DNA from: Lachnospiraceae bacterium
GTDB lineage: Bacteria; Bacillota; Clostridia; Lachnospirales; Lachnospiraceae
Length of the DNA stretch: 40,980 bases
Direction of reading: 5' to 3'
Assembly: GCA_017437065.1 (NCBI GenBank)
Contig: JAFSBX010000063.1
Span: 1 to 40,980 of the forward strand
Part shown: positions 1 through 40,980 of the stretch, piece after piece
How the letters are laid out: every line of letters starts with the position of its first letter
Position numbering within the stretch: position 1 is the first letter of the stretch
Program-made: the position numbers and the translations under genes
The notes under the pieces: generated by a model
Told to the model about the DNA's origin: nothing
The model's database searches: none
Seen by the model: the letters and a program-made list of their open reading frames with translations, nothing else

Positions 1-105
1 CTAATTACAAATCGCTACATATTACTGCATATTGTATCAGAATTTTGCAGTAAATTTGCAGTAAAAACTGAAATGATAATGCTCAAACCCGCATAAATAC
101 TGGCT

Positions 106-1605
106 TTATTTGTCTAATGATTTCATCGTCGGGAACAACAAAACATCCCTAATCGCCGGTGAATTCGTCAGCAGCATCACCAACCTGTCAATACCATATC
201 CAATACCACCTGTCGGAGGCATACCAATCTCCAACGCATTCATGAAATCTTCATCCGTAGTATTAGCTTCTTCATCCCCGGCTGCCAAAGCTGCTTCCTG
301 AGCTTTGAAACGTTCTCTCTGGTCAATCGGATCATTCAACTCAGAATATGCATTACACATTTCCCAAGTATTAATAAACAACTCGAAACGTTCTACATAA
401 TCCGGCTTGTCCGGTTTTCTCTTAGTCAGCGGAGAAACCTCTACCGGATGATCCATAATAAAGGTCGGCTGAATCAAATGCTTCTCTACAAACTCCTCAA
501 AGAACAAGTTCAAAATATCGCCCTTTGTATGACGGTCTTCATAATGAACTTCCTTCTCATCTGCAATTTTCTTCGCCTCTGCTGTATCTGCAATCTGGTC
601 AAAATCAATGCCTGTGTACTTCTTAACTGCATCAATCATTGTCAGACGTTCAAACGGTTTGCCAAGGTCAATTGTATGTTCACCATAAGTAATGGTAGTT
701 GTACCGCAAACTTCCTGTGCAAGATAACGGAACATGTCCTCTGTCAAATCCATCATGCCGTGATAATCTGTATATGCCTGATACAACTCCATCAAAGTAA
801 ATTCCGGGTTATGTCTTGTATCAAGACCTTCATTACGGAATACTCGTCCAATTTCATAAACTCTCTCTAAACCACCAACAATTAATCTCTTTAAGTATAA
901 TTCCAAAGAGATACGAAGTTTCACATCTTCATCTAACGCATTGTAGTGTGTTTCAAACGGTCTTGCTGCTGCACCACCTGCGTTTGCTACAAGCATCGGT
1001 GTTTCTACTTCCATGAAATCCTTTGCATCCAGATATTTACGGATACAACTGATAATCTTGGAACGCTTAATGAAAGTATCCTTTACATCCGCATTCATAA
1101 TTAAGTCGGTGTATCTCTGACGGTAACGGATATCTGTATTTGTTAAGCCGTGGAATTTCTCCGGCAAAATCTGTAAACTCTTTGATAAAAGAGTTACTTT
1201 CGCAGCATGAATGGAAATTTCCTCAGTTTTTGTTTTGAATACTTCACCTTCAATACCTACGATGTCACCCACATCATACTTTTTAAAATCTGCATAAGAT
1301 TCTTCGCCAATGCTGTCTCTTGCAACATAAGACTGGATATTTCCCTGAAGATCCTGTACATTACAGAAGGAAGCTTTACCCATAACACGTTTGGACATAA
1401 TACGTCCTGCAATTCTTACTGTTTTTCCTTCTAATTCTTCAAAATTATTTTTTACTTCCATACTATGATGTGTTACATCATATTTTGTAATCTGGAACGG
1501 ATCTTTTCCATTCTCCTGTAAATTAGCTAATTTCTCTCTACGAACCTTTAAAAGCTGATTTAAGTCCTGTTCCTTTGCTACGTTTGCGTTCTGTGTTTCT
1601 GCCAC
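106..1605 (-). CDS. lysS: Lysyl-tRNA synthetase, class II
   Basis: This enzyme charges tRNA-Lys with lysine in the cytoplasm. An N-terminal OB-fold anticodon-binding domain (about residues 55-170, with [11 protein letters not shown]) is followed by the class II catalytic core. Motif 2 reads [21 protein letters not shown] and motif 3 reads [13 protein letters not shown] near the C-terminus. The length of about 499 residues is normal for bacterial LysS. I place the start at a GTG at 1605, because AAGGAG lies 8 nt upstream; an in-frame GTG at 1614 overlaps that Shine-Dalgarno and is less likely. It is the last gene of a dusB, unknown gene, greA, lysS series on the minus strand. The 170-bp gap to greA holds two hairpins, so processing or attenuation between them is possible. 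I see no clear terminator in the 105 bases after the stop. Confidence 0.97.
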
Positions 1606-1649
1606 GGTTAACACTCCTTTTTCCTATTCCTATAAAAGTATAATTTTAA

Positions 1650-1706
1650 CTCAGCTCGAAGCATTTACTGCTGAGAGCGTACAGTGCCAAGTGGCAAAGC
1701 CACTTG
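1650..1706. repeat. Pair of hairpins in greA-lysS gap
   Basis: Two inverted repeats sit side by side. CTCAGC (1650-1655) pairs with GCTGAG (1670-1675) across a 14-nt loop. CAAGTGGC-AAA-GCCACTTG (1688-1706) is a perfect 8-bp stem with a 3-nt loop. Neither is followed by a T-run on the minus strand, so they are not classical terminators. They look like a REP-type dispersed element or an mRNA-processing structure, and only a genome search can tell which. Confidence 0.45.
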
Positions 1707-1718
1707 TGTGCATAAATA

Positions 1719-1780
1719 ACTAAACTCCCATGCCTGAAACTTTTATCTATGGCAATGAATGAATTGTATGGGAGTTTAGT
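1719..1780 (-). repeat. 13-bp inverted repeat at greA stop codon
   Basis: ACTAAACTCCCAT at 1719-1731 is the exact reverse complement of 1768-1780, with a 36-nt loop. The right arm covers the greA stop codon (1776-1778). It could fold at the 3' end of greA mRNA. There is no T-run, so it is a possible weak terminator, an mRNA stabiliser, or the edge of an inserted element that includes the two hairpins beside it. Confidence 0.45.
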
Positions 1781-2258
1781 TGGATCTCTGAATCTCAAGT
1801 ACTTTATACTGTAAAATACCTGCCTGTGTTTCTACATCTACTACGTCACCGACTTTCGTTCCGATTAAAGCCTTACCAACCGGTGATTCGTTGGAAATCT
1901 TTCCTTTTAAGCTGTTTGCCTCTGTGGAACCTACGATTTTGTATTCTAATTCCTCGTTGAATTCCATATCTAAAATTTTAACCTTACATCCGATATTGAT
2001 TTTGTCAAGGTCTACTTCGTCTTCAACTACGACTTCTGCATTTTTTAAGATTTTTTCGAGTTCTTCAATTCTTGCCTCGATGTCTCTCTGCTCGTCTTTC
2101 GCTGCATCGTATTCTGCGTTTTCGGATAAGTCACCCTGTTCTCTTGCTTCTTTGATTTTCTCAGCTACTTCTTTTCTCTTAACAACCTTTAACTCATGAA
2201 GTTCATCTTCATATTTTCTAAGTCCTTCATAAGTCAAAATATTTTTCTTTTCTTCCAT
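1776..2258 (-). CDS. greA: Transcription elongation factor GreA
   Basis: GreA binds the secondary channel of RNA polymerase and stimulates cleavage of backtracked transcripts. The N-terminal coiled coil spans about residues 1-75 and carries the family signature with the acidic tip ([14 protein letters not shown]). The C-terminal FKBP-like domain includes [18 protein letters not shown]. The length of 160 residues is typical. I choose the ATG at 2258, with AAAGGA 8 nt upstream; a second ATG at 2267 overlaps that site. It lies just downstream of the uncharacterised 351-residue gene, with a 29-bp gap, and before lysS, as is common in Firmicutes. Confidence 0.96.
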
Positions 2259-2287
2259 GACCGTCATCCTTTCTATATTAAAAATGC

Positions 2288-3343
2288 TTACAAAACTTCT
2301 AATTTAACTCTCGTATTATACCCATTTTGCGCGGTAGTGTCAAGATGACACCACTTGTTTAACAGGCTTTCCGGCGATAAATAATGAATATCTTTTCTCT
2401 TTTTTGTAATCCAACGTGCTTTTGCTCCTTCGGAACACATATCCATATAAATAGTTCCTTCCGGTAATCCGGTTAAGTCTATTCGAGGTCTGCCGTTCTT
2501 TCCGCAAGGTTCCATATCTATAACTAATGTTTCCGGTTGCCCTCTTTTTATCGTCGTTCGCATTCTCTCTTTCCGTGTTTCACTTTCTTCCACTCGCTGT
2601 TCTTCACGTTGTTTTTCCGTTCCTATTTTTTCTCTTCGAAATCGTCTTTCTTCTACTTCTCTTTCCGCCCCGATTCCCATCACAATTCCATAGTTTTCAT
2701 ACAGCCATTCTCCTGCTTCTTCATACGCATCAGACTCATCACAAATAATCCTTAGAAAATTAACCTTCTGCATAAAATTCTGAAACACGCTTTCAAAAAA
2801 TAAATTATAATTTCCAATCAAAATCAAACGTTCCCTGACACCATACTGCACAAGCATTTCTTCCATAAAAAATAGAGGTACTTCCGGTGGTTTCTGTCCC
2901 AAAAATAAAGCTGTCTCTTCTCCACAGAAGAAATATTCCGCACCACTTTTCTGAAATTCCTCACCAAGAACCTGTATCAGCTTTTCTCTCTCCCACAATA
3001 TTTTATTTCCTTTTTCTCCTGCCTCCTTCTTCTTTTCCTGCTTACCTGTTTTCTTTATTTCTTTTCCTTTTGTATCTCTTACCTTCTCCTTTTTTACTTT
3101 TTTCTTTTCACTAAAATTTACTTTTATATTTTCATTCTTTCCATGCAGAATTTTTTCACTCAGAAAATGTTTTAACTGCAAGGAATATCCTTCCATATAA
3201 TATTCCGGTATGCCCACAACTTTTATAATAAGCCTGTCCCGCCGTTCCACACAAAACTCATTCAACATTATTCCCGAAAACAGATTGTCTTTTGCAACTG
3301 TATTTTTTTGTAAATAAAAATAAGCGATTGATTCTTTTTCCAT
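2288..3343 (-). CDS. Uncharacterised charged protein between dusB and greA
   Basis: I do not recognise this 351-residue protein. It has no signal peptide or membrane segment. It reads as three ordered blocks separated by two very charged linkers: residues about 1-75; a Lys/Glu linker at about 78-115 ([15 protein letters not shown]); a middle block at about 116-225 rich in hydrophobic strands ([16 protein letters not shown]); an Arg/Glu linker at about 228-262; and a C-terminal block with [17 protein letters not shown] and [16 protein letters not shown]. Alternating hydrophobic strands and the GNYN and MDMCSEGA turns suggest a Rossmann-like fold, but that is a guess. It is in line with dusB (98-bp gap upstream) and greA (29-bp gap downstream), so it is probably cotranscribed with them. 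The Shine-Dalgarno before the ATG is weak. Confidence 0.75.
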
Positions 3344-3441
3344 ACTTTATTTTATGAATCTACCGCTTATTATATTCTTATTGAGAAATGCTCTCCATAG
3401 CCATTTCTTATTCCCATTAACACCTTTTTCAATAATCTGTC

Positions 3442-4422
3442 TTAAATGCTGTTTTCCTCTGCAAAAATACTGTCTACACTTGCTATCAGTTCTTCCATGG
3501 TTTCCATTTCATTAATCTTTGCCCGCAACCTTGCTGAATTCGGATACCCTGCCGTGTACCATGAAAGATGTTTACGCATTTCACGAATACCAATGTATTC
3601 CCCCTTCACCTGTAACTGCAAGGCAGCATGACGTAAAATTACATCCCGCACTTCCTGCTTAGTTGATACCGCCGCTTTCTCTCCTGTCTCCAGAAATGTA
3701 CTGATTTCTCTGAAAATCCATGGGTTTCCTCTCGCCGCTCTTCCTATCATAATACCGTCGCAACCGGTTTGCTCCAGCATGGCTTTTGCACTTTCCGCAT
3801 CAACAATATCACCGTTCCCGATTACCGGAATACTTACCGCTTCTTTTACCTTCGCTATAATATCCCAATCCGCTTTTCCTGCATAATACTGCTCTCTGGT
3901 TCTGCCATGTACCGCCACGGCACTTGCTCCGGCTGCTTCTGCCGCTTTCGCAATCTCCACCGCATTGACATGGTCATCATCAAACCCCTTACGAATTTTC
4001 ACCGTAACAGGTTTGGAAATTGCCTTTACAGTCTTACTCACAATCTGCTCCACCAGTGCCGGATTTTTCATCAACGCTGAACCTTCGTGGTTATTGACTA
4101 CTTTCGGCACCGGGCATCCCATATTAATATCCAGTATGGCAAAATCCCGCTCTTCAATCTGCTTCGCCATCTCACTGATAATATCCGGGTCAGAACCGAA
4201 CAATTGCAAAGACACCGGCTTTTCATCCGGGTGAATTTCCATCAGGCTTTCCGTATTTTTATTCCGATACATAATCGCCTTTGCACTGACCATTTCCATG
4301 CACAAAAGTCCTGCTCCCTGTTCTCTGCAAAGCAGACGAAAAGGCAGGTCGGTTACGCCTGCCATGGGAGCTAATATTACATTATTGTCCAGTGTTACAT
4401 TTCCTATTTTTAACTTACTCAT
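3442..4422 (-). CDS. dusB: tRNA-dihydrouridine synthase DusB
   Basis: This FMN enzyme reduces uridine to dihydrouridine in the tRNA D-loop. The TIM-barrel signature [13 protein letters not shown] is at the N-terminus. The catalytic-cysteine motif [20 protein letters not shown] follows, then the FMN phosphate-binding strands ([28 protein letters not shown]) and the C-terminal helical tRNA-binding domain ([19 protein letters not shown]). I place the start at the ATG at 4422, with AAAGG about 8 nt upstream. A longer frame reaching a TTG at 4479 adds 19 residues that no DusB needs. The gene belongs to the argF-to-lysS minus-strand run and has the usual neighbours greA and lysS. Confidence 0.95.
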
Positions 4423-4482
4423 GGTGCAATTACCTTTCTTTACGGCTTCTGCGCCTTCAAAGTCTCCTTTTCCTGCCAATTT

Positions 4483-4830
4483 CTAACTTTCTAAAAGCCC
4501 TGCCACATCCTCATGTAAAATAACAACTTTATAAAACAAAGCCAGTGACTCGAACAGCTCCTGTCTGTTTCTCTGAATTTCCTTTATCAAAAGTCCGCTT
4601 CCGATTTCATCATACAGATAATCTTCCTCTGCCGCATCGGTTTCCAACGACAGTGTTCCGTCTTCCTCAAAAACCATTGTGAAAACACCGCCCACTTCCT
4701 CCGTAAACAATACACAAATAATGTGCAGTTCCTCTTTTATGGATTCCGGAATTGCAGAAAACTTTTCATTAAAATAATATTTTTTTTCGTAGGCATTTGC
4801 CCCACAGAGCACTATCCGATTATCTTCCAT
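4483..4830 (-). CDS. Small conserved protein of unknown function, birA-dusB gap
   Basis: This is a soluble protein of about 115 residues with no signal peptide or membrane helix. It is acidic and alternates strands and helices: an N-terminal IVLCGANAYEKKYYFNEKF, a beta-rich centre (IICVLFTEEVGGVFTMVFEEDGTLSLET) and a C-terminal helix (LIKEIQRNRQELFESLALFYK). I have a vague memory of similar small proteins beside dusB in Lachnospiraceae but cannot assign a function. The start is chosen at the ATG at 4830. The ATG at 4842 has its AAAGG only one base away, which is too close. The stop lies about 60 bp before the chosen dusB start, so the two are probably cotranscribed. Confidence 0.75.
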   Translation of the reverse strand: MEDNRIVLCGANAYEKKYYFNEKFSAIPESIKEELHIICVLFTEEVGGVFTMVFEEDGTLSLETDAAEEDYLYDEIGSGLLIKEIQRNRQELFESLALFYKVVILHEDVAGLLES

Positions 4831-4933
4831 TATGCCAACCATGCCTTTCTCACATACTGATATCTTACTTTATGATTCTTCGCACCAGCTAAACCACTTC
4901 TTCCGTATATTTCATCATACAGGAATTGTCTGC

Positions 4934-5728
4934 TTATACATATCCGCAAATCCCTCTCACGGACACTTCACCTGCATAAACGATTTCCAGCTGCCCATTT
5001 TCTCTCTCTACAAGCAACTCGCCCTTTTCATTAATGCCATGTGCTATTCCCACATAATCGCCCGTAGGTTCTAACACCTTTACCTGTGAGTCCGTGTTTA
5101 CCAGCCACGCATTATAATCCTTCCTAAGCAAAGACATATCTTCTGTCTTCAAAAAAGTTTCATAGTCTGCTTCAAAAGCTTCCATAACACTCTGCAAAAG
5201 CTCTTCTCTCGAAAAGATTCTGCCACTCTCACAAAAAAGAGAGGTTGCTGTTTCTCTGATATCCTCCGGAAATACTTGTTGGTTCACATTAATTCCCACA
5301 CCAACAACCACATATCCGATAGCTCTTTCTTCCAGTGTCATTTCTGTCAAAATACCACAAATCTTCTTTTTATTAACTACAATGTCATTTGGCCACTTTA
5401 TCCCGGTTTCCAGACCACTCCGCTCCCTGATTGCCCGTGCCACACTCATTGCCATTACAAGGGTAAGCATGGATGCATGTTCTGCCGCAAACTTTGGACG
5501 AAGTATCATGGAAAAATAAATATTTTTTCCTGCCGGCGCCTGCCAACTTCTTCCACGTCTGCCTCTTCCATCCGTCTGCTCCTCTGCCACAACAAGCGTT
5601 CCATGAGGCGCACCCTCTTGTGCAAGTCGCTTTGCATCTATATTCGTAGAGCCTGTTTTTTCATAAAAAATAATGTTTTTCCCTGCCCATTTCGTATGCA
5701 TATAATACTGTGTTTTCAAACTACACAC
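4934..5728 (-). CDS. birA: Biotin--[biotin carboxyl carrier protein] ligase, catalytic-only form
   Basis: The protein activates biotin to biotinyl-AMP and attaches it to a lysine of carboxylase carrier proteins. It has the BPL signature: STNIDAKRL near residue 27, the biotinyl-AMP loop GRGRRGR at 54-60, [11 protein letters not shown], and [19 protein letters not shown]. The C-terminal SH3-like domain contains [11 protein letters not shown]. The N-terminal helix-turn-helix of bifunctional BirA is absent, so it should not act as a biotin repressor. The predicted start is a GTG at 5728 that overlaps the argF stop by 8 nt. An internal ATG at 5701 is possible and would remove nine residues. Neither start has a strong Shine-Dalgarno, which fits translational coupling to argF. 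Confidence 0.92.
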
Positions 5729-6710
5729 CTAAAGTAGCTGCCATAACCGCTTTAATAGTATGCATGCGGTTTTCTGCCTCTTCAAATACGATAGACTGTG
5801 GTGACTCAAATACTTCATCGGTTACTTCCAATTCAGTAAATCCGAATTTTTCACCCATTTCTTTTCCAATCTTTGTCTTCAAATCATGGAATGCCGGAAG
5901 ACAATGCATAAATACCGCCTGCTCACCTGCGTTATCCATAATCTTTTTATTTACCTGATAAGGAGACAATTCTTTGATACGGCTTTCCCAAATTTCATCC
6001 GGCTCACCCATGGATACCCATACGTCTGTATATACCACGTCTGCTCCCTTCGTACCTTCCATTGCATCTTCTGTTAATGTAATGCTTCCGCCTGTAGTTT
6101 CCGCAATTTTCTTACATTCTTCCACAAGGTCTTCTGCCGGGAAATATTCTTTTGTTGTACATGCTACGAAATGCATTCCCATTTTTGCACATGTTACCAT
6201 TAAAGAATTTCCCATATTATAACGTGCATCTCCCATATATGCCAGTTTAATACCTTTTAATCTGCCGAAATGTTCACGAATTGTCAAAAGGTCGGCAATC
6301 ATCTGTGTCGGATGAAACTCATTCGTTAAACCATTCCACACCGGAACAGATGAATATTTTGCTAATTCTTCTACGATTTCCTGTCCATATCCACGGTATT
6401 CAATTCCATCATACATACTTGACAATACTCTTGCTGTATCGGCAATGCTTTCTTTTTTTCCAATCTGAGAAGCTACCGGATCCAAATATGTAGATCCCAT
6501 TCCGAGATCATGAGCTGCTACTTCAAAAGAACAACGTGTTCTTGTGCTTGTCTTCTCAAAAATCAATGCCACATTTTTACCTGCATGTATCTGTGTCAAA
6601 ATCCCCTTTTTCTTTTTCTCCTTCAAGTCAGCGGCAAGATCCAACAAATACTCAATTTCCTCTGTTGTAAAATCAAGCAACTTTAAAAAATCGCGTCCTT
6701 TTAAATCCAT
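5721..6710 (-). CDS. argF: Ornithine carbamoyltransferase
   Basis: The enzyme joins carbamoyl phosphate and ornithine to give citrulline in arginine synthesis, or runs in reverse in the deiminase pathway. The carbamoyl-phosphate loop [13 protein letters not shown] is near residue 55. [11 protein letters not shown] and the ornithine-side motif HCLPAFHD are present, the last being typical of ornithine rather than putrescine enzymes. The length of 329 residues is normal for the anabolic trimer. GGAGG lies 8 nt before the ATG. It is the first gene of the leftward run into birA and has its own promoter at 6791-6819. No other arginine gene is in the window, so its direction of use cannot be read here. 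Confidence 0.96.
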
Positions 6711-6790
6711 AACTCATTCCTCCCATATCATCCGGGCAACATATGATTCACACCATATTTCGCTCTAATTAACTCACTTTTACTTGTTTG

Positions 6791-6819
6791 ATTCTACTAT
6801 ATTTAACTTTATTATTCAA
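6791..6819 (-). promoter_or_regulatory. argF sigma-A promoter
   Basis: On the minus strand TTGAAT and TAGAAT are separated by exactly 17 bp, placing the start of transcription near 6784, about 75 nt before the argF ATG. The A/T-rich spacer and flanks could hold an ArgR box, but I cannot identify one with confidence. Confidence 0.65.
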
Positions 6820-6918
6820 CACCCCTCCGAAACATTTACAAATTCTTATATCCGAAACTCGGAACAAACGGCGAAACATTTTTACACAATATACCGCCAC
6901 ATTCCCCCCACATGCAAA

Positions 6919-6953
6919 ACGGCACATCCACTTTCCCCAAGCAGATATGCCGT
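6919..6953 (-). terminator. Probable terminator of SleB-like hydrolase gene
   Basis: A 10-bp stem (ACGGCATATC with GATGTGCCGT on the minus strand, one G-U pair) with a 15-nt loop is followed by TTTTGC, 35 bp after the hydrolase stop codon. The T-run is short, so termination may be partial. Confidence 0.5.
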
Positions 6954-6987
6954 CCATTTATTTTTATTCTCTTTTCAAACCACTATC

Positions 6988-8151
6988 TTACCAAAATACA
7001 TGGTTACCAATCACATAACCATCATGTGCACCTGCACGTTTAAAGTGCGTTGCCTCTCCTACGTTTGTTTCGCCGTTAATTGCAGCCTGTGCCGCCTGCA
7101 TACAGCTTTCTTTTACATTTCCTTCATACACCCGTGCAACCTTTCCATTCAAAGCAGGTGTAAACTGTCCCGATGCATAAATAACACCGGTAATTGTATC
7201 CGGATAACCTCCACTGCGCACACGGTTCATAACTACCGCACCTACAGCAAGCATTCCGTCATAAGACTCCCCACCGGCCTCACACTGAATAAGTGATGCC
7301 AAAAGTCTTGTATCATCCGCATTGGCAACTACCGCACCCTGATTTGTCGTCAGTTTTGCTTTTGCCTCTGCCTCCGCTTTTTCTCTTGCTTTTATTTCTT
7401 CTATTGTTTCTCCTGCATCAATGTGAAAATCTGTATTCACAAATTCTGCAGACACATATCCTGTGTTTCCTTCATAGTCAACGCTGATCCATTCTTCGTT
7501 CACTACTTCAATGACATCCATTTCGTCATCCTGTGCAATCAAACCATATACACCTGCTTCAGTACTTGGTTCTTTACGGACACGAAGTGCATCTGTCTCA
7601 ATTGTCACAATCAGATTACCCACTTCTTTTGCAAGTGCTTCTGCATTTTCATCAAACAAAAGATATTCATCACTTGCCCAGCCGACTATATTGCCTGACT
7701 GTAACTTTGTCCAACCATTTGTTCTCTCAAGAATTGTTCCTCCACAATCCTTATAAAGCTTTCCTACTATTTCAGATTCTTCATTTGCTTCAGCACGTAC
7801 GTTTAACGCATTTTGTACGTCTGCCATAACTAAAGTAGACTTCGGTTCCTCTTCCTTTGGTTCTTCTTTCTTTGGTTCCTCTAAAACCACTTCTTCCTCG
7901 ACCGATTCTTCAACTACTACATCATTTCCTGACACATCAACAGTTTTCACTATTTCTGACTCTGTTACATTCTGTGCCACATCAATTGTACCGCAGGCGC
8001 TTGGATCAATAATGGTTGCTACACCTACATTTAAAGTATCCAGGTAAGTTTTGTTGCTATCAGCCATAGCGGTCATACCTGTCTGTGAAAAAGTTCCTAA
8101 AGCTACACTCAAACCTAACACTGCGACAAGTAACCTTCTGCCCTTTGCCAT
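6988..8151 (-). CDS. Secreted SH3-domain cell-wall hydrolase, SleB/CwlJ type
   Basis: This 387-residue secreted protein probably cleaves peptidoglycan. Residues 1-30 form a signal peptide (MAKGRRLLVAVLGLSVALG, with ADS near 30). A Glu/Lys/Pro-rich stretch at about 85-104 is a spacer. Two bacterial SH3 domains follow (about 108-165 with ALNVRAEAN, and about 180-242 with ALRVRKEPS). A C-terminal Hydrolase_2 domain occupies about 282-387, with LLASLIQCEAGGESYDGMLAVGAVVMNRV, including the family glutamate. It ends GYVIGNHVFW. The family contains spore-cortex lytic enzymes but also vegetative enzymes; the SH3 repeats and signal peptide favour a vegetative wall role. GGAGG lies 7 nt before the ATG. 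The promoter has a downstream WalR-like repeat, fitting a wall hydrolase. Confidence 0.9.
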   Translation of the reverse strand: MAKGRRLLVAVLGLSVALGTFSQTGMTAMADSNKTYLDTLNVGVATIIDPSACGTIDVAQNVTESEIVKTVDVSGNDVVVEESVEEEVVLEEPKKEEPKEEEPKSTLVMADVQNALNVRAEANEESEIVGKLYKDCGGTILERTNGWTKLQSGNIVGWASDEYLLFDENAEALAKEVGNLIVTIETDALRVRKEPSTEAGVYGLIAQDDEMDVIEVVNEEWISVDYEGNTGYVSAEFVNTDFHIDAGETIEEIKAREKAEAEAKAKLTTNQGAVVANADDTRLLASLIQCEAGGESYDGMLAVGAVVMNRVRSGGYPDTITGVIYASGQFTPALNGKVARVYEGNVKESCMQAAQAAINGETNVGEATHFKRAGAHDGYVIGNHVFW

Positions 8152-8233
8152 AATTCTTCCTCCAACTTGGCGTGTCTGTATTATCTGCTTTTATTTGCTT
8201 CTCAGATTAATATACTCACGTTTCATTGCTTTT

Positions 8234-8250
8234 ATTACAAAACTATTACA
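8234..8250 (-). promoter_or_regulatory. Candidate WalR (YycF) box
   Basis: The minus strand reads TGTAAT, five bases, TGTAAT, which fits the WalR consensus TGTWAH-N5-TGTWAH exactly. A further TGTAAC occurs at 8254-8259. The site lies about 9-25 bases downstream of the predicted transcription start of the SleB-like hydrolase, a position that in Bacillus would mean repression. Confidence 0.5.
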
Positions 8251-8265
8251 ATTGTTACAGCTCTT

Positions 8266-8294
8266 ATAATAACAAATGAATCACTATTTGTCAA
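8266..8294 (-). promoter_or_regulatory. Strong sigma-A promoter of SleB-like hydrolase
   Basis: TTGACA and TATTAT are separated by 17 bp on the minus strand. The transcription start should be near 8259, giving a leader of about 108 nt. Confidence 0.75.
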
Positions 8295-8522
8295 ATTTCA
8301 GAAGTTTTATGTCGATTTTCATGGATTTTTCGCCTATTTCCAGCTTTTTCCACTTATCTTTTCTTTAAATGCTTTCTTCAAATATTACAATTTTTTTACG
8401 TTTTACCATCGCAATATCATGTGATTTCCCCATACCGCGCATAGGACTTTTGTACTATATGTAGTATTGAAACCTTATACATATTTTTTCTTTTTGTACA
8501 TTTTATACAATTTTCTCTACAA
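8295..8522. other. Gene-free stretch after proC
   Basis: Between the proC stop and the hydrolase promoter I see no gene. A short hairpin TACTA-TATG-TAGTA lies at 8453-8466. A weak TTGTA/TACAA pairing sits just after the proC stop without a good T-run. No convincing terminator is visible. Confidence 0.4.
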
Positions 8523-9326
8523 TTACATGTTTCTGGATTTATTTACACAAGCCTCTACAGCATCCATTACAGCTGCACGGAATCCCTTTTCTTCCAACAC
8601 TTTTACTGCCTCAATTGTAGTTCCTGCCGGAGAGCACACCATATCCTTTAATTCTCCCGGATGCTTTCCTGTTTCCAACACCATCTTTGCACTTCCAAGT
8701 ACTGCCTGTGCTGCAAACTGATATGCTTGATTTCTAGGCATTCCGGCTGCAACTGTTGCATCCGCTAAAGCTTCAATAAACATAAATACATATGCAGGAG
8801 AACTACCGCTGACACCAACAACCGCATCCATCAAATGCTCTGAAACTTCACTTGCACTGCCAAAAGAAGTAAGCAGTTTCATAACACGTTCCATATCTTC
8901 ATTTGTCACTTTTTCGTTTCTGCATACACCGGTACATCCTTCGCCTACTAGCGCAGGAGTATTCGGCATACAACGTACCAGACGAATTTCCTTTCCAAAC
9001 AAATCTGTAATATTCTGCATTGTTCTTCCTGCGGCAATGCTGATAATCAGGTGTTCTTCTGTAATATAATCCTTTATCTCTGCTACAGCCTCTGCCAAAA
9101 ACTGCGGTTTTACCGCAAGAAAAATAATCTCCGCATTTTCTGCTACTACTTTGTTGTCTGTTGTTGTCTGAATTTTAAAACGCTCGGCTGTTTCTTTCAC
9201 AGCTGCTTCCATCTTATCTGCACCGATAATGTTTTCAGCACTAACAATACCTTTTTCAAGCATGCCACCGATAATTGCTTTTGCCATGTTACCTGTTCCA
9301 ATAAATCCAACATTTCCTTTTTTCAT
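8523..9326 (-). CDS. proC: Pyrroline-5-carboxylate reductase
   Basis: The enzyme reduces pyrroline-5-carboxylate to proline with NAD(P)H in the cytoplasm. The N-terminal Rossmann motif GFIGTGNMAKAIIGGML is clear. The signature region includes RCMPNTPALVGEGCTG, then the dimerisation domain with VVGVSGSSPAYVFMFIEALADA and the C-terminal VCSPAGTTIEAVKVLEEKGFRAAVMDAV. The 267 residues match the family. GGAGG precedes the ATG by about 8 nt. It lies 91 bp downstream of the rlmB-like gene on the same strand with no obvious terminator between, so the two are probably cotranscribed. Confidence 0.96.
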   Translation of the reverse strand: MKKGNVGFIGTGNMAKAIIGGMLEKGIVSAENIIGADKMEAAVKETAERFKIQTTTDNKVVAENAEIIFLAVKPQFLAEAVAEIKDYITEEHLIISIAAGRTMQNITDLFGKEIRLVRCMPNTPALVGEGCTGVCRNEKVTNEDMERVMKLLTSFGSASEVSEHLMDAVVGVSGSSPAYVFMFIEALADATVAAGMPRNQAYQFAAQAVLGSAKMVLETGKHPGELKDMVCSPAGTTIEAVKVLEEKGFRAAVMDAVEACVNKSRNM

Positions 9327-9417
9327 GTCTGTTTCCTCCTCTTTTTATGTTCTATATTTCCTTTTTCTCATTTAGTAACTTTTTTGAGGGCTTATTTTAT
9401 TTCACAAAATGTCCCTT

Positions 9418-10197
9418 TCAGATTCTTCTGCGCTGTGCTGCTGCTTCATACATCAAAATTGCCGTTGCAACCGCCGCATTTAGTGATTCCAGTTGTCCCT
9501 CCATAGGAATTTTAATATACCGTTCTGCCAAATCAGCCGTTTCTTTCTTAAGTCCGTTTCCCTCATTCCCTATCAAAAATGCACAGCCTTCTTTAAATTC
9601 CTGTACATCATAATATTCTTTTCCCTGCAAATGTGCCGCATAAGTATGCACATTTCTTTTTTTCAATTCTTCCATAACTTGTTCCAGATTATCTGTATAC
9701 AAAAATGGAACTCTGTAAATAGAACCCATTGTAGCACGAATCGTCTTCGGATTATAAATATCCACGGATTCTCTGGTCATAATAACACCGTCAATTCCCG
9801 CACCCTCACCTGTTCGTATAATAGTTCCCAAATTCCCCGGGTCCTGCAAATCCTCCAACAAAACAAGCAATGGATTTTCCTTCTTTAACAACTCTTCTAT
9901 ATGATAGTGATATTGTTTTACCACACACAAAATCCCTTGCGGTGTCTGTGTATCGGAGATTTTTTTGAAAATATCTTCCGAAACAAGTTCATAATTACAC
10001 TGACAAATTTTCTCCTTGCACTCGCATTTCTCAAAAAAAGCCTCTGTTACAAAGCATTCTTTTACTTTTTCCACAGGCACTTCCTGAAACATTCGTATGC
10101 CTTCTACCACAAATACATCTTCTTTTTTTCTTGCTTTCGATTTTTTCACAAGTTCTGCCACCTGCTTTACGCGTGGGTTGTTCAGACTGGTCAGCAT
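9418..10197 (-). CDS. SpoU/TrmH-family RNA 2'-O-methyltransferase, RlmB-like
   Basis: The protein should transfer a methyl group from S-adenosylmethionine to a ribose 2'-OH of rRNA or tRNA. An N-terminal substrate-binding domain (about 1-100, KQVAELVKKSKARKKEDVFVVEG) is followed by the SPOUT knot domain. Visible motifs are motif 1 LLEDLQDPGNLGTIIRTGEGAG, motif 2 FLIGNEGNGLKKE and motif 3 IPMEGQLESLNAAVATAILMYEA. The length of 259 residues fits. The exact target cannot be told from sequence; 23S rRNA is the usual guess. AAGGAGG precedes the ATG. The gene sits directly after the 300-bp non-coding element, whose minus-strand 3' end reaches its ribosome binding site. Confidence 0.9.
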   Translation of the reverse strand: MLTSLNNPRVKQVAELVKKSKARKKEDVFVVEGIRMFQEVPVEKVKECFVTEAFFEKCECKEKICQCNYELVSEDIFKKISDTQTPQGILCVVKQYHYHIEELLKKENPLLVLLEDLQDPGNLGTIIRTGEGAGIDGVIMTRESVDIYNPKTIRATMGSIYRVPFLYTDNLEQVMEELKKRNVHTYAAHLQGKEYYDVQEFKEGCAFLIGNEGNGLKKETADLAERYIKIPMEGQLESLNAAVATAILMYEAAAQRRRI

Positions 10198-10217
10198 CTC
10201 TGCCTCCTTATTTTTTT

Positions 10218-10517
10218 GAGTGTCAATAGTTGCTTTGCAAGGTCGTGGGGCATCTTGCGAAAACTTGTTTCAACCTTTGTTCCGAGTTCCAGATATAAGA
10301 TTTTCTAAATGTTCCGGGTAAGTACATTATCCGACCGCAACCGGCTGAAATTCGCCATCCTTGGCTCAGTTTCATCCTTTCATCGGCATCCATGCCGCTG
10401 AATTGCTAGATTCAGACAGAACATTAAGAAAATCTAATATCTTCCATAAGTCACAAATGCTGAAACAAGTTTTTGCAAGATGCCACGGTACGTTTTGTAT
10501 AGTTGCTATTGACGCTC
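10218..10517 (-). ncRNA. 300-bp inverted-repeat element, candidate structured RNA
   Basis: No gene is present here. The ends are inverted (GAGTGTCAATAG against GAGCGTCAATAG). Two inner arm pairs match strongly: 10249-10272 with 10461-10484 (23 of 24) and 10293-10314 with 10419-10440 (20 of 22). The transcript would form a long rod with a central domain. On the minus strand that domain has hairpins GGC-AUGGAU-GCC (10385-10396) and GCC-AAGGAU-GGC (10354-10365), plus CTGAAT/ATTCAG near 10398-10415. The mismatched positions between arms often keep pairing through wobble, which suggests selection on structure. It could be a known Rfam class (6S-like or raiA-like were considered), a MITE-like element, or a new RNA. 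The strand is inferred from the GGA loops, not proven. I see no clean promoter for it. Confidence 0.55.
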
Positions 10518-10541
10518 GTATTTTATTTTGTATTTCTATTT

Positions 10542-10576
10542 AGAAAAAGGGTTCGGCATAAGCCAACCCTTTTTCT
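10542..10576 (-). terminator. pfkA terminator
   Basis: AGAAAAAGGGTT pairs with AACCCTTTTTCT, and the loop itself contains GGC/GCC pairs. It lies 40 bp after the pfkA stop. The stem is A-rich on one side and T-rich on the other, so it can act in both directions and insulates the non-coding element next to it. Confidence 0.85.
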
Positions 10577-10616
10577 ATATTTTCTTATTAAATTTCTTTC
10601 TATTTTCCCGAAGCAA

Positions 10617-11591
10617 TTATACGGATAATAATTTACTTACTTCATATTCGTATTCCGGAATGCATTTTTTCATGTTTAATGCTTCTTCAATATCAAAATC
10701 AACAAATTCTCCATGCTGGTAACCTACTACACGGTTGGATTTGCCTGCGAGTAAGATATCTGCTGCATAGGAACCCATAATAGACGCATATACTCTGTCT
10801 TTCGCTGTCGGGTTACCACCACGCTGCATGTAACCTAAGATAGTTGCCCTTGTTTCCATACCTGTTGCTGCTTCAATTCTCTTAGCCATGGATACAGAAT
10901 GTCCAACACCTTCTGCGTTAATGATAATATGATGGCTCTTGCCTTTCTTTCTGTTATCAATAATGCTGTTGATAATGCGCTGTTCATCATAGTCGTATTT
11001 TTCCGGTAACAGAATGTCTTCCGCACCGTTGGCAATACCGCACCATAATGCGATATAACCTGCATTTCTACCCATAACTTCAATGATACTGCATCTTTCA
11101 TGGGAAGAAGATGTATCACGTACTTTATCAATAGCTTCCATAGCTGTGTTTACAGCAGTATCAAAACCGATTGTATACTCTGTACATGCAATATCAAGGT
11201 CGATGGTTCCCGGAATACCTACAGTATTAATTCCGTTTCTTGCAAGTGCCTGTGCACCCATGTAAGAACCGTCACCACCAATTACAACGACTCCGTCAAT
11301 ACCATGCTTTCTACAAATGTCAGCACCCAATTTCTGACCTTCCGGTGTTTTAAATTCCAAACATCTTGCTGTACCTAAAATAGTACCGCCTCGTTGAATA
11401 ATATCAGAAACACTATGTGCCTCTAAATCTATAATTTCTTCATTTAAAAGACCATGATAGCCTTTCTTAATTCCTTTTACTTTTATTCCATTCGCAATTG
11501 ACTTTCTAACTACAGCACGAATTGCTGCGTTCATTCCCGGTGCATCTCCTCCACTAGTAAGCACACCAATTGTCTTAATCTCTTTAGACAT
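10617..11591 (-). CDS. pfkA: ATP-dependent 6-phosphofructokinase
   Basis: The enzyme phosphorylates fructose 6-phosphate to the 1,6-bisphosphate, the committed step of glycolysis. The start is IGVLTSGGDAPGMNAAIR. The ATP/Mg site GGDGSYMGA has Gly-Asp-Gly, as in ATP-type enzymes. The catalytic motif is GIPGTIDLDIACTEYTIGFDTA; it carries TIDLD where many family members have TIDND. MGRNAGYIALW and the effector-site region GYMQRGGNPTAKDR follow. At 324 residues it is the short bacterial tetrameric type. GGAGG lies 11 nt before the ATG. It has its own promoter, a cre-like palindrome upstream, and a strong terminator. Confidence 0.95.
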   Translation of the reverse strand: MSKEIKTIGVLTSGGDAPGMNAAIRAVVRKSIANGIKVKGIKKGYHGLLNEEIIDLEAHSVSDIIQRGGTILGTARCLEFKTPEGQKLGADICRKHGIDGVVVIGGDGSYMGAQALARNGINTVGIPGTIDLDIACTEYTIGFDTAVNTAMEAIDKVRDTSSSHERCSIIEVMGRNAGYIALWCGIANGAEDILLPEKYDYDEQRIINSIIDNRKKGKSHHIIINAEGVGHSVSMAKRIEAATGMETRATILGYMQRGGNPTAKDRVYASIMGSYAADILLAGKSNRVVGYQHGEFVDFDIEEALNMKKCIPEYEYEVSKLLSV

Positions 11592-11652
11592 TTCTACCTA
11601 ATCCTCCATTCTTGCACAATCTGCAAATTTGGCACCCGCACAAATCTTTCAA

Positions 11653-11674
11653 TTGAAAAATCTGTATTTTTCAA
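11653..11674 (-). repeat. Hairpin in pfkA leader
   Basis: A perfect 9-bp inverted repeat (TTGAAAAAT, four bases, ATTTTTCAA) lies about 17 nt after the predicted pfkA transcription start. It may protect the 5' end of the mRNA. Confidence 0.4.
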
Positions 11675-11698
11675 CCTATCTCCTGTACAACTTATTAC

Positions 11699-11727
11699 AT
11701 TCTACCCTTTTTTCTTGTCATTTTCAA
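11699..11727 (-). promoter_or_regulatory. pfkA sigma-A promoter
   Basis: TTGAAA and TAGAAT are separated by 17 bp on the minus strand, about 110 bp upstream of the pfkA ATG. Confidence 0.7.
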
Positions 11728-11738
11728 TATCTTGTTTT

Positions 11739-11756
11739 AATGTAAGGGCTTACATT
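11739..11756. promoter_or_regulatory. cre-like palindrome upstream of pfkA
   Basis: AATGTAAG-GG-CTTACATT is a perfect 8-bp inverted repeat ending 11 bp upstream of the -35 box. It matches the CcpA catabolite element (TGTAAGCGCTTACA) at all positions but the centre, which is GG/CC instead of CG. The position fits an activator site. The missing CG is a real weakness. Confidence 0.4.
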
Positions 11757-11836
11757 GTTTGTTTTTTATCAAAATTTATTGCGTTAATCACAATTTTCAT
11801 TATTTTGTAACTTATCGCACATTTCGATTCAAACGT

Positions 11837-14800
11837 CTACTTTATTTTCACATTACCTTCTCCAAAAATAGCTGCCAGCTTTTCTATTAAAATTTCGTCT
11901 GCCTTCACGCTACGATTTGGTGGTAATGTTTTCATCGCCTTCGGGTTTTCTATAAAAATACCAACTTGATTTTTTCCGTCTGAATCAGCAATAGCATCAA
12001 ACAGCTCCTGTTCTCTTGCAAGATAAGTTTCTTTATCCGGGAATTTCACCCAAAGCTTTTTCTGACTTTGCAGTTTCTCTTCCAATTCCTCAAAGGTAGT
12101 AATGGACTCACAAATCAGCTTACCGTCTTTTTCCTCTTCCGCAGATACTCTTCCTTTAATAAAGACTTTATTATCTTCAATTAACTTGGCAGAATTTCTC
12201 TCATAATCCTTAGGAAATACAATAACCTCTACATTTCCCACCAAATCCTCCAGCTGCAGAAATGCCATCACTTTATCATTCTTTGTATATTTAATCTTTT
12301 TGGAAGCAATCATACCTCCGATAGTAACGCTGGAACCATCCGCCGCTTTAATCTCGCCGCTTTCATCATCCAGCACAAAATCAGCTGTAGTGGCAGTAAT
12401 CTGCTTTTTCCACAATTCCTCATATTCTTCCAAAGGATGTCCACTGATATAAACACCCAACACTTCTTTTTCAAAAGCCAGCCGCATTTCTTTGGAATAT
12501 TCACCTACATCGGGCAGTTTAATGTCAAAGCTTTCTTTTTCTTCTTCCGATACGATATCAAAGAGAGTCATCTGTCCGGCCATATTGTTCTTTTTGTCCT
12601 GATGGATGTGATCCATAATCTGCACATATATACTCATAAACTGCTTTCTTGTCCCACCCAGACTGTCGAGCGCACCGGATTTTATAAAGTTTTCAACTGC
12701 CCGTTTATTCACATCTCTATCAGACATTCGGGTAATAAAATCATTCAGATTTGTATAAGGACCTCTTTCATTTCGCTCCTCCACAACGGACTCTATTACC
12801 GGCCTGCCCACGCTCTTAATGGCCGTGAGAGCATAACGGATAGCTTTACCCGATACTGAAAACCCTGCTTCTCCTTCATTAATATCCGGCGGCAGGATGG
12901 AAATCCCCATATTTCTGCAAGTCAGAATATATTCTGCAACCTTTCCCGGATTATCAATTACGGAAGTCATAAGTGCTGCCATATATTCCACAGGATAATA
13001 ATATTTCATGTATGCCGTCTGATAAGATACTACCGCATAACACGCCGCATGGGATTTGTTAAACGCATATTTTGCAAAATCCATCATATCATCATAAATC
13101 TGACTTGCAACCTGTTCATCAATTCCTTTCTCTTTACAGCCCGGCACACCTTCTTCTTCGTTTCCGTACACAAAGTTGGCACGTTCTTTCTCCATCACCG
13201 CCTGCTTTTTCTTACTCATGGCACGACGCACCAGATCGCTTCGTCCCAAAGTATATCCACCTAAATCCCGAACAATCTGCATAACCTGTTCCTGATAAAC
13301 AATACAGCCATAAGTAGGTGCCAAAATCGGCTCTAATTCCTGACAGCGATATGTAATCGGACCACTACTGTTCTTTCCTTTAATATATTTCGGGATGAAG
13401 TCCATCGGTCCCGGACGATAAAGAGAAATACCTGCAATGATATCCTCCAGATTTTCCGGTTTCAATTCCTTCATAAATCCTTTCATACCGCCACTTTCCA
13501 GCTGGAACACACCGTCTGTCTTTCCGGTTCCGATAGAAGCCAGTACCGCTTTATCATCATAATCAATACTGTCTATATCGATTTTCTTTTCTGAACTCTT
13601 TTCGGCCAGTTTTACAGCATTCTGAATAACTGTCAGAGTCCGAAGTCCGAGGAAATCCATCTTCAATAGTCCCAATTCTTCAATGGTCGTCATGGTAAAC
13701 TGGGTCGTAATGGAACCATCAGAACCTCTGGACAATGGTACAAATTCATCCGCCGGTTTCTGGCAGATAACTACCCCCGCTGCATGCATGGAAGTGTGTC
13801 TGGGCAGCCCTTCCAGTCTTTTACACATATCAATCAGATAATGTACCTGTTCATCCTGCTCATAAAGTCCCCGAAGCTCCGGATTAATTTCTAATGCCCT
13901 TTCCAAAGTGATATTTAATTCATTCGGTATCATTTTTGCAATGGAATCCGCAAAATTGTATGGCAAGTCCATAACACGCGCCACATCACGGATAACACCC
14001 TTCGCCGCCAAAGTACCAAATGTTACAATCTGCACTACTTTATCTGCTCCGTATTTTCTGCCTACATAATCAATAACTTCCTGACGTCTTTCAAAGCAGA
14101 AATCGATATCAATATCCGGCATGGATACACGTTCAGGATTTAGGAAACGCTCAAACAGCAGGCTGTATTTTATGGGGTCAATATTTGTTATTTTCAGACA
14201 ATATGCAATAATACTTCCTGCTGCTGAACCACGTCCCGGTCCAACCATAATATCATTGTTTTTCGCATAATTAATAAAGTCCCATACAATAAGAAAATAA
14301 TCTACATAGCCCATCTGTTTAATAACAGAAAATTCATAATCCAGACGTTCTTTTAATTTGCCATCTTTGTCCTCTCCATAACGTTCTTTCAAACCATCCG
14401 AACAAAGTTTATATAAGTAACTTTCCGAAGTAAATCCCTCCGGCACTTCGTATTTTGGAAGCTTTGTCACACCAAATTCAATTTCTACTTGACATCTGTC
14501 TGCAATCCTCTGGGTATTTTCCACTGCCTCCCATGCATAAGGAAACAGTCCTTTCATTTCTTCTTCGCTTTTTACATAATACTGCCCGCCCTCATAACGC
14601 ATTCTGTCCTCGTCAGCCAGTTTCTTTCCTGTCTGAAGACACAGCAGAATATCGTGAGGTTTTTCATCTTCTGCATAAGTATAATGCACGTCATTGGTAG
14701 CCACAAGGGGAATATCCAATTCTTTGCTCATCTGTAACAGCACAGAATTCACCTGTCTCTGCTCAGGAATTCCATGATCCTGCAATTCCAAAAAGTAATT

Positions 14801-15307
14801 ACCTTTTCCAAAACACTGCTCATACTTCAAAGCAGTCTTTTTTGCTTCATCAATCAATCCTTTGGTTATATAACGCTGCACCTCTCCTGCAAGACAAGCT
14901 GAAAGTGCAATAATACCCTCATGATACTGATTCAGCACTTCCATATCCACACGCGGTTTGTAGTAATACCCCTCTGTAAACCCCTTGCTTACAATCTTCA
15001 TCAGATTGGCATATCCAGTGTTATTTTCAGCAAGCAGTACCAGATGGTAATATCTGTCTTCTCCACCGGTCAGTTCCTTATCAAAACGGGAATTCGGTGC
15101 AACATAAACCTCACAGCCCAGAATCGGATTAATACCCGCCTCTTTTGCGGCTTTATAAAAATCAATTACACCGTACATGACACCATGATCTGTAATTGCC
15201 GCACTGTCCATACCAAGTTCTTTTACTCTTTTTACATATTCTTTTATTTTATTGGAACCGTCCAGCAGACTGTATTCCGTGTGGACGTGAAGATGCGCAA
15301 ATGCCAT
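11837..15307 (-). CDS. dnaE: DNA polymerase III alpha subunit, DnaE type
   Basis: This C-family replicative polymerase has 1156 residues. The N-terminal PHP domain begins AFAHLHVHTEYSLLDG and keeps ITDHGVMYG and CEVYVAP, so it probably still binds metal. The catalytic palm contains GPGRGSAAGS and the aspartates PDIDIDF. The fingers and tandem helix-hairpin-helix follow (GPMDFIPKYIKGK, FAKYAFNKSHAACYA). A clamp-binding motif QMTLF is near residue 914. A C-terminal OB fold (VTIGGMIASKKIKYTKNDKVMAF) and tail end the protein. Clostridia normally also carry PolC, which is not in this window. GAGG lies 7 nt before the ATG. The gene sits alone between metK and pfkA. Confidence 0.97.
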   Translation of the reverse strand: MAFAHLHVHTEYSLLDGSNKIKEYVKRVKELGMDSAAITDHGVMYGVIDFYKAAKEAGINPILGCEVYVAPNSRFDKELTGGEDRYYHLVLLAENNTGYANLMKIVSKGFTEGYYYKPRVDMEVLNQYHEGIIALSACLAGEVQRYITKGLIDEAKKTALKYEQCFGKGNYFLELQDHGIPEQRQVNSVLLQMSKELDIPLVATNDVHYTYAEDEKPHDILLCLQTGKKLADEDRMRYEGGQYYVKSEEEMKGLFPYAWEAVENTQRIADRCQVEIEFGVTKLPKYEVPEGFTSESYLYKLCSDGLKERYGEDKDGKLKERLDYEFSVIKQMGYVDYFLIVWDFINYAKNNDIMVGPGRGSAAGSIIAYCLKITNIDPIKYSLLFERFLNPERVSMPDIDIDFCFERRQEVIDYVGRKYGADKVVQIVTFGTLAAKGVIRDVARVMDLPYNFADSIAKMIPNELNITLERALEINPELRGLYEQDEQVHYLIDMCKRLEGLPRHTSMHAAGVVICQKPADEFVPLSRGSDGSITTQFTMTTIEELGLLKMDFLGLRTLTVIQNAVKLAEKSSEKKIDIDSIDYDDKAVLASIGTGKTDGVFQLESGGMKGFMKELKPENLEDIIAGISLYRPGPMDFIPKYIKGKNSSGPITYRCQELEPILAPTYGCIVYQEQVMQIVRDLGGYTLGRSDLVRRAMSKKKQAVMEKERANFVYGNEEEGVPGCKEKGIDEQVASQIYDDMMDFAKYAFNKSHAACYAVVSYQTAYMKYYYPVEYMAALMTSVIDNPGKVAEYILTCRNMGISILPPDINEGEAGFSVSGKAIRYALTAIKSVGRPVIESVVEERNERGPYTNLNDFITRMSDRDVNKRAVENFIKSGALDSLGGTRKQFMSIYVQIMDHIHQDKKNNMAGQMTLFDIVSEEEKESFDIKLPDVGEYSKEMRLAFEKEVLGVYISGHPLEEYEELWKKQITATTADFVLDDESGEIKAADGSSVTIGGMIASKKIKYTKNDKVMAFLQLEDLVGNVEVIVFPKDYERNSAKLIEDNKVFIKGRVSAEEEKDGKLICESITTFEELEEKLQSQKKLWVKFPDKETYLAREQELFDAIADSDGKNQVGIFIENPKAMKTLPPNRSVKADEILIEKLAAIFGEGNVKIK

Positions 15308-15397
15308 GTTTTTTCCTCATTTCTAACAAATAATTATAGCTTTAAAATTATACCTCAATCTATGGCTTTTTACAAATATGAAAACTTTTCATTTTAC

Positions 15398-15434
15398 AAA
15401 AAAATCCCTGCTACCCACACGGATAACAGAGATT
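15398..15434 (-). terminator. metK terminator
   Basis: An 11-bp stem (AATCTCTGTTA with TAGCAGGGATT, two G-U pairs) is followed by a run of seven T on the minus strand, directly after the metK stop at 15443. Confidence 0.85.
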
Positions 15435-15442
15435 TCCTCTTC

Positions 15443-16630
15443 TTATAAATATTTCTTCAAATCATCAACCTTATTTAATGCTTCCCAAGGAAGATTCAAA
15501 TCATTACGTCCAAAGTGTCCGTAAGCTGCTGTCTGTTTGTAAATCGGACGACGTAAGTCTAACATTTTGATAATGCCGGCCGGACGAAGATCGAAATTCT
15601 CACGAACGATTTCTACAATCTTGTCATCAGCAAGTTTACCTGTTCCAAATGTATCAACCATGATGGAAGTAGGCTGTGCTACACCGATTGCATAAGATAA
15701 CTGAATTTCACATTTATCAGCAAGTCCTGCTGCTACAATATTCTTTGCAACGTAACGTGCTGCATAAGCTGCGGAACGGTCAACCTTTGTACAGTCTTTA
15801 CCGGAGAAAGCACCGCCGCCGTGACGAGCATATCCGCCGTAAGTATCTACGATAATCTTACGTCCTGTAAGACCTGCATCTCCGTGAGGTCCGCCGATTA
15901 CGAAACGTCCTGTAGGATTAACGAAGAATTTTGTATCTGCATCAATTAATTCCTGAGGTAAGATTACATCAAATACATGTTTTTTGATATCTGCATGAAT
16001 CTGTTCCTGTGTTACATCTTCATCATGCTGTGTAGATAAAACTACTGCTTCCAATCTCTTTGGTTTTCCGTTTTCATCATATTCTACGGAAACCTGAGTT
16101 TTTCCATCCGGTCTTAAGTATTTTAATGTACCGTCTTTACGTACTTTTGTAAGCTGCAATGCAAGTTTATGAGCAAGTGCAATCGGGTAAGGCATATATT
16201 CTTCTGTCTCATTTGAAGCAAAACCAAACATCATACCCTGATCTCCGGCACCGATAGCTTCGATTTCTTCGTCAGACATTTTGTTTTCCTTGGCTTCTAA
16301 TGCTTTATCAACACCCATTGCAATATCAGCAGACTGCTCATCAATTGCAACAAGAACTGCACATGTATTACCATCGAAACCGTATTCGGATTTATCATAA
16401 CCAATTTCTTTTACTGTATCACGAACGATTTTCTGAATATCTACATACGCGTTTGTAGTAATTTCGCCTGTTACAAGTACAAAACCTGTACAGCTTGCAG
16501 CCTCACAAGCTACACGGCTCATAGGATCTTTTTCCATAAGCGCATCTAAGATGGCATCGGAAACAGCATCACACATTTTGTCAGGATGTCCTTCTGTTAC
16601 GGACTCTGAAGTAAAAATTAATTTTTCCAT
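15443..16630 (-). CDS. metK: S-adenosylmethionine synthetase
   Basis: The enzyme makes S-adenosylmethionine from methionine and ATP. All three family signatures are present: [19 protein letters not shown] near residue 13, the phosphate-loop [12 protein letters not shown] near 127, and [19 protein letters not shown] near 270. The length of 395 residues is standard. GGAGG lies 7 nt before the ATG. It is controlled by an upstream S-box riboswitch and a consensus promoter, and it ends at a strong terminator, so it is a single-gene unit. Confidence 0.98.
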
Positions 16631-16655
16631 TTTGGTTCCTCCTAAAGAATTTAAA

Positions 16656-16687
16656 TTAAGAAAGTCCGCTTATAAAATAAGCGGACT
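16656..16687 (-). terminator. Riboswitch expression-platform terminator
   Basis: AGTCCGCTTA-TTTTA-TAAGCGGACT forms a perfect 10-bp stem followed by TTCTTAATTT, between the SAM aptamer and the metK ribosome binding site. With SAM bound it should stop transcription. Confidence 0.88.
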
Positions 16688-16710
16688 CGATAACTTCTGA
16701 TAATCAAATC

Positions 16711-16831
16711 CTCTTATTGTTCGATTTGCCTTATAGGCTGTTACTCGCTCAGGTAGGCACCTTCCTTCTGTTTCAAAGGGGTTGCCGTGGTTTCACAGAT
16801 CCTTTGTATCTCCACCACTCTGAATAAGAGA
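16711..16831 (-). ncRNA. SAM-I (S-box) riboswitch
   Basis: The minus strand shows the S-box hallmarks. The P1 strands are CTCTTATTC and CAATAAGAG. The core reads AGAGTGGTGGAG, then GAAACCACGGCAACC, GGTGCCTACCTGAGC and the GAGTAACAGCC segment. The order and spacing agree with the family, and the downstream gene is metK. High S-adenosylmethionine should favour the terminator and reduce metK expression. Confidence 0.95.
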
Positions 16832-16865
16832 AAAATCACAATATTGAATTTTCATATCTGCAAAT

Positions 16866-16894
16866 ACAATAACACGGTATATACTGCTTGTCAA
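16866..16894 (-). promoter_or_regulatory. metK promoter with repeated -35 block
   Basis: TTGACA and TATTGT are separated by 17 bp. The transcription start near 16859 is 28 nt before the aptamer. The -35 and first part of the spacer belong to a 21-nt sequence (16880-16900) that recurs exactly at 25430-25450. Confidence 0.8.
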
Positions 16895-16941
16895 TGGTTT
16901 TTCCAATATGAATCCCGGTAATTCTTGAAAACATATTTTTC

Positions 16942-19900
16942 TTACCATTTAAAAAGATTTTGAACCCATGCCATTGCACGTCCTGTAATCTTGAATGTTA
17001 CTTTCTTTGTTCCGGCATAGTTTCCAATACCTTTAATTGTTACACTTGCTTTACCTTTATTGATGTTGTTTTCATAGCTGTCTGCGACAATTTCGTAATG
17101 TACTCCTTCTTTCAGCTTTGTATCTCCTACTTTAATAGTAGTGAAATCTTCTGCTGTAAGTGTAACTTTTTTTCCTGTGTATGGCTTGGATTTTACTACT
17201 ACTTTTGCTTTAGCAATATCCTGAACCGCTACAGTGTATACTTTTTCATTGCTATCTTTGTAGTTTGTACTCTTTGCTGTTGCAACAACTTTTACTTGTG
17301 AATATGCCTCTACTACGTCACTCTTAGTTAATTTTATTTCTTCATCACCTTCAAGTAAGTAATAGGTTACTGTGTAATCTTTGTTTGCTTTCAGTTTTGC
17401 ACCATCTGCATCTGTAAGTACAGGCGCGGATACATATTTACCTTTCTTATTCTGGTAAGCTACATCTGCTACTGTCATATTCATGTCTTCCAAACTAGCC
17501 GGAGTAATTACAAATGTTGTTGATAACTTACCTTTGTATCCATTAATACCCTGAATTGTTACCTGCGGTTTCTTATTCTCTGCCATGTTTTCTTTTGTAA
17601 CAGCTTTGTTTCTCTTATAGGATACTTTGTAATCTACACCTTCTACAAGTTCATTTCCATTAATGGTTACTGTAACATCAAGCCTGCTGCCTTTCTTTGC
17701 AAATACAGCTGTTGCACTGTTACCACTTGCATCTGCGATACCATTTACTGCTACACCCTCTTTTGCTGCATTATTTGCAAATAATTCTACGGCATTTACT
17801 TTAAATGTCTTTTTAATGGTTCCTGTATATTTTCCAATACCTTTGTAAAATGCTGTTGCTTTACCTGCTTTTTTATTCTTGCTGTAAGTAACAATATAAT
17901 CTGTACCTTCCACAAAAGAATATCCTGACTCTGCATTTTTGGCAATAATCATACCACCTGCCTGTACTGCTTCTCCTGTTGCTGCATTGAAGTCAACGTT
18001 TGCTGCCCATTTTGTATCATCAATTTTTGCCACTTTGGAAAGTTTTGTAGCTGTAATCTTGAATGTCTTAGTCACTTTACCGATATAGCCTTCTTCAACC
18101 TTACCTGTAATAGTAATGGTTGCTGTTCCAACATTTGTATTGTCAGAATATTCAACGTTATAGCACTTGCTGTCAATTGTTTTTTTGCCGGAAAATACTC
18201 CAACTTTTGGCTCCTGTGCTGTACCGTCACATACTACACTGTAGGATTTCTTTCCTTCAATTTTAACAGTTAATTTGCTGATATCAGTTACTTTACCTTT
18301 TGCATAAACTTTAATGTCTTTTACTACAGTTCCTTCATAGTTTCCTTTACCTGTAATCACCATCTGATAATCACCGGCTGTCTTAACCTGTTTTAATGCT
18401 GTTGCATCTTCCGGAATAACACTATTACCACTTACATTTTCATACTTGTAATATACAACAGTATAGTCTTTACTTCCTAATTTTATAGATTTACCATTTG
18501 TTGCATATGTAATCTTTGTTAATGCTTTCTGGTTTTTACCTGTTTCAACTAAACTGTCTTTGTAGTCAACTACAATACCATCTGTTCCAAGATCTTTTTT
18601 AATAATTTTAAAAGTTGCTGTATCGCTTCCTTCGTAATTTCCTTTACCTTTTACAGTTACTGTAGCTGTACCAACCTTTTTATTATTTTTTATTTTAACA
18701 GTATAGTCTTTATTTACCTCTAATAATTCACCATTGTCATATACTTTGATTTCCGGTACGATTACTTTTCCTGTAAAAATCTGATCAGCAATCGGTGCAA
18801 TCCACATTCCTTCTTCCGGAATAACAATTTCCGGTACTTCCGGTTTATCCGGTTCCGGACTTGGCTCAGGAGTCGGTTCAGGTGTTTCTCCCTTAGCCGG
18901 AGCTGTCATAACAAGGCTTACATTATCAATATAAACTACCGGTCCGTTTGCATCATCCGGTGTAGCATCTTCTGTCATTGTACCGGCAATTGTTACCGTA
19001 TACTCTCCTTCTGTAAGAGCAAGATTAGTAAGTGTACATGCTCCGTTTACTACATTTTGTTTTCCTACTACTGCACCGGTTGCATCAACAACCTGCATTA
19101 CAAAGTTCTCTACTGTACAAGGATTACTTACAGTATCAACATCTACTGATAACGCATATGTTCCTGCATCATTTCCTGTAATAGTAACTTTCTGTGATAA
19201 GCTGAATGCTGTACCTGCAGTTACAACCATAATACGGTTGTTACCCGCATCATCCCACTTAGCATCTGTTTTGATATTTCCGGAATTATCATAAGGTGTT
19301 ACATCCCAGCCTGTCGGATATTTTACCCATCCATCCGGATACGTTGTTACTTCTGTAAAGTCACCATTTGTAATCACATCAAGTCCTTCTGTTAAACGAA
19401 GTTTAATATCACCTACAATAAATGTTGCACCATCGGTATCAGCAGGAGCTTTTGCATAATATTTTACTGTAACCTGATTGTTTGTAACTGCAAAAGTCTC
19501 TTCCATCACTTTATCTTCCACCATAATATCACTGGTGTCGATATGTGCTGTTTTAACTTCGTTAACTCCATCACTCAATGCCATATAAGCTTCCGTTACA
19601 TTGCTCTTAACTCTAATATCATTCTGTAATGTATAAACACCATTAGGAATATCTTTTACGGTATAGCTGAATACTGCATCATAACCATCCTGAGACCATG
19701 CTACTAAGTTCGTATTTCCTGTAGAACCATCTGCTTCTGTCTTAGGCGTAAATCCTTCAAATTTCCAGCCTTCTGTACCGTCTGCAAAATCCCATGCCCA
19801 TACAACATCTGTATCAGGAGTTTCAACACCCAATTCGCTCATTACAAGTTTCACATTGTCAATATATACTACCGGTCCATTTGCATCATCCGGTGTAGTA

Positions 19901-22900
19901 TCTTCCGTCATTGTACCGGCAATCTGTACCGTATAAATTCCTTCGGGAAGAGCAAGTCCGTCAAGCGTACATGTTCCATTTTCTACTTTCTGCTTGCCTA
20001 CTTCTTTGCCTTCAGCATCAAGAACTTTCATTGTAAAGTTTTCTACTGCACAAGGATTACTTACAGTATCAACATCCACTGATAATGAATAGATACCTGC
20101 ATCAGTTGCTGAAACAGAAACTTTCTGCGATAAACTAAACTCTGTTCCTGCAGCTACAACCATAACACGGTTATTACCCGGATCATCCCATTTAGCATCT
20201 GTTTTAATATTTCCGGAGTTATCATAAGGTGTTACATCCCAGCCTGTCGGATATTTTACCCATCCATCCGGATATGTTGCGACTTCTGTAAAGTCACCAT
20301 TTGTAATAATGTTCGCACCTTCTACGAGATACAACTTAATATCGCCAACTGCAAAAGTTGAACCGGTTGCATCATCCGGTGCTGATACATAATACTTAAC
20401 AATTACTTCATTATTTGTTACTTCAAATTTTTCACCTAAGAACTGATCTTCAACAAATACATCCTGTGTATCAACAGGTTTTGACTTTACTTCATTTGTT
20501 CCGTCACTTAAAGCCATCTGAACATTGTTCATATTGCTTTTAACTTTGATATCATTCTGTAATGTATAGATACCATTTGGAATACCTGTAACTTTATAGC
20601 TGAATACTGCATCATAAGCAGTCTGGGACCATGCTACCAAGTTTGTATTTCCTGTAGAACTGTCTGCTTCTGTTTTAGGAGTAAATCCTTCGAATTCCCA
20701 GCCTTCTGTACTATCTGTAGCAAAATCCCAATCCCAGATAACTGTATCATAGGATTCTACAATTGGAGCATCATTTCCGTCTACATTAATAGTCATTTTT
20801 GCTGCTGTTTCTTTAACTACTGTTTTATTAGGATAGTAAACGCCTGCTTTTACTTCTACTTCTGTTCCGTTGTATACACCGGATTCTGCTGTAAGTTCAT
20901 AAGACCATGTTCCATCTTCATTTACGGCAACGTTATACATTTTGTCTCCAATTACAACAGTAACATAATCAACATAAGCTGCTGTACCGGAGATAGTATA
21001 AGGGAATGCAGTAACATTTCCGCCATCTGCTGGTTCATTTAATGTGATTGCTGTCTGTGCTGCTAAATCAGTTGTGAAGTTGGCACCTTTAATATCATCA
21101 ATATAGAATGTACCACTGGTAACGCTACCTTCCTGATTTGTATAAATTTCAACAGTCTTTAAGTCTACTTTTCCGTCAATATGACTTGTACCACCTGTCC
21201 AGTCTGCTTCCACAATATCAGCAAACGGCACATAATAAATCATAGGACCTTTACCGAATAAATATCCCGTATAGTTATATGTAGTCAATTCATCTGTCAT
21301 CTGAAGCTTAAACTGGTTGCCTGATCCATCAGATTCAATATATAATGTAAATCCATCGTATCCGGCCAGATTCAACTTATCCATTTGTTTCACTGCACCG
21401 GCATAGCCTTTGCCGTTATAGTTATAATCAATTCTTGCTCCGTAAGAACCTTCTGATTTATGTACAGGATCTAAGGACATATCGAATGTACCACCACCTG
21501 CATTTACTGCATATGCTGCCTGCAACAGAGCATTTGAACCACTATAACCTTCGAAGTCATCTGCCTTTGTAGAAGAACCTACATAAACACTATCTACATA
21601 AACAGTATTTGCCACTCCATCAAAATCATAATTTAATGCAACACCATAGTTACCTGTGTAGAAATTATCTGCATTAAGTGCAATTGTTCCGGTTGCACTG
21701 CCGGCTGTAGCTGCAGCGGAAATAACAAATTCAACTTTAACGACTTTACTAAAATCAAAATCTTTATTTTCGCCAAATAAGAATTTATTCATTACACCGG
21801 TAGTTCCGTTTAAAACAACATCAGTACTTGTCCAAACTGTACCATCAGCATCAGTTAACTGTAAATTCAAAGTATTTCCGCTATTATCAGGTTTTACCCA
21901 TGCATATACACAGTCATATACTGTAAAGTCTGCATTTGCAAGAGTATTTGTATATACAACCTTACTTTCATTTCCGTTGATTGTATATTCTGCTACAATG
22001 TTCTCATCAAGACCAAAATAATATTCACCATCTTCAAGTGTATTTGCAGGTGCAGACTCTGCTAAAGGAATAAATTTTGTACCGGAAGATAATTCTACAG
22101 ATTTCAAAATAACTTTATCCCTGCTTCCTTCCGGAAACGTAACACGAATTACACGAACTGTCTGACTGACATTTAAATCACCAAATGTAACTTTTGTGTA
22201 ATCTCCATCAGCAACATTTGCAATTTCTGCTGCATCAGCATATGTAACACCGTCATAAGAATATTCCACTTTAGGCATTACACCATCTTTTGTATAAGCA
22301 ACAATACGATATGCATTAATATCATCGCCGGTTTTGTAAAGAATTGTTGCATTTTCTGCATCTGTTGTAGTAATACCATCATAATTACCTGTAGCTGCTG
22401 TTAAATTAGTTGACTTAAATGTGTAATAAGGAGCTGCATTAATACCAAATGTATTATCCTGAATCATAACGTTAGTATTTACACCTGCACCACCTAATTC
22501 TCCTCTATAGGAGTTACCATCATTCTGATAGGTAATAGAAATAGTATCTAACTTACAAGCACTTTCACCGGCTATATAAATTCTGGTGTAATAGTAATTT
22601 TCCGCATTGGATACGTTAGAAACAGAATATTCTTTTGTACCTGCCGTATGTGCTGCTTCAAGCTGTTTATAGCTGATTCCATCTGCTGAAACAAAGATTT
22701 TCGGCTCATTTCCTTCTTCTGTTTCGTTAATAGCTGTTACAACTACATCCTTTACAGGAATGATTGCTTCATATTCAATATATCCTTCTGTTTTGCTCTG
22801 GTTTACGATAGAGCTGCTGGAATATGAAATATTGGCAGAATGATCACTGCTGTATGTACGTCTGATTTCTGTAGGGTTAGCATCTGTACTGGATACTGCA

Positions 22901-25206
22901 ATCAGATCAAGTTCATCTACTACTACATGTTTTGTATTGTTAACAGTTACGATATTGGACCAAAGACCGGCTCCACTTTCGTTACATGCACGTAAACGAT
23001 AAGAATAGGTCTTTCCATCTACTGCTGTTTCATCATGATAACCTGCGATACAGTCATGTGCTTTATCTTCCCAGTTACGTCCTGAATCATATACATAATC
23101 TTCTTCATCTGCAATGGTTGTCCAAACAGAGTCTTCTGTAGCAACGCCATCTGTTCTCTGGATTTCATACCATGCACCACCTACAACACCTCTCCATTTG
23201 ATGTCACCAACTGAACCATCTAAGAAAGATTTGTCATGTTCATTTGCACTGCCTGCTGCATAAAGCAATGGTGCTTCTTCTGTTTCCGGAGCAGGAATCT
23301 TAATTTTTCTTGCTTCTTCATATGTATCTGCTTTACCATTTGCAATCTGCGCATATGCAAAAAGTGCACGCAAGATTTCTGTCTCACCATAATAATCGCC
23401 TGATTCAAAGCCCGGCCAGTGATAAGCTGCCCAAAAACCGTCCTCATCATGGAAATAATAACCAAATCCGTCTTTATGAGCACGTAAACTCCACATCATA
23501 ATACCATTAGTACCATTCTCAAGACCTTGCTGGAAAACATCTATGCAAGGCTTTGCTTCTACTTTTCCACCAAACTCGCCTAAGATAAAAGGCTTACCTG
23601 CATTATGTGCAGCAATTGTATCATTCTTACATCTCTCTGCATAGTTACCTTCATAATAGTGTGCACCTAAAATATCACAAGGATTGTTTGCTGCAAGTGA
23701 ACCTTTTTGTGACATAGACATTCTTCCATCTAAAATGAGATGTCTTCTAACAATGGTAGTTTCGGCAGTTTCCTCTGAATTTGTAGCTGTGCTGTCCTCT
23801 GTTATAACTTTTTTTGTCATAGCTTTTTCGGTTATAACTTCTTCTGTTGTAACTTCTTCTGTTGCAACTTCCTCTGTTACAACTTCCTCTGTTGCAACTT
23901 CCTCTGTTACAGCTTCTTCTGTTACAGCTTCTTCTGTTACAGCTTCTTCTGTTGCAACTTTCTCTGTTACAGCTTCTTCTGTTGCAACTTCTTCTGTTGC
24001 AACTTCCTCTGCTGCAGCTTCCTCTGTTACAGCTTCTTCTGTTACAGCTTCTTCTGTTGCAACTTCCTCTGTTATAGTTTCTTCTATTATAACTTCTTCT
24101 CTTATAGCTGCAACTGCTATAATTTCTTCGATTATAGTTTCTTCTGTTGTAGCTTCTTCTGTTACAACTTCTTCTGTTGCAACTTCTTCTGTTGCAACTT
24201 CTTCTGTTACAACTTCTTCTGTTACAACTTCTTCTGTTACAACTTCTTCTGTTACTGCTTCCTCTGTTGTAACTTCTTCTGTTGTAATTTCTTCTGTTGT
24301 AGCTTCTTCTGTTGTAACTTCTTCTATTGTATCTGCAACTGCCATAGCTTTTTGTGTTACAACTTCTTCTGTTTTAGTTTCTTCCGATGTAATTTCATAT
24401 GGAATAGTAGTATCACCATAAATAGATCTGATATGATTTGCTACTTCATTAGTCCATTTGGAAAGAACTTCATCAAGTTCATCCTGTGATCTGTTACCAA
24501 CCTCATTACCGGTTTCCCAGCAAAGGATTGCAGGGTCATCCATGTATTTAACACCTGTAACAGAGTTTGTCCTATTTAACAAATGAGTAATCATCTGCTT
24601 AAAATAGTCCATACATTTTTCACTAGAATAAAATTCCCATGCCCAATCCTGGAAACCGGACTGTGTAGGCGTTCCATCAGCTTCACCGGCAAGCCATACA
24701 TAGCCATCCATACCACCAATCCAATGCCAGTGGTCTACTAATGGAATAATCAGACGTATCCCATGTCTGTTACATGCATCAAGTAAATGGTCAAGACTAT
24801 TCAATGCATCTTCATTAAATGTCAACTGACCATTTTCATCTACACCTGTTACGTATGCCGTAGCAGAGTTTTGTCCGTTATAAACCGGAATGGTATAGCT
24901 TCGGGTAACATTACCACCCATAGCTTTAATAGTTTTTACTGCGTTTTCAGACTCCCACGCTGTATCACTGGTTGCCTGCGGATAGTTCAAAGAAACAAAT
25001 TTTAATTCTTTGTCTCCATCCATCAGTTTTGTTCCATCAACTGTTATGAAATTTTCAAAAACAGTCGAAAAGTTAGGTGCATAGTCATACTTGATTGTAT
25101 TGCCTTCTGCTTCTACAACGCCGGCTTTTGTTGTTCCACCGAAACCGGATACACTCAAGGCAGCTGACAGCACCAAAGCTAATGCTCTCTTAAATACTGT
25201 TTTCAT
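16942..25206 (-). CDS. Giant secreted GH5 multidomain glycanase, probable beta-mannanase
   Basis: This 2754-residue protein has a signal peptide (about 1-30) and a GH5 catalytic domain at about 40-620. The predicted acid/base is E235 in WETGNEVGN, a HxY motif is H516-Y518, and the nucleophile is E544 in ILGEFGG. About 210 residues of TEEVV-like repeats (271-485) split this domain between the two glutamates. After it come a fibronectin-like region (about 645-760), several beta-sandwich or carbohydrate-binding-like regions (about 760-1390), an Ig-like region (about 1390-1480), two copies of a 311-residue module (about 1489-2100), a Pro/Glu linker (about 2104-2128) and seven repeats with V-x-G-x-G-x-Y-x-G-T ends (about 2130-2754). 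No LPXTG is seen. The catalytic region most resembles mannanases of GH5_7 type, so beta-mannan is the best guess for substrate. AAGGAG precedes the ATG. No good terminator follows the stop. Confidence 0.85.
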   Translation of the reverse strand: MKTVFKRALALVLSAALSVSGFGGTTKAGVVEAEGNTIKYDYAPNFSTVFENFITVDGTKLMDGDKELKFVSLNYPQATSDTAWESENAVKTIKAMGGNVTRSYTIPVYNGQNSATAYVTGVDENGQLTFNEDALNSLDHLLDACNRHGIRLIIPLVDHWHWIGGMDGYVWLAGEADGTPTQSGFQDWAWEFYSSEKCMDYFKQMITHLLNRTNSVTGVKYMDDPAILCWETGNEVGNRSQDELDEVLSKWTNEVANHIRSIYGDTTIPYEITSEETKTEEVVTQKAMAVADTIEEVTTEEATTEEITTEEVTTEEAVTEEVVTEEVVTEEVVTEEVATEEVATEEVVTEEATTEETIIEEIIAVAAIREEVIIEETITEEVATEEAVTEEAVTEEAAAEEVATEEVATEEAVTEKVATEEAVTEEAVTEEAVTEEVATEEVVTEEVATEEVTTEEVITEKAMTKKVITEDSTATNSEETAETTIVRRHLILDGRMSMSQKGSLAANNPCDILGAHYYEGNYAERCKNDTIAAHNAGKPFILGEFGGKVEAKPCIDVFQQGLENGTNGIMMWSLRAHKDGFGYYFHDEDGFWAAYHWPGFESGDYYGETEILRALFAYAQIANGKADTYEEARKIKIPAPETEEAPLLYAAGSANEHDKSFLDGSVGDIKWRGVVGGAWYEIQRTDGVATEDSVWTTIADEEDYVYDSGRNWEDKAHDCIAGYHDETAVDGKTYSYRLRACNESGAGLWSNIVTVNNTKHVVVDELDLIAVSSTDANPTEIRRTYSSDHSANISYSSSSIVNQSKTEGYIEYEAIIPVKDVVVTAINETEEGNEPKIFVSADGISYKQLEAAHTAGTKEYSVSNVSNAENYYYTRIYIAGESACKLDTISITYQNDGNSYRGELGGAGVNTNVMIQDNTFGINAAPYYTFKSTNLTAATGNYDGITTTDAENATILYKTGDDINAYRIVAYTKDGVMPKVEYSYDGVTYADAAEIANVADGDYTKVTFGDLNVSQTVRVIRVTFPEGSRDKVILKSVELSSGTKFIPLAESAPANTLEDGEYYFGLDENIVAEYTINGNESKVVYTNTLANADFTVYDCVYAWVKPDNSGNTLNLQLTDADGTVWTSTDVVLNGTTGVMNKFLFGENKDFDFSKVVKVEFVISAAATAGSATGTIALNADNFYTGNYGVALNYDFDGVANTVYVDSVYVGSSTKADDFEGYSGSNALLQAAYAVNAGGGTFDMSLDPVHKSEGSYGARIDYNYNGKGYAGAVKQMDKLNLAGYDGFTLYIESDGSGNQFKLQMTDELTTYNYTGYLFGKGPMIYYVPFADIVEADWTGGTSHIDGKVDLKTVEIYTNQEGSVTSGTFYIDDIKGANFTTDLAAQTAITLNEPADGGNVTAFPYTISGTAAYVDYVTVVIGDKMYNVAVNEDGTWSYELTAESGVYNGTEVEVKAGVYYPNKTVVKETAAKMTINVDGNDAPIVESYDTVIWDWDFATDSTEGWEFEGFTPKTEADSSTGNTNLVAWSQTAYDAVFSYKVTGIPNGIYTLQNDIKVKSNMNNVQMALSDGTNEVKSKPVDTQDVFVEDQFLGEKFEVTNNEVIVKYYVSAPDDATGSTFAVGDIKLYLVEGANIITNGDFTEVATYPDGWVKYPTGWDVTPYDNSGNIKTDAKWDDPGNNRVMVVAAGTEFSLSQKVSVSATDAGIYSLSVDVDTVSNPCAVENFTMKVLDAEGKEVGKQKVENGTCTLDGLALPEGIYTVQIAGTMTEDTTPDDANGPVVYIDNVKLVMSELGVETPDTDVVWAWDFADGTEGWKFEGFTPKTEADGSTGNTNLVAWSQDGYDAVFSYTVKDIPNGVYTLQNDIRVKSNVTEAYMALSDGVNEVKTAHIDTSDIMVEDKVMEETFAVTNNQVTVKYYAKAPADTDGATFIVGDIKLRLTEGLDVITNGDFTEVTTYPDGWVKYPTGWDVTPYDNSGNIKTDAKWDDAGNNRIMVVTAGTAFSLSQKVTITGNDAGTYALSVDVDTVSNPCTVENFVMQVVDATGAVVGKQNVVNGACTLTNLALTEGEYTVTIAGTMTEDATPDDANGPVVYIDNVSLVMTAPAKGETPEPTPEPSPEPDKPEVPEIVIPEEGMWIAPIADQIFTGKVIVPEIKVYDNGELLEVNKDYTVKIKNNKKVGTATVTVKGKGNYEGSDTATFKIIKKDLGTDGIVVDYKDSLVETGKNQKALTKITYATNGKSIKLGSKDYTVVYYKYENVSGNSVIPEDATALKQVKTAGDYQMVITGKGNYEGTVVKDIKVYAKGKVTDISKLTVKIEGKKSYSVVCDGTAQEPKVGVFSGKKTIDSKCYNVEYSDNTNVGTATITITGKVEEGYIGKVTKTFKITATKLSKVAKIDDTKWAANVDFNAATGEAVQAGGMIIAKNAESGYSFVEGTDYIVTYSKNKKAGKATAFYKGIGKYTGTIKKTFKVNAVELFANNAAKEGVAVNGIADASGNSATAVFAKKGSRLDVTVTINGNELVEGVDYKVSYKRNKAVTKENMAENKKPQVTIQGINGYKGKLSTTFVITPASLEDMNMTVADVAYQNKKGKYVSAPVLTDADGAKLKANKDYTVTYYLLEGDEEIKLTKSDVVEAYSQVKVVATAKSTNYKDSNEKVYTVAVQDIAKAKVVVKSKPYTGKKVTLTAEDFTTIKVGDTKLKEGVHYEIVADSYENNINKGKASVTIKGIGNYAGTKKVTFKITGRAMAWVQNLFKW
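18954..20741 (-). repeat. Tandem duplication of a 311-residue module in the giant GH5 gene
   Basis: Two segments 933 bp apart are nearly identical over long stretches. Examples are the blocks at 19291 and 20224, both encoding DVTPYDNSGNIKTDAKWDD. Each module starts WDFA..TEGW..EGFTPKTEAD and ends GPVVYIDNV. Each looks like two beta-sandwich domains of carbohydrate-binding type. Confidence 0.85.
23794..24384 (-). repeat. 15-bp tandem repeat encoding about 40 TEEVV pentapeptides
   Basis: Units of ACAGAAGAAGTTGTA and close variants encode T-E-E-x-x. The Glu pair stays in one register from residue 275 to 471 without a single indel. A degenerate patch lies at about 356-376 (TIIEEIIAVAAIREEV). The array is inside the GH5 barrel. 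The opposite strand is also open here only because the repeat lacks stop codons. Confidence 0.95.
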
Positions 25207-25348
25207 CTCTCTCTCCTTTTTTGATTTTTCTATATCTTTAAAATATCACTTTATAATTCCATATTCCTTTACTTTTCTTTTGATTTCTATACATTTTTTT
25301 GTTACTGCACTGCTTACACTGCTTGGCTTGCACAATTTCCTATTACAC

Positions 25349-25385
25349 AAAAAAACTAAGCCACAGTTTTAAATCTGTGGCTTAG
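25349..25385 (-). terminator. GH3 terminator
   Basis: CTAAGCCACAG and CTGTGGCTTAG form an 11-bp stem with an 8-nt loop, followed on the minus strand by seven T. It lies 70 bp after the GH3 stop. The other strand also ends in a T-run. A promoter-like sequence lies just upstream of it. Confidence 0.88.
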
Positions 25386-25416
25386 CTTTTTTACTATTCA
25401 ACTCTGAAATTCAGTT

Positions 25417-25444
25417 ACGATAACAAGTTTATACTGCTTGTCAA
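25417..25444 (-). promoter_or_regulatory. Promoter-like repeat copy before the giant GH5 gene
   Basis: TTGACA and TATCGT are 16 bp apart on the minus strand. The TTGACA region is part of the exact 21-nt repeat shared with the metK promoter. Transcription starting near 25409 would meet the terminator at 25385-25349 before reaching the GH5 gene at 25206. It might drive GH5 only by read-through. Confidence 0.45.
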
Positions 25445-25455
25445 TGGTTTGATTA

Positions 25456-28248
25456 TTAAATTGGCTTGTAGAATTTGAACTCAATCGACTGTATTTCCAA
25501 ATGAGGTTTCACAACCTTAGGAAGCACACAATAAGTTCCTTTCTTCAATATATTCTTCTGCAACTTCTGCACAATCCATTTTCCCATCGTTCCCTGGGTC
25601 TGAATAAATGCTGCCGGCTCCTGATTTATCATAATCTCCGCCGTTGTCTGGAACATGTTGCTGTCTTCTGACATAATGTTGGCAATCAGGTAATATATTC
25701 CGTCTTCCTCTACCTTAATGTAGGTCTCTTTTTCCATCTGTACATTCACTACAGATTGTTCGGAAATATTATAACCAACAACCCCTTCTGCCATTTCAAA
25801 ATCTTCCTCAAGCGGTTCCAGAACAGGAATCTCCTCTGCTTCTGTTCCAACTCTCTTGAAGCTTTCGGTCTTAATGAGGAAGTTACAAATATTCATTACA
25901 TTACGCTGTAATTCTCCAACGGTCAGTCTGCCCTGCTCCAAAGCTTCTAACGTGTCGTCATTATTCGCATTGATTTCCGCACCATAATTATTAATTACCA
26001 TATAAAGGTCATTCTGTGCACGAATCATATCGCGTGTTTTCTGTACCGTAGCCTCACCGCCATCTACTACATCGTTCATCTTTGCCCACCAGTCAGTCAT
26101 TACAATACCAGTATAGCCCCATTCCTTTCGAAGAACAGTTGTATTTAAATCATAATTAGAAGCTGCAAAATGTCCGTTAATCGGATTATAGGAAGTCATA
26201 ATGGAAAGAACGTTTCCATCCCTTACTGCCATTTCGTAGCCTTTTAAATAAATCTCCCTGACGGCTCTCTCTGAAACAACCGCATCAATAAAGGAACGGC
26301 GTTTTTCCTGATTATTACATGCAAAATGTTTAATTGTTGCAAATCCGCCACCGGCATGAATTCCGCCGGAAGCTGCCGCTGCCATAACACCTGTCATAAA
26401 CGGATCTTCGGAATAGTATTCAAAATTTCTACCATTCATAGGATCTCTGTGAATATTCATTCCCGGTCCTAAAAGAGTATCAATCTGATTTTCTACCATT
26501 TCCATTCCTAAAAACGTATAGAGTTCTTTTACCAGTTCCGTGTTCCATGTAGCGGCAAGAAGTGTTCCTATCGGGAGCTGTCTTGCTTTATTTCCGTTTT
26601 CCATACGAACACCGGAAGGACCATCTGCTGCACATGCTAAAGGAATACCATATTCTTTTAAACTGTCACTTACACCGCCAAAAGCTGATGCTGTTCCCTG
26701 TGTTACGTCAGGATGTCCCATTCCTTCACCACGAACAGCAATTGCCAGTTCTTCTTTTGTCAGCTGTGCAACAAATTCTTCCATGGAAACTGTACCGTCT
26801 GCCACCTGCTGCAATGTATAATTTTTATTTCCCGTAATTGGCAATTCTTTCGGAAGTCTTTCTTCAATTCTTGCTGCCATATCAACACTTCTGGTAGGCG
26901 CATTTTCGTACACTATCTCGTAGACACCATTTTCATTTCTTTTTCCCGGTTTCATACGTTTCAGGCTCTGTACCGGTGCCAGAACTTCTTCCAACTGTTT
27001 CACTACCTGTGTTTTGGCAACATCATAAGCTTCTTTTCCATCAATCTGAACCGGTTTCGCATCTCGTACACTGTTACCCACATAAACCCGATATTCTCCA
27101 CTCTCTAATACATAACAGGACTTATGACCTGTACATCCGCTGTCATCATAGGCTGCCATGCTGTTTACCGGGAATGCAATAGTAAGCTGCATTTCTTCCT
27201 GTGGTGCAAGCTCCTTTGTTTTCGCAAATGCTGCCAATGCTCTTGTCGGGCGTCCCAAGCATCCCTGTGGTGCTTCATAATAAACCTGTACTACTTCTTT
27301 TCCGCTATAAGTATTTCCTTCGTTTTTCACCCTTACCTGCAGACGGATTTCTGTCTCTTCACCATTTTTTACTGTTTCAACTTTTTCTGTATGTATGGAG
27401 AAATCTGTATAAGATAATCCAAAACCAAATTCATACAAAACCGCATCCGGACAGAATGTCTCAAAATAACGGTATCCGACATAAATATCTTCTTCATATA
27501 AATTTGTATTATCATCGCCATAATTTTTCGAAGAAGGATAAGCACTGTAAGATTCTGCAATAGTATCTGTAAGCTTACCGCTCGGTGTCACTTTCCCTGT
27601 CAATACATCTGCTGTGGCATATCCGCCTTCCATACCACCCTGCCAGGAATACACTACTGCCTTAATATGACCTTCCGTATCCTCTTTCAGGAAGGACATA
27701 TCTATAATGTTAGATACATTTAAAACAACAATTACTTTCTCAAATTGTTTTATAATGCATTTCAAATTTTCTTTTTCCTGCTCTGTAAGAAGATAACTTC
27801 CTTCTTTTTCTTCGTTATCTTTATCTTCACCTGCGGTACGTCCAATAACAAAAATTGCCTTATCCGACTTCTCTGCTGCATTTTTTACGATTTCTTCTGT
27901 TAATGGCATGTCCTTCTGGAACCACGGTTCTGCTGCCCAGCCGCCTCCGCCGTTATCAAACGGATTGCTTTCTAACCATACACTGTATTTTTCAGCTAAT
28001 TCTTCATCTATAATAATTTCTTTGTTTCTTCTTAATCCGTCTATTAAATTTGTACTGTAAGCAACGGTTACTGCTCCGCCTGAACCTGTTCCGCTCCGGT
28101 AATATTCAATCTGACATCTGCCGAAAACGGCAATTTTTTCTCCCTCTTTTAATGGTAACACCTGTTCTTCATTTCTTAAAAGTACTACACCCTCTGCGGC
28201 TGCCTGCATTGCTGTATTTTCGTATTTCTTTAATTCTAATGGTTCCAT
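25456..28248 (-). CDS. GH3 beta-glucosidase-type hydrolase with swapped domain order
   Basis: This 930-residue protein has no signal peptide, so it should hydrolyse imported beta-linked oligosaccharides in the cytoplasm. The order of domains is reversed. The GH3 C-terminal alpha/beta domain comes first (EGVVLLRNEEQVLPL, about 20-260), then a fibronectin-like domain (about 290-420), then the (alpha/beta)8 catalytic domain (about 510-800). The catalytic domain has LGPGMNIHRDPMNGRNFEYYSEDP, IKHFACNNQE and the nucleophile in GIVMTDWWAK. The same order is known in Ruminococcus and Butyrivibrio beta-glucosidases. The ATG at 28248 has GGAGG 9 nt upstream; a longer frame to 28305 crosses the promoter and operator. 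Neighbours are a LacI regulator upstream and the GH5 gene downstream. Confidence 0.93.
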   Translation of the reverse strand: MEPLELKKYENTAMQAAAEGVVLLRNEEQVLPLKEGEKIAVFGRCQIEYYRSGTGSGGAVTVAYSTNLIDGLRRNKEIIIDEELAEKYSVWLESNPFDNGGGGWAAEPWFQKDMPLTEEIVKNAAEKSDKAIFVIGRTAGEDKDNEEKEGSYLLTEQEKENLKCIIKQFEKVIVVLNVSNIIDMSFLKEDTEGHIKAVVYSWQGGMEGGYATADVLTGKVTPSGKLTDTIAESYSAYPSSKNYGDDNTNLYEEDIYVGYRYFETFCPDAVLYEFGFGLSYTDFSIHTEKVETVKNGEETEIRLQVRVKNEGNTYSGKEVVQVYYEAPQGCLGRPTRALAAFAKTKELAPQEEMQLTIAFPVNSMAAYDDSGCTGHKSCYVLESGEYRVYVGNSVRDAKPVQIDGKEAYDVAKTQVVKQLEEVLAPVQSLKRMKPGKRNENGVYEIVYENAPTRSVDMAARIEERLPKELPITGNKNYTLQQVADGTVSMEEFVAQLTKEELAIAVRGEGMGHPDVTQGTASAFGGVSDSLKEYGIPLACAADGPSGVRMENGNKARQLPIGTLLAATWNTELVKELYTFLGMEMVENQIDTLLGPGMNIHRDPMNGRNFEYYSEDPFMTGVMAAAASGGIHAGGGFATIKHFACNNQEKRRSFIDAVVSERAVREIYLKGYEMAVRDGNVLSIMTSYNPINGHFAASNYDLNTTVLRKEWGYTGIVMTDWWAKMNDVVDGGEATVQKTRDMIRAQNDLYMVINNYGAEINANNDDTLEALEQGRLTVGELQRNVMNICNFLIKTESFKRVGTEAEEIPVLEPLEEDFEMAEGVVGYNISEQSVVNVQMEKETYIKVEEDGIYYLIANIMSEDSNMFQTTAEIMINQEPAAFIQTQGTMGKWIVQKLQKNILKKGTYCVLPKVVKPHLEIQSIEFKFYKPI

Positions 28249-28275
28249 ACTATTTTGCCTCCATTCAACAAAATA

Positions 28276-28285
28276 AAAACGTTTT
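28276..28285. promoter_or_regulatory. Candidate LacI-family operator
   Basis: AAAACGTTTT is a perfect palindrome with the central CG typical of LacI-family sites. It lies a few bases downstream of the predicted GH3 transcription start and 28 bp upstream of the ATG, where a bound repressor would block transcription. Confidence 0.5.
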
Positions 28286-28295
28286 AATTTCTTAT

Positions 28296-28324
28296 ATGCT
28301 AGCACACCATATTCTTTTTTTCAA
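28296..28324 (-). promoter_or_regulatory. GH3 sigma-A promoter
   Basis: TTGAAA and TAGCAT are separated by 17 bp on the minus strand, immediately after the lacI-type gene terminator. Confidence 0.6.
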
Positions 28325-28325
28325 G

Positions 28326-29340
<1,015 letters not shown>

Positions 29341-29346
29341 TTACTT

Positions 29347-30639
29347 TCATCCTACCTTCAGTTTAAACTTCTGTATATCTCTATCCGTTTCTACTTTTTC
29401 AATCTGCGCACCTAAAGCCTGTAACTTCAGATGAAAGTCTTCATATCCACGCTCAATATATTTAATGTCATCTACAATCGTAATACCTTCCGCTGCCATT
29501 CCGGCTATTACCAGCGCAGCTCCTGCACGTAAATCCGGTGCTGATACACTTGCTCCCGTATATTTAGATACACCTTCCACAAAGGCTGTATTTCCTTCTA
29601 CTTTTACGTTAGCACCCATTCTGGCAAGTTCATCCACATATTTGAAACGGTTTTCAAAAATACTTTCCGTTACCATGCTGGTTCCTTCTGAAAGTCCCAG
29701 AGTTACAGCAATCTGTGGCTGCATATCCGTAGGAAATCCCGGATATGGAAGTGTCTTTACATGGGTATGTTTTAATGCTTTTGCTGACACAACTCTGACT
29801 GCATCATCAGACTCTTCTATTTCACATCCAATTTCCAGCAACTTGGCACTGATAGATTCCAAATGCTTCGGAATTACATTCTTCACAGTAACATCACCAT
29901 GGGTTGCTGCAGCTGCGAACATAAACGTACCTGCCTCAATCTGGTCAGGAATAATTGCATATTCACTTCCATGCAATTTACTTACACCTTTGATACGGAT
30001 TACGTCTGTTCCGGCACCTTTAATATTGGCACCCATACTATTTAAAAAGTTGGCTAAATCTACTACATGTGGCTCTTTTGCAGCATTTTCAATTATGGTC
30101 TTTCCCTCTGCCATTACTGCTGCCATCATAACATTAATCGTAGCACCAACAGACACTACGTCCATATAAATATGGTTTCCCACTAACTTTTCTGCCTGTG
30201 CATGGATTAATCCGTATTCAATGCAGACATCTGCTCCCAATGCCCGGAAGCCTTTAATATGCTGGTCAATCGGTCTGCTTCCGATATTACAGCCTCCCGG
30301 CAGAGTTACCTCTGCTTTTTTATATTTTCCAAGTAATGCTCCTAATAAATAATAGGATGCACGTATTTTTTTAATAAAATCATCTTCTATAACAAGGCTG
30401 TGTATCTGTGACGCATTGATTTTTACACTGTGTCTGTCCACACGACTTATCACTACGCCTATGCTTTCCATAGCCTGTAATAAAACATTTGTGTCTCTTA
30501 CGTCCGGCATATTTTCAATATATACCGTCTCATCAGTCATTACCGCAGCCGCAAGAATGGCAAGTGCAGCATTTTTGGCACCGCCTATTTCAACTTCTCC
30601 GACTAATGGATTTCCGCCCTTGATTGCGTATTGTTCCAT
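29347..30639 (-). CDS. murA: UDP-N-acetylglucosamine 1-carboxyvinyltransferase
   Basis: MurA transfers enolpyruvate from phosphoenolpyruvate to UDP-GlcNAc, the first step of peptidoglycan precursor synthesis. The substrate motif GGAKNAALAILAAA is near residue 20. The active-site loop LPGGCNIGSRPIDQH has the catalytic cysteine near residue 116, the residue attacked by fosfomycin. PGFPTDMQPQ and the C-terminal DLRAGAALVIAGMAAEG complete the inside-out barrel. The length of 430 residues is normal. Clostridia often have two MurA copies and I cannot tell which this is. AGAGG precedes the ATG. It follows the M23 peptidase gene and its own promoter. Confidence 0.96.
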   Translation of the reverse strand: MEQYAIKGGNPLVGEVEIGGAKNAALAILAAAVMTDETVYIENMPDVRDTNVLLQAMESIGVVISRVDRHSVKINASQIHSLVIEDDFIKKIRASYYLLGALLGKYKKAEVTLPGGCNIGSRPIDQHIKGFRALGADVCIEYGLIHAQAEKLVGNHIYMDVVSVGATINVMMAAVMAEGKTIIENAAKEPHVVDLANFLNSMGANIKGAGTDVIRIKGVSKLHGSEYAIIPDQIEAGTFMFAAAATHGDVTVKNVIPKHLESISAKLLEIGCEIEESDDAVRVVSAKALKHTHVKTLPYPGFPTDMQPQIAVTLGLSEGTSMVTESIFENRFKYVDELARMGANVKVEGNTAFVEGVSKYTGASVSAPDLRAGAALVIAGMAAEGITIVDDIKYIERGYEDFHLKLQALGAQIEKVETDRDIQKFKLKVG

Positions 30640-30694
30640 AGCGTACCTCTATCTATAATCAAAATTTAATATTGTCAAAAAACTACTTCATATT

Positions 30695-30722
30695 AGTATA
30701 TCATAATCTTGCGATTTGTAAA
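30695..30722 (-). promoter_or_regulatory. murA promoter
   Basis: TTTACA and TATACT are 16 bp apart on the minus strand. A second candidate, TTGACA (30673-30678) with TATAGA 15 bp later (30652-30657), lies closer to the gene and has a short spacer. Confidence 0.5.
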
Positions 30723-30730
30723 TGGTAATT

Positions 30731-32317
30731 CTAATTTAAATATTCAAACGGATCTACCTGCTTTCCGTTAACCAGAATCTCAAAATGCACATGTGGTCCC
30801 GAACTTACACCTGTATTTCCGCTGAGGGCAATCTTATCTCCCTGAGAAACTTTCTGTCCGGAAGACACAAGTACTTTACTTAAATGTGCATATCGTGTCT
30901 GTTTTCCGTCTGCATGATTAATATATACTACATAACCATAACCACTTCCCCATCCTGCTCTCGCAACAGTACCGGTAGATGATGCCATAACCGCCGTACC
31001 TATTGGTGTTGCCCAGTCAACACCCTTATGATATGTGCTGGCTCCTTTTGTAGGTGCAGAACGTCTTCCGAATCTGGAAGATAAACGTCCGCCCGAAATC
31101 GGTTTAATATACGTCGGAGGAATCTTTGTTCCTCTTTCTACAATTTTCGGAACAGCCTCCAGTACGATTTCTTCCTTAATCAGTTCTCTTTCTACTTCTG
31201 CATTATTTCGATAAGAAACAATGGCAACAACTTTTCTGTGACCTGCCGATGGCTCCTGTAATACCTTGGTCTGATTTGTATACCATTCATCGTTATCCAC
31301 ATATACAACTTCCGCTTCGTAATCTTCTTCGTAATAATTTTCTTCTTTTCGCTCTATGGAAAGCTCCGGTTCCGGTACTGTGACAATCAGTTCATCACCT
31401 ACCCGAATTGTCGAAAACTCATCCTCAATCGTATCATTCATGGCGATGAGCTTCTCTATCGTCAAATCATTGCTGTATGCAATTCCGCCTAATGTATCTC
31501 CCGCTACTACCTCATATATCTTATTCTTTTCTTTGTCTTTTGTTACCTGTTCAATTGCTTCCGATAAGGGTGTCAGCTCGTCTTCCCGTAAGTACGCTTC
31601 CACGATTTCCACCTCGTCACCAAATTCCATGTCAATTAAACCCAGTTCAAAATCTTCAAAATCCTTTTCCCCTGCCGGCTCTACACTCTCAAACATTTCT
31701 GACAAAGTAGCATAAACACCTGCTTCCGGAAAAAGAGGTGTTTCCTCTTTTTTTTCCTCTTGCTTTTTTTCTTCCAAAGATTCTACATTTGCCGTAAGCA
31801 CATTCAATTCTCGTGTTGTATCCTGCATAAGGGATACATGATACTTATTTTCGGAATCGTACTTATTTATGGATGCCTGTAATAATTGAAGCACCTCGTC
31901 AGTACTTGCCACGTTCACTGTATATTCATTAATTTTTACGGTAAAAGACTGTTTCAGAGTCTGACGTTCATTCTTCGCAAGAACTTCTGCCATTTTACTT
32001 ACAACATCTTTTTCCTCATCAATCTTACCAAACAGAACCTCCTGTCCTTTAAGCTCCATATCACACTCAGCAAACACAATTCCATTTTCCTTTTTAACAA
32101 GCTGTTTTCTTGCTCTGGCAAGGAATACATCCGCATCCTCCCGTTCTGCCACTACGCCGACTTGTGTTTCATCCAGCCATACCTCAAACATATTATCCCC
32201 TGCTTTTTCAAATTTAGTCCATGTGGGGAAAAATAAAATTGCAAGAACAGATGCAACAACTGCACATTTTATATATATATAACGCATTTTTTTATTATAT
32301 CGTGAAATTTTCTTCAT
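30731..32317 (-). CDS. Membrane-anchored LysM/G5/M23 peptidoglycan endopeptidase
   Basis: This 528-residue protein probably cuts or regulates peptidoglycan cross-links. An N-terminal membrane anchor or signal lies at about 13-30 (YIYIKCAVVASVLAILFF). A long extracellular region with low-complexity Glu/Lys follows. Next are a LysM domain (YEVVAGDTLGGIAYSNDLTIEKLIAMND, about 270-315), a G5 domain (TKVLQEPSAGHRKVVAIVSYRN to VERGTK) and a C-terminal M23 domain. The M23 zinc ligands are in HKGVDW and HVHFE. The domain order matches Lachnospiraceae wall peptidases of the SpoIIQ/NlpD-like class. GGAG lies 8-9 nt before the ATG. It is divergent from dinB with back-to-back promoters. Confidence 0.92.
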   Translation of the reverse strand: MKKISRYNKKMRYIYIKCAVVASVLAILFFPTWTKFEKAGDNMFEVWLDETQVGVVAEREDADVFLARARKQLVKKENGIVFAECDMELKGQEVLFGKIDEEKDVVSKMAEVLAKNERQTLKQSFTVKINEYTVNVASTDEVLQLLQASINKYDSENKYHVSLMQDTTRELNVLTANVESLEEKKQEEKKEETPLFPEAGVYATLSEMFESVEPAGEKDFEDFELGLIDMEFGDEVEIVEAYLREDELTPLSEAIEQVTKDKEKNKIYEVVAGDTLGGIAYSNDLTIEKLIAMNDTIEDEFSTIRVGDELIVTVPEPELSIERKEENYYEEDYEAEVVYVDNDEWYTNQTKVLQEPSAGHRKVVAIVSYRNNAEVERELIKEEIVLEAVPKIVERGTKIPPTYIKPISGGRLSSRFGRRSAPTKGASTYHKGVDWATPIGTAVMASSTGTVARAGWGSGYGYVVYINHADGKQTRYAHLSKVLVSSGQKVSQGDKIALSGNTGVSSGPHVHFEILVNGKQVDPFEYLN

Positions 32318-32375
32318 TTTTAGTCTCCATTAACTGCTACAACCTGAAACTTTGTAACAAATTCGTAATATATCC

Positions 32376-32404
32376 ATTCTAACAGCATTTATTTCTATTG
32401 TAAA
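32376..32404 (-). promoter_or_regulatory. Promoter of M23 peptidase gene
   Basis: TTTACA and TAGAAT are separated by 17 bp on the minus strand. Its -35 box overlaps the -35 box of the divergent dinB promoter. Confidence 0.65.
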
Positions 32405-32427
32405 GTTATTGTTGTTTGGTATATAAT
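32398..32427 (+). promoter_or_regulatory. dinB promoter
   Basis: TTGTAA and TATAAT are separated by 18 bp on the plus strand. The start of transcription would be near 32434, at the edge of a LexA-like site. Confidence 0.6.
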
Positions 32428-32434
32428 GATAAAA

Positions 32435-32448
32435 AGAACTGACATTCG
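32435..32448 (+). promoter_or_regulatory. Possible LexA (SOS) box
   Basis: GAAC-TGAC-ATTC followed by G differs by one base from the Gram-positive GAAC-N4-GTTC core. It overlaps the predicted transcription start of dinB, a gene often in the SOS regulon. Confidence 0.35.
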
Positions 32449-32462
32449 ATACGGAGGTGCTT

Positions 32463-33683
32463 ATGTCTTCTGTTATTTTCCATATAGATGTAAACTCCGC
32501 TTACTTAAGCTGGAGTGCAATTGAAAATTTAAAAAATGGTTCTGATGTAGACTTGCGCCTGATTCCTTCTATTATTGGAGGCGACATGAGCAAGCGGCAC
32601 GGTGTAGTCCTTGCCAAGTCCCTTCCGGCAAAAGCATATGGTATCCAAACCGGTGAACCGGTTATTAATGCATTCCGCAAATGCCCTTCCCTTGTCACAG
32701 AACGCCCTAATCATGCTCTTTATTCCAAACGAAGCAATGAACTTATGCAATATTTGCGTTCTGTATGCCCCGATATTGAACAAGTCAGCATTGATGAATG
32801 TTATATGGATTTTTCTCCAATTGCTGCAAATTACTCCTCTCCGGAAGCTGCTGCCGCAGAAATTAAAAATTATATCCGTGACCACTTTGGTTTTACGGTA
32901 AATGTAGGAATTTCTGACAAAAAAGTGTTGGCAAAAATGGCTTCTGATTTTAAGAAACCGGATTTGGTACACACTCTTTATTCCCACGAAATCCGCGAAA
33001 AAATGTGGCCTCTTCCCGTTTCTTCCCTTTATATGTGCGGAAAATCCAGTGTAGACACCTTTCGCAGACTGGAAATTCTTACAATTGGTGATCTTGCACA
33101 GACAGATCCCCGGATTATAAATCTGCATCTGAAAAGTCATGGACAATTACTTTGGAATTATGCGAATGGATTAGACGATTCGGTTGTCGAACCGGAAAGT
33201 ACTGATTTGAAGGGTATCGGGAACTCCATTACCCTTTCTGCGGATGCCCTGACCGCTGCGGACTGCAAAAAGGTCCTCTTAAGCCTTTCCGATACTGTTG
33301 CCGGAAGACTTCGCTCCCACGAACAGTCTGCCGGAATGATTAGTACGGAAATCAAATACAATACTTTTCAGTCGGTTTCCCACCAGACCACACTTTCCAC
33401 ACCGGTCTGCACAGCAAGCCTTATTTACGAAACAGCCTGTACTCTCTTTGATGAAATCTGGGACGGCACACCGGTACGGCTTTTAGGTATACGTACTTCC
33501 AAACTTTCTTCAAAAGATGAACCGGTACAGCTTAGCCTGTTTGATTATGAAGAGAAGAAACCGAAAAATGAGAAACTGGAAAAATTGGACGAAGCTCTAT
33601 TTAGCATCCGAAAAAAATACGGAGAAGGCTCTATCGTAAGAGGGAGCTTTTTAAATTCACCTGATGAATATAAAAAGCATTAA
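32463..33683 (+). CDS. dinB: Y-family DNA polymerase IV
   Basis: This is a low-fidelity translesion polymerase of 406 residues. The palm begins FHIDVNSAYLSW with the first metal aspartate. The second motif SIDECYMDFS is near residue 104. Helix-hairpin-helix thumb (VSSLYMCGKSSVDTFRRLEILTIGDLAQTD) and little-finger domains follow. A clamp-binding motif QLSLF is near residue 358. The usual Pol IV steric and catalytic residues appear intact. The start is the ATG at 32463, with GGAGG 5 nt upstream; a GTG two codons earlier overlaps the ribosome binding site. It converges with the flavin reductase gene, 26 bp between the stops, with no obvious terminator. Confidence 0.93.
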   Translation: MSSVIFHIDVNSAYLSWSAIENLKNGSDVDLRLIPSIIGGDMSKRHGVVLAKSLPAKAYGIQTGEPVINAFRKCPSLVTERPNHALYSKRSNELMQYLRSVCPDIEQVSIDECYMDFSPIAANYSSPEAAAAEIKNYIRDHFGFTVNVGISDKKVLAKMASDFKKPDLVHTLYSHEIREKMWPLPVSSLYMCGKSSVDTFRRLEILTIGDLAQTDPRIINLHLKSHGQLLWNYANGLDDSVVEPESTDLKGIGNSITLSADALTAADCKKVLLSLSDTVAGRLRSHEQSAGMISTEIKYNTFQSVSHQTTLSTPVCTASLIYETACTLFDEIWDGTPVRLLGIRTSKLSSKDEPVQLSLFDYEEKKPKNEKLEKLDEALFSIRKKYGEGSIVRGSFLNSPDEYKKH

Positions 33684-33709
33684 CCACTACCGCCTTCTCC
33701 GCTTATAAA

Positions 33710-34357
33710 CTATGATTCACGTTTTTTTGGTTTTTTCTTTGTTTTCGCCGGCACATTTTTGCCTGCCCGACTTTTTGATTTATTTGGTTTCGGTTTGTTT
33801 TTCCTTACGCTGTATCCAAAGGTACCGATTTCTTTTCCTGTAGTAAGATATGCTCCGTGAGAATATACGATTGGCTCCGCTTTTGTTAAATCAAAGCGGT
33901 TTTTCTCATCCATATATTTTTCATCCGCATGAACTGCCACCACTTCTGCCATGAACATATCATGTGTACCGAGTGATTTTACTTCTGTTACTTTACATTC
34001 TATATTCACAGGACTCTCTAAAATCAAAGGTGCACTGACAACATCTCCTGCCACCGGTGTCAGCTTCATTTCTTTGAACTTGTCAATGTCACGTCCACTT
34101 TTGACACCACAATAATCAGTGGCAAATGCCAATTCTTTTGTAGTGAGGTTAATGACAAATTCTCCGGTTTCCATAATCATATGATGTGAATATCTTTCAG
34201 GACGTACCGAAATGGAAACCATTGGCGGGCTGCTGCATATTGTCCCTGCCCATGCCACTGTTACGATATTTTTATTTCCTGCCTTATCTGCCACACTGAC
34301 CATTACTACCGGCAGCGGATAAAGCATGTTGCCCGGTTTAAATTTCTGTTTTGCCAT
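33710..34357 (-). CDS. Flavin reductase-like FMN-binding protein
   Basis: A soluble protein of about 215 residues of the flavin reductase/DIM6-NTAB family with a split-barrel FMN fold. Typical segments are PVVMVSVADKAGNKNIVTVAWAGTICSSPPMVSISVRPERYSH, FVINLTTKELAFATDYCGVKSGRDIDKF and LESPVNIECKVTEV. A Lys-rich tail (about residues 187-215) extends beyond the fold. The ATG at 34357 is preferred to a TTG five codons upstream, though neither has a strong ribosome binding site. Its start lies 18 bp after the stop of the coiled-coil gene, so the pair is an operon. The physiological electron partner is unknown. Confidence 0.88.
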   Translation of the reverse strand: MAKQKFKPGNMLYPLPVVMVSVADKAGNKNIVTVAWAGTICSSPPMVSISVRPERYSHHMIMETGEFVINLTTKELAFATDYCGVKSGRDIDKFKEMKLTPVAGDVVSAPLILESPVNIECKVTEVKSLGTHDMFMAEVVAVHADEKYMDEKNRFDLTKAEPIVYSHGAYLTTGKEIGTFGYSVRKNKPKPNKSKSRAGKNVPAKTKKKPKKRES

Positions 34358-34375
34358 ACTTAATACACCCAACCA

Positions 34376-34930
34376 TTAAAACAATTTAAAATTTAAAAGA
34401 TCTAAAATCTGAAAAATTAAATTAACAGCTATACCTGCAAAGGATAAAATCGAAAATACTAATATTGCCGTTATCTTCCTGTTCATGCCATTCTGTGTAT
34501 TTAAAAGTGTCTCTGTCTGTTTTGCTGTCTGCTCTACAATTACTGCTTCCACATTGCGATACACCTTTACATCCTCTGTATGTACATATTCCTCTGTTTT
34601 TTTCAGAAGTTCTTCAATTTCTTTTTTGTTTTCCTGTAATTTCTTTTCTAATTCTTCACTCTTGTCCTGTAACTGAATTGCTTCAATTTTGGCAAGGCTT
34701 TCTTTCGTCAGTTCGTCCAGTTTCTGCGCTGATTCCGTAATCAGCTGATTCAAATTGTCTGCTGCCTCTGCCTGCTTAAGTCCTAACTTTCTTATTTCCT
34801 GAAAAGCTTCATCGTAGTCTGCTATCTGTGACTGCATTTTATCCATCTGTGCTGCCTCTGCCGCTGCATTCGCTTTAATCATTTCCTGTGCATTCAGCTT
34901 CTGTGCCAGCTTGTCCATAAAATTGTCCAT
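34376..34930 (-). CDS. Coiled-coil protein with C-terminal membrane segment
   Basis: I do not recognise this 184-residue protein. Residues about 1-140 are almost all helix with heptad-like patterns rich in Ala, Glu, Lys and Gln (KSEELEKKLQENKKEIEELLKKTEEY). One or two hydrophobic segments end the protein (AILVFSILSFAGIAVNLIFQILDLL). The layout suggests a tail-anchored cytoplasmic coiled coil. The ATG at 34930 has GGAGG 7 nt upstream; the longer frame to 34948 would use that site as coding sequence. It is cotranscribed with the flavin reductase from the promoter at 35014-35042. Confidence 0.8.
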   Translation of the reverse strand: MDNFMDKLAQKLNAQEMIKANAAAEAAQMDKMQSQIADYDEAFQEIRKLGLKQAEAADNLNQLITESAQKLDELTKESLAKIEAIQLQDKSEELEKKLQENKKEIEELLKKTEEYVHTEDVKVYRNVEAVIVEQTAKQTETLLNTQNGMNRKITAILVFSILSFAGIAVNLIFQILDLLNFKLF

Positions 34931-34985
34931 AATTTTTCCTCCAAACATATCTTCCTACCACTTTCACACGAATCAAATTATCCAA

Positions 34986-35014
34986 TAAATCCATATTTTC
35001 ATAACATGGATTTA
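34986..35014 (-). repeat. Leader hairpin before coiled-coil gene
   Basis: TAAATCCAT and ATGGATTTA form a 9-bp inverted repeat with an 11-nt loop, at the very start of the predicted transcript. It may stabilise the mRNA or act as an operator. Confidence 0.45.
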
Positions 35015-35042
35015 TTTTATCATTCCCAATGATTATTTACAA
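35014..35042 (-). promoter_or_regulatory. Promoter of coiled-coil/flavin reductase operon
   Basis: TTGTAA and TAAAAT are separated by 17 bp on the minus strand, about 84 bp before the ATG. Confidence 0.6.
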
Positions 35043-35085
35043 CCAACGCTTTTCTGAACTTTTCACCAATTCATTGCTTTTTCTT

Positions 35086-35102
35086 TTGTGTATTATACAC
35101 AA
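35086..35102. promoter_or_regulatory. 17-bp palindrome, operator-like
   Basis: TTGTGTA-TTA-TACACAA is a perfect 7-bp inverted repeat with a 3-bp centre. It contains TATAAT on the minus strand preceded by TG, i.e. an extended -10 box. It could be a repressor site over a minus-strand promoter. Confidence 0.45.
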
Positions 35103-35136
35103 ATTACCATGTGTTTTTTTGTCATTATTGTAATTA

Positions 35137-35190
35137 TTAACCATACCTTTACATCGCGTTCATATTTTGTTCATATTTAATTGTTATACT
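35137..35190 (+). promoter_or_regulatory. Candidate PhoP/PhoB-box promoter
   Basis: Four hexamers, TTAACC (35137), TTTACA (35148), TTCATA (35159) and TTCATA (35170), lie exactly 11 bp apart. They fit the PhoP consensus TTHAYA, with one mismatch in the first. An extended -10 box TGTTATACT ends at 35190. With a start near 35197 the hexamers lie at about -60 to -22, the arrangement of PhoP-activated promoters in Bacillus. No good -35 box is present, as expected for an activator-dependent promoter. Confidence 0.6.
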
Positions 35191-35196
35191 AAATAC

Positions 35197-35302
35197 ATCT
35201 TAAGAGAGCAGTTAATATTAAATATGACATATAGATAAATTTTTTCATAATAGCCTCGATGCCGAAAGGTATCGGGGCACTCCTCATTTATGAAGATTTT
35301 TT
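35197..35302 (+). ncRNA. Candidate small RNA with terminator hairpin
   Basis: A plus-strand transcript from the PhoP-like promoter would be about 106 nt and has no reading frame of note. It ends in an 11-bp hairpin with a GAAA tetraloop (GCCTCGATGCC, GAAA, GGTATCGGGGC at 35253-35278, with two G-U pairs). This is closed by an outer stem TTCATAA/TTATGAA (35244-35250 and 35288-35294), then six T (35297-35302). No plus-strand gene lies upstream that would need this terminator. Confidence 0.55.
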
Positions 35303-35339
35303 ATCATATACTCTTTAAAGCATTTTTCTATATGCCGTA

Positions 35340-35410
35340 TAAAATAAAAAAGAACTCCTTTTATATTGCATAATTTTTTATAACATATTATGACATATAA
35401 AGAAGTTCTT
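35340..35410 (-). terminator. Terminator of alarmone synthetase gene
   Basis: A long imperfect inverted repeat (about 24 bp per arm, AAGAACTTCTTT against AAAAGGAGTTCTT) follows the stop codon at 35428 and runs into TTTTTATTTT on the minus strand. Confidence 0.7.
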
Positions 35411-35427
35411 CTATCCGGTATTATCAA

Positions 35428-36204
35428 CTATTCTTTATTACTCTTTTCACTAAGATTTAAAATTTCTTCATTTAAAGACAACATTCTTGCATCTAAATCC
35501 GATACCATTCCGGCACATTCCACCAGTTCCCTTTTTATGTGTTCCGGCGCATTTCCCTCAAACTTATAATGTATTTTATGCTCAAGACTTGCCCAGAAAT
35601 CCATAGCGACCGTTCTTATCTGTATTTCTACCTTTGTGTCCACAATACGGTCTGATAAATACACCGGTATCACCACAAGCATATGATAACTCTTGTAACC
35701 ACTTGCCTTGGGATATGTAATATAATCTTTTACCGAAAGTACTTTGATATCTTTCTGATTACTAATCATATCTGCAATTCTGTAAATGTCGGAAGTAAAA
35801 GAACATATAACCCTTATTCCCGCAATATCATTCACATGGTCAATCATATTATCTATCGTAGATTCGTAATTATTTTTCTTTAATTTTTTTACAATGCTTT
35901 CTGAGCTTTTTATTCTTGATTTAATATGCTCAATCGGATTATATCTATGCACATGTTGAAACTCATCATTTAATACTTCCAGCTTTGTCTCAACCTGCTT
36001 TAACGCAGAATTATAAATGAGCATTACTTCTTTCCAGCTGTCTACGCCGTTTGTTCTTTCCATTTTTTCTATCACGCTTCTTCCCTTTTTATCCACTAAT
36101 AATTTTTTATGCCCTGCCGGCCCTTTTACTGCCGCATTCATTATACCATAGTTTTGGCAAAATGTGTATTTTTCACAATTATTTAATGTATTCTTAATTT
36201 TCAT
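35428..36204 (-). CDS. Small alarmone synthetase, RelA/SpoT domain only
   Basis: The protein should make (p)ppGpp from ATP and GDP or GTP. It has only the synthetase domain: RIKSSESIVKKLKK, DHVNDIAGIRVICSFTSDIYRI, the substrate loop ASGYKSYHMLV, and the catalytic VEIQIRTVAMDFWASLEHKIHYK. C-terminal helices follow. There is no HD hydrolase, TGS or ACT domain, so it belongs with RelQ/RelP-type enzymes. At 258 residues it is longer than RelQ, because an N-terminal extension of about 45 residues precedes the usual start. AAGGA lies 6 nt before this ATG and supports the long form; a shorter start at Met48 remains possible. It is a single-gene unit. Confidence 0.9.
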   Translation of the reverse strand: MKIKNTLNNCEKYTFCQNYGIMNAAVKGPAGHKKLLVDKKGRSVIEKMERTNGVDSWKEVMLIYNSALKQVETKLEVLNDEFQHVHRYNPIEHIKSRIKSSESIVKKLKKNNYESTIDNMIDHVNDIAGIRVICSFTSDIYRIADMISNQKDIKVLSVKDYITYPKASGYKSYHMLVVIPVYLSDRIVDTKVEIQIRTVAMDFWASLEHKIHYKFEGNAPEHIKRELVECAGMVSDLDARMLSLNEEILNLSEKSNKE

Positions 36205-36229
36205 TCAATTTCCTTCCGCACCAATGTAT

Positions 36230-36254
36230 TGACATAGGCTTTCCCTATATGTCA
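36230..36254. repeat. Inverted repeat upstream of alarmone synthetase
   Basis: TGACATA and TATGTCA are perfect 7-bp arms separated by 11 bp, 26 bp upstream of the ATG. It would lie in the leader or promoter of the alarmone synthetase and could be an operator or a leader hairpin. Confidence 0.4.
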
Positions 36255-36369
36255 CTTTTTTCGTCATGTCTTTCATTTATATGCCATTTTCTTTTTTTCA
36301 TGACTAATTGTAATATATATACAAATAAAAATATTTAGAAAATCTTTACATTCCTTTATATTGGTTTAA

Positions 36370-36398
36370 TTGATTTCCTGCTCCATTAGAAGTAGGAT
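36370..36398 (+). promoter_or_regulatory. Promoter of Zn-ribbon/DUF5685/DnaJ operon
   Basis: TTGATT and TAGGAT are separated by 17 bp, about 40 bp before the first ATG of the operon. Confidence 0.45.
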
Positions 36399-36438
36399 AA
36401 AGAATACAGATATTCAATCAGAAAGGTGTGACTCTACT

Positions 36439-36831
36439 ATGAGAGAAAAATTAATTCGTTTTATGTATGGAAGATATGGTAATGACCAGTTTAATAAATT
36501 TCTTATGGCACTGTCCCTTATATGCCTGGTCTTTTCATTTTTTGGTGCTGACATTTTTTATTTGTTTGCTATCATGATTCTTATTTACAGTTATTTCAGA
36601 ATGTTTTCTAAAAATCTGTATAAAAGACGCCGGGAAAATACTGTTTATTTACAATATCAGTATAAAGTAAAGCAGTTTTGGAACACTCAGAAAAGAGATT
36701 TTAACCAGCGCAAAACCCATCACATATACAAATGCCCTTCCTGCCGTCAGAAAATCCGCATTCCAAAAGGGAAAGGCAAAATTGAAATCAGATGTCCCAA
36801 ATGCAGCAGTACTTTCATTAAAAGAAGTTAG
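36439..36831 (+). CDS. Membrane protein with C-terminal zinc ribbon
   Basis: This protein of 130 residues has two closely spaced hydrophobic helices at about 20-53 (FLMALSLICLVFSFFGADIFYLFAIMILIYSYF), a basic stretch (KRRRE), and a cytoplasmic zinc ribbon CPSCRQK...CPKCSS near the C-terminus with two CxxC pairs. No enzyme motif is visible. The ATG at 36439 is preferred to an upstream frame that starts inside the promoter. Its ribosome binding site is AAAGG about 12 nt away, a bit far. The stop is 24 bp before the DUF5685 gene, so it opens the three-gene operon. The ribbon may bind nucleic acid or a protein partner. Confidence 0.8.
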   Translation: MREKLIRFMYGRYGNDQFNKFLMALSLICLVFSFFGADIFYLFAIMILIYSYFRMFSKNLYKRRRENTVYLQYQYKVKQFWNTQKRDFNQRKTHHIYKCPSCRQKIRIPKGKGKIEIRCPKCSSTFIKRS

Positions 36832-36855
36832 TCTGCATTTTAGAAAGAGGTATTT

Positions 36856-37713
36856 ATGTTTGGATATATCATCATTAACAAAGGCGATATGAAATTCAAA
36901 GAATATGATATTTATCATTCTTATTACTGCGGACTTTGCCAGTCACTAAAGGAACGGCATGGCATTTTAGGGCAGATTAATCTTACTTACGACATGACTT
37001 TTTTAGCTCTTTTGCTCTCCGGTTTGTATGAACCGGAAACAAAACACTCCGCCGTAAAATGTATTGCACATCCTTTCGCCAAACATTCCGTCAGACAAAA
37101 TACTTTTACGGACTATGCCGCCGATATGAATGTCCTTTTTACCTATTATAAATGTGTGGATGACTGGCAGGATGATAAAAAAATCACTAAACTTGCCTAT
37201 GGCAATGCACTAAAAAAATCTTATAAAAAACTATGTCTTCTTTATGGCGAAAAGGCAAAGACTATCGATGCTCTTATGCAGAAGCTATACCAGGCAGAAC
37301 AAAAGAACTCCGCAGATATCGATTATGTGTCAGGACTTTTCGGCTCAATTATGGCAGAACTGATGACTCCTAAAAATGATGAATGGCAGGAAATTCTGTA
37401 TAATTTTGGATGCTATCTGGGTAAATATATTTATCTTTTGGACGCTTACGAGGACATAGACGATGACATTCAGAAACGTCGTTATAATCCACTAATTCAA
37501 AAATACAACACTCCCGATTTTGATGAAGAAATAAAAATGATTTTGACTATGATGATGTCGGAATGCTGTAAGGAGTTTGAAAAGCTTCCGATTATTGAAA
37601 ATATTGAAATTCTCAGAAATATTCTTTATTCCGGCGTATGGTATCGTTATGAGGCAGTACGACAGAAAAGAGAACAAAAGAAATCAGAAGGGCAGGATAC
37701 AAAAAATGCGTGA
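36856..37713 (+). CDS. DUF5685-family all-helical protein, terpenoid-synthase-like motifs
   Basis: This 285-residue protein is predicted all alpha-helical and has no signal peptide. The N-terminus has [14 protein letters not shown] with C25 and C28, then [16 protein letters not shown] and KCIAHPF. I recognise this as the DUF5685 type, of unknown function. An Asp-rich DDWQDD (102-107) and a second, DAYEDIDDD (196-204) followed by RRYNPL, lie about 95 residues apart. That resembles the two metal-binding Asp motifs of class I isoprenoid synthases such as squalene/phytoene synthase. This is an inference from motif spacing only. Its ATG follows GAGG by 7 nt. Its last 8 bases overlap the DnaJ gene, so the two are translationally coupled. 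Confidence 0.82.
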
Positions 37714-38350
37714 CCCATATCAGATTCTTGGCGTTTCCAGAAATGCTACAGAAGAAGAAATCAAAAAAGCATATCGGACACTCAGCAGAAAGTACCATCC
37801 TGATGCAAATATAAACAATCCGAATAAAGAAGCTGCAGAAGAAAAGTTCAAAGAAATTCAGCAGGCTTATCAGAAAATTATGAAGGAACGCACGGAAGGC
37901 ACTGCCGGACAAAGGTACGGAAGTAACTTTGACAGTACCGGAACAGGATACGAAAAAGATACCTATATTCGTGCTGCCGGAAATTATATACGCAACGGCT
38001 ATTACAAAGAAGCACGAAATGTACTTGATGGTATAGAAGAAAGTGCACGCAATGCCAGATGGTATTATTACAGTGCTCTTGCCCATTCCGGACTTCGTAA
38101 CCAGATTGCTGCTTTGGAACATGCAAAACGCGCCGCTGCTCTGGAACCTCATAATTGGGATTATGCAAATCTGGTATATCAGTTTGAGAACGGTGGCAAT
38201 TGGTATCAGCAACGTCAATATACTTATGGACACCCTTATTCCGGCGGTGGCAATATGTGCTTTAAACTTTGTCTTGCCAATTTGTTCTGCAATCTGTGTT
38301 GTGGCGGAGGCGGTTTTTGTTGTGGAGGCGGTCCCTATTATAGATATTAA
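37706..38350 (+). CDS. DnaJ-domain protein with Gly/Cys-rich tail
   Basis: This 214-residue protein starts with a complete J domain (residues 1-65, [33 protein letters not shown]) with the HPD at 31-33, so it should stimulate an Hsp70 (DnaK). A TPR-like helical part follows (about 85-150, [36 protein letters not shown]). The C-terminus is unusual: [30 protein letters not shown], with seven cysteines. It lacks the DnaJ zinc finger and substrate domains, so it is not the general DnaJ. The ATG at 37706 lies inside the end of the DUF5685 gene (ATGCGTGA overlap). A longer frame from 37577 is just the overlapping gene. Confidence 0.88.
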
Positions 38351-38357
38351 AAAACAA

Positions 38358-38385
38358 TTGTGAAAATCCTACTTTTTGTTATAAT
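38358..38385 (+). promoter_or_regulatory. Promoter of small unknown gene
   Basis: TTGTGA and TATAAT, the latter with an extended TG, are separated by 16 bp. Transcription would start near 38392-38396. Confidence 0.6.
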
Positions 38386-38399
38386 AAAGAGTAGCTTTG

Positions 38400-38430
38400 A
38401 CGTAACTATGAAGGTACTGAATAGTTACGT
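38400..38430 (+). repeat. Perfect hairpin after DnaJ / at start of next mRNA
   Basis: ACGTAACTA and TAGTTACGT form a 9-bp stem with a 13-nt loop, followed by TTTGACTTT. It may end the DnaJ operon weakly or form the 5' end of the next mRNA, whose start site is predicted only a few bases upstream. Confidence 0.5.
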
Positions 38431-38459
38431 TTTGACTTTATCTAAAAAGGATGTTTACT

Positions 38460-38726
38460 ATGTTTCGTTTATGGGGAAAATTATTCAAAGACAATCGTCT
38501 GTTAAAAGATACTACAATTTGTGATGACAGCCGGGACACTCGGACTCATAAAATTTTCAACGCACTGGATTCTATCTGTTATGAATTTGACTTAGGAAAA
38601 CCGATTTGGCTGGATGCCACAATCGAAGAATTCAAACAACACTCAAAGGCTCGTTTTACTCAGGACAATTTCATTGAATCCATTGAATTTGATTATTTGG
38701 AAATCCATGTAATTGAAGAAGATTAA
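38460..38726 (+). CDS. Small conserved protein of unknown function
   Basis: This is a soluble, acidic protein of 88 residues that I do not recognise. It begins MFRLWGKLFKDNRLLKD. The centre has HKIFNALDSICYEFDLGKPIWLDATIEEFKQHSKARFTQDNF, and it ends in an acidic strand ESIEFDYLEIHVIEED. The mix of helix and strand suggests a small alpha/beta fold. The ATG at 38460 has AAGGA 8 nt upstream; one at 38451 overlaps it. It has its own promoter and its own terminator, so it is a single-gene unit. Confidence 0.75.
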   Translation: MFRLWGKLFKDNRLLKDTTICDDSRDTRTHKIFNALDSICYEFDLGKPIWLDATIEEFKQHSKARFTQDNFIESIEFDYLEIHVIEED

Positions 38727-38767
38727 TTCTCATATAATTCCGGTATAATTGAATATAGCGTATAGGT

Positions 38768-38796
38768 ACAGTGGTTTTATGCCACTGTATTTTTTT
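38768..38796 (+). terminator. Terminator of small unknown gene
   Basis: ACAGTGG and CCACTGT form a 7-bp stem with a 7-nt loop, followed by ATTTTTTT, 41 bp after the stop. Confidence 0.85.
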
Positions 38797-38853
38797 GCAA
38801 AAATCTGAATAAGAGGACAATAAAAGTTAATATTATTTTAATGCATATTTATA

Positions 38854-38882
38854 TTGACATTGCAAATCATAAGGTATAGTAT
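38854..38882 (+). promoter_or_regulatory. hemolysin III gene promoter
   Basis: TTGACA and TAGTAT are separated by 17 bp. A 7-bp hairpin ATGTAGT/ACTACAT (38896-38916) lies in the leader. Confidence 0.75.
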
Positions 38883-38947
38883 TATTTTATCTTATATGTA
38901 GTATTCATAACTACATGTCGTGTTTTTGTAAGATTGGAGGAATTTTT

Positions 38948-39595
38948 ATGCAAATTACAATTCGTGAACCCGGAAGTGCAATTACACATTTTATAGCCAT
39001 GATGATGGCATTAGTAGCCGCTGTTCCGCTTTTGGTAAAAGCCTCCGGCTCCAACCGGATCTGTCTTGGTGCAATGGCAGTGTTTATACTCAGTATGGTA
39101 TTGCTTTACGGTGCAAGTGCATTATATCATTCCGTAAATGTAACAGGTAAAATACTTCGCTTTTTCAAAAAACTGGACCATATGATGATTTTTGTTTTAA
39201 TTGCCGGTTCTTATACTCCGGTTTGTCTCATTGTTTTGGGTGGTACTATAGGTTATCAGCTTCTGGCTTTAGTTTGGGGAATTGCTCTTGTCGGAATGGT
39301 GATTAAGGCTTGTTGGATTACTTGTCCGAAATGGTTTTCTTCGATTATTTATATTGCGATGGGATGGGTTTGTGTCCTTGTATTCGGTCAGCTTCTTGAT
39401 ACTCTTCCACAGGCCGCGTTTCTCTGGCTTTTGGCAGGTGGTATCATTTATACAATCGGTGGTGTGATTTATGCACTGAAATTGCCTATTTTTAATAGCA
39501 AACATGCTTACTTTGGCTCACATGAGATTTTTCATTTGTTTGTAATGGGCGGAAGTATCTGTCACTTTATTTTTATGTATTTGTATGTTGCTTAA
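38948..39595 (+). CDS. Hemolysin III family (TrhA/PAQR-like) membrane protein
   Basis: This 215-residue protein has seven hydrophobic helices and the family motifs. They are the N-terminal REPGSAITHFIAMMMAL, the conserved His/Ser region YGASALYHSVNV with KKLDHMMIF, and the C-terminal HEIFHLFVMGGSICHFIFMYLY. The three conserved histidines and the aspartate probably bind zinc. It is an inner-membrane protein of poorly known function: membrane-fluidity sensing is proposed for relatives, and haemolysis is only a historical name. The ATG at 38948 has GGAGG 7 nt upstream. A longer frame from 38915 runs through that site. Confidence 0.93.
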   Translation: MQITIREPGSAITHFIAMMMALVAAVPLLVKASGSNRICLGAMAVFILSMVLLYGASALYHSVNVTGKILRFFKKLDHMMIFVLIAGSYTPVCLIVLGGTIGYQLLALVWGIALVGMVIKACWITCPKWFSSIIYIAMGWVCVLVFGQLLDTLPQAAFLWLLAGGIIYTIGGVIYALKLPIFNSKHAYFGSHEIFHLFVMGGSICHFIFMYLYVA

Positions 39596-39642
39596 TACAT
39601 TCATTATCTGTAAAATACTCTTATATTATTTTAATCAAAAAG

Positions 39643-39657
39643 GGGCTATAACAGCCC
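39643..39657 (+). repeat. Short GGGCT/AGCCC hairpin after hemolysin III gene
   Basis: GGGCT-ATAAC-AGCCC is a 5-bp perfect stem without a T-run. The flanking stretch (39630-39690) has no gene and could be the remnant edge of an inserted element, but I cannot show this. Confidence 0.3.
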
Positions 39658-39690
39658 AATGTCAGTTAAGAAAATAATTATTAAGTTAAG

Positions 39691-39718
39691 GAGCGGATTT
39701 CAAAAAATCTGCTCTTTT
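39691..39718 (+). terminator. Terminator after hemolysin III gene
   Basis: GAGCGGATTT and AAATCTGCTC pair over 10 bp with one G-U and are followed by TTTTT. It separates hemolysin III from the next cluster. Confidence 0.8.
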
Positions 39719-39765
39719 TCCTTTGTTTTGAGGATTTGTTTACCATTAAAGAGAATGGCAATTTA

Positions 39766-39794
39766 TTGACGCATATGCGTGACAACTGTATAAT
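39766..39794 (+). promoter_or_regulatory. Strong promoter carrying a perfect palindrome
   Basis: TTGACG and TATAAT (extended with TG) are separated by exactly 17 bp. ACGCATATGCGT at 39769-39780 is a perfect 12-bp palindrome covering the end of the -35 box and half of the spacer, the classic place for a repressor operator. It drives the three following genes. Confidence 0.78.
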
Positions 39795-39818
39795 ACAAAA
39801 ACAAAGGAGGATTAGAAA

Positions 39819-40241
39819 ATGGGATTGTTTGATTTGTTCACAAAAAAGGAAAAGAAAATTGTGAAAGCCCCGATTGAGTGTAGAATAGGTGACTTGCTGG
39901 AAATCGAAAGACAGCTTGTAGCTAAAAATGTATGGCTAGATGTACTCGTGTTTCAATATCAGGGGGATGTGCATAGAATCGGTCAAATGTTTCAGGATGG
40001 GAATATGCTGATGGTGAATGGAGATAAAAAAAGACCTGCGTATGTTTATGACACAACCCTTTATGAAACTTTGGAAGATTTGGTTTCCGGTTCGGTTCTA
40101 TGTAACGAAAACGAAAGTATTACTCTTTTGGGATATGGTTCAGATGAATATAACGACGCAACAGACAACGTAGTAGAAGAAGATTTTTATTTAGACGGAA
40201 AAGGCGAGTATTGGAAACTTGTAGGAGAAATTATTGACTAA
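39819..40241 (+). CDS. Uncharacterised acidic protein
   Basis: This soluble 140-residue protein has no recognised domain. It starts with an amphipathic basic stretch (MGLFDLFTKKEKKIVK), often seen in small proteins that touch membranes. A mixed strand region follows (VLVFQYQGDVHRIGQMFQDGNMLMVNGDKKRPAYVYDTTLY) and an acidic C-terminus ends it. AAAGGAGG lies 7 nt before the ATG. The stop overlaps the long frame of the next gene. It is first in the palindrome-controlled cluster. Codon use here (more AGA, GGA and AAT) looks more A-rich than in the dinB or DUF5685 genes, a hint of separate origin. Confidence 0.78.
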   Translation: MGLFDLFTKKEKKIVKAPIECRIGDLLEIERQLVAKNVWLDVLVFQYQGDVHRIGQMFQDGNMLMVNGDKKRPAYVYDTTLYETLEDLVSGSVLCNENESITLLGYGSDEYNDATDNVVEEDFYLDGKGEYWKLVGEIID

Positions 40242-40293
40242 GCGCAAATTTGAAGTTTACAGCTTGATGTTTAGCAGAAAGGAGCTTGTTAAA

Positions 40294-40767
40294 TTGGAAA
40301 ATAAGCTATTGAAATTTGAATGTGGTGGAATCGACGCACAAGGAAAATTTCGTCTTGAATATACAGGATATGGTAAGAATATATCGCCAGAGTTTGTTAT
40401 TGAGAATCTTTCGCCAAGTGCAAAAACCATAGCAATTACTTTGGAAGATTTGAGCCATCCAATAAAAGATTTCACACATTGGATTATTTGGAATATTCCG
40501 GCAACAAATATAATAAGAAAAGAGATTTCATCAGGTAATAATATAGATTTATATGAAAATGCAAAGCAGGGACTTGCCTATGGCTGGCATCGATATGCAG
40601 GACCCAAACCACCAAAAGGAAAGAGCCATTTATATAGGTTTACACTGTATGCGTTAGATTGTGAAATGGATTTGTCTGCGAATGTTTTTAAAAGATCCTT
40701 TTTAAAAGAGGCTAAAGGGCATATTTTACAAAAAGTAGAGATTACAGGAGAATTTACTAATAAATAA
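40294..40767 (+). CDS. YbhB/YbcL-family (PEBP-like) protein
   Basis: This 157-residue protein has the phosphatidylethanolamine-binding-protein fold of Raf-kinase-inhibitor relatives. Visible family segments are YGKNISPEFVIENLSPSAKTIAITLEDLSHP, THWIIWNIPATN and GPKPPKGKSHLYRFTLYALD, which line the anion-binding pocket. The bacterial ligand is unknown. I place the start at a TTG at 40294, with AAAGGAG 9 nt upstream. A longer frame from 40234 overlaps the previous gene's stop, and an ATG at 40266 lacks a ribosome binding site. It lies between an unknown gene and a flavin reductase in one operon. Confidence 0.87.
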   Translation: MENKLLKFECGGIDAQGKFRLEYTGYGKNISPEFVIENLSPSAKTIAITLEDLSHPIKDFTHWIIWNIPATNIIRKEISSGNNIDLYENAKQGLAYGWHRYAGPKPPKGKSHLYRFTLYALDCEMDLSANVFKRSFLKEAKGHILQKVEITGEFTNK

Positions 40768-40843
40768 CAAAAATTCAGTCTTACATAGAGATTGAAAGCA
40801 CGCGATTATTAGAATTTGTCTTTGCAAATGATAGGAAACAGAT

Positions 40844-40980
40844 ATGAGAATACTAATTATAAATGGTGGTCCACACAAGGGAAATACGTGGCGATTGACG
40901 GAGATAGTAAGAGAGATTTTATACAATTTTGATAAGACTATTATGTTCGATGAAATACATTTATCAGATATTGACCTTCC
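40844..40980 (+). CDS. NADPH-dependent FMN reductase / flavodoxin-like protein, partial
   Basis: The reading frame starts at an ATG with AGGA about 8 nt upstream and runs off the window edge after 45 codons. It begins MRILIINGGPHKGNTWRLTEIV, the FMN-phosphate loop of flavodoxin-fold NAD(P)H oxidoreductases (GGPHKGNT in place of GSPRKNGNT), then FDEIHLSDIDLP. It is probably the third gene of the palindrome-controlled operon. The 76-bp gap to the PEBP gene holds no terminator. Confidence 0.82.
   Translation, partial: MRILIINGGPHKGNTWRLTEIVREILYNFDKTIMFDEIHLSDIDL

Follow-up and report, generated by a model that had tools for sequence, protein, structure and literature searches.

CiaR is a two-component regulator of the OmpR type, and PhoP and PhoB belong to the wider group of OmpR-family activators. 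In streptococci, two papers describe a set of CiaR-dependent small RNAs, the csRNAs, whose promoters carry 11-bp direct repeats, which combine anti-Shine-Dalgarno (anti-SD) and anti-start-codon sequences, and which are present as several related copies per genome (PMC3091779; PMC8186281). A link between HtrA and CiaRH is given in the title of a reference cited by one of them (PMC8186281). For WalR, a further paper gives the motif TGTWAH-N5-TGTWAH (PMC9210968). Regarding the Lachnospiraceae, a major gut family, nothing on small-RNA regulation was found in the open-licence literature, and this kind of regulation seems poorly described in the family.

The locus presented here belongs to a 40,980-nucleotide stretch of DNA from a Lachnospiraceae bacterium (GCA_017437065.1, contig JAFSBX010000063.1), which is called the window throughout. 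An earlier note had read a small part of it (Table 1) as a plus-strand small RNA activated by PhoP or PhoB upon phosphate limitation. The plus-strand RNA is well supported by its conservation, its covariation and its conserved promoter, and it is named type A in order to distinguish it from a paralog, type B. The reading that we prefer, and hold to be probable though far from settled, is that of a stand-alone small RNA activated by an OmpR-family regulator, which would block translation start sites and form part of an envelope-stress-like regulon with type B and, in some cases, HtrA.

The closest analogue of this RNA is the CiaRH/csRNA system. As in the csRNAs, the promoter has 11-bp repeats and would be under a two-component regulator, related copies exist, and the anti-SD and anti-start-codon sequences are located outside the conserved helix. 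The box is TTTAAG-N5-TTTAAG in the streptococcal promoters, whereas it is TTCATA-N5-TTCATA here (69 of 70 homologs); the csRNA nonamer with UCCUAAA (PMC3091779) is absent, the sequence here being UCCUCAU; and both recognition elements of the csRNAs lie in one unpaired stretch, while in the Lachnospiraceae RNA a hairpin separates the anti-AUG from the anti-SD sequence. Since regulator box, nonamer and arrangement all differ, the RNA is best regarded as an analogue that works like the CiaRH/csRNA system and not as a member of it. The hosts of the csRNAs belong to a different bacterial family, and the likeness is one of regulatory design. The RNA offers a test case for the convergent evolution of two-component-driven, start-site-blocking RNAs.

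Table 1. Features of the type A locus and its surroundings (positions in the window).
Feature	Position	Strand	Basis or remark
190-aa protein, family not recognized, divergent	34376..34948	-	no Pfam/NCBIfam match
Regulator box, 4 half-sites	35137..35175	+	TTAACC (35137-35142), TTTACA (35148-35153), TTCATA (35159-35164), TTCATA (35170-35175); 11-bp steps
Extended -10 TGTTATACT	35182..35190	+	conserved in homologs
Small RNA, ~106 nt, inferred	35197..35302	+	start from -10 and conserved YA step; end from T tract
Variable 5' leader	35197..35233	+	start-to-core distance varies
Conserved 5' arm GATAAATTTTTTCATAATA, putative anti-start-codon	35234..35252	+	complement of UAUUAUGAAAAAAUUUAUC; alignment of 10 sequences
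Covarying hairpin, 11 bp, GAAA loop	35253..35278	+	GCCTCGATGCC-GAAA-GGTATCGGGGC
Conserved 3' arm ACTCCTCATTTAT, putative anti-Shine-Dalgarno	35279..35291	+	CTCCTC conserved
T tract TTTTTT, possible 3' end in this species	35297..35302	+	sequence
Long hairpin between RNA and alarmone synthetase gene	35341..35419	-	U run after stem on - strand
RelA/SpoT-type (p)ppGpp synthetase, convergent	35428..36204	-	PF04607, 3e-32

A DNA search of 40 relatives and the genome of the window (E ≤ 0.01) gave matches in 19 of the 41 genomes; the element was recognized by eye in nine relatives, and the remainder were mostly short AT-rich matches. The covariance model built from the ten aligned sequences (window and nine relatives) matches 158 of 397 Lachnospiraceae genomes at E ≤ 0.01, mostly once per genome. 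Strong matches (E < 1e-6) are found in 93 of the 397, and the weaker ones include sister types, so that between a quarter and two fifths of the sampled genomes retain the RNA. The detailed counts given below refer to 70 homologs, drawn from the strongest matches and representing 69 genomes (one of them contributes two). Among the matches listed (at least 119 stretches, with 80 loci examined) are Roseburia sp. 1XD42-69, Eisenbergiella tayi and Butyrivibrio sp. NC3005, as well as numerous Lachnospiraceae MAGs and a small number with unexpected titles (such as a Bacillus sp. and a Muribaculaceae bacterium). No family of Rfam 15 covers the element, either in the whole window at the gathering score or in the element itself at E up to 10, and none was found at the gathering score over the RNAs of six homologous loci, two of which are type B. 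Low-threshold matches to miRNA, snoRNA and one CRISPR repeat model fell below the gathering scores and were taken as chance. The exact core pattern of type A was not found in viral contigs.

Both the four hexamers at exact 11-bp spacing and the extended -10 that the earlier note had described are present in the sequence. The agreement with TTHAYA, from which phosphate control had been deduced, holds for 23 of the 24 letters and fails at the last letter of the first hexamer, which is a C. The box is the best four-unit TTHAYA array of the whole window on both strands, and no array with one mismatch or less was obtained in 200 order-1 Markov windows; a loose pattern of three TTHAYA units is uninformative in the genome of the window (19 sites vs 35 with a reversed control). 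What had been expected of related genomes, recurrence of the spaced hexamers and compensatory changes in the hairpin, is found in the alignments: tandem TTCATA units, 11 bp apart and with at least 11 of 12 letters, stand upstream of the RNA in 69 of the 70 homologs. The column counts of 68 distinct promoters give, in order, weaker TTHAC and TTYAYA units, two TTCATA units, TGNTATACT and the YA step. The C is present in both TTCATA units of all 68, and in the -10 the TA and the last T are equally invariant (68/68). Column by column, the promoter is conserved to about the same degree as the RNA, and an RNA kept so widely together with its promoter offers a direct way into the stress physiology of the Lachnospiraceae.

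On the promoter matrix, the RNA promoters score from 19.6 to 50.2. Among the matches listed, 76 loci from named genomes have 120 nt or more of upstream sequence, and every one of them scores above 19 (the other 4 of the 80 loci had too little, and some species are also in the training set of the matrix). A three-unit matrix applied to 1.225 Mb of the genome of the window gives 39.1 for the window, 24.3 for the type B RNA and 16.0 for the next independent site, type B being outside the training set but known when the contigs were chosen. As far as sequence can tell, the promoter fits an OmpR-family activator of the wider kind of PhoP and PhoB. A palindromic stretch that matches itself on the other strand (34976-35024) is located between the divergent gene and the promoter.

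Regarding the RNA, the ~106 nt reported to be free of genes indeed overlap no open reading frame of at least 50 aa on either strand, and their fold beats 200 of 200 dinucleotide shuffles (z -3.8). The distance from the inferred start to the core model ranges from 12 to 66 nt in the 70 homologs. In 69 distinct rows, 98.8% of the 748 hairpin cells are paired; double changes are found in 111 cells, compared with an average of 26 over 500 shuffles, none of which is as high, and affect 8 of the 11 pairs, and versions of the hairpin slid along the alignment give far lower counts. G-U or U-G combinations occupy 115 of the 748 pair cells and would be A-C mismatches if the other strand were the RNA; therefore, the plus strand is taken as the RNA strand. 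The flanking arms are nearly invariant in the ten aligned sequences, with GATAAATTTTTTCATAATA on the 5' side of the hairpin and ACTCCTCATTTTAT on the 3' side. The putative anti-start-codon element of the 5' arm is UUUUUUCAUAAU and the putative anti-SD element of the 3' arm is ACUCCUCAUUU; CTCCTC is invariant in the ten sequences, and all 70 homologs have it in their core. The arms lie outside the conserved helix; in the full-length fold of the window sequence, weak pairing is possible for parts of them. The GAAA-loop hairpin and the six T in which the RNA had been said to end are both present, but the T run starts 18 nt past the hairpin and, therefore, the hairpin itself is not a standard terminator; a pattern scan for terminators between 34600 and 35800 found none. 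A T tract within 25 nt past the anti-SD arm is found in 22 of the 70 homologs, window included, and so the 3' end varies.

According to the preferred reading, type A would be transcribed on the plus strand from its own promoter upon binding of an OmpR-family response regulator, probably not PhoB, to the four half-sites upstream of the -10. The stable hairpin would be flanked by two presented arms, the anti-start-codon UUUUUUCAUAAU and the anti-SD ACUCCUCAUUU. Given the order anti-AUG, hairpin, anti-SD, the RNA could span the start codon and the SD of a single mRNA, leaving its hairpin looped out across from the spacer, in such a way that both elements of one translation start site would be paired at once and initiation would be blocked. 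The complementary sequence, of the AUGAAAAAA type, suggests that the targets are mRNAs of exported proteins, with Met-Lys-Lys signal peptides. The box, the -10, the covarying hairpin, the conserved arms, the paralog and the sharing of the box are read directly from the sequences, whereas the class of the regulator and the blocking of translation are what we infer from them.

Pairing energies were predicted for 953 genes called with a simple script (~31% of the genome of the window). The type A arms reach a mean of -14.92 kcal/mol against start regions, compared with -12.87 for shuffled arms, none of whose 60 sets is as low, and -13.06 for inner gene stretches. The type B arms reach -15.41 and are not better than every shuffle, the lowest shuffled set being -15.96; their gain over shuffled arms is similar in size to that of type A. 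Among the 60 partners predicted to pair best with type A, signal-peptide-like genes show only a mild enrichment (11/60 vs 130/953). The only match of the two-arm pattern in this genome is a Peripla_BP_6 lipoprotein gene (L478:17241), with 10 + 10 bp. The two-arm start-site pattern is found in 29 of 93 strong carriers and in 56 of 304 other genomes (p=0.013, uncorrected for phylogeny and base composition), and no target conserved across genomes was found. Because no target is conserved and the two-arm enrichment in carriers is weak, the target class is likewise something that we infer.

The same box is found at other loci. A scan with the box pattern covered 57 carrier genomes, and 20 other sites, hand-picked from many, were read: ten are located before type B RNAs, four before HtrA-like genes (three of the four checked, with Trypsin_2 and PDZ in Pfam), three before another long ORF, one is a copy of the type A promoter at a contig end, and two have nothing evident after them. 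The layout of type B is CTTTTTCATAATAA(A)TGCC-hairpin-GGCATCCTCCCTTTT, and its hairpin also covaries, with double changes in 7 of 12 pairs (14 sequences). In the genome of the window, type B (L236, 5125-5193; G000:C86) follows a gene reading by eye as a cyclophilin, and its -10 lies a long way downstream of a GTTCATA box. With type A, type B and, in some genera, HtrA, the box would define a small envelope-stress-like regulon.

A box precedes an HtrA-like gene in 6 of the 57 genomes, from four genera, a count that includes G017 and the same-genus G357, the latter by identical site alone. In the genome of the window (G000), G412 and G017, htrA adjoins mutS2 and a response-regulator/kinase pair; mutS2 and the regulator are found near htrA in G122 and G267, and mutS2 alone in G293. 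In the mutS2-htrA clusters read, the regulator is of the OmpR type and usually present. The response regulator, kinase, HtrA and MutS2 of the genome of the window were identified by family search, and the nearest NCBIfam models for the pair, all below cut-off, are MtrA and YycF for the regulator (251.6 bits for YycF, the curated cut-off being 340) and WalK for the kinase. There is a further likeness to WalR/YycF in that the RNA box can be read as TGTTCA-N5-TGTTCA, although one letter per half-site deviates from the WalR motif. HtrA was rejected as a universal member of the regulon: a good box is found in just 1 of the 15 closest HtrA homologs, the htrA promoter of the window's own genome being among the 14 that have none. 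No box was found before the two-component genes near htrA in the three genomes read. A more ambitious version of the proposal, which we consider tentative and rather doubtful, would make types A and B the RNA branch of an envelope-stress regulon that is centred on HtrA and run by the response regulator of the mutS2-htrA cluster. It would represent an independent invention of the CiaR-csRNA logic by the Lachnospiraceae, with an anti-start-codon/anti-SD clamp, split around a hairpin, that recognizes the mRNAs of exported proteins as a class. The identification of the regulator with that of the mutS2-htrA cluster is the least certain step.

Other boxes were noticed during these comparisons. In 11 of 15 second HtrA paralogs (L252-L266), a TATACT-like -10 is preceded by a distinct 11-bp box resembling CACA-N6-ACACAAAT, a finding that suggests another dedicated regulator. 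An ABC ATPase gene (L034) and OmpR-type response regulators (L127, L129) are preceded by boxes of the CTTCATAYGAAATTCATA type, and the box is also present in L204 and L213. These CTTCATA-box clusters (L034, L127, L129) were set aside, as they look like a separate system, likely a self-regulated one.

Among the alternatives, the original proposal that PhoP or PhoB activates the RNA under phosphate limitation has to be considered first, and we regard it as unlikely. The promoter does share a Pho-type feature, namely tandem TTHAYA half-sites in 11-bp steps before the -10, with four units at the placement cited for PhoP. In addition, units 1-2 (TTAAC, TTTACA) are similar to the boxes before pstS in the same genus (TTACAT, 11-bp steps), the pstS promoters of six carrier genomes show TTACA-type repeats by eye, and a CATA core is common to the RNA box and the pstS boxes. 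On the contrary, half-sites 3-4 are unlike the pstS boxes of the same genomes: the C of both TTCATA units is fixed in all 68 RNA promoters, and none of the six genomes read has a tandem TTCATA pair before pstS. On the RNA-promoter matrix, the pstS promoters of the six genomes score from -11.3 to -31.2, values that shuffled DNA also reaches (median -22.6, maximum -6.0). The presence of the RNA is also independent of PstA, the marker of the Pst system used in the co-occurrence test. PstA matches were found in 235 of the 397 genomes, with 56 of 93 strong carriers and 179 of 304 other genomes (odds ratio 1.06, p=0.90), and 37 of the 93 strong carriers have no PstA match. Promoter scores are equal with PstA (median 41.4, n=42) and without it (42.1, n=27; p=0.45). 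Finally, reading of the other box sites led to HtrA and to the sister RNA, and to nothing that was recognized as a phosphate gene. Phosphate control is thus not supported by co-occurrence, promoter scores or pstS promoters; PhoB keeps some probability because units 1-2 look Pho-like and the marker tested was PstA, not PhoB.

It is similarly improbable, in our opinion, that the RNA mainly binds a protein or the ribosome, in which case it would be a decoy, equipped with a hairpin and an anti-SD-like segment, that does not select mRNAs. Such a role would account for arms that are nearly invariant and yet have no conserved target, and GAAA loops are common (25 of 70 homologs). The anti-SD arm resembles the 3' end of the 16S rRNA, a likeness that also points in this direction. 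Nevertheless, an anti-AUG sequence in the 5' arm, placed 5' of the anti-SD as a translation start site demands, would be superfluous in a plain decoy.

A far less probable explanation places the function of the element in cis, as an antisense or bidirectional terminator region of the alarmone synthetase gene or as the leader of a downstream plus-strand gene. The flanking gene described earlier as an alarmone synthetase does match the RelA_SpoT family on the other strand (Table 1), while the supposed membrane protein on the other side has no match in Pfam or NCBIfam. A convergent RelA/SpoT-type homolog is found within 700 nt of the RNA in 39 of 70 loci, which speaks for a cis function, but none was found in 26 of 70 within the flank read (up to ~5 kb, shorter in some). 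Homologs of the 190-aa protein adjoin the RNA in 37 of 70 loci. Moreover, no plus-strand ORF of 50 aa starts before 35390, the one that starts there lies inside the region of the opposite gene, and type B, with the same kind of arms, is located elsewhere in the genome. The region 35320-35425 folds well on the minus strand (z -3.5), and the long hairpin within it is likely the terminator of the alarmone synthetase gene. The idea of a minus-strand leader with a short MKKF-type peptide, to which the reverse complement (SD-hairpin-ATGAAAAAATTTATC) lends itself, is hardly credible, since its frame varies from 3 to 42 aa in the 70 homologs, the G-U pairs favor the plus strand and the promoter elements face in the plus direction.

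Some described RNAs were also found in the DNA studied. In one relative (L188), the type A RNA is flanked by two Clostridiales-1 RNAs (RF01699; 3434-3600 and 7078-7229). The window itself contains, on its minus strand, a TwoAYGGAY RNA (RF01731; 10284-10449, 113.9 bits), for which we know of no function, and a SAM riboswitch (RF00162; 16711-16830, 72.2 bits).
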